From positions 1 through 64,000 of the forward strand of contig NZ_JADGEV010000015.1 in NCBI RefSeq assembly GCF_016744175.1: a stretch of DNA of 64,000 bases, given 5' to 3'. Below the pieces are notes generated by a model, which had not been told where the DNA came from, did not search any database, and was given only the letters and a program-made list of their open reading frames with translations. This document shows positions 1 to 64,000 of the stretch, piece after piece (within the stretch, counting starts at the first letter, position 1; each line of letters opens with the position of its first letter). The stretch comes from Neptunomonas sp. (lineage in GTDB: Bacteria; Pseudomonadota; Gammaproteobacteria; Pseudomonadales; Balneatricaceae). Position numbers and translations under genes: made by a program.

Positions 1-1008
1 AGAAAAATCCTGGTGATGGCTTAAATGCTCTGCCAGAACTTTCACATAACGCTGAGTCCTAAGGATATGAGCACCGGTTTCATTGTCACGAGTTTCTGCT
101 AATGAGGCGAGAGCAAGAATAGATACATCCCGCGTAGTGATCAGTTCTGTTTGATACGTCTGCAGATGACTGATCACTGCATTGGTCTCTTTAGCCATAT
201 GGCCAAACTCATCCTGACTGGCGATGGGAATACGAACTGATAGATCTCCCTTGGCGGCGGCTGTCAAAACTTGGGTTTCGTTGGTTAAATATATTTTCAA
301 ATTTTTTGTGTAGGATAAAATAATACGGATGCTGTAAGCCAATATAACAAACATAACGATTAGCACTTCTAGCAAGATACTGTTTCGAGCAGAATCAGCG
401 CCTTTGTGTATGCCTTCGGTCAATAGCCAGTCTAAATCCTTGTTGACGACTAAAAAAAGAACAAGTGCGGTGCTAACAATAATTGTAATCGCCATCATGT
501 TGAATTTTTGAGCAAATGAAACAAAGTACTGGCTCAACTCCAGATTACATTTTGAATGTACCAGCTCCTGAATCAACTGGCGCTCCGCTGTTAACGCTAA
601 ATCTGCAGCGACAAAAAGGCCTAACATAGCCATGCCGACTAGAACTTTTGCATTGCTATGCCAGGGGGCGCCATAAGCCATCAAATTGATAACTACCAGA
701 CCAATACCTGCGAAGAGAAAGAGGCTGATATCTAACATGAACTGCTGAACAATTCGGCGCTCGTATGAGGGTGTTTGATGAGTGGTAAGAAATAGCACTC
801 GCAATGGGTAAGCCAAAATAATTGGTGCAAAAAGGTGAAGCGGAGACAATAACTCTAAAACCGGACAAACCTGATCAGCGTAAATTGTAAAAATAATAGC
901 CGCCAGAACAAAGTGAGCTAATGCAGTAAACCTATCACTTTTCTTTCCCACCTGTGATAAATCATGAGACTGGTTTTCAATATTGGCATGTACACTTTGG
1001 TTCGTCAT
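1..1008 (-). CDS. HAMP + HD-GYP domain membrane protein (partial; C-terminus runs off the left edge)
   Basis: Minus-strand reading from ATG at 1008 is open to position 1 (MTNQSVHANIENQSHDLSQVGKKSDRF...). It has hydrophobic segments, a HAMP-like stretch (LTAAAKGDLSVRIPIASQDEFGHMAKETNAVI) and the start of an HD-GYP domain (LASLAETRDNETGAHILRTQRYVKVLAEHL). Absent from the supplied ORF track because it is truncated. Confidence 0.8.
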   Translation of the reverse strand, partial: MTNQSVHANIENQSHDLSQVGKKSDRFTALAHFVLAAIIFTIYADQVCPVLELLSPLHLFAPIILAYPLRVLFLTTHQTPSYERRIVQQFMLDISLFLFAGIGLVVINLMAYGAPWHSNAKVLVGMAMLGLFVAADLALTAERQLIQELVHSKCNLELSQYFVSFAQKFNMMAITIIVSTALVLFLVVNKDLDWLLTEGIHKGADSARNSILLEVLIVMFVILAYSIRIILSYTKNLKIYLTNETQVLTAAAKGDLSVRIPIASQDEFGHMAKETNAVISHLQTYQTELITTRDVSILALASLAETRDNETGAHILRTQRYVKVLAEHLSHHQDFS

Positions 1009-1175
1009 ATGTCTCCCTATTACAGAGACGGGTAAGTTCTGTAGATAGAATGATGTGATAGGGGCAGTATGGGTCTTCGTTGTTATTAATAAGTTAGCAC
1101 CTAAAAAGGCACAGTCAACTTAACTGCTGCTGATCCCTGCTCTAATCCGTAAACTCTCCAATTATCTGAACATGT

Positions 1176-1207
1176 CCAAAAGCCCGCTTATTGCGGGCTT
1201 TTTTTAA
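1176..1207. terminator. Rho-independent terminator-like hairpin
   Basis: AAAAGCCCGC-TTATT-GCGGGCTTTTTTT; strong GC stem with T-run. Confidence 0.75.
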
Positions 1208-1593
1208 ACTATACCTCGAAAGTCATAAGATAGACTCTATAGATTAGGTGCTTACAAAGGTTTGAACTCTAAAAGAACTTAGTTTTTTCAATGCCCCTAG
1301 AGAGCTTTTTTTAGGACTACTGCTACACTTCAAATAGGTATTCCTTATATACAAAAGTGAGGCGTTTCTGGAGAACGAATAGAGAAAACTATTCTATTTT
1401 CAGTGTGTTTTATGTGGGTAATAATGTGAGTGGTACCTGTGTTAAATAGCGAGTCAGATAAAGGTATAGGTTGGCGGCATATTGGGTTAGGTACTTTACG
1501 GATAATGTTCAATATGGGTAACACTGACGGATAATTTGCACGGTTTAATTAAGTATAAAAAATAAGCTAACTCTTTGTAATTGAGATGTTTAC

Positions 1594-3687
1594 ATGAAAA
1601 TTAAAAATAGAATTGCCTTGGCTACCGGTGCATGCCTGACACTTTCCTCCATCATTCTACTAAGCGTTGTTGCTTGGAAAAATAATGAAGTAGAAGTTCA
1701 AACAGTAGCTCTGGTTAGCCAGGAGCTAACAGAGAAAGCCCGTGCACAATTATCTACATTATCTGATGCTCAGGCGGGTAAAACGGCAGCCGAGCTGAAT
1801 AAGGCTTTGTACGTTGCTAAGAGTATGGCTGAGACGATGGGGAGTTTCATTCGCCAAAATGGAAGTGATACTCAGCGACAGCCCTTTTATGAATATACGA
1901 AAGACGTTATTGAACAAAATACTAGTGTGACAGGGACGTATATAGCGTGGAAGAAAAATGCAGTAGATGGTAAAGACCAAGAGTTTATCGGCAGTAAGCA
2001 TACTCATGAGAATGGGCAGTTTGCTCCTTATTGGTTTCGTAAAGGTGATGGCAGTTTAGGTTTTAGGCCGTTAAACCTAAAAACAGTGTATGAAAATATT
2101 GCAAAAGGAAGTACAGATTCTGCATGGTATACCTGTCCACTAGATACGGCTAAAACCTGTCTAGCTGAACCTTATTCATGGGAAGCGGGCGGGCGTACCA
2201 TTGTTGGTACATCAATTACCTTGCCTATTTTGGTTAATGGCCAAGTTAAAGGTATGACGGGTATCGATATGGAGCTTAGCTTTTTAAGTAAGCTGGTAAA
2301 GGACGCCGATCAGTTACTCTATTCAGGCCAAGGGCAAGTTTTATTGATCAGTAATACAGGACTTGTTGCCGCTGATTCAGATGATCAACAAGCCCTAGCT
2401 AAAGTCTACCAAGGCCAACAAAAAAATCAATTGTTAGCATTGATAGCTAATGGTGAGCAAAAAATACTAGAAGCCGATGGGCATTTATGGGCTGTTCAGC
2501 CTATTAACCTTGAGGGGGTTAGTACGCCTTGGGCGGTGGTTATTAATCTTGATGAGTCCGTCGTATTAGCTGGCGCAATTAAAACTCAGCAATCAATGTC
2601 TACGCAGTTTAATGAAAGCCTAGTGACATCCATTATTATAGGTTTAATCATTACGGGTTTAGGTATTGTCTTGCTCACTATTATTGCTCAAAGCATCGCT
2701 GCTCCAATTCGTCGTGCAGCAGATATGATTAATCAATTAGCATCTCATGATGGCGATCTTACGCAAAGATTGAAACTGCAAAGAGATGATGAAGTAGGTG
2801 ACTTAGCCAATGGTATTGATGCTTTTATCGAAAAGACTCATGTTATTGTCAAAGACATAGCGACTGAGATGGCGAATGTTGAACGGTCTACGCGCCGAGC
2901 TTCAGAGATATCGAACAATAGTGCTCTGGGTATAGAGAAACAGCGGGCTGAAGTGGATCAAATTGCTGCTGCTATTACAGAGTTGGCTGCATCTGCGAGT
3001 GAGGTTGCGCAAATTGCGATAACAACAGCCGACTCGTCCAGTGAAGCTAAAGGGTCGGTCGACAGTAGTGCCATGAACCTTGAGGAAAGTACTAGTTCCA
3101 TTCGTGAGCTTTCTGAACAAATTAGCAATACATCAGAGCTGATGGACTTGCTTGCCCAAGACAGTAACAACATCAGTCAAATTGTCGATGCCATTCAAGG
3201 TATCTCCGAACAAACCAACTTATTGGCATTAAACGCGGCTATTGAGGCTGCCCGTGCAGGTGATTCTGGACGAGGCTTTTCAGTTGTTGCTGATGAAGTG
3301 CGTAATCTAGCATCAAAAACTCAGCAGTCGACAGGCGAAATTCAGACGCTGATCGATAAACTGCAAGGGCGTGCTAAAAATGCGGTTCATGCGATGAAAA
3401 AAGGAAATGAGCAATCGGGTAACTGCTTAACACTGGCAGAAGAAGCCTCTCAACATTTACAACATGTTGTGACGGCGATTTCTGAAATAGATAACATGAC
3501 TACTCAAATGGCGAGTGTCGTTGAAGAGCAAAGAGCGGTTACAGAAGATATTACACGCAACATTGTTAATATAAGTGATGAAACCAACTTGGTATCTGAT
3601 GGTGTGGTTGAGGCAAATCAGGAAAGCCAATCGCTATTAAGTCTGGTGAAAAAATTGGAAAATCAATTAGGGCGCTTCCACTACTAA
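1594..3687 (+). CDS. Methyl-accepting chemotaxis protein (Cache-type sensor, HAMP, MA domain)
   Basis: N-terminal TM, periplasmic sensor region, second TM ([22 protein letters not shown]), HAMP, and MCP hairpin tip [37 protein letters not shown]. Confidence 0.95.
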
Positions 3688-3744
3688 TGGTCGTAGCTAA
3701 TTACTATTACTGAGTGGTTGTACAGTTATTCCTACCTACACGCC

Positions 3745-3777
3745 AAAAATTTCCCGCCCATTGGGGCGGGAGATTTC
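3745..3777. terminator. Hairpin downstream of the MCP gene
   Basis: AAATTTCCCGCCC-ATTG-GGGCGGGAGATTT inverted repeat. Confidence 0.55.
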
Positions 3778-4035
3778 AGAGTGATTATAGTTTTCTTAAT
3801 GATTTTTTATTTAGTTAGTAGCCATTAAGTGGTGGCTATCATCTCTTCAGTCTCTCATTGAGGCTCCATTAGAGAGGGTATGAAATATTTGCTAAAAATG
3901 GTGCGCAGTTACCTAAACGTATAGCGTTACTTTTTAAAGCAAGATTCGGGTCGACTCTTTTAGTCTTGATTCTTATTATCTGTTCTACATTCAAGTGATA
4001 ATTTCGTAGCGTGTTAGTTGGAGAAGCAGTGCATC

Positions 4036-4881
4036 ATGACTGATAAAGATAATATGAACTACGCTCGCATTGCTGAGGCAATTGCATACATCAAAGATAA
4101 CTTTAAAGAGCAGCCTTCTTTGAATGAAATCGCGGCAGCAGCAAACCTCAGTCCGTTTCACTTTCAACGTCTGTTTTCTGATTGGGCGGGTGTGAGCCCG
4201 AAAAAGTTCATGCAATATATCAGCCTTGAATATGCAAAGCGATTGCTAAAGGATCAACATTTAAGTTTGCTGGATACGGCATATGAAACGGGGCTTTCAG
4301 GTACCAGTCGTTTGCATGACCTGTTTATAAATATTGAAGGAATGACGCCAGGCGAGTTTAAAAAAGGAGGCGAAGCCCTACAGATAAACTACAGTTTTGC
4401 GCAAAGCCCTTTTGGTCAAATAATTGTTGCATCAACGGGGAAGGGCGTTTGCCATATGGCGTTTGAGGAGGATGCAGAACAGGCGCTAGTAACGCTTAAA
4501 CAACGTTTTCCTTACGGTTTTTATCAGCATCATGTTGATAAATTTCAACAAGATGCTTTATTAATATTCCAAAAAGATTGGCAGAAATTAGATCAGATTA
4601 AACTGCATTTACATGGCACTGTATTTCAATTAAAAGTATGGGATAGCTTGCTTAAAATACCTAAAGGTCACCTTGCTAGCTATGGTGAAATAGCAACGGC
4701 AATGGGCAATCCTAAAGCGTCTAGGGCGGTCGGTACAGCCATTGGGAGTAACCCGGTAGCTTTCCTTATTCCTTGCCACCGAGTCATACAGGCGAATGGA
4801 CATGTGGGTGGCTATATGTGGGGAGCTACTCGAAAATCAGCCATTATTGGTTGGGAAGCATCACAAGAAGCGGCGTTATAG
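4036..4881 (+). CDS. AraC-type HTH / methylated-DNA-[protein]-cysteine S-methyltransferase fusion (Ada-like, lacking the N-terminal Ada zinc domain)
   Basis: N-terminal AraC HTH (LNEIAAAANLSPFHFQRLFSDWAGVSPKKFMQY) followed by an Ogt/MGMT domain with active-site motif IPCHRVIQANGHVGGYMWG. ATG 4036 with upstream GGAG preferred over TTG 4018. Confidence 0.92.
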   Translation: MTDKDNMNYARIAEAIAYIKDNFKEQPSLNEIAAAANLSPFHFQRLFSDWAGVSPKKFMQYISLEYAKRLLKDQHLSLLDTAYETGLSGTSRLHDLFINIEGMTPGEFKKGGEALQINYSFAQSPFGQIIVASTGKGVCHMAFEEDAEQALVTLKQRFPYGFYQHHVDKFQQDALLIFQKDWQKLDQIKLHLHGTVFQLKVWDSLLKIPKGHLASYGEIATAMGNPKASRAVGTAIGSNPVAFLIPCHRVIQANGHVGGYMWGATRKSAIIGWEASQEAAL

Positions 4882-5166
4882 TGGTTAGAATTGTATAAGA
4901 AGAAAAAGTACAGAGCTTTTAGAATTACAGACATAGTTTTGGATTTAATTGTTCCTTTCTTGATTTATGCACTGGTATTTGTCACATGAAATATATAGGA
5001 AAAGGCCTTTATAAGGTTGTTCGATAATAGAGGCAACAAGCCTAATACTTTTGTTTGAGGTTTATTTGACAAACAAGCATATTTCAACAAACTTAAAGTG
5101 TGACCTACTATTTTAATAAATAAGTCATGATTCAATTTAATAAAAATAACGGGATGCGTAGATAAA

Positions 5167-5910
5167 ATGAAAAAATATTCATATAAAAAACTTACCTCCA
5201 GTGTGATTTTAGCTTTTACTATTCTACTAGGATTTGGATCTGTGAACGTTTATGCAGAGAAAATTTCTCTTACAACTGAGAACTACCCTCCATTTAATAT
5301 GAGAAGTAAAGACGGGAGTATTACTGGTATATCTACAGATATTGTAAAAGAGTTATTTTCACGGGCAGGTGTTGACTATGAAATGCATTTTTTACCTTGG
5401 CAGCGGGCCTATGGAAAAGCTCTAAAAGAAGAGAATAGCGCCGTTTTTTCTACTACAAGGACACCTGAACGAGAAGAATTATTTAAATGGGTAGGGCCTA
5501 TTGTAGAAAATAACTGGGTTTTGTTAAAGAAAAAAGATAGTGATATTTCACTAAGTAGCCTTGAAGATGCAAAAAAATATAAGGTAGGCGCATACAGTGG
5601 TGATGCCACTTCTTTATTCTTAGAGTCAGAAGGATTTAAGGTTAAAAATGTTGCAAAAGATGAAAAAAATGTATTAAAACTCCAGTCGGGACGTATTGAT
5701 TTATGGGCTACTGGGCATTTGTTAGGGCCTTACTATGCAAAACAACAGGGCGTAAGTGGCTTAGAGCCTGCTTTGGTATTTAAGAAAACTATTATGTCTT
5801 TAGCGTTTAATAAGTCAGCAGATGATGCTCTTATTAATAAACTTAATGCCGAGTTGAAAAAAATGGTTGCTGAAGGGGTCACAGAAAAAATAAAATCTAA
5901 GTATCAGTAG
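5167..5910 (+). CDS. Extracellular solute-binding protein, family 3 (polar amino-acid type)
   Basis: Signal peptide then ISLTTENYPPFNMRSKDGSITGISTDIVKELFSRAG, typical of SBP_bac_3; no adjacent permease or ATPase. Confidence 0.85.
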   Translation: MKKYSYKKLTSSVILAFTILLGFGSVNVYAEKISLTTENYPPFNMRSKDGSITGISTDIVKELFSRAGVDYEMHFLPWQRAYGKALKEENSAVFSTTRTPEREELFKWVGPIVENNWVLLKKKDSDISLSSLEDAKKYKVGAYSGDATSLFLESEGFKVKNVAKDEKNVLKLQSGRIDLWATGHLLGPYYAKQQGVSGLEPALVFKKTIMSLAFNKSADDALINKLNAELKKMVAEGVTEKIKSKYQ

Positions 5911-6015
5911 CATTAAACATCATTTATATTACTACAAGGATGTAGTTCTTAGATGTAAAATACCAGCGTATACTCACAGTTATACTTCACCTGACAATGC
6001 TTCTTGAGTTAACGT

Positions 6016-6627
6016 ATGGATCTATTTGAGCAACTAGAAGGCACGCTACGAAATTTGCTCCCTTATAATGGTACAGTGCATTATTATGGGCCTGTAATGT
6101 CGTTGTATGAATCGGATCATTACTATAAGGCTTTACTCAGTAATATTGAATGGAGAAATGACGAAGCAGTAATCTTTGGTAAAAAAATCATTACCAAGCG
6201 TAAAGTTGCTTGGCATGGAGATAACCCTTTTCCCTATACTTACTCCAACACTACCAAAACTGCATTACCATGGACAAAAGAGCTGCTAGTGCTTAAAGCG
6301 CTAGTCGAAAAAGAAAGCGGCGAAATTTATAATTCTTGTTTGCTTAATCTTTATCATGATGGCAGCGAGGGTATGGCTTGGCATAGTGATGCAGAACTCG
6401 ACTTAAAGAAAAACGGCGCTATTGGTTCTTTGAGTTTGGGGGCTGTAAGAAAGTTTGCTTTCAAGCACAAAAAATCAAAAGAGAACATCTCTCAAGTGTT
6501 ACAGCACGGTAGCTTGCTGGTTATGAAAGGGGAAACGCAAACACACTGGTTACATCGTCTTCCACCTACAAAAGTGGTTTCTACGCCACGTATTAATCTC
6601 ACATTTCGTACCATTGAAGTGAGCTAG
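6016..6627 (+). CDS. AlkB-like 2-oxoglutarate/Fe(II)-dependent dioxygenase
   Basis: NSCLLNLYHDGSEGMAWHSDAELDL...GAIGSLSLGAVRKFAFKHK...HGSLLVMKGETQTHWLHRLPPT...RINLTFRTI: HxD...H and RxNxTFR signatures. Confidence 0.9.
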   Translation: MDLFEQLEGTLRNLLPYNGTVHYYGPVMSLYESDHYYKALLSNIEWRNDEAVIFGKKIITKRKVAWHGDNPFPYTYSNTTKTALPWTKELLVLKALVEKESGEIYNSCLLNLYHDGSEGMAWHSDAELDLKKNGAIGSLSLGAVRKFAFKHKKSKENISQVLQHGSLLVMKGETQTHWLHRLPPTKVVSTPRINLTFRTIEVS

Positions 6628-6949
6628 CACTATTGCGGCATACTCGGGAGTAAGGAGTGTGATTAATAGTAATGGGGTTGTTTCAGATGGCTTTAGTATT
6701 GCTAAGTGAGGCACTAAGCTATCTCGGTTGTTAAAGAGAGAGGCTCGATAATCGCAACCCCAAATAAATAATAGTTAAATAAGCATGAATTATTATTTGG
6801 ACTCTGACGGTGTTTTTATAAGCGATGGCATTGTAAGCCTTTTAGTATATTTACTTAGACCACTCATACAATGGGAAAACGGCTTGTAGCGCAAAGATGT
6901 TTTTGTATATAATTTTTCCGCCGTAACTGAATTGTCGAAAGGAATCACA

Positions 6950-7180
6950 ATGGTTGAAGTTAATATCGCTAAATTTAGAAATGCTACTGATGATCTTCGT
7001 AGCCTGAATCGTGAATTTAAAACATGCGCATCTGATAAAGAGCGTCAGAATTTGGCGGATAGTGTTAATAGAAAGTTAGGCGAGTATTCAAAATACTCAT
7101 GCGCTCGGGCTAAGTCTGATGATATTGAGTCTTTCGATAGGGCAAAAATAACGTTACTAAATCAACTTGAGACGTCATAA
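6950..7180 (+). CDS. Small uncharacterised protein (about 76 aa)
   Basis: ORF with RBS-like AAAGGAATCACA before ATG 6950; followed by a hairpin; no recognised domain. Confidence 0.6.
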   Translation: MVEVNIAKFRNATDDLRSLNREFKTCASDKERQNLADSVNRKLGEYSKYSCARAKSDDIESFDRAKITLLNQLETS

Positions 7181-7199
7181 GTAGCCGATGCGGTGCTCG

Positions 7200-7236
7200 A
7201 TCCACTGACTTTAATGAAGTCAGTGGAGTTTCTTCG
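7200..7236 (+). terminator. Hairpin after the small ORF
   Basis: CCACTGACTT-TAATG-AAGTCAGTGG followed by AGTTTCTT. Confidence 0.55.
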
Positions 7237-7267
7237 AGGCGCTATCAAGAACTCTGAAAAGAATAAG

Positions 7268-7301
7268 AATGACCATTGCCAGGTGGGCTCGGTCATTTTT
7301 A
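7268..7301 (+). terminator. Second hairpin with T-run
   Basis: AATGACC...GGTCATT followed by TTTAT. Confidence 0.45.
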
Positions 7302-7350
7302 TAAAATGTAGGTACTCTTTTCAGCGAGGTACTCGATCACGTCTAGAAAT

Positions 7351-7656
7351 TTATATACGGCTCATTTCATTTAATGTGAAGCTTGCTACTGCTCCTTCGG
7401 TGGCTTCCATATATGCTTTTAAATGGTCATTTTTCATATGCTTTTGCCAAAGGTCACGTGTTTCCCAGTTTTCATAAAATAAGAATACTGTCGGGTTATC
7501 ATTATCCTTATGAAGGTCATATTGAATGCAACCCGTTTCCTTACGTGTTGGTTCAATCAGTTTGATCAGTTCTGTTTTAACCAATTCTACCTTGTCTAGG
7601 TTTGCTTCAATTCGAGCTACTATAGTGAGTGTGCTTTTCATCGGTAAAGTCTCCAT
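7351..7656 (-). CDS. Antibiotic biosynthesis monooxygenase (ABM/YgiN-like) family protein
   Basis: IVARIEANLDKVELVKTELIKLIEPTRKETGCIQYDLHKDNDNPTVFLFYENWETRDLWQKHMKNDHLKAY is typical of the ABM fold. Confidence 0.85.
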   Translation of the reverse strand: METLPMKSTLTIVARIEANLDKVELVKTELIKLIEPTRKETGCIQYDLHKDNDNPTVFLFYENWETRDLWQKHMKNDHLKAYMEATEGAVASFTLNEMSRI

Positions 7657-7671
7657 TAATAAGTAGTGGAT

Positions 7672-8697
7672 TTAAAAACCTTCTAAAACAATTTTTCCGA
7701 TGGTTTTACCACGCTCGAGATCCGCATGAGCGCGTTTTAAATTGTCCGCAGTAATTACGCCATAATGTTGCCCCATCGTTGTTTTTATTTCACCCGAATC
7801 AATTAAATCTGCAACCTTATTAAGTAGCTCGCCTTGCTTACCCATATCAGCAGTGCCAAACATTGAGCGGGTGTACATAAACTCCCAATGCAACGAGACT
7901 GATTTCATTTTTAATAAGCCAATATCTAGTGGGGTGCTGGGATCATCGATCAAAGCAAACTTTCCTTGCGGAGCAATGACCTTAGCAATCTCGGTAAAGT
8001 GCTGCTCAGTGGCATTCAGGCTAATAACATGAGATACATTGGGAACACCAATACGCTCCAGTTCTTCGCTTAAAGGTTTGCGGTGATCAATGACGTGATT
8101 AGCTCCTAGTTCTGCAACCCATTGCTGGCTCTCGGGACGTGAGGCGGTACCGATAACCAGAGCATTCGTTAGCTTCGATGCGAGCTGAACCAAAATAGAA
8201 CCTACACCACCTGCTGCACCAATGACCAGAATCTGCTGGTTAGGTTGTGAGTCCTTCGTAGTGCTTTGTTGAATCTGTAAGCGATCAAATAACAGTTCCC
8301 ACGCTGTAATAGAGGTGAGTGGAAATGCGGCTGCTTCTGCATTCGTCACGGACGCAGGCTTATGGCCCACAATGCGCTCATCAACTAGATGGTATTCTAC
8401 GTTGGTACCTGGCCTAGTTAAGTCCCCTGCATACCATACTTTGTCACCTTTGTTATAAATTGATGTTTCATTACCTACCTCAATAACTTCGCCTACTGCA
8501 TCCCAACCCAGTATTTTGTGATCGCCATTTTCGGGTTGAACTCTCATTCGAATTTTTGCATCCACAGGATTAACTGAGATTGCTTCAATCTTTACTAGCA
8601 AGTCTCGACCTAAAGGGGAGGGGATGGGTTGTTCAAATTCAACCAATGAATCTGGTTGAGTAATATCTAATGAGTTCAAGTAACCAAATGCTTTCAT
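7672..8697 (-). CDS. Zinc-type alcohol dehydrogenase-like / quinone oxidoreductase family protein
   Basis: MDR-superfamily sequence: GWDAVGEVIEVGNETSIYNKGDKVWYAGD, GAAGGVGSILVQLA. Confidence 0.9.
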   Translation of the reverse strand: MKAFGYLNSLDITQPDSLVEFEQPIPSPLGRDLLVKIEAISVNPVDAKIRMRVQPENGDHKILGWDAVGEVIEVGNETSIYNKGDKVWYAGDLTRPGTNVEYHLVDERIVGHKPASVTNAEAAAFPLTSITAWELLFDRLQIQQSTTKDSQPNQQILVIGAAGGVGSILVQLASKLTNALVIGTASRPESQQWVAELGANHVIDHRKPLSEELERIGVPNVSHVISLNATEQHFTEIAKVIAPQGKFALIDDPSTPLDIGLLKMKSVSLHWEFMYTRSMFGTADMGKQGELLNKVADLIDSGEIKTTMGQHYGVITADNLKRAHADLERGKTIGKIVLEGF

Positions 8698-8941
8698 TGT
8701 GTATCTCCAAGAATGTTATGGAGCTATTATGTGCGAATGGATATAAAGTAAAAACAGGGTAGTTGTTTAATCACTTTCAAAAAATATTTGATAAATAGAT
8801 ATCTTTTTTGAAAAGACTTGAGGTTTTTAGCGCTCTATATTTCTTAATGGAATAGTGTGATGTTTATATCGTGCGCAAAACGGCGAGTGCTTTCGCACTT
8901 AATGTCGGTGTTCTTATATCATTTTAAATGGGATTTTTTTT

Positions 8942-9976
8942 ATGCTTATTCAAGAGCTATTTGGTATTGAGTTGCCGGTCATTCAGGCGCCAATGGCGGG
9001 TGTGCAAGGTAGTGCGTTAACTATTGCAGTATCTAATGCTGGCGGCTTAGGTTCTTTACCTTGTGCCATGTTAAGTACACAGGCGTTACGGACTGAACTG
9101 GAAACCATTCAGAAGGAAACCAACAAGCCTTTTAACGTAAACTTTTTTTGTCATACTCCTCCTGAAGAAAGTGCTCAACAGGAGAAGAAATGGCGTGAGG
9201 CGCTAAGCCCATTCTATGACGAGTATGATATTGATCAAAGAGAAATCCCTCAGGGTCCTGGTCGGGCAGCATTTAATGAGGATACGGCAGCACTCCTTAA
9301 AGAATTTAAGCCAGCGGTTGTTAGTTTTCATTTTGGTTTACCCACATCTAAACTTGTAGCAGAAGTGCATAGCTGGGGTGCTAAAGTTTTATCGTCTGCC
9401 ACGACAGTGGAAGAAGCTCTGTGGTTGGAGCAGCAAGGAGTCGATGGCATTATTGCTCAAGGGCTGGAAGCAGGTGGGCACCGAGGTATCTTCCTTACAG
9501 ATGATATTAATACACAAGTGGGAACATTCGCACTGTTAAGACAGGTTGTAAATGCTGTAAAAGTGCCGGTTATCGCCGCGGGAGGAATAGCGGATGCCGC
9601 TGGTGTAGAGGCTGCCCTTGCATTAGGTGCTGCAGGTGTTCAGGTAGGCACCGCTTATTTGTTATGCCCAGAGGCAAATACTAGCAAAATACATCGTGAA
9701 GCATTGAAAAGTCAGGCTGTTGATAACACGGCATTGACTAATTTGTTCTCTGGCGGCCCTGCACGAGGCATTGTAAATAGAGTGATGCAAGAGTTAGGGC
9801 CCATGAGTACAGTTACTCCTGCTTTTCCTTTAGCAACCACGGCAATTGCACCGCTAAGAGCTGCAGCTGAAGCACAAGGCAAGGGAGATTTTTCTCCACT
9901 ATGGGCTGGGCAAAATGTGACTGGGTGTAAAGAAATATCTGCTGCTCAATTAACAAAGGAACTTGCAAAGGGCTAA
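8942..9976 (+). CDS. Nitronate monooxygenase (2-nitropropane dioxygenase family)
   Basis: LPVIQAPMAGVQG, GVDGIIAQGLEAGGHRG, VPVIAAGGIADAAGVEAALALGAAGVQVGTAYLLCPEA. Confidence 0.93.
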   Translation: MLIQELFGIELPVIQAPMAGVQGSALTIAVSNAGGLGSLPCAMLSTQALRTELETIQKETNKPFNVNFFCHTPPEESAQQEKKWREALSPFYDEYDIDQREIPQGPGRAAFNEDTAALLKEFKPAVVSFHFGLPTSKLVAEVHSWGAKVLSSATTVEEALWLEQQGVDGIIAQGLEAGGHRGIFLTDDINTQVGTFALLRQVVNAVKVPVIAAGGIADAAGVEAALALGAAGVQVGTAYLLCPEANTSKIHREALKSQAVDNTALTNLFSGGPARGIVNRVMQELGPMSTVTPAFPLATTAIAPLRAAAEAQGKGDFSPLWAGQNVTGCKEISAAQLTKELAKG

Positions 9977-10130
9977 CTATTTATTAAATTCCATTTGCTT
10001 TTCAAAGAGTGTGAATCTTATATTGATTACAAAGTGTATCGAAGAGTCAGTAGATTATTGACGCAACTATAAGCTTTGAAGAGGCAGGTAGTCGTTATCC
10101 TGTGTTTAAGAATTTGTATGGGGAAACATT

Positions 10131-10814
10131 GTGGACATGGATTTAAGCCTAAACCAAACCCGTGTTATTGGTTGCTTGATTGAGAAAGAGATAACAACAC
10201 CAGATCAATACCCTTTGTCATTGAATTCATTAACAGCGGCGTGTAACCAGAAAAGCAATCGAGAGCCTGTTATGGGGCTTGGTGAGTCTGAGGTTCAAGA
10301 AATACTAGATGAGCTGACAAAAAAACGATTGATCAAAGAAGAGGTAGGCTTTGGTAGCCGAGTTGTTAAATATAAGCACCGTTTCTGTAACACTGAGTTT
10401 AGTGAATTACAGCTCAGCGAGCAGGCCTTAGGTATTATTTGTACTTTATTTTTACGAGGGGCTCAAACCCCTGGAGAGTTGCGTACTCGAACTAATCGAC
10501 TGTGTAAGTTTGGCGATGTCCATGATGTTGAGAAAGTACTGCTGAACTTAAGTGGCCCAGAGAATGGATCATATGTAGTCTGCTTGCCTCGTGAACCAGG
10601 AAAGAGAGAGTCTCGCTATGCTCATCAATTTAGTGGTGAGGTTGATATTTCAGATGGTGCTTCTTCCGATTTTGGGTTCACTAGGAAAAATACAGTGCAT
10701 TCGCAGGGAGCAAGAGAGGATAAAGATAAGGTTGAATCGTTGGAGTTACGCGTAACAGAACTTGAGCGAGAGCTAACTTCATTAAAGGCGCAATTTACGG
10801 AGTGGTTAGAATAA
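10131..10814 (+). CDS. YceH family protein (DUF480)
   Basis: [42 protein letters not shown]...[19 protein letters not shown] is diagnostic of the YceH family. Confidence 0.95.
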
Positions 10815-10854
10815 GTTCGTTCGCTACTTGGCAGGTAGAGAATAGTCAGTAAAC

Positions 10855-10887
10855 AGGGGGTGTTTGCACTCCACTCACCCCTTATTA
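10855..10887 (+). terminator. Possible terminator hairpin
   Basis: GGGGTG...CACCCC followed by TTATT. Confidence 0.35.
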
Positions 10888-11128
10888 TGCAAGTTAGCTC
10901 TATCACTAAAGGATATAGAGTAATCCTAGAGTTTGCGTCCCATTTTTTCGAAAGTGTACTAAGCTTTGGCTATTAGTAAGAGGTAATGTTTATAGCTAAA
11001 TAGAGCATGAATTTTAGTTTTGCTCAATGTATAGCGAATACCTTTAAAAAGTTTTGATGAATTGCAATATGCACTACTAATCGATAGTGCATTTGGTTCA
11101 GCGCCGAGTGGAAAATGGGCCCTCTGTC

Positions 11129-13186
11129 ATGAAAAAAGTGTACACCTATACGGCATGCTTAACATTTCTCTTTTCTCCAATAATACAAGCCAGTAGTGAA
11201 CCTGATAACTTTGAATTGAGTTTGCAGGAGCTACTTGATGTTGAAGTTACCTCTGTTTCAAAACAACCGCAGGCTTTATCTAAAGCTCCTGCTGCAATTT
11301 ATGTCATTACCAGTGATGATATTCAGCGCTCAGGAGCTACTTCCATTCCTCAAGCATTGCGTGATGTTCCCGGCCTGCACGTTGCTCAATTAGATTCACA
11401 AAAGTGGGCTATTGGTAGCCGAGGGTTTAATGGTCGATACAATAATAAACTACTGGTCATGATGGATGGCCGTACGCTTTATTCCCCCGAGTTCTCAGGC
11501 GTTTACTGGGAGGTTCAGGACACTCTAATGGCAGATATAGAGCGTATTGAGGTTATTCGTGGGCCAGGCGCAGCGATGTGGGGAGCTAATGCGGTTAATG
11601 GTGTGATAAATATCATCACTAAGCATAGCGCGGATACGCAGGGCGTATACTTAGAAGCAGGCGCTGGTGATTATGAACAAGGTTTTGCCAGTTTTCGTTT
11701 TGGTGGAAAGTTAGATGGAGGAGTAACTTTTCGTGGCTATGCAAAAGGGTTCGAGAGAGACTCTCTAACTTTTAATAACCAAGATATGTTGTTCCCACAG
11801 CGCTTATTAATGAATGGCGTTAGTTCAGATAATGACTGGGGAAATGTACAAGGAGGTGGGCGAGTTGATATACCCGTGGGAAGTGTTGCTTCATTAACTG
11901 TCAGTGCTGATTTTTATCGTAGTCAGTTACAACAAACACTATTTACTCCCACTATGAACCCTCCTTTTTATGGTGAGTTTTACAGCGATGAGTTTGATGC
12001 GAATGGTTGGAATCTTTTAGCAAAATATACAGAGGCAGTCTCAGCTACTTCTGAATACAGTATCCAAGCATATTATGATCATGCTCGACGTGATGAAAGT
12101 TTTTTGGGTTTTACCACTGACACCGTGGATGTAGATTTTCAATATCAGTTTAAGGCAGGTACTAACCATAATATTGTTTGGGGTCTTGGTTATCGTTATA
12201 TAAGTGATGATATTAATGCGGCGGCAATTATCTCTCCATCTAATGAAGATGCCTCTACCGAGCTCTGGAGTGCTTTTTTTCGTGATGAGATTACGCTACT
12301 TGAAGATACTCTCTGGTTAACGCTCGCTTCACGAATTGAGAACAACAGTTATACAGGAATTGAAGTCCAGCCGAATTTACGTTTGTTATATAAAGTTGAT
12401 GATGTAAGTACCTTATGGTCATCTGTTGCTTACTCAGTGAGAACACCATCAAGAGCAGAGAATAACTGGTCGATTAATGCTGTAAATATTCCTCCAAATG
12501 TAAGAGTTTCGTCGTTGATGCCTGCGGCACCTTTTTTAACGAAAGTCGTTGTGGCTGGTAATGATGATTATGAATCGGAAGAGTTAGTCACTTACGAAAT
12601 AGGATATAGATTCACACCCTCTAGCGTGTTTTCTCTTGATAGCTCAGTATTTTACAATGATTATAATGGCCTTCGTTCAGTAACTATCGGCCCCCCGGAT
12701 TTGAGCACCTTATCGAGTGGCTTTATTACGCAGCGGAACTTTTTTTCAAATAATGACTATGGACATAGTTATGGGATAGAAACCTCTGCACAATGGTTAG
12801 TGGCTAATAATTTTAAAATGAAGTTGAACTATAGTTTATTTGAGGGTGATTTTAGTGAGAGCATCACTCAAAATACTGACGCTCCAAAGCATATAGTATC
12901 CATAAATGCTGATTGGTCTCTTAATAAATATATTGATATGAATGCAACATGGCGTTATACCAGTGATGTACCGGCACTGTCTCCTTTTACCTTTACTAAT
13001 AAAACTATTCGCAGTCATCATGGAGTTGATATAGGGGTAAACTGGCTGCCCGTATCAGATGTTACTCTTTCGTTATATGGCAAGAACTTGTTAGGCGGTT
13101 CATACGTTGAGTATGAAGCTGAACAGTTTCATATACCATATCGGGTAGAGCCTTCGTTTTATGGCAAGTTATCTGTTTTATTTTGA
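11129..13186 (+). CDS. TonB-dependent receptor
   Basis: Signal peptide; plug domain (LSKAPAAIYVITSDDIQRSGATSIPQALRDVPGLHV...GPGAAMWGANAVNGVINIITK); beta-barrel ending in an aromatic C-terminus (YGKLSVLF). ATG 11129 (MKKVYTYT) preferred over the ORF-track start. Confidence 0.95.
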   Translation: MKKVYTYTACLTFLFSPIIQASSEPDNFELSLQELLDVEVTSVSKQPQALSKAPAAIYVITSDDIQRSGATSIPQALRDVPGLHVAQLDSQKWAIGSRGFNGRYNNKLLVMMDGRTLYSPEFSGVYWEVQDTLMADIERIEVIRGPGAAMWGANAVNGVINIITKHSADTQGVYLEAGAGDYEQGFASFRFGGKLDGGVTFRGYAKGFERDSLTFNNQDMLFPQRLLMNGVSSDNDWGNVQGGGRVDIPVGSVASLTVSADFYRSQLQQTLFTPTMNPPFYGEFYSDEFDANGWNLLAKYTEAVSATSEYSIQAYYDHARRDESFLGFTTDTVDVDFQYQFKAGTNHNIVWGLGYRYISDDINAAAIISPSNEDASTELWSAFFRDEITLLEDTLWLTLASRIENNSYTGIEVQPNLRLLYKVDDVSTLWSSVAYSVRTPSRAENNWSINAVNIPPNVRVSSLMPAAPFLTKVVVAGNDDYESEELVTYEIGYRFTPSSVFSLDSSVFYNDYNGLRSVTIGPPDLSTLSSGFITQRNFFSNNDYGHSYGIETSAQWLVANNFKMKLNYSLFEGDFSESITQNTDAPKHIVSINADWSLNKYIDMNATWRYTSDVPALSPFTFTNKTIRSHHGVDIGVNWLPVSDVTLSLYGKNLLGGSYVEYEAEQFHIPYRVEPSFYGKLSVLF

Positions 13187-13191
13187 TAGCG

Positions 13192-13737
13192 ATGACGTTG
13201 AACATGATGCGTAAGCTATTTATTAAATTGATCTTATTGTTAGGGGTATTATTTTTTATTCCTTTTAGTACTGCTGTGAACGCTCAGAGTGCTGATATCT
13301 ATCAGCTAAAAGCAGCATTGCTTTATAACTTCACCAAGTTTACGAAATGGCCAAACGGTAGTATCAAAAAGAGTATGGCTGTTTGCTATTTTAGTGAGCG
13401 TTATAAACCGGGAATGGAGAGACTTTCAGGTAAGAAGATTTCTCAATTAAAAATTTCAATAAAACAAATTAAAAATATCAACGATGTTGAACACTGCAAT
13501 CTTCTTTTTATTGATAAGTCGCAGCGAGAAATTTTAAATCGTTTATTTATAAAAGTTAAAGGTAAACCTATTCTAACTGTATCTGATATTTCAGGGTTTT
13601 ATGATGAAGGAGGCATGATAGAGATAACAGTTAGGGATAATAGGCTAAGATTTCTTATTGACTTAGAGGCAGTGGGTGGATCAGACATAGTTCTTAGTTC
13701 TCAAATGTTAAAGTTGGCTGTAGAGGTTAAACACTGA
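13192..13737 (+). CDS. YfiR family protein (DUF4154)
   Basis: Signal sequence; YQLKAALLYNFTKFTKWP...CYFSERYKPGMERLSGKKI...LLFIDKSQ...ILTVSDISGFYDEGGMIEITVRDNRLRFLIDLEAV...LSSQMLKLAVEV. Confidence 0.9.
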   Translation: MTLNMMRKLFIKLILLLGVLFFIPFSTAVNAQSADIYQLKAALLYNFTKFTKWPNGSIKKSMAVCYFSERYKPGMERLSGKKISQLKISIKQIKNINDVEHCNLLFIDKSQREILNRLFIKVKGKPILTVSDISGFYDEGGMIEITVRDNRLRFLIDLEAVGGSDIVLSSQMLKLAVEVKH

Positions 13738-16058
13738 TGGCCATGTTTAAATCCTTAAAAGTTAGGCTGTTGTTGTCAATGATTTTTCTTGTTGTATTGG
13801 TGACAATAATTATTTTATTAGCAGTCATTGATAGCCAAACTAGGGCGGCAAAGTCACAAGCTGAGAGTGAGTTGATATCTATTAGTGAAATGGTTGCTGA
13901 AAATATAGTAGCCGCTTTACTTTTTTCAGATCCTATATCAGCAAATAAGACCTTGAGCTCGCTAAAAGCGAAACCAGATATATATAACGCTATAATTTAC
14001 GATATGAATGGAAATGTTTTTTCAGAATATAAAAGGTATGAACTTAATCAAAAAATTATAGAGCATGAAATACTGACTATAATTGGCAATGAAAAAAAAT
14101 TGATCCGTAGTAATAAAAGTGGACTACGATCTTACATGCCAATATTTAGTGAAAATGAAGTGATTGGTTTAGTTTATATTGCTGATAATCTTATGACATT
14201 TAAACATAGAATTAATAATTTATATTATTGGGCTTTTATAATAAGTTCCTTGGCATTTGTTGTTAGTTTTATAATTATGTTTTTTTTGCAAAGAATTTTT
14301 ACTAAACCACTTGATGAGCTTATTTCTACTATAAAAAATATAGCTGATGAAAAAGATTATACGAAACTTGCACCGGAAAGCTCCACGACTGAGTTTGAAG
14401 TATTAGGCCGTAACTTTAACTATATGTTAGCTGAGATTTATAAAAGAGATAATCAATTAGAGTTGATTAATGCAGATTTAGAGGCCAGAGTTGAATCAAG
14501 AACTAAAGATTTGGCTGCAGCGTTAAGTTTAGCCAATGAAGGTAATCGTGCTAAATCTGAATTCTTAGCAGTCATGAGCCATGAAGTAAGAACCCCCCTC
14601 AATGGAATTATTGGGTTTTCAGAGCTGTTGAAATTACAGAGTTTTAATAAAGAAGTAACTGAAACGATTAAATACTTAAATATATCAGCACAATCATTAC
14701 TGTCTCTATTGAATGAGATTTTGGATTTTTCAAAGTTAGACGCACATAAAGTTGAAGTTGATAACAGTGAGTTTAGTTTGGCCTCTCTTGTTACTGCTGT
14801 TGTTGAGTCGTTAATACCTATAGCAAAAAAGAAAGACATTGAGATTAAACTAGAAATATCTGAGGAGTCTAAAGGTTTTTACTTAGGTGACTCTATGCGT
14901 ATTAGACAAGTGCTGAGTAATATAATTAATAATGCAGTGAAATTTACTGATTCTGGAAAAGTGATGGTTACAGTTTCTCAGTCTTATCGACATTCAGAAG
15001 CAGTACTTAGGTTTACGATAAAAGATACAGGTGTTGGAATAGCGCCTGAATTTTTAGAAGATATTTTCTCACCTTTCGTACAAGCAGATAGCACAATCAC
15101 ACGCCAGTATGGTGGAACCGGGCTTGGTCTTGCCATTTGTAAACAATTAATTGAGTTGATGAATGGACAGTATGGTGTCCAGAGTAAAGTAGGGAAAGGA
15201 AGTGAGTTTTGGTTTTCTATACCGCTGACAAAAGTAAATTTGGATTTGTCGTCTATTAATATTAACAAGATAGATAAGGTATCTTCTCACAAGAAAGGGA
15301 AAATACTCATTGCGGAAGATAATGAGATAAATCAGATGGTAATAAAGAATTTACTAATTACTTTTGGCCATTCGTGCCATGTGGTTTCTGATGGTATAGA
15401 GGCAATATCTGAGGCAACTATTAATAAATATGACTTGATTTTTATGGATTATCATATGCCTCTTGCTGATGGGGTTGAGGCAACAAAGAAAATACGTCAT
15501 TTAGATCAAGGGTCTGTTAACTATGCTACGCCTATTATCGCTTTAACGGCCGATATACAGCCAACCGTAAGGAAAATATTTCGTCATGCTGGGGCGAATG
15601 ATATTTTATTAAAACCCTTTACGCGTGAAAGTCTAGAGTTGTGTTTGAATAAATGGATGGGAGAAGAGTCATCTGCTTCTGCTGACCTTGTCGCTGATGA
15701 TACCTTTAAACTTGTTAACGCAAATGTTTTAGAGGAAATAGCAAATATTACGTCGGACAATACTATTGTAAAACAAATAGTAGAGTTATTTTTCGATAGA
15801 ACACCTGCTCTTTTAGAAACTATTAAAAAGGCTGTCCAGAATAATGACAATGAGTCCTTATTTTTGTCTGCTCACTCACTTAAATCAAGTTCTGCGAATA
15901 TTGGTGCTGAAAGTTTATCTGATATAGCTAGAAGGTTAGAGGGCATAGGACGTGAAGGTGTTATTGGTGAGGCTAGCAATTTGTTACCGTTATTATTTAG
16001 CTGTTTCGAGCAAACCACAGAAACTTTAAAGGGACTGTTAGAGGACTCGTCAATATGA
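13737..16058 (+). CDS. Hybrid sensor histidine kinase (CHASE8-like sensor, HAMP, HisKA, HATPase, REC, Hpt)
   Basis: H-box MSHEVRTPLNGIIGF; ATPase GTGLGLAICKQLIELMNGQYGVQSKVGKGSEFWF; REC with MDYHMP; Hpt SAHSLKSSSANIGA. Confidence 0.95.
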   Translation: MAMFKSLKVRLLLSMIFLVVLVTIIILLAVIDSQTRAAKSQAESELISISEMVAENIVAALLFSDPISANKTLSSLKAKPDIYNAIIYDMNGNVFSEYKRYELNQKIIEHEILTIIGNEKKLIRSNKSGLRSYMPIFSENEVIGLVYIADNLMTFKHRINNLYYWAFIISSLAFVVSFIIMFFLQRIFTKPLDELISTIKNIADEKDYTKLAPESSTTEFEVLGRNFNYMLAEIYKRDNQLELINADLEARVESRTKDLAAALSLANEGNRAKSEFLAVMSHEVRTPLNGIIGFSELLKLQSFNKEVTETIKYLNISAQSLLSLLNEILDFSKLDAHKVEVDNSEFSLASLVTAVVESLIPIAKKKDIEIKLEISEESKGFYLGDSMRIRQVLSNIINNAVKFTDSGKVMVTVSQSYRHSEAVLRFTIKDTGVGIAPEFLEDIFSPFVQADSTITRQYGGTGLGLAICKQLIELMNGQYGVQSKVGKGSEFWFSIPLTKVNLDLSSININKIDKVSSHKKGKILIAEDNEINQMVIKNLLITFGHSCHVVSDGIEAISEATINKYDLIFMDYHMPLADGVEATKKIRHLDQGSVNYATPIIALTADIQPTVRKIFRHAGANDILLKPFTRESLELCLNKWMGEESSASADLVADDTFKLVNANVLEEIANITSDNTIVKQIVELFFDRTPALLETIKKAVQNNDNESLFLSAHSLKSSSANIGAESLSDIARRLEGIGREGVIGEASNLLPLLFSCFEQTTETLKGLLEDSSI

Positions 16059-18151
16059 ATGATATAAATACGTTGTATACAGTACTTATTGTTGATGATG
16101 ATCCAGGTATCCGCATGCTAATGAAGCATGCATTGCAGGATAAGGAATTAACAGTATTTGAAGCGACGTGTGGTGATCAAGCTCTCCAAGTTTTTCAAAA
16201 AGTATCACCTGACATAGTGTTATTGGATGTTACTATGCCAGGTATGTCGGGGTTTGAGTGTTGTCAGTTGCTAAGAAGCTCAGATATGGGCGCGCAATGC
16301 GCGATAGTAATGGTCACTGCACTTGATAAGCCAGAAGACATCGAAACCGCTTTTGAGGTGGGCGCAACTGATTTTATGACGAAGCCTTTGAAGTGGCCTC
16401 TTTTTAAACATCGCGTACGCTATATTCTTAAAGCAAATAAAACACTCTTAGAGTTGAGTCGTAACCAATCAAAGCTGTCTAAAGCGCAATCTATTGCGCG
16501 TTTAGGGTACTGGGAATGGGATTATAAGTCCGGTTTTATTGAGTGCTCTGCAGAGTTACTTTCTATGCTAGGTATTAAAAATATAAACACCTCAGTAAAG
16601 TACCGTTCTGTTTTAAAGTGTATTCATCCTGAAGATCGGCGCTTATTCAATAGTGCTTTTCGTCAGGCATTGCGTGAAAATAAATCGTATGATATCGAGT
16701 ACCGTGTGAGGCGGGCCGATGATGAAATAATTATTTTCCACGACCGCACCGATATAATTGAAGAGTACGGTTACAAACGCATTATTGGTACCTTGCATGA
16801 TATAACTTCGCAAAAGAATACAGAGAAAGAAATATCATATTATGCGTATTACGACACTCTGACAAAGCTGCCGAATAGGCGCTTATTTTTAGATCAGTTT
16901 GAGGCATCTTTATCAATGGCGAGACGCCGAGATGAGAAGGTCTCACTTTTGTTTATCGATCTAGATCATTTCAAAAATATTAACGATAGCTATGGTCATC
17001 ATGTAGGTGACCAGGTATTGACACAAACAGCGAGCCGAATCAAAAACTCGGTTCGCATGTCAGATGTTATTTCAGTTGGAATTGATGACTCACAAAATAA
17101 AGTGGCACGCTTAGCCGGTGATGAATTTACCGTTTTACTATGTGAAGTGAATGCTGTTGATAATGTCGTAACGATTGCCCAGAGGGTGCTCGACTCCTTA
17201 TCTCAACCTTTTATCCTTGATAGCCATACTGTTTATATTACAGCGACAGTCGGTATTGCTTTGTATCCTGATGATAGTGATAACGTCCAAGAGCTGCTGC
17301 AAAATGCTGATGTGGCTATGTATCACGCCAAAGAAAGTGGTAGAAATAATTACCAGTTTTTTTCAGAAGAGTTGAATGTCTACCACAAAAACAGGCTTTC
17401 AATTGAAAACGATCTACGATCTGCTTTGTTTAATAATGAATTAGTTATTTATTATCAACCTCAGTTTAACGGTGAAGATAAAGAAATCATCGGTTTTGAG
17501 GCGTTGCTTCGATGGAATCATCCAACCAAAGGGTTGTTATCTCCCGATAAGTTTATGAGCATCGCTGAATCCTCTGGGCTCATAGTGCCCATTGGTGCTT
17601 GGGTGTTAGAGGAAGCATGCAAGCAAGCACATGAATGGTCACAAAAAAGCACTAAATCTTATCGTATGGCTGTTAATTTGTCGGCTCTTCAATTTAGTCA
17701 TAAAAACCTTTCTGAGCAGGTTCTCAGTGCTCTGGAAGTGTCCGGGCTAGATCCTTCTTTACTTGAGTTAGAGATTACTGAATCGGCCATTATTCAAAAT
17801 GTTAATGAAACTCTGAAGTTGCTCGTATCACTAAAAAGTTTAGGTATCAATTTAGCTATTGATGACTTTGGCACAGGTTACTCTTCTTTAAGCTACTTAA
17901 AAAAATTCCCTATAGACACACTAAAAGTGGATAAGTCATTCGTTGATGAGATAGTTACCAATAAAAAAGACGCCGCCATCGCCCAGACCATTCTTCAGTT
18001 AGCAAACAACCTTGGGTTATTGAGTGTTGCTGAGGGAGTTGAGACCAAAGAGCAGGTTGAAGGTTTAACTAACATGGGGTGTACTCAGTTCCAAGGCTTC
18101 TTTTTCAGTAAGCCATTACCGGTTGAGTTGATTGATTTGTTGATCAAATAA
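16055..18151 (+). CDS. Response regulator with REC, PAS, GGDEF and EAL domains
   Basis: REC VLIVDDDPGIRML...VLLDVTMPGMSG; GGDEF-domain motif LAGDEF; EAL motif IGFEALLRWNHPTKG with DDFGTGYSSLSYL. ATGA overlap with the upstream kinase gene. Confidence 0.96.
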   Translation: MNDINTLYTVLIVDDDPGIRMLMKHALQDKELTVFEATCGDQALQVFQKVSPDIVLLDVTMPGMSGFECCQLLRSSDMGAQCAIVMVTALDKPEDIETAFEVGATDFMTKPLKWPLFKHRVRYILKANKTLLELSRNQSKLSKAQSIARLGYWEWDYKSGFIECSAELLSMLGIKNINTSVKYRSVLKCIHPEDRRLFNSAFRQALRENKSYDIEYRVRRADDEIIIFHDRTDIIEEYGYKRIIGTLHDITSQKNTEKEISYYAYYDTLTKLPNRRLFLDQFEASLSMARRRDEKVSLLFIDLDHFKNINDSYGHHVGDQVLTQTASRIKNSVRMSDVISVGIDDSQNKVARLAGDEFTVLLCEVNAVDNVVTIAQRVLDSLSQPFILDSHTVYITATVGIALYPDDSDNVQELLQNADVAMYHAKESGRNNYQFFSEELNVYHKNRLSIENDLRSALFNNELVIYYQPQFNGEDKEIIGFEALLRWNHPTKGLLSPDKFMSIAESSGLIVPIGAWVLEEACKQAHEWSQKSTKSYRMAVNLSALQFSHKNLSEQVLSALEVSGLDPSLLELEITESAIIQNVNETLKLLVSLKSLGINLAIDDFGTGYSSLSYLKKFPIDTLKVDKSFVDEIVTNKKDAAIAQTILQLANNLGLLSVAEGVETKEQVEGLTNMGCTQFQGFFFSKPLPVELIDLLIK

Positions 18152-18268
18152 TAGACGTATTTTATTTCGCGTTAATCTCCGCTACATCTTTCTGGCATAT
18201 AGTATTTAACAACTACTGAATTTGGTGCTGCATAGGCGCACCTTTTCATTTACTAACAAGGAGCCATC

Positions 18269-19453
18269 ATGTCAAATTCGACCTTTAAGTATCTTGATAA
18301 AGCACTCTCTCAGGTGCGGGATTTAGGCTTGATGCCTGAAAAAGTAGATGAAGCCCCAGTTGTGGCGCTTATCGAGCGTTTGTCTGATATTGATGAGACT
18401 AAAGCCTTAGCCATTGCACGAACATTAACTCAGGCTTCAGTTTTTAATGAAATTGTGCGCGAACAAGTTTCTCAGATGAAAATTGGTCAGCGTTACGCTG
18501 AGATCACTGAATCATTTAATAGTATTCGCGATGACGCCAAAAAGATGGTTGAGCAAGTCGAAGATGGCAAGGTGGATACATTTGAGCGTGCTAGTAACGT
18601 ATGGATGAAAGTTACCCGTGGAGATATCGCTAGTCGTTTCGATAAGATAAAAGATACTTACCTAGAAGTGGCGCGCGATTCTAAAGATCAGATTGAGCGT
18701 GAACATGTCATTCTAAATGCCTATCAAGATTTTCGTGGTGCCATTAAAGAATCCGAAATCTATGCATTGGATTTATTAAAGCAAACAGAGGCATTGTGGA
18801 ATACCGAGAAAGAAGCGCTTAAACAAGCAGGCGAGAAGGTAGAGCGGTTTGTCGGTGATGATCTTGCAGATCGAGCTAAGCTCGAGCTAGCGCGTGATGA
18901 AAGCATGCGTAGTTTACAGTTTGCTGAAGACCGGTACCAGGTTGCCAAAGATCTTTCAGATAATCTGACCGTCAGCTACAACACCTCTGAAGTTATTATG
19001 ATGCGTTTGATGCAAACCAACAGTGCTAAAGACCGTGTATATAAGCAATCGATTACTTTCTTTGGCACGAATGAATCCGTGTTTACAGCCTTAACTGCAT
19101 CCTACACAGGTATGTTTGGTTTGCATGAAAGTACTGAAACTCTTAATGCAATGAAAGATGGTGTTTCTAAAAGTTTAGAAGATCTAGCGTCTATCGGTGG
19201 AAAGGTACAAGAGGCGGCTATTAAAGCAGGCTATGGCCCAACTATACGCGCCGAGTCTGTGAAAAAGCTGGTTGACTCTGTTGTTAACTTTCAAGAGCGT
19301 TCGCAAGAAATCATAGAAGAGATGCGAGTGCTATCAACTAAAAATGCTGAAGAAATTCGTGATTCTGTCGAAGAAGGAAAACAGCGCTTAGCCCGAGTTA
19401 TTCAGCGAGGTGGTTCCTTGCCATTGCCTGATTTCTCTCAAGGGAGCAAATAG
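18269..19453 (+). CDS. Uncharacterised coiled-coil protein, first gene of a three-gene operon
   Basis: Long ORF with RBS AAGGAGCCATC; charged, helical sequence with no TM segment or catalytic motif recognised. Confidence 0.88.
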   Translation: MSNSTFKYLDKALSQVRDLGLMPEKVDEAPVVALIERLSDIDETKALAIARTLTQASVFNEIVREQVSQMKIGQRYAEITESFNSIRDDAKKMVEQVEDGKVDTFERASNVWMKVTRGDIASRFDKIKDTYLEVARDSKDQIEREHVILNAYQDFRGAIKESEIYALDLLKQTEALWNTEKEALKQAGEKVERFVGDDLADRAKLELARDESMRSLQFAEDRYQVAKDLSDNLTVSYNTSEVIMMRLMQTNSAKDRVYKQSITFFGTNESVFTALTASYTGMFGLHESTETLNAMKDGVSKSLEDLASIGGKVQEAAIKAGYGPTIRAESVKKLVDSVVNFQERSQEIIEEMRVLSTKNAEEIRDSVEEGKQRLARVIQRGGSLPLPDFSQGSK

Positions 19454-19507
19454 CTAGGTTGTTGTTAATTCTTATTTAAGATGTGTTCAAAAGTGGCGAG
19501 TAAATGA

Positions 19508-20449
19508 ATGGATAGTATTAATGCGGCAAGTACTTCTGCTGACCAAGTGGAAGTGCCCAGAGCAAAACTTGAAGATATTATGGTGGCGATGGATGTAGTG
19601 GACACGCTGCGTCACCGTCAAGGCATGGTTGAAAGAGAGCTTGATACTAATGCTCGGCGTGAACAACTGTTGGAGCGTTTGCGTGAAATCTATGCGGAGC
19701 AGGGGATGGATGTCCCTGATCATATATTGGAAGAGGGGATTAGAGCTCTTGATGAAGACCGTTTTAAATACTATCCGGCGAAGAAAAGTTTCTCTACCAA
19801 ACTAGCTCATCTTTATGTAAGCCGTAAAACCTGGGGTAAACCTCTTGCCGCGCTCTTGTTGGTTGGCGTTGTTCTATATGGAGGAAATTATTTCATTAAT
19901 GAAAGGCCGCAACAGTTGGCGCTTCAAGCGCTACCTAGCGACTTGAAGCAAACTTACAGTGAAATACAGACCGTTGCTAAGAACCCTTCTGTAGTAGTGC
20001 AAGCAGAAGAGTTGAAAGGCTCGGCTATCGCTGCTTTAAACAACAATAAACCTAAAGTTGCTGAGTCTTTACTTAGAGATATGGAAAACATACTCATTCA
20101 ATTGAGAGCGAGTTATAAAATTAGAATAGTATCTCGTGCAGGAGAACAGTCAGGTGTGTGGCGTATTCCTGATGTTAACTCTAATGCCAGAAACTACTAT
20201 TTAATTGTTGAAGCAATAGGCCGAGCAGATACTGTTTTAACCTTACCGGTAGTGAGCGAAGAATCAGGTAAGCGCAATGACGTCGACAAATGGGGGATAC
20301 GAGTGGATTATAGAACCTTCAACTCAGTGGCGGCGGATAAGCGTGATGACGGTATTATTCAGTTAAACATTGTGGGTGAGAAACCGGCAGGATATTTAAA
20401 ACCAAAATATAAAATTGCCACCAGTGGTGCCACTATTACGCAATGGTAA
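19508..20449 (+). CDS. Uncharacterised single-TM protein (DUF6384-like by recollection)
   Basis: N-terminal helical region (MDVVDTLRHRQGMVERELDTNARREQLLERLREIYAEQG) then one TM (PLAALLLVGVVLYGGNYFI) and a soluble C-terminal domain. Confidence 0.85.
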   Translation: MDSINAASTSADQVEVPRAKLEDIMVAMDVVDTLRHRQGMVERELDTNARREQLLERLREIYAEQGMDVPDHILEEGIRALDEDRFKYYPAKKSFSTKLAHLYVSRKTWGKPLAALLLVGVVLYGGNYFINERPQQLALQALPSDLKQTYSEIQTVAKNPSVVVQAEELKGSAIAALNNNKPKVAESLLRDMENILIQLRASYKIRIVSRAGEQSGVWRIPDVNSNARNYYLIVEAIGRADTVLTLPVVSEESGKRNDVDKWGIRVDYRTFNSVAADKRDDGIIQLNIVGEKPAGYLKPKYKIATSGATITQW

Positions 20450-20505
20450 AAATGGCTTTACGTTTTTACATATTTTTATCAGCACATATTTATAGAAGGG
20501 TTTAG

Positions 20506-21978
20506 ATGATGTGGAGTGGTTCAACAGCCTTAAATAGTATCGATAGCACTTTAAGGTCGGTGCGTGATGATATTGACCGTCTGGATCAGAATTTAACGCA
20601 CCTGACTGAGAGCTTGACTGAGAACCTCCGCCAACAAGGTAATGTGATTCATGAGATTGCCAAGGTGCGCTTATTAGAGATTGATACAGGGCAACTTCAA
20701 GACACGCTTACGGCTGCTGACTTGAATGCAAAAAATATATTGAGCGATCGCATTCAGCATGTTCAGCAGGTTGAGCACGACATAAAAGATCTCAAGCAGC
20801 AGTTGGAGAAGGCTGAAATAGCACGTGAGAAATTATTGTCAGTTGCTAATGCGGTATCAGCCGACCTAGCAGAAAATGAAACGTCTATCCAAAATACCTT
20901 ACGAACTGACACCGCCTATCTGGCGCAATTTGAACGTGCTAGTAAAGCTGAATCAATAGCAGCTGAGGCGCTGCAAAAAAGTGAGACAGCTCAATCTGAT
21001 ATGGATATCAAAGATGAACCGTATCAAAATGATAAGTTGTTTATGTACTTATGGGGGCGAAAGTACACAACCCCCGATTACGAAGGCGGGTTGTTGACAC
21101 GCGCTCTCGATAAATGGGTTGCAGACCTAATACAGTATGAACGAAATCGCGTAAATTATTGGAATCTTCAAGAGATACCAAAGCGCTTAGCTGCTCATGC
21201 TGAAAGAGTAAAAACGGAAGCTGACGGCGAGTTTTTAGAATTACAGGCATTAGAACAGAAGGCTCTGTCTGATGGCGGTGTGCCGGCCGTTGAACAGCGC
21301 TTGGAAGAGGCTCGCGTAAGACTCGATGAGCAGGACGACCAAATTGAAGCCTTAGAAAATGAGTTGAGTTTTGCTTTGGAAAAACGAGCTGGGTTTGCTT
21401 CTGGGTCGGATGAATATACACAACGTAGTATTCAATGTTTAAGTGATGCTATGGCGCATAAAGATGTTTATCAAATTGACCGTTATGTGAAGGCGACTTT
21501 ATCTCCTGTCGATGATGAGCTGGTAAGAGAGCTTCATCAGTTTCAGGACAATTATGAAGATAACGAAGACGACCTAACCGATTTAAGACGAGCACACTCG
21601 GCGAAAATAGCAAAGCTAAAAGAGCTTGAAAGTGTGCGGCATAACTTCAAGAATAATCGCTTTGATGATGTACGTTCGGGTTTTGGTAATGAAGCGCTTA
21701 TTAAGTCTGTACTAGGCCAGTTTTTACAAGGGGTCGTCGCGGGCAGCGATGTTTGGCGTGTTCTTAAACGTAACCAGCGCTATGATAATCGCGGCGCCCA
21801 GCCCGATTTTGGGAGCGATGGTATCAGTGGTAGATCTTCAAGTAGGCAAACTTCAAATCGGAACAGTACATTTAGATGGCCAAGTTCGCGAGGTGGAAGC
21901 GGAGGCTTTCGCATACCGGGCAGTGGGCGTAGTAAACGCAGTGGTGGCGGCGGGTTCAGCACAGGCGGTGGTTTCTAA
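20506..21978 (+). CDS. Uncharacterised coiled-coil protein with Gly/Ser/Arg-rich C-terminal tail
   Basis: Extended heptad-like helical regions; C-terminus RGGSGGFRIPGSGRSKRSGGGGFSTGGGF. Same strand and closely spaced after the two preceding genes. Confidence 0.88.
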   Translation: MMWSGSTALNSIDSTLRSVRDDIDRLDQNLTHLTESLTENLRQQGNVIHEIAKVRLLEIDTGQLQDTLTAADLNAKNILSDRIQHVQQVEHDIKDLKQQLEKAEIAREKLLSVANAVSADLAENETSIQNTLRTDTAYLAQFERASKAESIAAEALQKSETAQSDMDIKDEPYQNDKLFMYLWGRKYTTPDYEGGLLTRALDKWVADLIQYERNRVNYWNLQEIPKRLAAHAERVKTEADGEFLELQALEQKALSDGGVPAVEQRLEEARVRLDEQDDQIEALENELSFALEKRAGFASGSDEYTQRSIQCLSDAMAHKDVYQIDRYVKATLSPVDDELVRELHQFQDNYEDNEDDLTDLRRAHSAKIAKLKELESVRHNFKNNRFDDVRSGFGNEALIKSVLGQFLQGVVAGSDVWRVLKRNQRYDNRGAQPDFGSDGISGRSSSRQTSNRNSTFRWPSSRGGSGGFRIPGSGRSKRSGGGGFSTGGGF

Positions 21979-22075
21979 TATAGGACGTCAAAAAGCACTC
22001 TGGATATCCTCAGGGAATGCGTGTTTGGATAACCAGAGTGAACGTTGTTATTAGTTAAGATTTACTAGATATGTG

Positions 22076-23131
22076 TCAGTTTTGAGCTGTTTTAGTTTGT
22101 GCGCTTTCAGGCACATAGCTTCTCGCAATGTTACGTAGCTCTTTTAATGCAGCGGCTGCATCCACATCGCGCTTGGAAACACGCTCAAGGTAGTCTTCAT
22201 CCATACCAATAATCATGGCTTGAAACTCCTTATCGATGAGGTCACCTTTTTTAACTTCCAAAATTGAAACCCCTGCTTTTTTGGCAGCAATAAGTCCTTC
22301 GGCATCACCGCCATCCCATGCTTGCCCTGCAAGGGCTGATAGTTTCTCGCCAGAAACGGAAAGAACTGCCGCTTTGTCTTCTTTGCTAAGGCTGTCTAAG
22401 AAGTCTGGATTCATAAAGATAGAAAAGCTCATGACGTACATGCCACCGGGTAATAAAACGAGTTGCTTGGTGACTTCGTTCAAGCGCAAAGTCTTTTGTT
22501 CACCTACAGGGATGAATACACCATCAACTACACGCTGCTGCATCATTTCGTACACTTTAGGTGCCGGTGCCCCAACGGCGGTTACGCCCATGCGCTCACC
22601 AAGTTGTGTTTGGATTCCACCGCCTAGACGAATCTTACGATGTTTCATATCAGCAAGGGAGTTGATTGGTTCTGCTAAATGTATTTGTCCAGGGCCATGT
22701 GTGAAAAGGGCGGCTACAACAAGCCCATCGTGTTCGTTTGCCTGCTTATAATATTTGTTACTAACTCGCCAAAATGCGACAGAGGCCGCTTCGGCATTTG
22801 CGTTTAGATTTGGTAGTTCTACAGACTCTGTCAATTTAAAGCGTCCGGGTATATAACCATGAACGCTCCAACTAGCATCAACAACATTATCTTCCACGAG
22901 GTCGAACATGGTTTTAGGGTGACCCATACCGTATTCAATCTTCATTTTTACCCGGCCTTGAGTGGCCTCTTCTATCCACTTCCCCCACGTTGTTAGAACA
23001 ATGGCATTCTGAGGGTGTGTTGGCGGAAGCCAGCTAGCAACTCGCATAACAGAATCAGCAAGTACACTGCCTGATAGTAGAAGACCTAATGATAGACCTG
23101 CAGATGATTTAATGAATGTTTTTATTATCAT
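22076..23131 (-). CDS. TRAP transporter substrate-binding protein, DctP type
   Basis: Signal peptide then MRVASWLPPTHPQNAIVLTTWGKWIEEATQGRVKMKIEYG...INSLADMKHRKIRLGGGIQTQLGERMGVTAVGAPAPKVYEMMQQRVVDGVFIP. Confidence 0.88.
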   Translation of the reverse strand: MIIKTFIKSSAGLSLGLLLSGSVLADSVMRVASWLPPTHPQNAIVLTTWGKWIEEATQGRVKMKIEYGMGHPKTMFDLVEDNVVDASWSVHGYIPGRFKLTESVELPNLNANAEAASVAFWRVSNKYYKQANEHDGLVVAALFTHGPGQIHLAEPINSLADMKHRKIRLGGGIQTQLGERMGVTAVGAPAPKVYEMMQQRVVDGVFIPVGEQKTLRLNEVTKQLVLLPGGMYVMSFSIFMNPDFLDSLSKEDKAAVLSVSGEKLSALAGQAWDGGDAEGLIAAKKAGVSILEVKKGDLIDKEFQAMIIGMDEDYLERVSKRDVDAAAALKELRNIARSYVPESAQTKTAQN

Positions 23132-23180
23132 ATGAATTACCTTCTTATTGTATGCCTTCAATAAAGGCTTGTTTTCAACG

Positions 23181-24443
23181 CTATGAATGGTGAGTTTTAG
23201 GGTGTGAAAGTGAACTATTTTTTTTAGTGTTCTTCATGGCTGTATCAATGATCTGAATCCAGTGCTGTATAGGGATCTTGGTTTTATTCGAAAGATGTGT
23301 AATGCAGCCAATATTGGCACTGCCGATGATGTCAGGATTTGCTTTATCAAGTGCTTCAATTTTCTCTATACCTAGCTGAGTAGCGAGTTTTGGCTGAAAA
23401 ATAGAGTAGGTGCCTGCAGACCCACAGCAAATGTGTCCATCACTGACGGGTTTTATTGGAAAGCCTAATCTGGTTAATACAGCTTCAACTGAGCCTGATA
23501 AGCCTTGAGCATGCTGTAGAGAGCAGGGGCATTGAAAAGCAACGCTGGGAGTAGCCTTTAGAGTGAGTTTTTCTAATGGAAGATCAGTTAACACCTCAAC
23601 CAAATCTTTTGTTAGTGCAGATACGTGCGCTGCTTTATTAGCATATAAAGGATCATTTTTAAGTAGTTTTCCATACTCTTTTACTGTCGATCCACAACCA
23701 CTGGCAGTCATTACTATTGCTTCACAGCCGTTCTCTATTATTGGCCACCATGCGTCTATATTGTTGCGCATAAAGTCCCGCCCGTCTTCCTGCTTATTCA
23801 GGTGGTAACTTATCGCACCACAACAGCCTGCTTTATCTGCAATTATTAGGGAGATATCGAATTGGTTTAAGACCCTTGCTGTTGCTGCATTAATATCTGG
23901 TGCGAGTCCGGGTTGAACGCAGCCTTCTAGTACTAGCATTCGTTTTTTATGCACTCGTATCGGCCAATTGATTTTTAATGGCCGCAAAGGAATTTTGGCT
24001 TTTAGTACTTTTGGTAGGAGTGGTCGAATATATTGCGCGGCTCTCAGTAGGGGAGTAAAACGATCTGGATAAGGAAGAACGCTGAGTATTGAATGGCGTA
24101 GCGCTTTTTGTGCAAAGGAACGAGGTACTTGCTTTTCTACAACTTGCACGCCGATATCAAGCAGGCTGTGGTAATCAACATTGGCGGGACAGGTTGTTTC
24201 ACAAGCGCGACAGTTGAGGCAAGCATCAAGATGTGATTGTGTGATTGCGGAGGCTGGCTGTCCCTCTAAAACCTGTTTAATTAAATAGATGCGCCCCCGA
24301 GGGCTGTCTAATTCATTTCCTCGTAAATTGTAGGTCGGGCACGTTGCTAGACAGAAACCGCAATGTACGCATTTACGCAGGATAGTATCGGCCTCTTTTC
24401 CTTGCGCGGTGCTATTAATGAATTCAGCTATGTTGGTCTGCAC
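23181..24443 (-). CDS. glcF: Glycolate oxidase iron-sulfur subunit
   Basis: Two CxxCxxCxxxCP motifs (CVHCGFCLATCP, CLNCRACETTCP) and CCG-type motifs (CCGAISYHL, CCGSAGTYSI). GTG start at 24443 behind GGGGGAGATACC preferred. Confidence 0.93.
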   Translation of the reverse strand: MQTNIAEFINSTAQGKEADTILRKCVHCGFCLATCPTYNLRGNELDSPRGRIYLIKQVLEGQPASAITQSHLDACLNCRACETTCPANVDYHSLLDIGVQVVEKQVPRSFAQKALRHSILSVLPYPDRFTPLLRAAQYIRPLLPKVLKAKIPLRPLKINWPIRVHKKRMLVLEGCVQPGLAPDINAATARVLNQFDISLIIADKAGCCGAISYHLNKQEDGRDFMRNNIDAWWPIIENGCEAIVMTASGCGSTVKEYGKLLKNDPLYANKAAHVSALTKDLVEVLTDLPLEKLTLKATPSVAFQCPCSLQHAQGLSGSVEAVLTRLGFPIKPVSDGHICCGSAGTYSIFQPKLATQLGIEKIEALDKANPDIIGSANIGCITHLSNKTKIPIQHWIQIIDTAMKNTKKNSSLSHPKTHHS

Positions 24444-24468
24444 GGTATCTCCCCCAGCGTTGGATTGG

Positions 24469-25632
24469 TTATAGGTCTTTGTATAAACGACCGGGATTGA
24501 GAATGTTGTGTGGGTCAAAGCTGTTCTTTATGCGTTTGCTTAATGTAAGAAGTGCAGGGCTTAGAGGGCTGAAAGTAGAACCATTAGCATCACTACTATT
24601 CGCCTTGCTGTTACTAGCGCCGCATCTATTACGAAAGCCGCTAGCATGACCGCCATTATCACTAGCCCATTGTTGTAGCGCATCAGTATCTTTGGGGTAC
24701 ACCCAACGTTGTGCTCCTCCCCATTCGGTGATCGACTCTGTATCAACTAGTAAGTCAGGAATGCACGGGGCGCTAGGAGGTAGTGACACACGCCATAAAG
24801 TTCTATCTTGATTAAAGTAAGGGAGGCGCTGCTCTTTCAGTTGGTGCCAAAAAAGCTCTGCTTGTCTGAGAACGTCGCCACCTATGTTTTCTGCCGCAGA
24901 TACTACCCCTGCTTTAGCGCCGGAAAAGCGTACATATAAAAGATTGTTATGAAGGTATGTAGCAGAAATTGGTATTGGCTGGCGGCCCAATGTGCTTAAT
25001 AAAGTACACATCTGCTGGTGGTTATAGGGAAGAATGCGTGTTTCTTCAAAAGCTGGTTTAGGGATGACTTTGAGCGATATTTCTAGCAACACGCCTAATG
25101 TACCCAATGCACCAGTCATCAGGCGTGAAACATCATAGCCTGCAACGTTTTTCATGACTTGGCCGCCAAACTTTAAAATTTCGCCTTTACCGTTGATGAT
25201 GGTCGCGCCTAAAACAAAGTCTCTGACAGCGCCTGTATAAGGACGACGTGGGCCAGAAATTCCGCACGCAATGGTGCCGCCAAGAGTAGCATTATCAGAA
25301 AATTCAGGCGGCTCAAACCCAAGCATTTGCCCATGCTCTGCCAGTAATTGCTCTATCTCTCGTAAAGGCGTGCCTGTGCGTGCAGTAATGACGAGTTCGG
25401 ATGGCTCGTAATTGATAATCCCGCTGTATCCTGAAACGGTCAATTCGACACCTGATATACTGCGTCCATAAAACGCTTTACTTCCACAACCAATAATTTT
25501 TAAAGGTGATTGTTGTTCATAGGCGTTTTTTACCTGCTCAGCAATAACCTCTGCAGTTACTGTTGGTGTTTGCTCAGAAAGAACAGGCGCCTGCTGCTTA
25601 TCAGTTTGAGATAGTACTAATACTTCAGTCAT
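24469..25632 (-). CDS. glcE: Glycolate oxidase FAD-binding subunit
   Basis: FAD-binding PCMH pattern (LGGTIACGISGPRRPYTGAVRDFVLGATIINGKGEILKFGGQVMKNVAGYDVSRLMTGALGTLGVLLEISLKVIPKP); ends NPGRLYKDL; lies between glcD and glcF. Confidence 0.95.
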   Translation of the reverse strand: MTEVLVLSQTDKQQAPVLSEQTPTVTAEVIAEQVKNAYEQQSPLKIIGCGSKAFYGRSISGVELTVSGYSGIINYEPSELVITARTGTPLREIEQLLAEHGQMLGFEPPEFSDNATLGGTIACGISGPRRPYTGAVRDFVLGATIINGKGEILKFGGQVMKNVAGYDVSRLMTGALGTLGVLLEISLKVIPKPAFEETRILPYNHQQMCTLLSTLGRQPIPISATYLHNNLLYVRFSGAKAGVVSAAENIGGDVLRQAELFWHQLKEQRLPYFNQDRTLWRVSLPPSAPCIPDLLVDTESITEWGGAQRWVYPKDTDALQQWASDNGGHASGFRNRCGASNSKANSSDANGSTFSPLSPALLTLSKRIKNSFDPHNILNPGRLYKDL

Positions 25633-27132
25633 TTAGAACCGCTCCAGATGAGGAAACGGCATTTCGCCATTATGTATATGCATCGCATGGAACTCAGTGC
25701 AACGAGCTAAGGTCGGGATCTGCTTGCCAGGATTAAGTAACGATTTATCGTCAAAAGCGTTTTTTAGTGCATGAAATTGGCTTATTTCTGCACCAGTAAA
25801 CTGTAGACACATCTCATTTATTTTTTCTAAACCGATGCCGTGTTCTCCGGAAATAGTCCCGCCGACATGAACACATAACTCAAGAATGCGTGTGCCAAGA
25901 TCGTTGGCGCGTTTATGTTGATCCTCATCGGAGGAATCAAACAATATCGACGGGTGCATGTTGCCATCACCAGCGTGGAAAACATTCACTACAAGAAGCT
26001 GATACTCATCAGCGAGTTGATTGATTCTTGTCCACACCTGGGCTAGTGCCCGGCGTGGAATAGTACCGTCCATCACATAGTTGTCTGGAGCTAAGCAAGC
26101 GAGTGCAGGGAAAGCGGCTTTTCGAGCAGCCCAGATGCGTTTGCTTTCAGCTTCGTTGGTTGATATTTGAATATCTGAAGCATTTAAGCGGTTAAGAATT
26201 GTTATAACACTGGTGAGTTCATCTTCAACTTCTTCAACGCTGCCATCTAATTCACAGATAATTACTGCCGCTGCATCAACCGGATAGCCAGCATGCATTA
26301 GTGCTTCAATTGCTTGAATGCCTTTTTGATCAATCATTTCAAGGCCAGCTGGAATGATGCCTGCACCTATAATTTCAGCAATGGTATTGCCTGCATCCTC
26401 AATGGTTGCGAAGGCTGCGAGTAACACGCGAGCGCTGGCAGGTTTCGCTAAAAGCTTTACGCGGATGCCAACAATAATCCCTAGCAAACCTTCTGAACCC
26501 GTCATTACTGCCATGAGGTCATACCCTGCGGCATCCAGCGCTTGGCCGCCTATGGTGATGCGCTCACCCTCAATGGTGATAACGTCCAGTTCCAAAATAT
26601 TGTGGACGGTGAGACCGTACTTGAGGCAATGAACGCCGCCAGCATTTTCAGCAACATTTCCGCCCACTGAGCATGCGAGCTGTGAGGATGGGTCGGGTGC
26701 GAAATACAGGTTGTAAGGTGCGGCGGCATCAGAAACGGCTTGGTTGCGAACGCCAGGGTCTATCCATGCAGTGCGATTATGCAGATTAATATCATGTATT
26801 TTATTGAACTTGCTCATGCCAAGCAGAACACCGTTCTCGACAGGCATAGATCCTGCGGTTAGCCCTGTGCCTGCTCCACGAGCCACGACAGGAATATCAA
26901 GGGCATGGCAGCAACGCATAATATGCTGAACTTGTTCGATGGTATCAGGGAGTACTGTCAGTAACGGTATTTGGCGCATCGTAGTGAATGCATCGCACTC
27001 GTAAGCTTTTAGCTGTTCTGGTTCACTCAAGATTGCATCCTCAGGAATCAACATGCTCAGCATTGGAATGAGGCTGGCAAGTCGTTTTGTTCTGATGCTT
27101 GCTGCAATGTTTGAGTTCATGGTGGTATCCAA
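25633..27132 (-). CDS. glcD: Glycolate oxidase FAD-linked subunit
   Basis: PVVARGAGTGLTAGSMPVENGVLLGMSKFNKI, SSQLACSVGGNVAENAGGVHCLKYG, VFHAGDGNMHPSILFD, GTISGEHGIGLEK. Confidence 0.95.
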   Translation of the reverse strand: MDTTMNSNIAASIRTKRLASLIPMLSMLIPEDAILSEPEQLKAYECDAFTTMRQIPLLTVLPDTIEQVQHIMRCCHALDIPVVARGAGTGLTAGSMPVENGVLLGMSKFNKIHDINLHNRTAWIDPGVRNQAVSDAAAPYNLYFAPDPSSQLACSVGGNVAENAGGVHCLKYGLTVHNILELDVITIEGERITIGGQALDAAGYDLMAVMTGSEGLLGIIVGIRVKLLAKPASARVLLAAFATIEDAGNTIAEIIGAGIIPAGLEMIDQKGIQAIEALMHAGYPVDAAAVIICELDGSVEEVEDELTSVITILNRLNASDIQISTNEAESKRIWAARKAAFPALACLAPDNYVMDGTIPRRALAQVWTRINQLADEYQLLVVNVFHAGDGNMHPSILFDSSDEDQHKRANDLGTRILELCVHVGGTISGEHGIGLEKINEMCLQFTGAEISQFHALKNAFDDKSLLNPGKQIPTLARCTEFHAMHIHNGEMPFPHLERF

Positions 27133-27204
27133 GTGGCTCGTTGAAGAGGCGGGAACCTAGATGACTCTAAAGATGAAATGCTATTTAAAAAAATACATAT
27201 TAAC

Positions 27205-27218
27205 TATGATTAACCATA
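27205..27218. promoter_or_regulatory. Candidate LysR-type operator in the glcD/lysR divergent intergenic region
   Basis: Imperfect palindrome TATGATTAACCATA in the only intergenic space between divergent genes. Confidence 0.3.
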
Positions 27219-27240
27219 TTTTTTAATTATGGATGGGAAT

Positions 27241-28167
27241 ATGAAATTTACTCAGCTGAAGTATTTTCTGAAAATTGCAGAAGTGGGTAGCGTCTCTGCT
27301 GCCGCTCGTGAATTATTTATCGCGCAACCAGCGTTGAGCCATCAGGTAGCCGCGTTAGAAAATGAACTGGGTGCATCGTTATTTGTTCGCAGTGTCAAAG
27401 GGGTACAGCTCACACTTGCTGGCGAGAAATTGGTCCATCACGCAAAGTTGATACTGCGTCAGGTTGATATTGCAAAAGCGGATGTTATTAGCGATGAGTT
27501 CTCTCCGCGTGGTGAGGTTAGTGTTGTTATCGATGCTTCGAAGGCTTACACGTTGATCCCCTTGTTGGTCACTGAATGTGCTCAGCGTTTCCCAGAAGTA
27601 CAGTTACAAATTTATGATGCTATGAGCTTGAATGCCGCCCAGCAAATTGCAGACGCAAAGGCTGATATTGGGCTGATTCCCAATGCGGCTGATTTGAGTG
27701 GTGTACATGTTATTCCGGTTTATCGGGAGCCGTTGCACTTGGTGGGCAAGGGTGTGGCGAAAGGGCATGAGGCCGGCACAATTTTGTTTGAGGAGTTATC
27801 AAATTACCCTCTGGTTGCCCCCTCACGCCCGCATAATATTCGATTGCATATTGAGCAAAAAGCACTGGAGGCAAAGTGGCCTTTGAATATTCAGTACGAG
27901 CAAGATACGGGTTTAACGCTGCGCTGCTTGATGAATAGCGGTATTGCCAATGCAATCATCCCGTATGATGTGATGGCAACTGAATTACAGCGAGGAGATT
28001 TAGATGCACTAAGGATTATTAATCCTTCGATTGACCGAATTCACGCTATTGTCCGCTTAGAAAATAGACCCTTTACATCGGCCTGCCGGGCTATTGAACT
28101 TCTCATCATCGAATTGATTCAGCAGCTTTGCGAGCAGAAAATTTTAGATGGTGAGGCGCTGGTTTAA
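27241..28167 (+). CDS. LysR family transcriptional regulator
   Basis: MKFTQLKYFLKIAEVGSVSAAARELFIAQPALSHQVAALENELGASLFVRSVKGVQLTLAGE. Confidence 0.95.
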   Translation: MKFTQLKYFLKIAEVGSVSAAARELFIAQPALSHQVAALENELGASLFVRSVKGVQLTLAGEKLVHHAKLILRQVDIAKADVISDEFSPRGEVSVVIDASKAYTLIPLLVTECAQRFPEVQLQIYDAMSLNAAQQIADAKADIGLIPNAADLSGVHVIPVYREPLHLVGKGVAKGHEAGTILFEELSNYPLVAPSRPHNIRLHIEQKALEAKWPLNIQYEQDTGLTLRCLMNSGIANAIIPYDVMATELQRGDLDALRIINPSIDRIHAIVRLENRPFTSACRAIELLIIELIQQLCEQKILDGEALV

Positions 28168-28399
28168 GCTTCATAAAGCCCACAAAATAATTATTGTTAT
28201 ATCCGTGTTTTTATGTTTATTCTAAAAAAAGAGCAAGATTTACGAAAGAGTGTTTTCGTTAAGTCGTCTTAAAATCCATTAAATGTGATTAAAATGTTGC
28301 TAAGTTCGATAAATATTTGAAATGTTAGGTTGGGCGGTGCTCATTTCTTTGTGGGGTCGTATCAAAAAAATAACAACCTGCTTTTTATAGGAATAGATA

Positions 28400-29377
28400 A
28401 TGAGCGTGATTCATAAAGAAAAAATTACAGACCCATCAGCGTGGAAAGGAAAGGATTTAAAAGGCGACGATTCATGGATTTATCATTGGTCCGATGAATC
28501 GATTAGCGTTCTTGAAAAGGCCTTAGAAAATGTTAAGCGAAAAGGTTTGCAGGTACCCGGCTTTACTAAAGAAGATTTTCCGATTACTCAGCTCTTCAAA
28601 GAGATCGCTTACTTCAATGAAGAGTTGGAAAATGGCAAGGGTTTCATATTAATTCGCGGCTTGCCAATTGAGCGTTATACAGATGATGAAGCAGCCATTA
28701 TTTACTATGGCCTTGGCCTTCATATGGGTACGCCTGTCCCGCAAAATTTAAAAGGCGATATGTTAGGACATGTCAAAAATATTGGGGCAATAGATCCGAA
28801 AAGTGTTCGTGTTTATGAAACCAATGAATACCTTCCTTATCACGCCGATCTATCGGATGTTGTTGGTTTGCTTTCTCTTCGTAAAGCAAGATCAGGAGGC
28901 ATGAGTAGCCTTTCAAGTGCGATGACGCTTTATAACGAAATTTTGGGAAAAAACCCAGAGTATATTGGGCTTCTCCACCGTCTATTCCAATTGGAGCACC
29001 TTGATGACGGAGAGGCAGGTTTTACGCCGATCTTTAGTTATCATAAGGGTAAGTTAAGCGCTCGATATTTACGCCAATATATAGAAATTGCACAAAATAA
29101 TGCAGGTGCTCCTCTATCGAATGTAGAAGTTGAAGCTCTAGACCTTATTGATTCGACTTTAAATAACCCAGATATTCGTTTAGATATGATGATGGAGCCA
29201 GGTGATATCCAGTTTGCAAATAACTATACAATTTTTCATTCTCGTACTAGTTTCGAAGATTACGACGAAGTAGAGCGTAGACGGCATTTATATAGATTGT
29301 GGCTGAAGATGCCTAATGCCAGAGAGTTAGCGTCTGATTTCCCTGGGCGAAATGGTATTACGAAACGCGAAACGTAA
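28400..29377 (+). CDS. TauD/TfdA family 2-oxoglutarate-dependent dioxygenase
   Basis: GFILIRGLPIERYTDDEAAIIYYGLGLHMG..., YHADLSD (HxD) and distal His/Arg region FANNYTIFHSRTSFEDYDEVERRRHLYRLWL. Confidence 0.88.
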   Translation: MSVIHKEKITDPSAWKGKDLKGDDSWIYHWSDESISVLEKALENVKRKGLQVPGFTKEDFPITQLFKEIAYFNEELENGKGFILIRGLPIERYTDDEAAIIYYGLGLHMGTPVPQNLKGDMLGHVKNIGAIDPKSVRVYETNEYLPYHADLSDVVGLLSLRKARSGGMSSLSSAMTLYNEILGKNPEYIGLLHRLFQLEHLDDGEAGFTPIFSYHKGKLSARYLRQYIEIAQNNAGAPLSNVEVEALDLIDSTLNNPDIRLDMMMEPGDIQFANNYTIFHSRTSFEDYDEVERRRHLYRLWLKMPNARELASDFPGRNGITKRET

Positions 29378-29569
29378 TTTGATATTAAAAAGCTTAAAAT
29401 TTTCTAGGATTATAGTGGTCAGTGCGACATACATAACTCTAGAGACTAGTGGGTGAAGTTTGTGAAAACCTTCTATGTGCGGATAGTTGTCGCCCATTTA
29501 TCAACCTGAACCCAAGATAGAGGGTGTGTATCGTCTACCTGCATTTTTTAGCTGACCATATATCTTGAT

Positions 29570-29598
29570 GACTTGTGAAATGGTTCGTTTCACAAGTC
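29570..29598. repeat. Perfect inverted repeat (11-bp arms)
   Basis: GACTTGTGAAA-TGGTTCG-TTTCACAAGTC in the 650-bp intergenic region upstream of betB. Confidence 0.7.
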
Positions 29599-29852
29599 GG
29601 TAATTAACTGAAAGCGACAAGTTGTTCTCTGTTCTCGTCAACACTTCCTCCGTAAATGTTTTCAAATGTAACTTTAAACGACATTTGGATATTGCTAGTA
29701 ATTATAAAGTGTCTTTAAAAACCCTCTAAAAGTCGATAAATGTTATAAAAAGTAATTAAAACCTTAGCCGTTTTTGGTAGTAATTCTTTTGTTGTTTCTT
29801 GTTTGCGACATCTCTAGCTTTTTGACATCTGCATAAAATTTAGTCAGAGTTA

Positions 29853-29884
29853 TTTTTAATTAAACGATCAATCAATAAAAAATC
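29853..29884. promoter_or_regulatory. Candidate BetI-type operator upstream of betB
   Basis: TTTTTAATTAAACGATCAATCAATAAAAA; contains AATCAAT half-site similar to known BetI operators; imperfect dyad. Confidence 0.4.
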
Positions 29885-30026
29885 TGATAACAGCGTACAC
29901 TAGGCTCTACATAGAGCGTAAAACGTTAATAGAATACGTTATTTGATATCAATAATTATGTAGTTATTCGGTAAAGTGATTTGCACCCCGAGTAGTCATG
30001 AAACGCAATCAGTAGGATACAGTTAG

Positions 30027-31484
30027 ATGCAACACACTCTTTATATAAATGGTCAATACCAAGATGCTACATCGGGTGAAAGCTTTGTGACACGCAACCC
30101 AGCGACAGGCGAAGTGTTAGCTGACGTTCAGCAAGCCTCTCTGGCTGATGTAGACAAGGCGGTTGAAGCGGCACAAGCAGGCTTTCTCGTTTGGTCTGCT
30201 ATGAGTGGTGCAGAACGAGGGCGCATTCTTATGCGTGCTGTGTCTATATTGCGAGAGCGTAATGATGAGCTTGCCATGTTAGAGGTGCTGGATACGGGTA
30301 AACCTCTGCAGGAAGCTAACTGTGTTGATATCGCATCAGGTGCTGATGTTATTGAATATTATGCAGGGCTTGCTGCCACTATCCATGGGCAGCAACAGGA
30401 CCTAGGCGGTAATAATTTTTATTATAGCCGACGTGAACCTTTAGGCGTTTGTGCGGGTATTGGTGCATGGAACTACCCTATCCAAATTGCTATGTGGAAG
30501 TCTGGTCCTGCACTCGCTGCGGGAAATTGCATGATATTTAAACCTTCTGAAGAAACGCCATTAAGCGCGTTAAAGTTAGCAGAAATCTTTACCGAAGCGG
30601 GCTTGCCTGATGGTGTTTTTAATGTTGTGCAAGGTGACTATCGCGTCGGGCAAGCCCTGTCGCGCCATCCTCAAATTGCCAAGGTTTCATTTACAGGCGA
30701 ATGCGGCACAGGTAAAAAAGTCATGGCCGATGCTGCAGGTTCGCTTAAAGAAGTGACCATGGAGCTGGGGGGGAAATCTCCTCTGTTAGTGTTTGCGGAT
30801 GCCGATCTTGATAACGCCGTTTCTGGTGCATTGCTAGCCAACTTCTATACACAAGGTGAAGTTTGCACCAATGGTACGCGTGTATTTGTTCATGACAGTA
30901 TTTATGACGAATTTGTTAGCAAAGTAGTTGAGCGTACTGAACGTATGATCATTGGGGATCCAACAGACTTGAACACACAAGTGGGTGCCTTAATCTCTGA
31001 AGAGCATATGTTTAAAGTATTAGGATTTATCGATGTTGCTAAAGAAGCAGGAGCAAGGTTAGCTTGTGGTGGAGAGCGTGTTATAGAGAACGGTTTGGAG
31101 AAAGGTTACTTTGTTAAACCCACCGTCTTTGCCGACTGCACGGATGATATGCCTAACGTTAAAGATGAAATATTTGGGCCGGTTATGTCTATTCTGCGCT
31201 TTAGCGATGAAGACGAAGTCGTTCGACGTGCTAATGACACTGAATATGGCTTAGCTGCCGGAGTATTCTCTACTAACTTTGCTCGGGCGCATCGTGTCAT
31301 TGCTCGTCTTCAAGCGGGTATCTGTTGGATTAATACGTGGGGCGCGTCGCCAGCAGAAATGCCAGTAGGCGGTTATAAACAGTCAGGTGTTGGTCGTGAA
31401 AATGGCATTGAAACGCTTAATCACTACACCCAAGTTAAAAGCGTTTTTGTTGAACTGGGCGATGTTGACTGCCCTTATCTTTAA
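30027..31484 (+). CDS. betB: Betaine-aldehyde dehydrogenase
   Basis: ALDH family: [85 protein letters not shown]; next to betA. Confidence 0.97.
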
Positions 31485-31552
31485 GTTTTAAAAATAGTAC
31501 CACGCTAGTACAAACAAGTGCTTAAGCTGCGACCTGAGGGATGAAAATTAGT

Positions 31553-33250
31553 ATGACCACTGATACACGATATGACTACATCATTGTTGGCGCAGGCTCT
31601 GCTGGTTGCGTACTGGCCAATCGTCTGACTGAAGATGGTATGCACAGTGTGCTGCTGCTTGAGGCAGGAGGTTCGGATAAGAGTATCTTTATTCAGATGC
31701 CTACGGCGCTGTCGTATCCAATGAATACTCCAAAGTATGCATGGCAATTTCATACCGAAGGAGAGCCTTATTTGGATGGTCGCTCTATGCATTGCCCTCG
31801 CGGAAAGGTGCTGGGTGGTGGCTCTTCGATAAATGGCATGGTGTATGTCCGTGGACATGCTTGTGACTTTGATGAATGGAGCGAAAAGGGCGCCGCTGGA
31901 TGGGGATATCAGCAGTGCTTGCCTTATTTCAAAAAAGCAGAAACGTGGGTTAACGGCAGTGATGATTATCGTGGTGGTAATGGTCCTTTGTTTACCTGTA
32001 ACGGTAACGACATGAAGTTAAACCCACTTTATCAGGCATTTATTGATGCAGGTGAAGATGCAGGTTACCCGACGACCGATGATTATAACGGTTACCGCCA
32101 AGAAGGCTTCGGTGCAATGCACATGACAGTGAGGGCAGGTGTACGGGCATCTACTTCTAATGCATATCTTCGTGAAGCGATGAAGCGCTCTAATTTAACA
32201 TTGATAACGGGCGTATTGACTCGAAAAGTCATCATGGATGGTAAGCGTGCCGTTGGTATTGAATACGAAAAAAGTGGCAGCACGGTTAATGCTACTGCAA
32301 ACAAGGAGGTGATTTTAGCAGCCGGGTCTATTGGTTCGCCGCATTTATTACAGCTATCAGGCGTTGGCCCTGCAAAAGTATTGGAAGAGGCTGGCGTTGA
32401 GCTTGTGCATGACTTGCCTGGTGTTGGTGAGAACCTTCAGGATCATTTGGAAGTTTACTTCCAGTACCACTGTAAGCAACCTATTACTTTAAACGGCAAA
32501 TTAGATTTAGTCAGTAAAGGCATGATAGGCACACGTTGGTTGTTGTTTAAAGATGGTTTAGGGGCGACTAATCATTTTGAATCTTGTGGCTTTATTCGGT
32601 CTCGTGAAGGCTTGAAATGGCCGAATATTCAGTATCATTTTTTGCCAGCGGCGATGCGCTATGATGGTGGGAAGGCTATTGATGGTCATGGATTCCAGGT
32701 TCACGTAGGGCCAAACAAACCGCAGAGCCGTGGTCGCGTATGGATTAAATCAGCTGATCCAAAAGCGAAGCCGAGTATTTTGTTTAATTACATCAGTACT
32801 GCTCAGGACAAACAAGATTGGCGTGACTGTATCCGTCTGACTCGCGAAGTTCTGAAGCAGCCTGCTTTGGACCCATTTCGTGGTGATGAAATTCAGCCGG
32901 GAGAACAGGTCACATCAGACAAAGCGGTTGATCGCTGGGTGCGTGAAAATGTTGAAAGTGCTTACCATCCTTCGTGTACCTGTAAAATAGGTGCTGATGA
33001 GGACCCAATGGCAGTGTTAGATACGCAGTGTCGAGTAAGAGGAGTCGAGTCGTTACGTGTTGTAGACTCTTCAATTTTTCCCACTATTCCAAACGGTAAC
33101 TTGAATGCTCCCACTATCATGGTGGCAGAAAAAGCAGCAGATATGATTTTGGGTAAACAAGCGTTACCTGATGCAGATGTTGATGTTTGGATTGATCCAA
33201 ACTGGCAGCAAAGCCAGCGTTTAGGTAGCCCTAAGCGTGAGGTGAAATAA
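31553..33250 (+). CDS. betA: Choline dehydrogenase
   Basis: GMC oxidoreductase: [60 protein letters not shown]. Confidence 0.96.
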
Positions 33251-33388
33251 AATAAGTAGCTCTAGCATAGGCTTAGTAGCTCTTAAGTAATTGTTATAAA
33301 AGTGAAATTTATGTTGTGTATTGTTCAAAATGCACTCTTGAAAGCAGTAATCGTAAGAGAATTTAAAACTAAAATAAGGTAAATAATC

Positions 33389-34348
33389 ATGACAACTCGA
33401 AAGAATAGAATTGGCCGTAAACATAATTTAATGCGTGGCATAACTGTAGCGATGGGCTTGTCTGCATCGATGGTGTTTGCTGGCCAATGTGACACGGTGC
33501 GTTTCTCCGACGTGGGTTGGACTGATATTACGGCGACCACGGCAGTAACCAGTGAAGTAGTCGAAGCGCTGGGTTATAAATCAACGACTCAGCTGTTATC
33601 TGTGCCGGTGACTTATACCTCTCTCGCTAATGCAGATATCGACGTGTTTCTAGGTAACTGGATGCCTACAATGGAAGCGGATATCGCTAAGTATCGTGAA
33701 GCCGGTACTGTTGAAACCGTACGTGCCAATCTAGAAGGGGCTAAATACACATTAGCCGTTCCAAAGTATGTATTTGATGCAGGCGTAAAGAACTTTGCTG
33801 ATATCGCTAAATTCAAAGATAAATTCAAAGGCCGTCTTTACGGTATTGAGCCTGGCAATGATGGCAATCGTTTGATGCAGGATATGATTGACCAAAATGC
33901 TTTTGGTCTGAAGGGGTTTAAGCTGGTTGAGTCGAGTGAGGCCGGAATGATTTCACAGGTTTCACGTTTAGCTAAACGTGAGCAGTGGATTGCCTTTTTA
34001 GGTTGGGCACCTCATCCAATGAACGCCAACATCGAGATGGAGTATTTACAGGGCGGTGACGACTTCTTTGGCCCTAACTATGGTGGTGCGAGCGTTTATA
34101 CCAATGTTCGTAAAAATTATAGCCAAGACTGCCCGAATGTAGGACGTCTGTTACAGAACTTGTCCTTCACGCTGGAAATGGAAAACGAAGTGATGGGCGC
34201 CATTCTTGATGATGGCAAAAAACCTCAAACGGCAGCATTGGCTTGGTTAAAGTCTAACCCTGAAGCGCTAAGTAGCTGGTTAGAGGGTGTAACAACTAAA
34301 GATGGTGGCGATGCGCTGTCTGCTGTACGCAAGCACTTGGATCTCTGA
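33389..34348 (+). CDS. choX: Choline ABC transporter substrate-binding protein
   Basis: CDTVRFSDVGWTDITATTAVTSEVVEALGYKSTTQLLSVPVTYTSLANADIDVFLGNWMPTMEADI matches the ChoX/ProX-like family; followed by permease and ATPase. Confidence 0.94.
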   Translation: MTTRKNRIGRKHNLMRGITVAMGLSASMVFAGQCDTVRFSDVGWTDITATTAVTSEVVEALGYKSTTQLLSVPVTYTSLANADIDVFLGNWMPTMEADIAKYREAGTVETVRANLEGAKYTLAVPKYVFDAGVKNFADIAKFKDKFKGRLYGIEPGNDGNRLMQDMIDQNAFGLKGFKLVESSEAGMISQVSRLAKREQWIAFLGWAPHPMNANIEMEYLQGGDDFFGPNYGGASVYTNVRKNYSQDCPNVGRLLQNLSFTLEMENEVMGAILDDGKKPQTAALAWLKSNPEALSSWLEGVTTKDGGDALSAVRKHLDL

Positions 34349-34470
34349 TCCAATATCAATCTGCTGCCGAGTGCTGAAGGCATAGGCAGCAGATCCCTTC
34401 TGTATTTTTGGAGTACCGCTTCGCCCAATTTTGTGGTGATGAATTCGTTTATATATAAAAAGGCAAACAC

Positions 34471-35316
34471 ATGAATTGGATTACTGAGAACAAGATTCCA
34501 CTTGGTAGCTGGATGGAAGCGTTTGTAGACTGGCTGACGTTTAATGCAGCGGGTTTTTTTGATGCCGTTTCAATTTCGCTGGAATGGATGATTGTCTCAA
34601 TGGTAGAGATATTCCAGTGGTTTCCACCATCAGTTCCTATGGCTCTCACCGCAGTTGTCGCTTGGTGGCTGCATCGTAGTATTCCTTTAGTGATTTTTGT
34701 TGTTGTCGCTTTAATGCTAATCCTTAACCTTGGTTATTGGCAGGAGATGCTGGAAACTTTTGTATTGGTATTAGCGGCTACAACATTGTCGGTTGCAATG
34801 GGCATTCCTATGGGTATTTTAGCGGCCCATAAACCTTGGGTTTATACCATATTACGGCCAATTCTCGATCTTATGCAGACGATACCTACCTTTGTTTATC
34901 TTATACCGACACTTGTTTTGTTCGGCTTAGGTGTTGTTCCAGGACTAATATCCACAATCATATTTGCAGTAGCTGCACCCATTCGTTTGACCTATCTTGG
35001 AATAAGTCGAGTGCCAGAAGATTTGCTTGAGGCCGGTAAAGCATTTGGGGCTACGCCATTCAAACTACTTTATAAAGTTGAGTTGCCTGCGGCGATGCCA
35101 AACATCATGGCGGGTGTAACTCAGTGCATCATGTTATCTCTATCGATGGTGGTTATTGCTGCGCTTGTTGGCGCTGATGGATTAGGAAAGCCAGTAATAC
35201 GAGCTCTGAATACAGTTAATATTTCTCAAGGATTCGAGGCTGGCTTAGCGATAGTGCTTGTAGCAATTATTTTGGATCGAATCTGTAAAGCGCCTGGCGC
35301 AAAAGAGGAAGGTTAA
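34471..35316 (+). CDS. choW: Choline ABC transporter permease
   Basis: ProW-like permease: MGIPMGILAAHKPWVYTILRPILDLMQTIPTFVYLIPTLVLFGLGVVPGLISTIIFAVAAPIRLTYLGI. Confidence 0.94.
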   Translation: MNWITENKIPLGSWMEAFVDWLTFNAAGFFDAVSISLEWMIVSMVEIFQWFPPSVPMALTAVVAWWLHRSIPLVIFVVVALMLILNLGYWQEMLETFVLVLAATTLSVAMGIPMGILAAHKPWVYTILRPILDLMQTIPTFVYLIPTLVLFGLGVVPGLISTIIFAVAAPIRLTYLGISRVPEDLLEAGKAFGATPFKLLYKVELPAAMPNIMAGVTQCIMLSLSMVVIAALVGADGLGKPVIRALNTVNISQGFEAGLAIVLVAIILDRICKAPGAKEEG

Positions 35317-35318
35317 TC

Positions 35319-36512
35319 ATGGCGGCAATTAGTATTAGAAATGTAGATGTCGTGTTTGGTGACCGTGTAAAGAAAAGTCTAGCATTGCTTGATAAGGGGA
35401 GTACCCGACAAGAAATAATAGATGCCACGGGCGATGTGGTGGGCGTTGATAATGCTTGTATCGAAGTGCAAGAAGGCGAAATTTGCGTTCTAATGGGCTT
35501 ATCAGGTTCAGGTAAATCAAGCTTGTTACGCGCGGTTAATGGTCTGAATTCCATAAGCCGAGGTGAGCTGCTGGTTCAAGATGGCGATCAGATGGTGGAC
35601 ATTGCCACATGTGATGCCAATAAATTGCGACATATGCGTACGAACAAAATATCTATGGTATTTCAGAAATTTGCCTTAATGCCCTGGATGAGCGTAGTTG
35701 ACAATGTTGCTTTCGGACTAGACATGCAAGGTATGTCTAAGCCAGAGCGTCGCGCGAAAGCGATGGAAAAGCTGGAAATGGTTGGTTTATCAGAATGGAA
35801 AGATAAGTTTCCGCATGAATTATCGGGTGGTATGCAACAACGTGTGGGCCTTGCGCGAGCGTTTGCTATGGACAGTGACATATTGCTGATGGATGAGCCT
35901 TTTTCTGCGCTTGATCCTTTAATTCGTAGCCAACTGCAAGATGAATTAATTGAACTGCAGCAGCGCTTGAATAAAACTATTTTGTTTGTCAGCCATGATT
36001 TGGATGAGGCGTTAAAAATTGGCACTCATATCGCCATTATGGAGTCGGCTAAAATTATTCAGCATGGAAAACCAGAAGAGATAGTTCTTAATCCAAAAAC
36101 ACCTTACGTGGCTGATTTTGTTGCACATACTAATCCGTTGAATGTGCTATGTGGTCGCTCTTTGATGTCGGATACCAGTGATTTGGAGGTGTTGGGTGAT
36201 CAGTTGGTATTGAATCAACACGATAACACGCTTATTGGTCTTGATAGCCAAGGAGCTGTGGCTAGCGCCTCTCGCCAAGGGCAGCCTTTGTCGCTTTATC
36301 ACTGGAATGAAGGAGAGGATATTGAGCAGCTAACAGAGGCGTTGTTAGTGATAGCTTCGCCGGATGTTTCGATGCGTTCAGCAATTGGCGTTCGATATAA
36401 AACAGGCTTACCGGTGCTGCTGGAAGAAAATGGGCGGTTGGTTGGTATGTTATCAGACAAAGATTTTTATCATGCTTTACTAGGCAAGCACTTTACAGTT
36501 GATCCTGACTAA
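35319..36512 (+). CDS. choV: Choline ABC transporter ATP-binding protein
   Basis: Walker A GLSGSGKSSLLRAVNGL, signature LSGGMQQRVGLARAFA, Walker B ILLMDEPFSALDPL; C-terminal CBS-like region. Confidence 0.95.
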   Translation: MAAISIRNVDVVFGDRVKKSLALLDKGSTRQEIIDATGDVVGVDNACIEVQEGEICVLMGLSGSGKSSLLRAVNGLNSISRGELLVQDGDQMVDIATCDANKLRHMRTNKISMVFQKFALMPWMSVVDNVAFGLDMQGMSKPERRAKAMEKLEMVGLSEWKDKFPHELSGGMQQRVGLARAFAMDSDILLMDEPFSALDPLIRSQLQDELIELQQRLNKTILFVSHDLDEALKIGTHIAIMESAKIIQHGKPEEIVLNPKTPYVADFVAHTNPLNVLCGRSLMSDTSDLEVLGDQLVLNQHDNTLIGLDSQGAVASASRQGQPLSLYHWNEGEDIEQLTEALLVIASPDVSMRSAIGVRYKTGLPVLLEENGRLVGMLSDKDFYHALLGKHFTVDPD

Positions 36513-36566
36513 GCACTGAAGTGATTAAGCGTTTTTTGTAATAAAAATAATAACTCGGAGAACAAT

Positions 36567-38156
36567 ATGATCCTACGAAAAGTAGCGATGCTCATAGGTG
36601 TCGTTGCCTTGTCTGTGACAAGTGCTTATGCCGGCGGAATTAAAAACATTATCGTTGTTATTGGCGATGGCATGGGGCCGCAACAAATTGGCTTATTGAA
36701 TAGCTATGTAAAACACGCTCCTAATTCAATTTACAAAGATAAAAACCGGCGCAGTGCCTGGGAGTCTTTATCTAAAGATGGAGTGTTAGGTCTTGCTTAC
36801 ACGGATGCTGCGAATGTACTCGTAACTGATTCTGCGGCTTCAGCAACACAGTTTGCTAGTGGGAAAATGTCTGGTTCGGAAATGATTGGCGCTGATGTGG
36901 ATGGCCACAGGACAGAAACAGTGCTTGAAATAGCGGCGAAGATGGGTAAATCAACGGGCTTGATCACTGACACCCGTGTGACTCATGCAACACCTGCAGG
37001 TTTTGCCGCTCATCAGACTCATCGATCTAAAGAAAATGAGATTGCTTTAGACATGCTTAGCAACAAGGTGGATGTGCTATTGGGTGGTGGATTGCGTCAT
37101 TGGATACCGAAAGGCGCGAATGATAAAAGCAGTAACATACATGCCCAACTGACAGATATGACTGACGGTGTTGTACGCATAAAGTCCAAGCGTAAGGATG
37201 AGCGAAATTTACTGGATGAGGCCCAGGCGAAAGGTTACCAGTTGGCGTTTACTAAAGAGCAATTAAATGCATCTGCTGGAGATAAGCTTCTGGGTTTGTT
37301 CTCATATTCGCAAACGCTGAATGGCATAGAAGAATCAATGACTAGCAAAAACGTAGACCGAACCGTTCCTACTCTGCGCGAAATGACAGAAAAAGCGGTG
37401 TCGATTTTAGAGCGTAATGACGAAGGTTTTTTTATGATGGTGGAGTCCGGGTTAATCGACTGGGCGGCGCATGATAATGACACTGGCTATATGTTGCATG
37501 AAATGCTGAAAATGGATGGCGTTGTAGAGTATCTTTATGACTGGGCAAAAGACCGCGATGATACCTTGATTATTGTGACGGCTGACCATGAAACGGGTGG
37601 TTTTGGTTTTAGCTATTCGCGTAGTAATTTGCCTGAAGGTAGAGATCTTCCTGGTGAGGTATTTGAAGGCAGTACATTTAAGCCTAATTATAACTTTGGT
37701 AGTTATGAAACCTTGGATAAAATCTATCAGCAGACGGCATCTTATGCCGATATCTTTAGCTTGTTTGATGCTTTACCAGTGGTAGAGCAAACACCAGCAG
37801 CACTGGCCATACTTGTTAACAGCCATACGCGTTTTGCCATCACTGAGGCTGAGGCGGCTAGAGTACTTGAAACAGAAGACAACGAATATTTCGTAGAAGG
37901 GCATGGCTACCTGAGTGCTAAAACTTTTCCGAAAGTGAATGAGTTTAAAGAGTTCTTCGTTTACGGAAATGAGGTACGCCATAATTTGTTGGCCAGTGTT
38001 GTTGGGAAGCAGCAAAATACTGTCTGGGCTACGGGCACTCATACAAACACCCCCGTTCCAATTGTTGCTTGGGGGCCTGAATCAGTCACAAGCCAATTTA
38101 ATGGGTTAATACACACCACTGATTGGGCAAAATTCGCTATCCAAGCAATGCAGTAG
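36567..38156 (+). CDS. Alkaline phosphatase (PhoA superfamily), secreted
   Basis: Signal peptide; NIIVVIGDGMGPQQIG; nucleophile region VTDSAASATQFASGK; metal-binding TADHETGGFGF; VWATGTHTNTPVPIVAWGPE. Confidence 0.93.
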   Translation: MILRKVAMLIGVVALSVTSAYAGGIKNIIVVIGDGMGPQQIGLLNSYVKHAPNSIYKDKNRRSAWESLSKDGVLGLAYTDAANVLVTDSAASATQFASGKMSGSEMIGADVDGHRTETVLEIAAKMGKSTGLITDTRVTHATPAGFAAHQTHRSKENEIALDMLSNKVDVLLGGGLRHWIPKGANDKSSNIHAQLTDMTDGVVRIKSKRKDERNLLDEAQAKGYQLAFTKEQLNASAGDKLLGLFSYSQTLNGIEESMTSKNVDRTVPTLREMTEKAVSILERNDEGFFMMVESGLIDWAAHDNDTGYMLHEMLKMDGVVEYLYDWAKDRDDTLIIVTADHETGGFGFSYSRSNLPEGRDLPGEVFEGSTFKPNYNFGSYETLDKIYQQTASYADIFSLFDALPVVEQTPAALAILVNSHTRFAITEAEAARVLETEDNEYFVEGHGYLSAKTFPKVNEFKEFFVYGNEVRHNLLASVVGKQQNTVWATGTHTNTPVPIVAWGPESVTSQFNGLIHTTDWAKFAIQAMQ

Positions 38157-38176
38157 TGAGTACAAAAGCACCGCAC

Positions 38177-38199
38177 AGTCTGGCGCTCCACGCCAGACT
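38177..38199. repeat. Perfect inverted repeat / hairpin after the phosphatase gene
   Basis: AGTCTGGCG-CTCCA-CGCCAGACT (9-bp arms); no T-run. Confidence 0.6.
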
Positions 38200-38347
38200 C
38201 TAGTCTCTCAACGCTGTCTAACTATATTGAATGGGCAATGCCTAGGCATTTGTTTGCCTGACGTTTGGCCATGTTTTGAATAAATACAACCAGATTCTAT
38301 GTACTGATAAGTAAAAAACAAAATAATAACAAGGAGTAAATTTTCAC

Positions 38348-39481
38348 ATGACTAGTATTCTTACCGTCGCTATTTTAGTGGCTCTGGTCACATCGGCACT
38401 TATCATCATTCGAGCAGGTAATATACGCTGCACGGGTACAGTGCCGAGTTCGTTGTTCGCCTTCATGGCAATCTTATTCACCTCTGGCCTAGATGTGGGG
38501 TTGATTATGTTCCCACTGACAGAGTTTCCAACGTATGCGGCTGAAGAGGCGTATCAATTTACTAATCCGCTAGCAATAGAGTTTGGTTTTTGGGGTTTTC
38601 TGGTATGGGGTTTTTACTTCCTGACAACCTTTTACTTTTGCGTAATCGAGCCCAAAGTAAAGTTGTTTGAGATCCCTCTCGTTAAGCTGATCAATAATGT
38701 GGTCATTATCAGCACATGTGCTTTCACTGGGTTCTTATTCTTGGATTACCTGCCTAGCTATGTTGAAGGCATTTCTGATCCGGTACGCTATGGGTTAGTT
38801 GCACTCGTGGTTGCGTTGGCTGTTTTTTCCAGTACTGATATTAGCTATATCAAGGTGTTAAGCGTCGCATCAACATGGCTGTTTTTTGCCTTGATAGCCG
38901 CAGTTATGTTGGGGGCTCCAGGTTTGGGGGTTACTGAGCTGTTTACTACGATGGGAAGCATTGGTGGTTACTTTACAAATTTGGATAAATTTACCCATCC
39001 TATTTCTGATTATCATCAGTTCTATTTGTTTTGGTGGTTTAGCTGGAGCATCATGATTGGCCAGTTTGTCGCACGCTTTGTTGGTGGCTTAAAAACCTGG
39101 CATTTATGTGTAGCATTGTTGGTGATTCCATCCATACCGTTGGCAATTTGGTTTTCGGTTCTTTACTACTACTATGCTAACGCCATTGAGATTTCCTCCT
39201 TGTTGACACTGGCAATGGTATTTGTAGGGATCGTGTTTGTTATTAACTCATTAGATTCTTTGATCCGTCTATATACATCCAATATGAATATAAGCGTTGA
39301 GCGCTTTGGTAAAATTGGCTACATGCTCGGTAATTTTGTGGTTATGTATGGTCTTATCTTGGCTTATCAATTTACACCTTTCGATATTGAGTGGGTGGGT
39401 TTACTAGTGATAGCTCTTTACGCTTCTGTATATGGTTTGCTGTTACGTCAGCGCGGCTCATTGATATTACAACCTCTTTGA
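38348..39481 (+). CDS. Short, divergent BCCT-like transporter (probable choline/betaine carrier)
   Basis: About 11 predicted TM helices; BCCT-like FYLFWWFSWSIMIGQFVARFVGG and TSGLDVGLIMFPLTEFPTY; only 377 aa. Confidence 0.7.
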   Translation: MTSILTVAILVALVTSALIIIRAGNIRCTGTVPSSLFAFMAILFTSGLDVGLIMFPLTEFPTYAAEEAYQFTNPLAIEFGFWGFLVWGFYFLTTFYFCVIEPKVKLFEIPLVKLINNVVIISTCAFTGFLFLDYLPSYVEGISDPVRYGLVALVVALAVFSSTDISYIKVLSVASTWLFFALIAAVMLGAPGLGVTELFTTMGSIGGYFTNLDKFTHPISDYHQFYLFWWFSWSIMIGQFVARFVGGLKTWHLCVALLVIPSIPLAIWFSVLYYYYANAIEISSLLTLAMVFVGIVFVINSLDSLIRLYTSNMNISVERFGKIGYMLGNFVVMYGLILAYQFTPFDIEWVGLLVIALYASVYGLLLRQRGSLILQPL

Positions 39482-39736
39482 TTTAACCCTCAGCCGTTGT
39501 TTTTGTCCTTGCCTGAATTACCAGGTAGGGATAACTACACCCAAAAGCCCCCTAGTATTAATAACAAATAGGTAATAAATGATGACTAAAAAATAACACC
39601 AGATCGAGGTTCTGGTTTGATGAATCTTATGGGAGTGGTTCCGCTGATGGTCGGATTGTGTTGAGCACTGACCGTACTTTTATAAAAGCAAAGAAGCTGA
39701 GCAGAGCTGGGAGTAACGTAACACCACGCTCTTATT

Positions 39737-40354
39737 CTATGTGTTGTTAGACCGGTGCATAGTAATAATGTTAGCGGGAAGTTGTTGCTCTAAATAGTCG
39801 ATAATCAGGCGTTGTGCGAGGTCGCTATCAATGCCTGTGGGTGTTAATGCACCTCGTAGCCAGATACCATCGATAAGCGCGGCGATACTCTGAGCTACAA
39901 TTAAGGCTCTATCGGCGGGTAAGACCTGCTTTAATTCGAGGACTAAGTGTGACAATAGCCTTTTTTCATTGACGCGTTGTAAGCGGTACAGCGCTGGATC
40001 GTGCATCGCTAAAGACCAGAACGCCAGCCAAGTCTTAACAACTTTAGGCTCTAGCTGTATTGGATCAAAGTTGCCGCCGACAATTGCTTTAATACGACCT
40101 ACAACATCATCTTTTGAGGTCTCTTGTAAACGGATTTTAACACCGTGAGAAAGCTGCTGTAATACCGAGCGCATTGTCGCTTCGAGTAAGCCGTTTTTGC
40201 CGCCAAAGTAATGATTAATAATAGCAGGAGACACTCCTGCGTAACTGCTAATCATCGCGACACTGGCTTTATGTAACCCAACAGAGTTGATTGCCTCCAT
40301 AGTGGCATTAATCAGTTGTGGTTTTCTTATTTCAGGCATTCCAACTTTAGGCAT
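39737..40354 (-). CDS. betI: TetR family choline-responsive repressor
   Basis: [62 protein letters not shown], highly BetI-like; at the end of the bet cluster. Confidence 0.95.
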
Positions 40355-40519
40355 TAGTATCTTTCTCACTTGATCTTGAAATGGAATTTGCCTTTCGCTT
40401 CATGAACTGTCAAGACAGAATGTCTGTGACAGGCATGATTAGAGTAGAATAAGGCATGTTTGCAGGTGAAAACACTCAGGGTACGAAATTATTAATACCG
40501 GGATAAAGGTTTTTAAATA

Positions 40520-41323
40520 ATGAGAATAGAAGATGTAGTGGTACTTGCGCGTGAAGCAGGTCATCTTATTATGGATATTTATCAAAAAGATTTTTCTATT
40601 TACGAAAAATCTGATCATAGCCCTCTGACTGAAGCAGACTTGGCAGCACATAACTACTTGATCAATGCTTTGCATGAGTTAACGCCAGATATACCTGCTT
40701 TATCTGAGGAGTCTGACGATAGTGTTAAAAAAGATAGAATCAACTGGAAAACTGCTTATTGGTTAATTGATCCACTGGATGGTACTAAGGAGTTTATTAA
40801 AAAAAATGGCGAGTTTACTGTCAATGTAGCTTTGATCGAAAACGGCATTCCTATTGCCGGCGTTATTTTTGCGCCTGCATTAGATACTATGTATTGGGGG
40901 CAGTTGGGGCAAGGAGCGTTTAAGCAAGTGGGCTTAGGGCCTATTGAATCCATATCGGTAGCGCCGGTTCCCGAAAGGCCGACAGGTTGGCGGGTTTTAG
41001 GTAGTCGTTCGCATAAGTCACCAAGGCTGCAGTTATTTATGAGCTCATTACCTGAGGCAGAAATTCTTGAAATAGGCAGCTCATTAAAACTATGTTTGAT
41101 GGCGGAAGGTAAAGCCGATTTATATCCTAGGCTTAGCCCTACATGTGAATGGGATATCGCCGCAGGCCATGCTATTGTAATCGCTGCAGGTGGGCAGGTA
41201 TTAGCATTAAGCTCGTTATCTCCTCTGGTGTATAACTCAAATCCGGACTCTTTATTAAATCCTTTCTTTGTTGTGTGTACGAAACCATCAGTATTTTGGG
41301 AAAATAATAGGGTAGGTGAGTAA
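40520..41323 (+). CDS. cysQ: 3'(2'),5'-bisphosphate nucleotidase
   Basis: IMPase family: DHSPLTEADLAAHNYL, PALSEESDD, WLIDPLDGTKEFIKKNGEFTVNVALIENG, EWDIAAGHAIVIAAGG. Confidence 0.95.
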   Translation: MRIEDVVVLAREAGHLIMDIYQKDFSIYEKSDHSPLTEADLAAHNYLINALHELTPDIPALSEESDDSVKKDRINWKTAYWLIDPLDGTKEFIKKNGEFTVNVALIENGIPIAGVIFAPALDTMYWGQLGQGAFKQVGLGPIESISVAPVPERPTGWRVLGSRSHKSPRLQLFMSSLPEAEILEIGSSLKLCLMAEGKADLYPRLSPTCEWDIAAGHAIVIAAGGQVLALSSLSPLVYNSNPDSLLNPFFVVCTKPSVFWENNRVGE

Positions 41324-41495
41324 ATCATGCATCATTGTCAGTTGTGTTTCTTCATAATGTGTCCTTAACTGTTATTATTAATAATTACTTACCTTCTTTT
41401 TGCACTATGGGTTGTAGCCATGTAAATCGACTCCCTGTAGGATTAGCAAATAAGAATTTTCCCCGAGCATTCGACTGGAAATGGAATAAAGCGTA

Positions 41496-42992
41496 GTGCA
41501 GTCAACTTTTAAAACGAGTTTTATTTTGCTAAGTGCGCTCCTTGCGTACTCAAGTAATGTGCCAGCAGCATCCTATCAGCATAAGCCTCAGAGTTGCCGT
41601 GTCGATGGAAGTGCAAAAATAATTACATCCGTAGGCCCTGTGGCTAGCTCAAGATTAGGTCAAAGCTATGAGCAAGGAGAGGGTGTTGCTCAGAACAATA
41701 GCCAATCATATGAGTGGTATTGCAATGCCGCCATGCAAAAAGATTCTGATGCGCAACTTAGAATAGCGCTACTTCTATTAGAAGGAAAAGGCGTAGAACG
41801 AAATGTAGATAAGGGCTTGTATTGGCTAAATCGTGCAGCAAATAATGGAAACCATGACGCTGAATTAGCGTTGGGAATTCTGTTAGTAGACACTGAAGCA
41901 ATAAGAAGTGCTGTTCTTTTTAAGCGTGCGGCAGCGGGTGGTAATTTATATGCGAATCACCGCCTTGCAGAACTTTACTATTATGGAATGGGTGTGCCTC
42001 AGAATTATCGTAAAGCTCAGGACTTATCTGAGCTAGGTGTTGCTGCAGGCTTTGACAAAAGTAAAGAGCTCTTAACACGTATCCAGATAAAACAAGCATC
42101 GGGTGTTTTTAAATCAGACGAACCTGTACCTTCAGTTGAGTCGGTTGCGCAAATACAGCAGCCACCTGTAGAGAAGGAAGAGGCACAAAAAAGCAATAAT
42201 GTATTACAGAATTTTTTAGCTATTTTACCATCGTTACCCAACTTCAATAACGATACTTCGGCTGAAGGTGATGTAAGTGTTATCACTTCAGAAGCAAGCT
42301 CCGTAGCTCCCCCAAAAGTGCAGGAGTTACCTTCCTCGGTACAACAACCGATTGTTAATAAACCTTTAAGCACTTCAGAAAATGCTGCTGTTATCTCAAC
42401 TAAGCAGGCTGTTTCTTCACAAAAAGAACTCGAGGATCAATTAGTAAAAGCTGCAAATGATGCTGTTGAACAAGAAACTACTGCTGCTACATCCAAGCAA
42501 GCTGTTAGATCTACAGTAGCGGCTCAGTCGCATATAGTTGCAAGCACGTCAGTAGATACTAAACAGCTAACAAATACGAAAGCAGAGCAAGCTGTCCAAA
42601 AGCTCGGTACTAACGCCATTGTAAAAGAAGAAGTATCGGTGACGTCAAATAGTGCTTCAATTAAAGCGCCAACGTTAGACGTTCAGCCTGTAGTGCGGGG
42701 TGCTAAATGGGTAAATGCACAAGCAGATATGCGTTATGCGATTCAGTTAGTACAAGCTAGCAGTTTGAGTGGTATCGTTAAATTTATTAAGAAGCATGAT
42801 TTATATGAAAACTCATATTACATTCATGCTTTACAAGACGGCCAATACCGATACATTTTGCTGTACGGTAATTACCCTAATAACCGTACAAGTATGAAGA
42901 TAGCTAAAACATTACCCGAGGCTGTTCAAAAAGCAGGTTATTGGATTAGGACCTTTGGTGATTTACGTCGAAGTTACAAAATAAGCCCCTGA
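41496..42992 (+). CDS. Sel1-repeat + SPOR-domain-like secreted protein
   Basis: Signal peptide; Sel1-like units (SRLGQSYEQGEGVAQNNSQSYEWYCNAA; LRIALLLLEGKGVERNVDKGLYWLNRAANNG; HRLAELYYYGMGVPQNYRKAQDLSELG); low-complexity linker; C-terminal SPOR-like YAIQLVQASSLSGIVKFIKKHDLYENSYYIHALQDGQYRYILLYGNYPNNRTSMKIAKTLP. GTG start. Confidence 0.85.
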   Translation: MQSTFKTSFILLSALLAYSSNVPAASYQHKPQSCRVDGSAKIITSVGPVASSRLGQSYEQGEGVAQNNSQSYEWYCNAAMQKDSDAQLRIALLLLEGKGVERNVDKGLYWLNRAANNGNHDAELALGILLVDTEAIRSAVLFKRAAAGGNLYANHRLAELYYYGMGVPQNYRKAQDLSELGVAAGFDKSKELLTRIQIKQASGVFKSDEPVPSVESVAQIQQPPVEKEEAQKSNNVLQNFLAILPSLPNFNNDTSAEGDVSVITSEASSVAPPKVQELPSSVQQPIVNKPLSTSENAAVISTKQAVSSQKELEDQLVKAANDAVEQETTAATSKQAVRSTVAAQSHIVASTSVDTKQLTNTKAEQAVQKLGTNAIVKEEVSVTSNSASIKAPTLDVQPVVRGAKWVNAQADMRYAIQLVQASSLSGIVKFIKKHDLYENSYYIHALQDGQYRYILLYGNYPNNRTSMKIAKTLPEAVQKAGYWIRTFGDLRRSYKISP

Positions 42993-43012
42993 GCTGCTTC
43001 CATGGAGGTATT

Positions 43013-45196
43013 ATGGGCAGCAGCGTTTTAAAATTTACACGAAATATTTCACTTCTATTGGTAGCCATGTCCCTCATGGCTGCTGTGCTTCTTTATCAAA
43101 GTAACGAAATTGCTAACCAATCTTATTCAACAAAAGATCGAGAACTTGTTTTTCTGGCCATAAATCTCCAGCTTTCAGAAGCTCGACTTCGTTATGTATT
43201 GTCTGATTTTAGTTCAGTAGGTGATAAGAAAAATTGGGATGCTCGTTTAAACAGTGCGGCCGAATTAGCACTTGATTTTCGTATCACAGTCCAAAAAATG
43301 CGAATGAAAGATAGCGTTAATTCATTTGAATACGATGCCTTGTTACCTACATTTCATGAGTTTTACAAAGTTGGTCAACGTATGGCACGGGCCTATAGTG
43401 ATGGTGGGCGAGGTGTGGCAGTTCTTTTTTCGGGGCAGTTTAATGTTACTGCGAACGCGATGGTCGCTAAATTAAGTGCTATTAGTCAACGCTTAAACTC
43501 TAAAGTTAACGCACGCCTTAATCATGCGACTTCAGCAACTCAGACTCATTTATGGACGGGTATAATCTGCAGTATAGTATTTTTATTGCTTCTAATACGT
43601 TTAGGCTTTCTCTTAAATGAGCGCTGGATTAAGCCTGTTAAAAAACTTAGCCAGTCAATGGATTCTTTAGTGGGCGGTTTATCGGAAAGACTAGGAGATG
43701 AGTTGGTTGTGCATCCAAGTACCAGTGTTAATGAAAATGTTGCTAGTACATATTGTGCTGTTGATAGTTTGTTGTCGCACTATAAGGAAAAAGTAAGTGT
43801 TGCTCAAACTGAGCTAAAGTCTTTAATGTATGTTCGCCAGGCGCTAGATGCCTCACACGTTTGTCTCATGTTAACCGATAAAGATTTTACAGTTGTCTAT
43901 GCGAATAGTTCTATCGTTCGATTAATTGAAAAAAATAGTGAGGCTTTTAGGAATGAGTTTGGTGAGTTTGAAATAGCTGATTTAGTAGGGAAAAAATTAG
44001 ATTTATTTCGTCGTAATCCTGAACAGCGTTCTGAAATTTTAAAACGACTTTCTCATCGTATGCGAGCGCGTATACATGTGTCTGATAGGGTTATGACAGT
44101 AGTAATATCGCCATTGGAAGACCTGGATCAATCAGGGTTCTTACTAGAATGGCTGGATATTACTCATGAGTTTAAGGCTGAGCAGCAAATAAAGATGCTA
44201 GTCACGTCTGCTGCTGTGGGAGATATATCTCACCGTGTTTCTATTGATGAGCTAAAAGAATTGTCCCCGCATTCATTCCATGGACTCGTTAGTCGGAGTT
44301 TAAATGAGCTTATGGACATTACTGAGTTGGTTATATGTAATACGCAACGTTCAGTTTGTGCACTGATTGAGGGGGATTCAAGCAAGACGTTGGAGGTTGG
44401 GCTTCCTGGTGTTTTCGGTGAGCTTTTTGTGAGTGTAAAAGGTTTGTCTGATCGTTTGGGTGTGCTTGCTATCGAGAAAAAGGAGTTATCTCAGTGGGCT
44501 AGTATCAATATGCAGAGTATATTTAAGGCTTCTCGTGAATTACAAAAAAATACGCAGGATCAGTTTGCTCTGCTGGGTCCCGTACACATGGGGGTTGATA
44601 AGTTAGTCAGTACTGCTAAAGAAAGACAGAAGGTTACTTTATCTCTTAATAATGAAATACACCTAGCAGAATTAAAACTACAACACTCTGAGCTGTTAAT
44701 AGGAAAACTGGTTGAGTCTTATAAGCAGCTTAGTCGTGCAAATCTAAGTATTACAGATGCTATTGATATGGTTGAACAAGTAGCATTTCAAGCCAATCTT
44801 TTGGCACTAAATGCAGCAGTGGAGGCCGCGCGAGCAGGTGAGCAAGGTAAAAGCTTTGCAGTAGTTGCCTCTGAGGTAAGAGTGCAGGCTATGCGAGCTG
44901 CGAAGGCAGCAGCTGAGCTTAAGTCATATGTTAATACTAATATTGAGCTTGTGCAGAGTAGTATCGAAAACTCTGAGGTATGGAGTGCGATTAGTGCTGA
45001 AGGGGTGTTGGGGTTGCCTGTGGTTGAGAGCGACGAGTTAGACTTAGAACAACTGGAGAGTGTTGAACTACTTGCTAAGTCTGTAAACAGCATGGATCCA
45101 TTGGTATATAAAAGTGAAGTTTTGGCTGAGTCTTTATCTGATTCTGCAGACTCTCTGAAGTATCAGTCTGAGCGCTTAGGCTATTTAAATGATTAA
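43013..45196 (+). CDS. Divergent methyl-accepting chemotaxis-type protein (TM, HAMP-like, PAS, MA tip)
   Basis: Two TM segments, PAS-like region, and signalling tip [46 protein letters not shown]; short downstream helix. Confidence 0.88.
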   Translation: MGSSVLKFTRNISLLLVAMSLMAAVLLYQSNEIANQSYSTKDRELVFLAINLQLSEARLRYVLSDFSSVGDKKNWDARLNSAAELALDFRITVQKMRMKDSVNSFEYDALLPTFHEFYKVGQRMARAYSDGGRGVAVLFSGQFNVTANAMVAKLSAISQRLNSKVNARLNHATSATQTHLWTGIICSIVFLLLLIRLGFLLNERWIKPVKKLSQSMDSLVGGLSERLGDELVVHPSTSVNENVASTYCAVDSLLSHYKEKVSVAQTELKSLMYVRQALDASHVCLMLTDKDFTVVYANSSIVRLIEKNSEAFRNEFGEFEIADLVGKKLDLFRRNPEQRSEILKRLSHRMRARIHVSDRVMTVVISPLEDLDQSGFLLEWLDITHEFKAEQQIKMLVTSAAVGDISHRVSIDELKELSPHSFHGLVSRSLNELMDITELVICNTQRSVCALIEGDSSKTLEVGLPGVFGELFVSVKGLSDRLGVLAIEKKELSQWASINMQSIFKASRELQKNTQDQFALLGPVHMGVDKLVSTAKERQKVTLSLNNEIHLAELKLQHSELLIGKLVESYKQLSRANLSITDAIDMVEQVAFQANLLALNAAVEAARAGEQGKSFAVVASEVRVQAMRAAKAAAELKSYVNTNIELVQSSIENSEVWSAISAEGVLGLPVVESDELDLEQLESVELLAKSVNSMDPLVYKSEVLAESLSDSADSLKYQSERLGYLND

Positions 45197-45240
45197 GTCA
45201 GAAACATGAATTTGGCGTCAAGTTTATTTGTTTTTCTTAT

Positions 45241-45271
45241 GAAAAAGGAGCCAATATGGCTCCTTTTTTGA
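45241..45271. terminator. Bidirectional-looking terminator between convergent genes
   Basis: GAAAAAGGAGCC-AATAT-GGCTCCTTTTTTG. Confidence 0.8.
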
Positions 45272-45283
45272 TTGTTCTGTATC

Positions 45284-46696
45284 TTAAACTAAGTTGTATA
45301 TAAACACCGTTGCTACAGCCGCTGGTGTTATAAAGCGCAAGACAAACATGAAAACTTTGAAACCTAAACCATTGCTGAGGTCTAATTGGTTTTCGACAGC
45401 TTGTTTATTCATAAACCAACCAACGAATATCGCAATGAATAGGCCGCCTAAAGGCATCATTACGTTTGCAGTGACGTAGTCAAGCAAGTCAAAGATAGTC
45501 TTATTTTCAAACACGGGTATGAAGCTAAGAGGGTAAAAATCAGCCCATTCGTTGAAAGAGAGAATGGTAAATAAACCCAATACCCAAACAGAAATCCCAC
45601 CAATTAATGTACCAGATAATCGGCTAATGCCTTTTTGTTCTTCTAACCATTCTACGACAGGCTCAAGCAGCGAGATGGCAGAGGTTACTGCAGCTACAAC
45701 CAATAGAGCAAAGAATAGTGATCCGAATAGTACGCCACCCGTCATTTGCCCAAAGGCAAGAGGAAGTGTTTGGAAAATTAATCCAGGGCCTGCTCCAGGC
45801 TCAAGACCATTAGCAAATACCAGTGGGAAAATAGCTAGGCCTGCAAGCAATGCGACAGCAGTATCCACTAAAGATACAGCAACAGCGGTTTTAACAATGG
45901 ATACATTCTTTGGTAAATAAGAACCGTATGCCATCATAACACCCATACCAAGGCTCAAAGTAAAGAATGCATGTCCCAGTGCCGTTAAGATGCCTTCAGT
46001 TGTTAGTTTTGAGAAGTCTGGCTGAAATAGAAAGGTAAAGCCTTGTGCAAAATCACCGCTGCTGAGGGCGTAACCGACCATCACCAATAGTAGAACGAAT
46101 AGGATAGGCATCAATATGTTGATGGCTTTTTCCATTCCTGATCGGATTCCACCGGCAACAATGGTGATGACTAGCACCATAAAGACAGAATGCCACAGTA
46201 ATAATGTCCACGGGTCAGAAAGTAACCCGCCAAATAATGCGCCTATGCTATCAGCGTTGCTGTCAGTAAAAGTACCTCCGACAGACTGGCCTACGTAGGA
46301 TAATGCCCATCCACCAATGACGGAATAGAAGGAAAGGATTAAAAAGGACGCTGTAATTCCCATCCAGCCTATCCATGTCCAGCGTGATGATAAACCGTCA
46401 CGCTGAGTAAGCATGCGCAAAGAATTGATAGGGCTGCGTCCACCGCGGCGGCCAATCATAACTTCTGCAATCATGATGGGTATACCGATGAGTGCGATAC
46501 ACAGCAAATATACTAATACAAAGGCACCCCCCCCATTCTCACCTGTGATATAAGGAAACTTCCAGATATTACCTAGCCCTACTGCTGATCCGCTGGCTGC
46601 CAGAATGAAGGCTAGCCGTGAAGACCACATTGGGCCATCTTTACGCGCTTCAGCAACAGAAGCATTTTCCGTATAGGTTTGACTAATTTGAGTCAC
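45284..46696 (-). CDS. Sodium-dependent (SNF/NSS) family transporter
   Basis: WSSRLAFILAASGSAVGLGNIWKFPYITGENGGGAFVLVYLLCIALIGIPIMIAEVMIGRRG. Confidence 0.95.
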   Translation of the reverse strand: MTQISQTYTENASVAEARKDGPMWSSRLAFILAASGSAVGLGNIWKFPYITGENGGGAFVLVYLLCIALIGIPIMIAEVMIGRRGGRSPINSLRMLTQRDGLSSRWTWIGWMGITASFLILSFYSVIGGWALSYVGQSVGGTFTDSNADSIGALFGGLLSDPWTLLLWHSVFMVLVITIVAGGIRSGMEKAINILMPILFVLLLVMVGYALSSGDFAQGFTFLFQPDFSKLTTEGILTALGHAFFTLSLGMGVMMAYGSYLPKNVSIVKTAVAVSLVDTAVALLAGLAIFPLVFANGLEPGAGPGLIFQTLPLAFGQMTGGVLFGSLFFALLVVAAVTSAISLLEPVVEWLEEQKGISRLSGTLIGGISVWVLGLFTILSFNEWADFYPLSFIPVFENKTIFDLLDYVTANVMMPLGGLFIAIFVGWFMNKQAVENQLDLSNGLGFKVFMFVLRFITPAAVATVFIYNLV

Positions 46697-46733
46697 TTTT
46701 TATCTCCAATTAATTATTTTTATTGTTCGTTTT

Positions 46734-47798
46734 TTATACCGTTATCTTCTTCAGAAACCTTTCTTCAGCTAATGTGTTAGCAATCATGCCTGTGGGTAGG
46801 TTGTTGGCATCGCTGCGCTGAAATATTTCATCGAGTGTGTCTGCTATGGTTTCTATATGACGAGATACCTTTTCTGGAGTGTGGCCTACTCGATCATAGA
46901 AAATATCAATAATGCCTCCAGCATTAATGGCAAAATCGGGTGCATATAGAATGCCGCGCTCTTTAAGCATCAGGTCATGGTGTGATGCGGCTAACTGATT
47001 ATTAGAGGCTCCTGCAATAACAGAGGCTTTAATGAGTGGGATGCTGTCGTCATTTAAGACGGCGCCTAAAGCGCAGGGTGCGAGTACGTCAACATCTAGA
47101 GTAAGAATCTCGTGAGAAGAAACAGCTTTTGCGCCGAGTTGTGTAACGGCTTTGTCGACATACTCTTGGTGAATATCAGTCACGTATAGAATAGCGCCGG
47201 CTTCTCGAAGATGCTCTGCAAGGCGGTAGCCAACATTGCCCATACCTTGAATTGCTACAGATAAGCCTTTCAGACTGTTTGTGCCTAGTCGGTGCTTGAC
47301 TGCTGCCTTCAACCCAATAAATGTGCCGTAAGCTGTGGCAGGTGAAGGGTCTCCATTAGATGCTTGGCCGTCAATACCCGGTCTTTCAGTAATACCAGCA
47401 ACATATTGAGTGTTGCGGTTCATCACTTTAAGGTCAGAAACACTTGTTCCTGAGTCTTCAGCAGCGATGTAACGGCCACTCATGCTCTCTAGGCAGCGAC
47501 CCATCATTTCAAGCAGTGCTTCTGTCTTGTGTTGGCGTGGATTGCCGATAATGACAGACTTCCCTCCGCCTAGGGCTAGATTTGCTAGTGCGGATTTATA
47601 AGTCATGCCCTTAGACAGGCGCAGGGCGTCCGTCAATGCTTCTGCATCAGAGGCGTAGTTCCACATACGGCAGCCGCCAAGCGCTGGACCCCGGTTGGAG
47701 TTGTGAACAGCAACAATGGCTTTTAGGCCTGTGGCTTCATCGTGAAAAAAGTTAACTTGCTCATGATGGTCAAACTCAATATGGCTAAAAACTGACAT
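46734..47798 (-). CDS. Glu/Leu/Phe/Val family amino-acid dehydrogenase (leucine-dehydrogenase-like)
   Basis: [52 protein letters not shown] domain [22 protein letters not shown]. Confidence 0.94.
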
Positions 47799-47829
47799 GT
47801 ATACCTCGTATCCTTAACTATTTTCTGTA

Positions 47830-50800
47830 TTAAGCTTGTGCGCTGATTAAGTCGCTGCTAATGGTTTGATCTTCAACCAATGAGATATGCAGTGCCTGAC
47901 GCTTATCCTTAGCCTTGAGGTAGTTTTCCTCTTTAACAGGGCCATATCCGCGAATCATGCCTGGAATGTCAGCTAGCTGTTGGGCTGCACTGTAGTTAAA
48001 GTTACGCCCATCATTTGCATTCATTGCTTTTTCTATTAAGTCCATATCGGCTTCATAGTCACGGATGATTTGCTTTTCTAAGCGGCGATCTTCACTCCAT
48101 GCAAAAATATCTAGCGGTGTTCCCCGTAGGTTTTTCATTCGGGCAAGTAAGCGGAACACTGGCAATATTTTTTGACTAAAAACACGTTTCCGCGGGCGGC
48201 CTGTGTGTTTGTCTTTACGAGCGATTAGTGGTGGAGCAAGATTGAATTCGAGTTCGAACTCTCCTTCGAACTGTTCTTCTAACTGTTGACGGAATGTTTC
48301 TGAGGTTAGTTGTCGAGCAACTTCATATTCATCTTTGTAAGACAATACTTTACTGTAATTTTCAGCAATGGCGCGGCTGATGTGAGTTTTGTTTGTTTGC
48401 TCTTTTTCTGTTCGGCTAAATTGTGAAAGGCGCTTATGGTAACGTTGCGCAAGTGCTTCACTCTGGTATTCAGTTAGATGCGCTAGTTCTTGCTCTATTT
48501 GTTCTTCCAAAGAAGGCAGCATGCGGACCATTTGTACAGCGGGCGCAGGCTTAACTACTTGGACAACATTATCCAAATCATGCGCAGCGCAGCGGCCCCA
48601 CAAAAATGCTTTGAGGTTGGTGTCAACAGATGCTCCGTTAAGTTTGATAGCCTGCTCGATAGACTCGCGACTCAAAGGCAGGAGTCCTTTTTGGCATGCA
48701 TAACCGATCGTGAATAGGTTAACAGCCATTCCATCGCCCATTAGATCTGTAGCAAGCTGAGTTGCATCAAAGCAGAAAGTGCCTTCTGGGCGTGCTGTTG
48801 CTTCAATAACGGCTTGCATTTCTTTATTAGGAACTTTTAGATCTGGATCACGTGTAAATGCTGCGGGCATTGTGTCGTGATTATTAATAATAGCGAAACT
48901 ACGTTTACCATCGAGCTTACCGAGTGCTTCTTCACTTGCGCCGACCATGAGGTCAAAACCTATCAACAGGTCGGTTTCACCTGCAGGGATACGTACAGTA
49001 TGAAGTTGCTCTTGGGTAGGTGCGATTCGAATATGGCTCATAACGGCACCAAACTTCTGTGCTAGTCCAATCTGATCAAGTACACCGACTCCTTTCTCTT
49101 CTAAGTGTGCAGCCATGCCCAGTAATGCGCTGACTGTTACAACACCAGTACCACCCACGCCTGTGAGGAGAATGTTATAAGGCTTATCAATCGCTGCTGA
49201 TACGGGTTCTGGCAGGTTTGTAGCAGGAGGTGTAGCATTTAAGCCGGCCGCTTTCCGCAATGTCCCGCCTTTAACGGTAACAAAGCTTGGGCAAAAACCT
49301 CGTATACAACTGAAGTCTTTATTGCATGATGACTGATCTATCTGGCGCTTACGTCCGCGCTCTGTTTGTTTAGGTAGTATTGATAAGCAGTTTGACTGTT
49401 CACCACAATCACCACAGCCTTCGCATACTGCGCTGTTTACAACAACACGTTTTTCAGGGTCGGGCATTTGACCACGTTTACGGCGGCGACGTTTTTCAGC
49501 AGCACAAGTTTGATCATATATTAATGCTGTGCAGCCCTCAGTTTCGCGAAACTCTCGTTGAACGGCATCTAAGTCATCACGATGGTGAAAAGTAACACCA
49601 TCAGCGAAGTCTGCTCGGCTTGGGTATTTGTAAGGCTCATCACTGACGATAGCTAGGCGTCGTATGCCTTCACCAAACAGCTGATGAGTGATTTGTTGGA
49701 CGGTCAATTGACCATCTACGGGTTGACCGCCTGTCATAGCAACCGCATCGTTATAGAGGATTTTATAAGTAATATTTACGCCGGAAGCTATCGATGCCCT
49801 AATGGCTAAGAGTCCGGAGTGAAAATATGTTCCATCACCAAGGTTTTGGAAAACATGTTTGTTATTAGTGAAGGGAGCCTGACCAATCCAAGTAGCACCT
49901 TCGCCACCCATTTGCGTAAATGTTTCTGTTCCGCGATCCATCCAAGTAGCCATGTAATGGCAACCTATACCGCCTAAAGCTTTACTGCCTTCCGGTACAC
50001 GAGTGGAAGTGTTGTGTGGACAGCCTGAACAAAAATGAGGTGTTCGTTCTACGAGTGATCGGGGCTGTGCAAGCTCTGCTTCTTTAGCGCATAAAAATGC
50101 TAAGCGTGATGCTATCTGTTCGCTTTGATAGAAGGGCGCAATGCGTGAAGCGATAGCTCTGGCGATCATTGCTGGAGTAAGCTCTCCAAGGGTTGTCAGC
50201 AGTTCTTGGCCATTCTCATCGCGTTTACCAACAATTCTAGGACGAGCATCATCCTGCCAGCTGTAAAGATAGTCTTTGATTTGATCTTCAATAATACCGC
50301 GTTTTTCTTCAACCAACAGTAGTTCAGGAGTCTCTTTGGCGAACTCTCGAATACCCACAGGTTCTAGTGGCCAAACCATGCCTACTTTGTAAAGTTTGAT
50401 GCCTAGTTCGCTAGCTTTTTCATGAGTGATGCCTAAGTCGTCCAATGCTTGGAGTACATCCATGTAGGATTTGCCTGTTGTGACAATACCTAAGCGTGGA
50501 GCGGGGCTATCAATGACTGTTTTATCTAGATTGTTTGCACGACAAAATGCTTCTGCAGCTTTCAGTTTGTATGTATGCAAGCGGGCTTCTTGTTGCATTG
50601 GCTTATCAGGCCAGCGAGCATTAATTCCTTCTGAGGGTAATTCAAAATCGGTAGGGATTTCTATCTTTATACGTTCTAAATCAAGATCCGCAGATACAGA
50701 GGAGTCTAATAGCTCTGCCAATGTTTTGAAGCCAACCCAGCAACCACTATAACGAGACATAGCCCAGCCATAGAGACCGAAATCGAGCATTTCTTGAATG

Positions 50801-51318
50801 CCTGAGGGGTAAAGTACCGGGATCATTGCATCCACAAAAGCGTAGTCGCTTTGATGGGGGAGAGTAGATGATTTGCAGGCATGGTCATCACCAGCGACAG
50901 CGAGAACACCACCAAATTCAGATGTGCCAAATGCGTTAGCATGTTTCAATACATCACCTGTGCGATCTACACCAGGCCCTTTGCCGTACCATAAACCAAA
51001 GACGCCATCATATTTTGCGCCCTCAAATACATTGACTTGTTGTGACCCCCAAACCGATGTGGCACCTAAGTCTTCATTAATACCGGGTTGGAAAAAGATA
51101 TTATGGGTCGCTAGGTATTTCTTGGCTTGCCAAAGAGTTTTATCGAAGCCTCCTAGAGGGGAGCCGCGATAGCCAGAGATAAAACCAGCGGTGTTATGCC
51201 CCTGCTGCTTGTCGCGTTGTGCTTGCAGCATTGGCAGGCGCGCTAACGCTTGGCTTCCTGTTAGGTATACGCGTCCTGAATCTAATTCCCACTTATCATT
51301 GAGTGTCACATCTTTCAT
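47830..51318 (-). CDS. Fused indolepyruvate:ferredoxin oxidoreductase family protein
   Basis: HFCSGCPHNTSTRVPEGSKALGGIGCHYMATWMDR, CEGCGDCGEQSNC Fe-S motif, C-terminal gamma-like domain (LTGVGGTGVVTVSALLGMAAHLEEKGVGVLDQIGLAQKFGAVMSHIRI). ATG 51318 preceded by GGGAG. Confidence 0.95.
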   Translation of the reverse strand: MKDVTLNDKWELDSGRVYLTGSQALARLPMLQAQRDKQQGHNTAGFISGYRGSPLGGFDKTLWQAKKYLATHNIFFQPGINEDLGATSVWGSQQVNVFEGAKYDGVFGLWYGKGPGVDRTGDVLKHANAFGTSEFGGVLAVAGDDHACKSSTLPHQSDYAFVDAMIPVLYPSGIQEMLDFGLYGWAMSRYSGCWVGFKTLAELLDSSVSADLDLERIKIEIPTDFELPSEGINARWPDKPMQQEARLHTYKLKAAEAFCRANNLDKTVIDSPAPRLGIVTTGKSYMDVLQALDDLGITHEKASELGIKLYKVGMVWPLEPVGIREFAKETPELLLVEEKRGIIEDQIKDYLYSWQDDARPRIVGKRDENGQELLTTLGELTPAMIARAIASRIAPFYQSEQIASRLAFLCAKEAELAQPRSLVERTPHFCSGCPHNTSTRVPEGSKALGGIGCHYMATWMDRGTETFTQMGGEGATWIGQAPFTNNKHVFQNLGDGTYFHSGLLAIRASIASGVNITYKILYNDAVAMTGGQPVDGQLTVQQITHQLFGEGIRRLAIVSDEPYKYPSRADFADGVTFHHRDDLDAVQREFRETEGCTALIYDQTCAAEKRRRRKRGQMPDPEKRVVVNSAVCEGCGDCGEQSNCLSILPKQTERGRKRQIDQSSCNKDFSCIRGFCPSFVTVKGGTLRKAAGLNATPPATNLPEPVSAAIDKPYNILLTGVGGTGVVTVSALLGMAAHLEEKGVGVLDQIGLAQKFGAVMSHIRIAPTQEQLHTVRIPAGETDLLIGFDLMVGASEEALGKLDGKRSFAIINNHDTMPAAFTRDPDLKVPNKEMQAVIEATARPEGTFCFDATQLATDLMGDGMAVNLFTIGYACQKGLLPLSRESIEQAIKLNGASVDTNLKAFLWGRCAAHDLDNVVQVVKPAPAVQMVRMLPSLEEQIEQELAHLTEYQSEALAQRYHKRLSQFSRTEKEQTNKTHISRAIAENYSKVLSYKDEYEVARQLTSETFRQQLEEQFEGEFELEFNLAPPLIARKDKHTGRPRKRVFSQKILPVFRLLARMKNLRGTPLDIFAWSEDRRLEKQIIRDYEADMDLIEKAMNANDGRNFNYSAAQQLADIPGMIRGYGPVKEENYLKAKDKRQALHISLVEDQTISSDLISAQA

Positions 51319-51860
51319 GGGTGTACTCCCGTTCATATACGGAAACATCACGCATCAATTCGTATTTCACAGTCGCATGAGGTCTTGCTTAAAAAGAAGC
51401 AAGGTGGGCAACTTGAATTAACGTCTGAATTGATAGGTGATGTTTCCTTGGACTCGTTAGAGATCCAAATCAAAAAAAGAAACGATCAAAAGCCGAAGGC
51501 CATCAGACGTTAAGAAATAGGTGTTTGGTTCGATATGTGTTTAGAAATCGTTATCAAGCACGAATCAAGTAATAGGGCTTGATATGGTTTGGCTGATAAA
51601 GTTTTGAAGAGTACTGTGCAGCAGCTAGCAGTATGGTGCGGTTTAATTGTCATTTTAATACCTCAAACAAATACTGGATCTCAGTACTGTTCCACTTTTT
51701 GTTATTTTTATCCGGCCTGTAGGCTGGTTTATATTCGCTGCTCTTATGAAGCATTGGTGCAAAGATAGGTGATCTTTTAATCAAGGTCAATAGTTAGGAT
51801 TACGTTTACGTAAACTTAGTAATTAGGAAGTGTCGCGAGGTAATAGAAAGGTGGATAATA

Positions 51861-51892
51861 TGGAAAACCCGGCATTTGCCGGGTTTTTATTC
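51861..51892. terminator. Terminator-like hairpin at the 3' end of rhlE
   Basis: AAAACCCGGCATTTGCCGGGTTTTT symmetric hairpin. Confidence 0.8.
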
Positions 51893-51895
51893 TTT

Positions 51896-53161
51896 CTATG
51901 TTCTATTCGTTGTGGGTTTGTGTCCTCTCGCGTTTTCTCCAGAGCGTTGTCCATCTCTGTGGCCTGGTTTAGGCTTCTTTGACCGCTTAGGGTGTGCGGG
52001 GCGTTGCAAGCGAGATTGAGGTAAATCATTGACGGGTTTGAAGCCGGGAATCTCTTTACGCTCAAGAAGTGCACCTGTGAGGCGCTCAATAGCCGCTAGT
52101 AGCTTAAATTCATCAGCGCAGACCAGCGAAATGGCTTGGCCGGTGGCGCCAGCACGGCCCGTGCGTCCGATACGGTGGACATAATCTTCGGCAACGTTGG
52201 GTAGATCGTAGTTCACTACCTGTGGTAATTGGTCAATATCTAGCCCGCGAGCTGCGATATCAGTGGCTACTAAGACTTGAATAGAATTACTTTTAAAGTC
52301 AGCTAAAGCTCGGGTGCGAGCGCCTTGGCTTTTGTTGCCATGAATGGCTGCAGATTTTATTTTTGCAGCTTCCAGTTGCTTTGTTAACTTATTGGCGCCA
52401 TGTTTTGTTTTGGTGAAGACTAACACTTGACTCCATTGATGTTCTTTAATGAGCTGTGTAAGTAAAGCGGCCTTTCTGTTTTTATCAACGGGGGAAACCC
52501 ATTGCTCTACAGTCGGTGCCGTCGTGTTACGTGGGCTGACTGAAATTTCAACGGGGTTGTTAACTAAGCCTTTTGCCAGACTGCGGATCTCATCGGAGAA
52601 GGTGGCTGAAAACATTAAGTTTTGGCGCTTCTTCGGTAGCAGAGCAATGATTTTGCGAATGTCATTGATGAAACCCATATCCAACATACGGTCGGCTTCA
52701 TCAAGAATTAGTACTTCTAGTTGGTCAAATTTAACGGCTTTCTGGTTATACAGATCCATTAGACGGCCAGGGGTAGCAACGAGTATATCGACCCCTTTAC
52801 GCAGCCTCATCATTTGCGGATTAATTTTAACACCACCAAAAACTACAGTGGAGTGTAGTGGTAAGTTTTTACCATACATTTCAACACTTTCGCTTACTTG
52901 GGCTGCAAGCTCTCTTGTAGGTGTTAGTACCAGTGCTCTTACTTGATTTGAGCGTGGGCGATTGCCTTTGGATAGTAGCTCCAGTAAAGGGAGTGTAAAG
53001 CCTGCGGTTTTACCTGTACCTGTTTGCGCGGCGGCCATGACATCTTTGCCTTCAAGTACTGCAGGTATTGCTTGGGCTTGGATGGGAGATGGGGTGGAAT
53101 AGCCTTTTTCAGCAACAGCGTCGAGTAAAGGTGCGGACAGACCCAGGGAGGCAAAGCTCAT
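51896..53161 (-). CDS. rhlE: DEAD-box RNA helicase, RhlE-like
   Basis: [63 protein letters not shown]; basic C-terminus. Confidence 0.93.
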
Positions 53162-53420
53162 AGATTATCTCTTATTGGTGTTTTACAGATTATTTTACAG
53201 GTTGCTTCCGCCTTCAAAAGCGGTGCTGAAGCTTACAGGATCTAGGGCTGGAGCGCTATTTAAATCCGAGCTAAGCCAAGCCCCGAGTAAATGTGGTTCT
53301 AGTTATTGCTAGGGCTTTAATCAGTCAAGCTCAACAATAAGGACGCCAGCCGGTCCATGCGGTAAAATCCATTACAGGAAGTGACGGTATTATGAGTGGC
53401 TAAATCAATTGAGCTATCTG

Positions 53421-54884
53421 CTAGTTTATCTTTAAGCTACCCGCTGCAGGTAATTGATTCGCTGTTAATCCGATATCACTCCGGCTGCGATAAAAACGAT
53501 TCTGATCGGTCATGTCTGGCACACGTCTCTCCGGATCAAAACTGAACTGCCCCGTAGGTTCTATAAAAATATTCCCAAAGACCCTGACTGAATCTACAGA
53601 AGCGCGCCATGTAAATAGCTGTGTAGGTCCAGATTTTGCTGAACGCTCATCGGGGGATCGGTCACGGTCAATAACAATCAAGTTGCCAGTTAATGACACC
53701 TTAGAAGGTTGAACTGAGCCGCCACATGCCTTGATTTCTGTGCCAACACTAATAAGGTCAATATTGTCGGTATTTGCGCCATGCTGCAGCACGCTGTCTT
53801 TAATTTCTAGCTTTCCGCCACAAGGAAAGTCGATTGTACGGGAGTGATAACCATCCAAACCGGCTATAACACTTCCTTCTATCAAAGTATCTACCGCACG
53901 GCTTTTGAAGATATGCCCATCACCAAATGATCGGCGTATTATTGAATTACGAATAATGACCCGGTCAATGGAGCCCGCATAAAAACCATGGCCCAATGTC
54001 GATGATTTATCTTTCCAGCCAGTATTTTCGATGAGGCTGTCTTCTAAAGTTAGCTCGCCTCCGCGATTATCCGTAAGAATCCCAATAACAGTACGATCAA
54101 TATGAGCGCGCTTGAGAACCAAGTTGAAATCCCGTCCTTCAGCTTTTACACCTGCGCAGTTACCCCGTTGGCAATTTGCTTTCTCACCTTCGCCATGAAA
54201 ATCCTCAATCACCACACGGCAGTGATTGCAGGAAATGTTGATAATTGCCTTGGAATTAGCGATGCCTCTGAGAGAAACCCCTTTTAATCCTACTGTTAGT
54301 GATTTGTTGACAAATAAGCCTTGAGGATAAGTACCTGGCGGGATAGTTACTTTACTACCCAGCTTTGCATTATTGACCAATTTTTGAGCATTATGCTTTG
54401 AATACTCTATATGCTTGGGCTTATTCATATGTTTATAGGTCCAAGCTCCTGCTTCATGGGTAGGTAGGCCAATAAAAAGTTCTTCCTTCTTCAGATAGTC
54501 CCATTTGCCTAGGTTTAAATCGAATCCTAAACCCTCGTTGCTCCTATCATCAGTATGGCGCCTCCCCATAAAATAAAATTTGTACCCAGCTAAATCAAAG
54601 ACAGCACTGTTCCATGATTGTAGAACCGATCGCGGTCTAATCATTATATGAGTTTTACTTTCAATTTTTTTTGCCAGAACTGCAGATATGAAAGAGTGCT
54701 GCTGGTTGGAACTAATGTTACACCAGTCGACAAAGTGAGATTCTAGCTTTTTAGAGCGCTCATTCAGATTTTCGTCCTTTACTGTAGGATAGAGCTCCGC
54801 GGAAAAACCGAGAGCCCAAGCTGTCTTTACAATCGATAATAATATAGCCACTAGAGATATAAAACGCATACCCAGCTCCTGCAC
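53421..54884 (-). CDS. Secreted right-handed parallel beta-helix repeat protein
   Basis: Signal peptide; repeating short beta-rung pattern (TLEDSLIENTGW...VIIRNSIIRRSFGDGHIFKSRAVDTLIEGSVIAGLDGY...LEIKDSVLQHGANTDNID). Confidence 0.8.
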   Translation of the reverse strand: MQELGMRFISLVAILLSIVKTAWALGFSAELYPTVKDENLNERSKKLESHFVDWCNISSNQQHSFISAVLAKKIESKTHIMIRPRSVLQSWNSAVFDLAGYKFYFMGRRHTDDRSNEGLGFDLNLGKWDYLKKEELFIGLPTHEAGAWTYKHMNKPKHIEYSKHNAQKLVNNAKLGSKVTIPPGTYPQGLFVNKSLTVGLKGVSLRGIANSKAIINISCNHCRVVIEDFHGEGEKANCQRGNCAGVKAEGRDFNLVLKRAHIDRTVIGILTDNRGGELTLEDSLIENTGWKDKSSTLGHGFYAGSIDRVIIRNSIIRRSFGDGHIFKSRAVDTLIEGSVIAGLDGYHSRTIDFPCGGKLEIKDSVLQHGANTDNIDLISVGTEIKACGGSVQPSKVSLTGNLIVIDRDRSPDERSAKSGPTQLFTWRASVDSVRVFGNIFIEPTGQFSFDPERRVPDMTDQNRFYRSRSDIGLTANQLPAAGSLKIN

Positions 54885-55063
54885 GATGCAATAAAATCAA
54901 CGAGTGAGGGCCCCATCGGCCGCCTGATGGGAATGCTGCAAAATTGTCTTTTCGTTTGCTACAGCGGCTTTTTCAGAGTTCAGTCTATCCATAAAACAAT
55001 AAATGCGTCTGCTATGTCATTTCCTAATCATCCAACAGTACCATGTCAATTTCTAATGAAATA

Positions 55064-55900
55064 TTAGATATCAAACTTCAAATGTTTTCTTGCCGCTTCA
55101 AGTACTGCAGGGTTTGCTGGTGGGGAAGAAAGGTCCATTCCTTTCTCTAATGCTTTTACAACGGTCTTGAGTACTTTTATACGAGCGTACCATTTATGGT
55201 TGGCTGCAATGGGGTGCCAAGGAGATGAGACGGTGGATGTTCTTTTGAACATTTGGTTGATCGCTTCATCGTAATCTGCCCAGCTTTGACGGTTTCTAAT
55301 GTCTTCTTCCGTCAATTTCCAGCGTTTGATCGGGTCATTTAATCTTTCAGAAAAGCGCTGAAGTTGTTCTTTGGGGGAAATGTGCATAAAAATTTTAATG
55401 ATTCGGACGCCATCGTCGCTGAGTAAGCGTTCGAATTCGTTGATTTCTTGATATGCGCGTTGCCATTCAGGTGCCTTTGCAAATTTTTCTACTCTTTCTA
55501 CTAACACGCGGCCATACCACGAGCGATCGAATATAGCGATTCTGCCAGGGGCTGGTAATCGTGTTTGGAAGCGGTAAAGGTAATGTTTCCCTTGTTCGGC
55601 TTTTTCTGGAGCACCAATTGGATGTACTTGAAACCCTCGGGGGTCGAGTCGCGCGGTTAAGCGACGAATTGCTCCGCCTTTTCCGCTCGCGTCCCATCCT
55701 TCAAAAACGATGATAGCGCGTTTGTTTTTATGAAAATAAGCTTGCTGTACGTGCAGTAGTCTCTTCTGCCATTTTTTTAGGTTTTTCTCGTATTTTTTTT
55801 TGTTGGCGATGGTTGACTTGTTGAGTGCAAGTGAAGCGAGGGTAGGGGCTTTTTTTTCTAATAGGATTTCAGATGGTTGTTGCATAGCTATCTCACTCAT
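55064..55900 (-). CDS. ppk2: Polyphosphate kinase 2 family protein
   Basis: IVFEGWDASGKGGAIRRLTARLDPRGFQVHPIGAP, RIAIFDRSWYGRVLVERVE, PIKRWKLTEEDIRNRQSWADYDEAI. Confidence 0.93.
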   Translation of the reverse strand: MSEIAMQQPSEILLEKKAPTLASLALNKSTIANKKKYEKNLKKWQKRLLHVQQAYFHKNKRAIIVFEGWDASGKGGAIRRLTARLDPRGFQVHPIGAPEKAEQGKHYLYRFQTRLPAPGRIAIFDRSWYGRVLVERVEKFAKAPEWQRAYQEINEFERLLSDDGVRIIKIFMHISPKEQLQRFSERLNDPIKRWKLTEEDIRNRQSWADYDEAINQMFKRTSTVSSPWHPIAANHKWYARIKVLKTVVKALEKGMDLSSPPANPAVLEAARKHLKFDI

Positions 55901-55995
55901 CGAATTTAATATGAGTGTAAACAGACTTAAAGGTTATCTCAATGTTATGTGTATCGTACTGTGGTTTTGCAGGGAGGTAAGAAAGGCTTCATGAG

Positions 55996-56071
<76 letters not shown>

Positions 56072-56203
56072 ACTGCATGAAGTGGGCGTATAATAATGAG
56101 ATGGGCCGTTGAGATCAACCCCTAAAAACAAAATAATTTGAAATAAAATAATAAGATAAGCGGATTGTTCAAAAAGCAAACAATCCGCTGCTTCATTAGG
56201 CAA

Positions 56204-56638
56204 TTAATTTAGAGGGATACGTATTTTCTGTCCTGGGTATATTAGATCTGGGTCTTTAATGACTTCTTTGTTAGCTTCAAAAATTTTAGTGTAGTCGTTA
56301 CCGTTACCTAGGTATTTTTGAGCAATAGCCCATAACGAGTCGCCTGATTCAATCGTGTAGTACTCGACTTTTACAGAAGCGCTGTCTAGTAGTTGAAGGG
56401 AGTCAGCTTTTACTTCTGTAATCCCCTGCACGTTACCCGCCATTAATATGGCTTTTTCATATGCAGCTTGGTTTTGTGCAGACCCTGATACCATTGCTAC
56501 TCCGTTTTCTACCGAAACCGTTAGGCCATCAATACCTGGGTTATCTGATTCAATATGTTTTTGAATCTCTTCAGCTGGGTCATCATCTGAGCCAAAGAGT
56601 TTTTTTCCGAGGTTTGAGGCAAAATCAAATAAACCCAT
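56204..56638 (-). CDS. lysM: BON + LysM domain protein (Kbp/YgaU-like)
   Basis: BON region (GIDGLTVSVENGVAMVSGSAQNQAAYEKAILMAGNVQGI) and C-terminal LysM (YTIESGDSLWAIAQKYLGNGNDYTKIFEANKEVIKDPDLIYPGQKIRIP). Confidence 0.93.
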   Translation of the reverse strand: MGLFDFASNLGKKLFGSDDDPAEEIQKHIESDNPGIDGLTVSVENGVAMVSGSAQNQAAYEKAILMAGNVQGITEVKADSLQLLDSASVKVEYYTIESGDSLWAIAQKYLGNGNDYTKIFEANKEVIKDPDLIYPGQKIRIPLN

Positions 56639-56760
56639 GATGAATCCTTTTAAGTGTGTGAGTAAGCGGTTGCTTAAGTTAGAAGCTTATAATTCCATAT
56701 TGAATCTTAACCCAAGCTGGCTATCTGGGTTTTGCACGTGAGGGTCGTTAAAAATGCATA

Positions 56761-56794
56761 AAAAAAAGCCCCTGATAAGCAGGGGCAAAAAAAG
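56761..56794 (-). terminator. Rho-independent terminator downstream of pheA
   Basis: Reverse complement TTTTTTTGCCCCTGCTTATCAGGGGCTTTTTTT. Confidence 0.8.
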
Positions 56795-56892
56795 ACAACT
56801 CAATAGGAGAGAGTTGAAAGTAGGGATGTGATAGATACGTGGTTTCGTGAATACAATACGAATGTGTCTATCAGTTACTACTATCGATTTTT

Positions 56893-56909
56893 ATTGTGCG
56901 CTGCACAAT
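56893..56909. promoter_or_regulatory. Candidate operator palindrome
   Basis: ATTGTGC-GCT-GCACAAT perfect dyad, with a partial copy TTGTGCAGTGCA at 56972-56983. Confidence 0.4.
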
Positions 56910-56994
56910 TATACTTTAGTAGTATATGATTAACTTGTTAATATTTATAAAGTAAATTTTAATTTTTGCATTTGTGCAGTGCATTCATCTTTGA

Positions 56995-57858
56995 TTAATC
57001 TTGTGTTTTTTTAAACTGTTTTATGCGAAAAGGATGCGCAGGGTATGTGCCGATAATTCGGACCTCTTTAGCAAAAAAATCAAGTTCTTGAAGTGCATAC
57101 TGCATCTTTTTCTGTTCTGGGTGACCCTCAACATCAAGGTGAAAGCTGGTGGCTTGCATTGTGTCTGAAGCCATATAGCTTTCTAGTTTCACAGCGTTAA
57201 CTCCATTCGTGGCGAACCCTCCCAAGCCCTTGTATAGTGCCGCTGGCATGTTTCGAACAGTAAACATAATAGTAGTAATGAATGTTACGTTTGATTCTAG
57301 AATGGGCATATGGCTGTCTTTTGCCAAAATAACAAAGCGAGTGGTGTTGCCGGTTTTGTCCTGAAAGTTTTCTTTCAATATATCTAAATCATAAAGTTCA
57401 GCGGCAAGGCTTGATGCGATGGCAGCATGCCCTGGCTCTTCAATACTTAATAGCGCTTCAGCCGCTCCCGCTGTATCTAAGCTGGCTACTTGGGCTAGAT
57501 TTAGGTTTTTAATGTTGCCGTCACACTGGGCCAGTGCCTGAGGGTGTGATGAAACTGTGTGAAGGTCTGATATTTTAGTGCCTTTCCTAGCTACTAAGCA
57601 GTGGTTCACCGGTTCAAAATGCTCACTAATAATGTGTAACTGTGTTTTAGGCATTAGGCGATAAATTTCTTCTACTCGACCCGCGGTAGAGTTTTCGAGT
57701 GGAATCATGGCAAGTTGAGCTTCACCACGCTCAACCATAAACATCGCATCAACAAAACTCTCACATGCAAATGCTTCCATTTCAGGGTGGACATGGTGGC
57801 ATGATAGATGAGAATAGGCGCCTTTATGGCCCTGGTAAGCGATGATGTTGGTACTCAT
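56995..57858 (-). CDS. pheA: Prephenate dehydratase (with ACT domain)
   Basis: AYQGHKGAYSHLSCHHVHPEMEAFACESFVDAMFMVERGEAQLAMIPLENSTAGRVEEIYRLM; DKTGNTTRFVILAKD; ACT region with KLESYM. Confidence 0.94.
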   Translation of the reverse strand: MSTNIIAYQGHKGAYSHLSCHHVHPEMEAFACESFVDAMFMVERGEAQLAMIPLENSTAGRVEEIYRLMPKTQLHIISEHFEPVNHCLVARKGTKISDLHTVSSHPQALAQCDGNIKNLNLAQVASLDTAGAAEALLSIEEPGHAAIASSLAAELYDLDILKENFQDKTGNTTRFVILAKDSHMPILESNVTFITTIMFTVRNMPAALYKGLGGFATNGVNAVKLESYMASDTMQATSFHLDVEGHPEQKKMQYALQELDFFAKEVRIIGTYPAHPFRIKQFKKTQD

Positions 57859-57992
57859 GATAGTGTTGTTTCCGTGAGTCAGTTGTCGGTAGGTTATGAG
57901 TTATTATGTCACAGGCATGTATACAGGTTGAATCTTTCTAAGCAATAATCTAATGAGTTTTCTTAGGTAATATAAACACATAAGGAGAAGGT

Positions 57993-60089
57993 TTGCAGAT
58001 TAAGCGGTCAGTTATCATTTTTGTTGTTGCTGTCTTGTGTGGCTTGCTTGTTTCTTGGCAGTCATACATATACACACGTGGCTGGGGAAGTGTTCAAGCT
58101 CATCAGCAAGGTGCTTCTCGATTATTAGATACCATCAGTGCATTGCGTGTTGCCATTGATCAGTATCGTTATCTGCCATTTCTGCTTGCTCAAAATCATG
58201 ATGTGAAAGACCTTTTGGTTCAGGCTAATCCAGATAAAGTTATTAAAGTAAGCCGCTATCTTGAGCAAACTAATTTGGTAGCCGGTTCTGCAGCATTAAT
58301 TGTTTTAGACCTGACAGGTCAAATTGTTGCTTATAGTAACTGGCGGGACCAAGGCTCTTCTTCGCGAAGGTATTATGCCAATGCACCATTTTTTCTTCAG
58401 GCTTTAGCGGGAGAGCAAGGGAGATACTTTATGTTTGATAGTGATACAACTCGGCCCTCTTACTATCTTTCTGCTCCTATCTATCATCGTCAAATGTTAA
58501 TCGGTGTGTCCGTAATGCGATTAGATATAGCGGCCTTAAAAGAGCAGCTTTCTCTTGAGCATTCTTATTACGTTGCAGATCAAAACGGTAAGTTGTTGTT
58601 TGCGAGTCAATCATTATTCGAGGGGGCTGATCACACTTGGCCTTTTGCTCCGATCAAACATGATCAGTTATTTGATGGTCGAGATGTTTCTATCTGGACC
58701 TCTGTCGGCAAGCGACAACTAATTGAATCGGTATTGCTTGATGATCTGAAATGGGAAGTGGGTGTTCTTAGTCCGTTGTCTGAAGCGGAGCAAAGAGCTG
58801 TTTATGTAGGCTTCACTGTTGCGGGTGGATGTGTAGCTTTTGTGTTATTGGTTTTATATTTAAGAGAGTTTCGGTTAAAACGGCGTTCGCAAGCACAAGT
58901 GATCCGAGCGCGAATCGAGAGCGAACAACAGCAACGTTATATTATCAACACCGCACAGGTCGGACTAATTACTGTGGACCGTCAGGGTGCAGTTGTTTTT
59001 ATTAACTCAATGGTTATGCAGCAGTTTGGCGTGTCCTTATCGCTGATAATTGGCCAGCCGTTAACATCTATTTTTGCAGATATTGATCAATTCACACCAT
59101 TGAAACGTTGGTTAAATGGTTTGTCTCAAGGAGAGTTTACACCTATTACTGGATATGAAGTGGTTGGGCGTCGCTCGGACGGTTCTGTTTTTCCCGTTCT
59201 ATTTTCGATTCGAATGATGACGGCGACTCCCGAACCAAGCTATTTAGTGACAATCATAGATATTACGCGCCGCAAACGCTTGGAATATAAATTACGTGAG
59301 GCCAATGAGTCGCTTGAGTTTAAAGTGCAACAACGCACCAAGGCGTTGGAGTCTGCACAAAATGAACTCATTCAAGCGGAGAAGTTAGCTGCGCTGGGAA
59401 GGATGTCTGCGGTGATGGTCCACGAGTTGAACCAACCTTTAACCGCTATGAGAAATTACCTAGCAATAATACGTAAGCTGGCTGATCAGCCTTCAATGTT
59501 GAATGAAAATTTGAGCATAATGAATAGTTTGGTTGATAGGATGGCAACTATTACAGGACAGCTAAAAACCTTTGCATATAAAAGTGTGGATACACGCAGT
59601 GTGGTCGACTTAGTTTTCTCGATTGAACATGTATTTAAGCAGTATAAAGAAAGATTTGTTGAGCAGTCTATCGTTCATGGTTTTGAGCACGCATTGCCAC
59701 ATTACTGGATACAAGGTGATGCTGTTCGTATCGAACAAGTGTTAGTTAACCTGATGACGAATGCATGTGATTCTATGCTAGAGCTACATTCTGGTGAGAT
59801 TTCTATTACGCTTACTCATCTTGAAAGTCGGTCACTTGATCAAGTGGGTGACTGGGTAGTTCTTAGCATTCGAGATACAGGAAAAGGAGCGAATGATGAA
59901 CAGCTTGCCCATATGTTTGAGCCATTCTATACATCAAAGTTGATGGGGAATGGTTTAGGTTTAGGCTTGCCTATTGCACAGGGGATTGTTCGAGATTTGG
60001 GTGGCAAGGTGGAAGTCAGTAAAAACCAAAAGCAAGGTTTATGTTTTACCGTCTATTTACCTCTAGTAAAAAATAGCGAGGAGCTTTAA
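57993..60089 (+). CDS. DctB-like sensor histidine kinase (periplasmic sensor, PAS, HisKA, HATPase)
   Basis: Periplasmic region LRVAIDQYRYLPFLLAQNHDVKDLLVQANPDKVIKVSRYLEQTN; H-box LGRMSAVMVHELNQPLTAMRNYL; GNGLGLGLPIAQGIVRDLGG. TTG start behind AAGGAG. Confidence 0.92.
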   Translation: MQIKRSVIIFVVAVLCGLLVSWQSYIYTRGWGSVQAHQQGASRLLDTISALRVAIDQYRYLPFLLAQNHDVKDLLVQANPDKVIKVSRYLEQTNLVAGSAALIVLDLTGQIVAYSNWRDQGSSSRRYYANAPFFLQALAGEQGRYFMFDSDTTRPSYYLSAPIYHRQMLIGVSVMRLDIAALKEQLSLEHSYYVADQNGKLLFASQSLFEGADHTWPFAPIKHDQLFDGRDVSIWTSVGKRQLIESVLLDDLKWEVGVLSPLSEAEQRAVYVGFTVAGGCVAFVLLVLYLREFRLKRRSQAQVIRARIESEQQQRYIINTAQVGLITVDRQGAVVFINSMVMQQFGVSLSLIIGQPLTSIFADIDQFTPLKRWLNGLSQGEFTPITGYEVVGRRSDGSVFPVLFSIRMMTATPEPSYLVTIIDITRRKRLEYKLREANESLEFKVQQRTKALESAQNELIQAEKLAALGRMSAVMVHELNQPLTAMRNYLAIIRKLADQPSMLNENLSIMNSLVDRMATITGQLKTFAYKSVDTRSVVDLVFSIEHVFKQYKERFVEQSIVHGFEHALPHYWIQGDAVRIEQVLVNLMTNACDSMLELHSGEISITLTHLESRSLDQVGDWVVLSIRDTGKGANDEQLAHMFEPFYTSKLMGNGLGLGLPIAQGIVRDLGGKVEVSKNQKQGLCFTVYLPLVKNSEEL

Positions 60090-61454
60090 TTGGACATTCG
60101 TGGGCACGTAGTTTTAGTTGATGATGAAGAGATTGTGCGTCAGTCAACAGAGCAATGGCTGAAGGTCTGTGGCTTTACTGTCGATAGCTTTAGTAGAGCA
60201 GAAAATGCTCTGCAGGTACTAAATGATTCATTTTCCGGCGTCGTTGTCACTGATGTGAAGATGCCAGGTATGGATGGCTTGGAACTTCTACAAGAAGCAT
60301 TATTAAAAGTATCGGGTGTGCCGGTAATATTACTAACCGCCCATGGCGATGTTGATATGGCAATCAATGCGATGCGAAATGGAGCATATGATTTTATTGA
60401 AAAGCCTTACGTTCCTGAGCGTTTAGCAGAAACTGTACATAGAGCTTGTGAAAAACGTAGGCTCATTTTAGAAAACCAAAAACTACAGCAAAATCTTGTT
60501 TCGTTGTCTGGCGTAGATGCAAGAATTATAGGTGTCTCGCCAGCTATTCAGCGCTTGAAGCGGGAGTTAGTAAAACTGGCAGAGCAAGGTACGCATGTAA
60601 TCGTTTACGGCGAAACAGGGACGGGTAAGGAGTTAGTGGCACAATGTTTACATGAGTATAGCCATCGGACAAAGTATAATTTTGTTCCAATAAATTGCGG
60701 AGCAATACCTGAGTCTTTAATAGAAAGTGAACTATTTGGACATGAAGCTGGGGCGTTCACTAGCGCTGCAAAAAAACGAATAGGCAAGTTTGAATACTCA
60801 GATAAAGGAACACTGTTTCTTGATGAGATTGAGAGTATGCCTCTAAATCTGCAGGTTAAGTTGCTTCGCGCTTTTCAGGAAGGGGTGATAGAGCGTTTAG
60901 GTTCAAATACACCTATTCATGTTGATTTACGCGTTATTGCTGCAGCAAAAGTAGATTTAAGAGATGAAGAAAATTTTAGGGAAGATTTGTTTTATCGATT
61001 GAGTATTGCTCAATTGCATATTCCTCCATTGCGAGAGCGCCTCGAAGATGTGCCTCTATTATTCAATCATTATTTAAAAATTGTTGCATCTGACCATGAC
61101 AGAAACCCTCGAGTATTGTCTGTTCAAGATCAATCGACTCTCATCGGCTACCAGTGGCCGGGTAATGTTAGAGAATTAAAGAATATAGCCATCCGTTATT
61201 CGTTGGATCCTGACTTATCGGTTGCTGATATTCTCATGGCGTCTGAAGGGATGCCAAATATGAGTAAGGTCCACTCTAGGGAACTCTCGTTAGCAATACA
61301 GGTAGCAAACTTTGAAGCGGATGCTATTCGTGATGCTTTACGGTTTCATAAAGGTAATATCAAACTAACAATGGAGCAGCTAGACCTGCCACGCCGCACC
61401 CTTAACCAGAAGATGATTCGTTACGGTATCAACCGGAATGATTTTAAAAGCTAG
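60090..61454 (+). CDS. DctD-like sigma-54-dependent response regulator
   Basis: REC VVLVDDEEIVRQ...VVVTDVKMPGMDG; AAA+ VYGETGTGKELVAQCLHEYS, ELFGHEAGAFTSAAKK, GTLFLDEIESMP; Fis-type HTH LDLPRRTLNQKMIRYGI. TTG start. Confidence 0.95.
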   Translation: MDIRGHVVLVDDEEIVRQSTEQWLKVCGFTVDSFSRAENALQVLNDSFSGVVVTDVKMPGMDGLELLQEALLKVSGVPVILLTAHGDVDMAINAMRNGAYDFIEKPYVPERLAETVHRACEKRRLILENQKLQQNLVSLSGVDARIIGVSPAIQRLKRELVKLAEQGTHVIVYGETGTGKELVAQCLHEYSHRTKYNFVPINCGAIPESLIESELFGHEAGAFTSAAKKRIGKFEYSDKGTLFLDEIESMPLNLQVKLLRAFQEGVIERLGSNTPIHVDLRVIAAAKVDLRDEENFREDLFYRLSIAQLHIPPLRERLEDVPLLFNHYLKIVASDHDRNPRVLSVQDQSTLIGYQWPGNVRELKNIAIRYSLDPDLSVADILMASEGMPNMSKVHSRELSLAIQVANFEADAIRDALRFHKGNIKLTMEQLDLPRRTLNQKMIRYGINRNDFKS

Positions 61455-61516
61455 CTCGTCTTCATTCTTACTTGCTGTGCAGGTGAGTCATTTTTTTATG
61501 AATAGGCAGAAAATAG

Positions 61517-61530
61517 CGCACTTTGGTGCG
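61517..61530. promoter_or_regulatory. Candidate enhancer/operator inverted repeat upstream of TAXI-TRAP
   Basis: CGCAC-TTTG-GTGCG. Confidence 0.3.
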
Positions 61531-61565
61531 AATACTTCTTTAAACAAGCCGTTACTCTCCTGAAA

Positions 61566-61581
61566 CCCCGTAGTCACGGGG
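61566..61581. promoter_or_regulatory. Second inverted repeat upstream of TAXI-TRAP
   Basis: CCCCGT-AGTC-ACGGGG; no T-run, so enhancer site or 3' hairpin of the response-regulator gene cannot be distinguished. Confidence 0.35.
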
Positions 61582-61702
61582 GAATAACTGATAAGCTATT
61601 TGTTGCCTATTGCTGCTGGCATATAAGCAATAAAATGCTCATTTTTAGTTAGAAATAGTTAAATAATATACAAAGCACTTATAAAACAATTGGTTGTGTT
61701 TG

Positions 61703-61719
61703 TTGGCTTGCTTTCTGCT
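61703..61719 (+). promoter_or_regulatory. Candidate sigma-54 (-24/-12) promoter
   Basis: TTGGCTTG-CTTT-CTGCT: GG (61705-61706) and GC (61717-61718) separated by exactly 10 nt; about 53 nt upstream of ATG 61772; sigma-54 activator gene immediately upstream. Confidence 0.65.
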
Positions 61720-61771
61720 CTAGTTATTCTGTATCTACGTTGCAGTTATAACAATCATAAAAGGTGACAGA

Positions 61772-62800
61772 ATGAAAATTAGTAAACGCACATTGGTTAA
61801 AACATTGTCTATGGCTATTGCTCTGAGCACGGTTGCAGGTGCAAGTGGTTTAGCTCAGGCGGCTGAAAAGCGCTCTTATATCTTGGCGACGGCCTCAACC
61901 GGTGGTACCTATTACCCCGTTGGTGTTGCATTAGCAACCTTGGCAAAGGTGAAGCTTGAACCAAAACATAAAATTTCAATGTCGGCTATCAACTCTGCTG
62001 GATCTGGAGAGAATATTAAGCTGTTGAGTGAAAATGAAGCACAGTTTGCGATTCTTCAAGGCTTGTATGGTGCTTGGGCTTGGGGAGGTGACGGAAAACT
62101 TAAAGCCAATGGACCACAAAAAAATCTTCGTTCGGTTTCTATGTTGTGGCAAAACGTTGAGCAGTTTGTAGTCAAGAGTAAGTATGCAAATTCGGGCACT
62201 ATTGATGATATTAATGCATTAAATGGTAAGAAATTCTCGATAGGTAAAAAGAATTCAGGAACAGAAGGTTCCGGGCGCGAAATTCTGAAAAATTTAGGAT
62301 CTGATGCCGAAAAATTTAATTTTGCATATATGGGATATGGATCTTCAGCTGATGCCCTGCAAAATGGAACAATCGAAGGTATGAATATTCCTTCAGGCGT
62401 GCCAACGTCAGCGATTACTCGTGCATATGCAGCGATGGGTAGCGACATCACGGTGCTGGATTTTACCGATGAGCAAATTAGGAAAGCAAACGGAGAATAC
62501 AAACTTTGGACAAGGTTTAATATCCCAGCAAATACTTATCCTGGACAAACAAAAGAAATTAACACAATGGCACAGCCAAACTTTCTGGCAGTACGTGATG
62601 ATGTTTCAGAAAATGATGTATATATGTTAACTAAAACGTTTTATGAAAACCTTCCGTTCCTAAATGGTATTCATAAAGCAACGAAAGCGATGGCGCTTGA
62701 TAAAGCTATTGCTGGATTACCGTTACCTCTGCACCCGGGTGCTGCGCGCTATTATAAAGAGATGGGATTAACTATTCCGGCTCACCTGATCGCTAACTGA
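61772..62800 (+). CDS. TAXI family TRAP transporter solute-binding protein
   Basis: Signal peptide; YILATASTGGTYYPVGVALATLAKVKLEPKHKISMSAINSAGSGENIKLLSENEAQFAILQG. Confidence 0.95.
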   Translation: MKISKRTLVKTLSMAIALSTVAGASGLAQAAEKRSYILATASTGGTYYPVGVALATLAKVKLEPKHKISMSAINSAGSGENIKLLSENEAQFAILQGLYGAWAWGGDGKLKANGPQKNLRSVSMLWQNVEQFVVKSKYANSGTIDDINALNGKKFSIGKKNSGTEGSGREILKNLGSDAEKFNFAYMGYGSSADALQNGTIEGMNIPSGVPTSAITRAYAAMGSDITVLDFTDEQIRKANGEYKLWTRFNIPANTYPGQTKEINTMAQPNFLAVRDDVSENDVYMLTKTFYENLPFLNGIHKATKAMALDKAIAGLPLPLHPGAARYYKEMGLTIPAHLIAN

Positions 62801-62811
62801 TCATCTCAAGA

Positions 62812-62847
62812 GATGCGGCTATCAACCAGCCGCATCGGTTTTTCTTT
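62812..62847 (+). terminator. Intra-operon hairpin (attenuator/terminator) between TAXI SBP and TRAP permease
   Basis: GATGCGGCT-ATCAACC-AGCCGCATC-GGTTTTTCTTTT. Confidence 0.75.
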
Positions 62848-62874
62848 TGTCTTTTAAAACCAAGGTGAGTGATT

Positions 62875-64000
62875 ATGACTCAGGCATCATCTGTTTCTGT
62901 GCAGGACACTGCGGAAAAATTAAAAAAATTGGAGTTAGCGCAGCGTGATGATGCCAGCCCCATAGGCCGTTTTATCTATTGGGCAGGCGTGTGTTTTGCT
63001 ATTGCTCATATCTACTTTAATACACTAGGAACTTTGTCAGAGTTATGGGTCTCGGCCCTGCATTTTGGTGGCTTTGCTTTGCTTTGCTCATTAATGTTTC
63101 CCATGATGAAGGGGCCTAGTGGTGCTAGAAAATCAGTTCTTTTATTAGATATTTTGCTCGGTGTAGCCGCCGTAATATGCGCGTTGTATTTGATTGGCTT
63201 TGAAGATGCTTTGTATGAGCGCGGCGTGAAGTTTTCAAACTGGGATTGGGTGTTTTCGACTCTGGCTATTGGTATCGCGCTAGAGCTGACAAGAAGAACC
63301 ACGGGTTGGTTTATTCCGACGATGATCTTATTTGCACTCACTTATGTGTTTTGGTGGGGGCCGTACATAGATGGTATGTTTGGCTTTGCGGGACTTAGTC
63401 TTGAAACCGTGATGTATCGTAGTTATTTTTCATCAGAAGGGATGTTCGGGCAAATAGCCCGTATTTCATGGACCTATGTTTTCATGTTTATCCTCTTTGG
63501 TGCTTTCTTGGTGAAGTCCGGCGCAGGGGAATTTATTATTGAATTATCCCGCTGTGCAGCGGGGCGCTTTGTTGGAGGTCCAGGTTTTGTTGCTGTGTTA
63601 GGTTCGGGCTTGATGGGGTCTGTTTCGGGTTCTTCTGTTGCGAATACAGTATCAACGGGTGTTATTACTATTCCACTGATGCAAAAAGCAGGTTTTCCTG
63701 CACGCTTTGCCGCGGGTGTTGAAGCGGCAGCCTCTACTGGTGGGCAGCTTATGCCTCCAGTAATGGGCGCGGGTGCTTTTATAATGGCCTCGTACACTCA
63801 GATTCCTTATGTAGACATCATTGCGATAGCGGCTCTGCCTGCTCTATTGTATTTCATGTCAGTTGGTTTTTATGTGCGCGTTGAAGCGCAGCGCAGTCAT
63901 GCTCAAGCAGTGGAACTCGATACTCGGCCGGTCAAGGAAGTATTAAAAGAAGGCTGGCATTTCTTATTACCACTGGGTGTTTTAGTGAGTTTGCTTATTT
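62875..64000 (+). CDS. TRAP transporter permease, fused 4TM/12TM type (partial; runs off right edge)
   Basis: Open frame from ATG 62875 (MTQASSVSVQDTAEKLKKLELAQRDDASPIGRFIYWAG...) with DctM-like GSGLMGSVSGSSVANTVSTGVITIPLMQKAGFPARFAAGVEAAASTGGQLMPPVMGAGAFIMA. Not in the ORF track because it is truncated. Confidence 0.93.
   Translation, partial: MTQASSVSVQDTAEKLKKLELAQRDDASPIGRFIYWAGVCFAIAHIYFNTLGTLSELWVSALHFGGFALLCSLMFPMMKGPSGARKSVLLLDILLGVAAVICALYLIGFEDALYERGVKFSNWDWVFSTLAIGIALELTRRTTGWFIPTMILFALTYVFWWGPYIDGMFGFAGLSLETVMYRSYFSSEGMFGQIARISWTYVFMFILFGAFLVKSGAGEFIIELSRCAAGRFVGGPGFVAVLGSGLMGSVSGSSVANTVSTGVITIPLMQKAGFPARFAAGVEAAASTGGQLMPPVMGAGAFIMASYTQIPYVDIIAIAALPALLYFMSVGFYVRVEAQRSHAQAVELDTRPVKEVLKEGWHFLLPLGVLVSLLI

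Follow-up and report, generated by a model that had tools for sequence, protein, structure and literature searches.

What do three adjacent genes at 18269–21978 of the analysed window encode, do they belong to one system, and has this system been described? The window is a 64,000-nt stretch, contig C94 (NZ_JADGEV010000015.1) of the 4.2-Mb genome of Neptunomonas sp. The genes are designated A, B and C below, and together the trio.

Gene organization and coding status

Genes A (18269–19453, 394 aa), B (19508–20449, 313 aa) and C (20506–21978, 490 aa) are ORFs of the plus strand with ATG starts, separated by gaps of 54 nt (A/B) and 56 nt (B/C). An earlier note, made from the sequence alone, had described three ORFs on the same strand, and its coordinates, lengths, gaps and C-terminal tail of the third protein were all reproduced. 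The nearest relatives of all three are Neptunomonas genes, and identity across the species of this genus is 86–97% for A, 73–86% for B and 67–85% for C. In comparisons with unsaturated dS only, dN/dS was 0.010–0.046 for the three genes, and these values are rough, since dS was at least 1.7. A, B and C are genuine genes under strong purifying selection.

Searches of Pfam, NCBIfam, PADLOC and PHROGs assigned a family, DUF6384, to B only; no matches above the cut-off were found for A or C. The earlier remark that no catalytic motif is recognisable thus held in the libraries tested; B, however, is known to databases as a full-length member of a Pfam family. The trio is undescribed: the family of B is known, A and C have no family, and no known system was matched. 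Its newness consists in this lack of a match to known systems and does not imply a new mechanism.

Distribution and inheritance of the trio

A profile search of 274 gammaproteobacterial genomes detected A in 14 genomes, and B and C in the same 14; one extra weak genome match to C (E 3e-4) is probably coiled-coil noise. The conserved co-occurrence of the three genes, which the earlier note had named as a check, is therefore present and unusually strict. Outside these genomes, among 24 loci on GTDB contigs, located through B, genes A-B-C follow in this order on one strand in 22, in one of which A is clipped by the contig edge; the other two are a locus ended by the contig after B and a lone partial B in Thiocapsa.

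Loci of the trio were found in Gammaproteobacteria, Alphaproteobacteria (Chthonobacter), Thermodesulfobacteriota and Planctomycetota, and the locus is also present in a MAG of Trueperaceae, where the contig stops after B. In PLSDB, all 11 plasmids with A carry contiguous A-B-C; these plasmids, of 323 kb to 1.39 Mb, belong to Pseudomonas (7), Bradyrhizobium, Methylorubrum, Microvirga and Rhizobium. The distribution is patchy, with the trio present in about 5% of the genomes of the class and DUF6384 in 5 of 8 sampled Neptunomonas genomes. Intergenic gaps among trio loci are often –8 to +15 nt, and such short or overlapping junctions suggest translational coupling.

In the tree of A, three Planctomycetota sequences join gammaproteobacteria of the Neptunomonas type, apart from those of the Chromatiales type, with moderate support (89/93). 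This grouping fits transfer between phyla and suggests that the trio was likely transferred in this way. The pairwise divergences of the three genes are correlated (r = 0.90–0.93), which would be expected of a unit inherited whole, and shared inheritance alone predicts such a correlation. A-B-C is an obligate unit, inherited as a set.

Thiocapsa roseopersicina has a second, lone C-terminal region of DUF6384 (L024:10001–10531), the complete trio being located on another contig.

Protein B, a member of DUF6384

The product of gene B (19508..20449, plus strand) comprises an N-terminal helical domain, one transmembrane segment and a C-terminal helical and beta domain. It matches PF19911 with E 8e-116 and 386.9 bits (cut-off 25) over residues 17–313 and profile positions 4–308 of 308, and is a full-length member of DUF6384. 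This family covers B alone and has no assigned function, while the partners A and C belong to no family; no mention of DUF6384 was found in the literature searched.

The transmembrane segment at residues 112–130 (19841..19897, plus strand; hydropathy maximum 1.77) is the only one in the trio, as had been noted before, no TM-like hydrophobic segment being present in A or C by hydropathy. The 15 residues preceding it contain 3–6 K/R and 0–1 D/E in nearly all full-length homologues. Because of this K/R-rich flank, the positive-inside rule predicts an N-in/C-out topology, constant among homologues, with a cytoplasmic N-terminal helical domain and a periplasmic helical and beta part after the transmembrane segment.

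The beta-rich C-terminal domain (residues 203–313; 20114..20446, plus strand) is the best-conserved part of B in plasmid and phage homologues. Its block pLDDT is mostly 80–93, and the structure model of whole B has a pLDDT of 79.5. For this domain no match was found in the PDB either by sequence profile or by fold (Foldseek), and a Foldseek search of B in BFVD returned one strong match, G4KKD0, a protein of 440 aa, which is the length of g191 of phage phiR1-37. B ends with ITQW, and the pattern [ILV]TxW is located at or very near the C-terminus in most homologues, including those of both phages considered below. Longer versions of B, of about 420–500 aa, are encoded on Pseudomonas plasmids and in three genomes.

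Protein A, the most conserved member

Protein A (18269..19453, plus strand), a soluble helical protein, is the most conserved member of the trio, with 59–70% identity between phyla; its conservation is that of a core protein, in a system that is accessory. Its AlphaFold model (pLDDT 71) consists of a helical hairpin of residues 106–192 and 199–280, with helices of about 80 residues each, and a helix of residues 328–383. Residues 271–330 (19079..19258, plus strand) are highly conserved (block conservation 0.77–0.87), yet have a pLDDT of only 34–54 when modelled alone. This segment may therefore need a partner, and is likely a candidate interface with a partner or with A itself.

Sequence-profile searches of the PDB retrieved designed helical proteins and coiled-coil noise only. 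Foldseek matches of A to chemoreceptors and alpha-pore-forming toxins (E at least 5e-3; TM-scores, by query length, of at most about 0.4) were rejected as generic matches of long helices.

Protein C and its terminal signature

Protein C (20506..21978, plus strand) is a coiled-coil protein. Its central conserved block is LFMYLWxRxYGTPxY, and its residues from about 431 to 490 (21796..21975, plus strand) form a low-complexity tail rich in G, S, R and F. The tail ends with GGGGFSTGGGF-COOH (21943..21975, plus strand), a signature identified by a stop-anchored pattern among trio genomes, and GGGFxTGGxF or a near variant terminates the chromosomal and most alphaproteobacterial homologues. All trio genomes but one (13 of 14) carry the stop-anchored DNA pattern for GFxTGGxF at the terminus of C; the only other match in the 274 genomes has an in-frame TGA and does not encode such a tail.

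In Pseudomonas plasmids and in phiR1-37 the homologous tails of C are rich in S, of the FSTSDSF/FSSSDSF type, and often repeated. Exceptions aside, the tails follow one plan, aromatic-x-[TS]-[GS]-[GD]-x-[hydrophobic]-COOH. Conservation at the very C-terminus is typical of peptides that a partner recognises, and the terminal motifs of C, and also of B, may be docking peptides of this kind.

Copies in jumbo phages

In the Yersinia jumbo phage phiR1-37 (262 kb), A-B-C correspond to g190-g191-g192, all three of which are matched by the trio profiles; g190 is 42% identical to A (tblastn). The profile alignments themselves include g190-g192, so the independent evidence consists of BLAST matches of A and of the C-terminal part of B, together with the position and tail of C. 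In the phage record some genes are marked ‘phage structural protein’ and g190-g192 lack this mark, which suggests, without proving it, that they are not virion proteins. In PMC10299810, phiR1-37 serves as an example of a phage with multisubunit RNA polymerases and without chimallin, so in this phage the trio does not belong to a phage nucleus built on chimallin. Genes g190-192 are absent from the main text of the RNA-seq paper on this phage (PMC4848604), and IMG/VR scans for the trio returned phiR1-37 only.

The Dolichospermum phage Dfl-JY45 (209 kb) carries B-C; the profile E-values, 1e-53 and 2e-43, come from a search space of a handful of proteins. A was not found in its genome, and is therefore not always required.

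Downstream of B-C in this segment of Dfl-JY45 (L059:6053–13359), the product of the next gene, of 1233 aa, has long coiled coils and a P-loop-like motif and appears by eye to be SMC/MukB-like.

Upstream element and recurrent neighbours

Upstream of A, a putative promoter/operator is located at 18171..18203 on the plus strand, comprising GTTAATCT-N2-GCTACATCTTT followed by a TATAGT box resembling a –10 element. The motif is kept upstream of A among Neptunomonas species and is weaker in locus L029. It has a single full match in the host genome, with two further matches of three mismatches each, and was rejected as a regulon marker, as a second full match is lacking there. No consistent match to the sigma-54, EcfG, sigma-32 or sigma-E consensus was found upstream of A in 33 loci.

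Among 126 flanking proteins of 18 loci, the recurrent family is LptF/LptG, with four proteins, which by our reading form two pairs, one in each of the related loci L006 and L011. Other recurrent families are few pairs, mostly housekeeping, including aldehyde dehydrogenase and pyruvate kinase. Flanking genes are not common to the A-B-C loci.

A proposed membrane-anchored assembly

Proteins confined to joint occurrence in hundreds of genomes of several phyla are almost always parts of one machine. As the three genes are strictly inherited as a set in distant bacteria, giant plasmids and a giant phage, we infer that their products are almost certainly parts of one piece of cell machinery, and give a nearly even chance to the reading that A-B-C form one coiled-coil complex anchored in the inner membrane.

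In such a complex B would be the anchor, with its short cytoplasmic helical domain, one transmembrane segment and a periplasmic helical and beta domain ending with ITxW. The long helical hairpin of A would be the conserved cytoplasmic core, the segment 271–330, which has no predicted fold alone, being its contact with itself or with a partner, and C would be a coiled coil in the cytoplasm; the last residues of its flexible G/S/F-rich tail would serve for docking and be recognised by A, B or C itself. At the membrane the three proteins would build a scaffold or filament, useful but non-essential to the cell, and the genes would move as a cassette between bacteria, megaplasmids and jumbo phages.

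The co-occurrence, contiguity, short gaps, correlated divergence and constant predicted topology of B favour a complex, as do the end motifs of C and B, the segment of A unfoldable alone and the lack of a match to any enzyme family or fold. The same reading is weakened by the lack of A in Dfl-JY45, by the generic Foldseek matches of A (best E 5e-3) and because no neighbour, promoter class or paper indicates a role. The earlier suggestion of an uncharacterised three-gene unit is supported, the unit being conserved and comprising a bitopic membrane protein with two soluble helical or coiled-coil partners. A function in the envelope or in cell organization would be a guess, and the stress role put forward in the earlier note is speculative.

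More tentatively, the trio may represent a new class of membrane-anchored scaffold or filament, built of three obligate proteins with docking by tail peptides and spread among several phyla, megaplasmids and jumbo phages. The trio is a compact target, whose study would name a new complex and give DUF6384 a function.

Comparison with known systems and alternative explanations

The trio could be a diverged envelope-stress module, working like Psp or TelA-XpaC with A as a remote TelA-like or PspA-like protein, which we regard as unlikely. PspA/IM30 (Vipp1) systems are alike in style only, combining helical proteins with a small membrane partner; the gene set is different, and PF04012 was not matched by A or C at E<=1, so that membership by profile was rejected and a relationship to PspA/IM30, whose style the earlier note had invoked, is not supported. 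TelA/KlaA (PF05816) is similar in size and architecture, being a helical protein of about 400 aa, but its partner is XpaC, instead of DUF6384 here. PF05816 was likewise not listed for A at E<=1, and hhalign of A against 29 TelA sequences was not significant (E 0.26, probability 0.2%), as was an earlier run with 5 sequences; A was accordingly not assigned to TelA. The best register in this comparison pairs residues 304–376 of A (GYGPTIRAESVKK) with TelA 313–381 (RGVFDIEAVKK); this weak alignment near the C-terminus is almost collinear, both proteins having about 395 aa, and is a lead only. None of PspA, flotillin and TelA, which the earlier note had proposed to look for, is among the recurrent neighbour families.

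A further point in favour of an envelope-stress module is StiP (PF11202, E 8e-74), encoded by the fourth gene upstream of A on the Pseudomonas megaplasmids pMPPla107 and pBASL58, which likens the trio to Ter-dependent stress modules. In genomes no such association was found: of the 14 genomes with the trio, 1 has StiP above the cut-off, vs. 7 of 260 others; StiP is therefore not clearly enriched with the trio, and the link to a Ter-dependent system was rejected by this distribution. The adjacency on the plasmids likely reflects a shared plasmid backbone. Neither homology to a characterised complex nor a lack of conserved co-occurrence, the two outcomes that would have spoken against the earlier note, was observed.

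The segments L141:1644–13116 of pMPPla107 and L142:1609–11813 of pBASL58 have the common order hypothetical-StiP-PTH2-trio-hypothetical-dcd at an identity of only 33–75%, and are an old conserved plasmid backbone; the paper on pMPPla107 (PMC8544880) contains nothing on the trio genes. The host genome also encodes a StiP cysteine protease on another contig (G000:C86:34730–35467, L147; E 7e-95), and may thus contain a Ter-like stress module.

The patchy spread of the trio, its likely transfer between phyla and its copies on megaplasmids and jumbo phages would also suit a mobile conflict module of bacteria, plasmids and phages, acting in anti-phage defence, superinfection exclusion or counter-defence. 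This is rather improbable: PADLOC gave coiled-coil noise only (E at least 0.0055), nuclease, NTPase and toxin domains were not found in Pfam, NCBIfam or PADLOC, and the identity of A between phyla is too high for an arms race. A location in defence islands was rejected as well, the recurrent chromosomal neighbours being housekeeping families such as LptF/LptG, aldehyde dehydrogenase and pyruvate kinase.

Every extrachromosomal copy found is located on a very large replicon, whether plasmid or phage, as would be expected of a replicon-maintenance helper, a membrane-tethered coiled-coil system organizing or segregating large replicons. Such a role is quite doubtful, since a DNA-binding domain and an ATPase were not found, most large replicons lack the trio, and large replicons are richer in accessory genes of all kinds.

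That the trio consists of surface or secreted proteins, as annotations of some plasmid homologues of A (‘cell surface protein’, ‘merozoite surface protein 3b’) would have it, is hardly credible, given that A and C lack TM-like segments and a signal peptide recognisable by eye, and that no experimental basis for these names was found.

In place of these alternatives, the membrane-anchored assembly is the reading we prefer, and the jumbo phage phiR1-37 has its own copy of the trio.

Genes adjoining the trio in the window

Directly upstream of the trio, a group of four plus-strand genes (11087–18151; translation judged by eye) encodes a TonB-receptor-like protein, a 184-aa YfiR/DUF4154-like protein, a hybrid histidine kinase and a response regulator with GGDEF-EAL-like domains. 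It is probably a c-di-GMP signalling operon. Downstream, the minus-strand group at 22076–27132 contains, by eye, the gene for a TRAP-type substrate-binding protein, followed by GlcF-, GlcE- and GlcD-like genes of glycolate oxidase.
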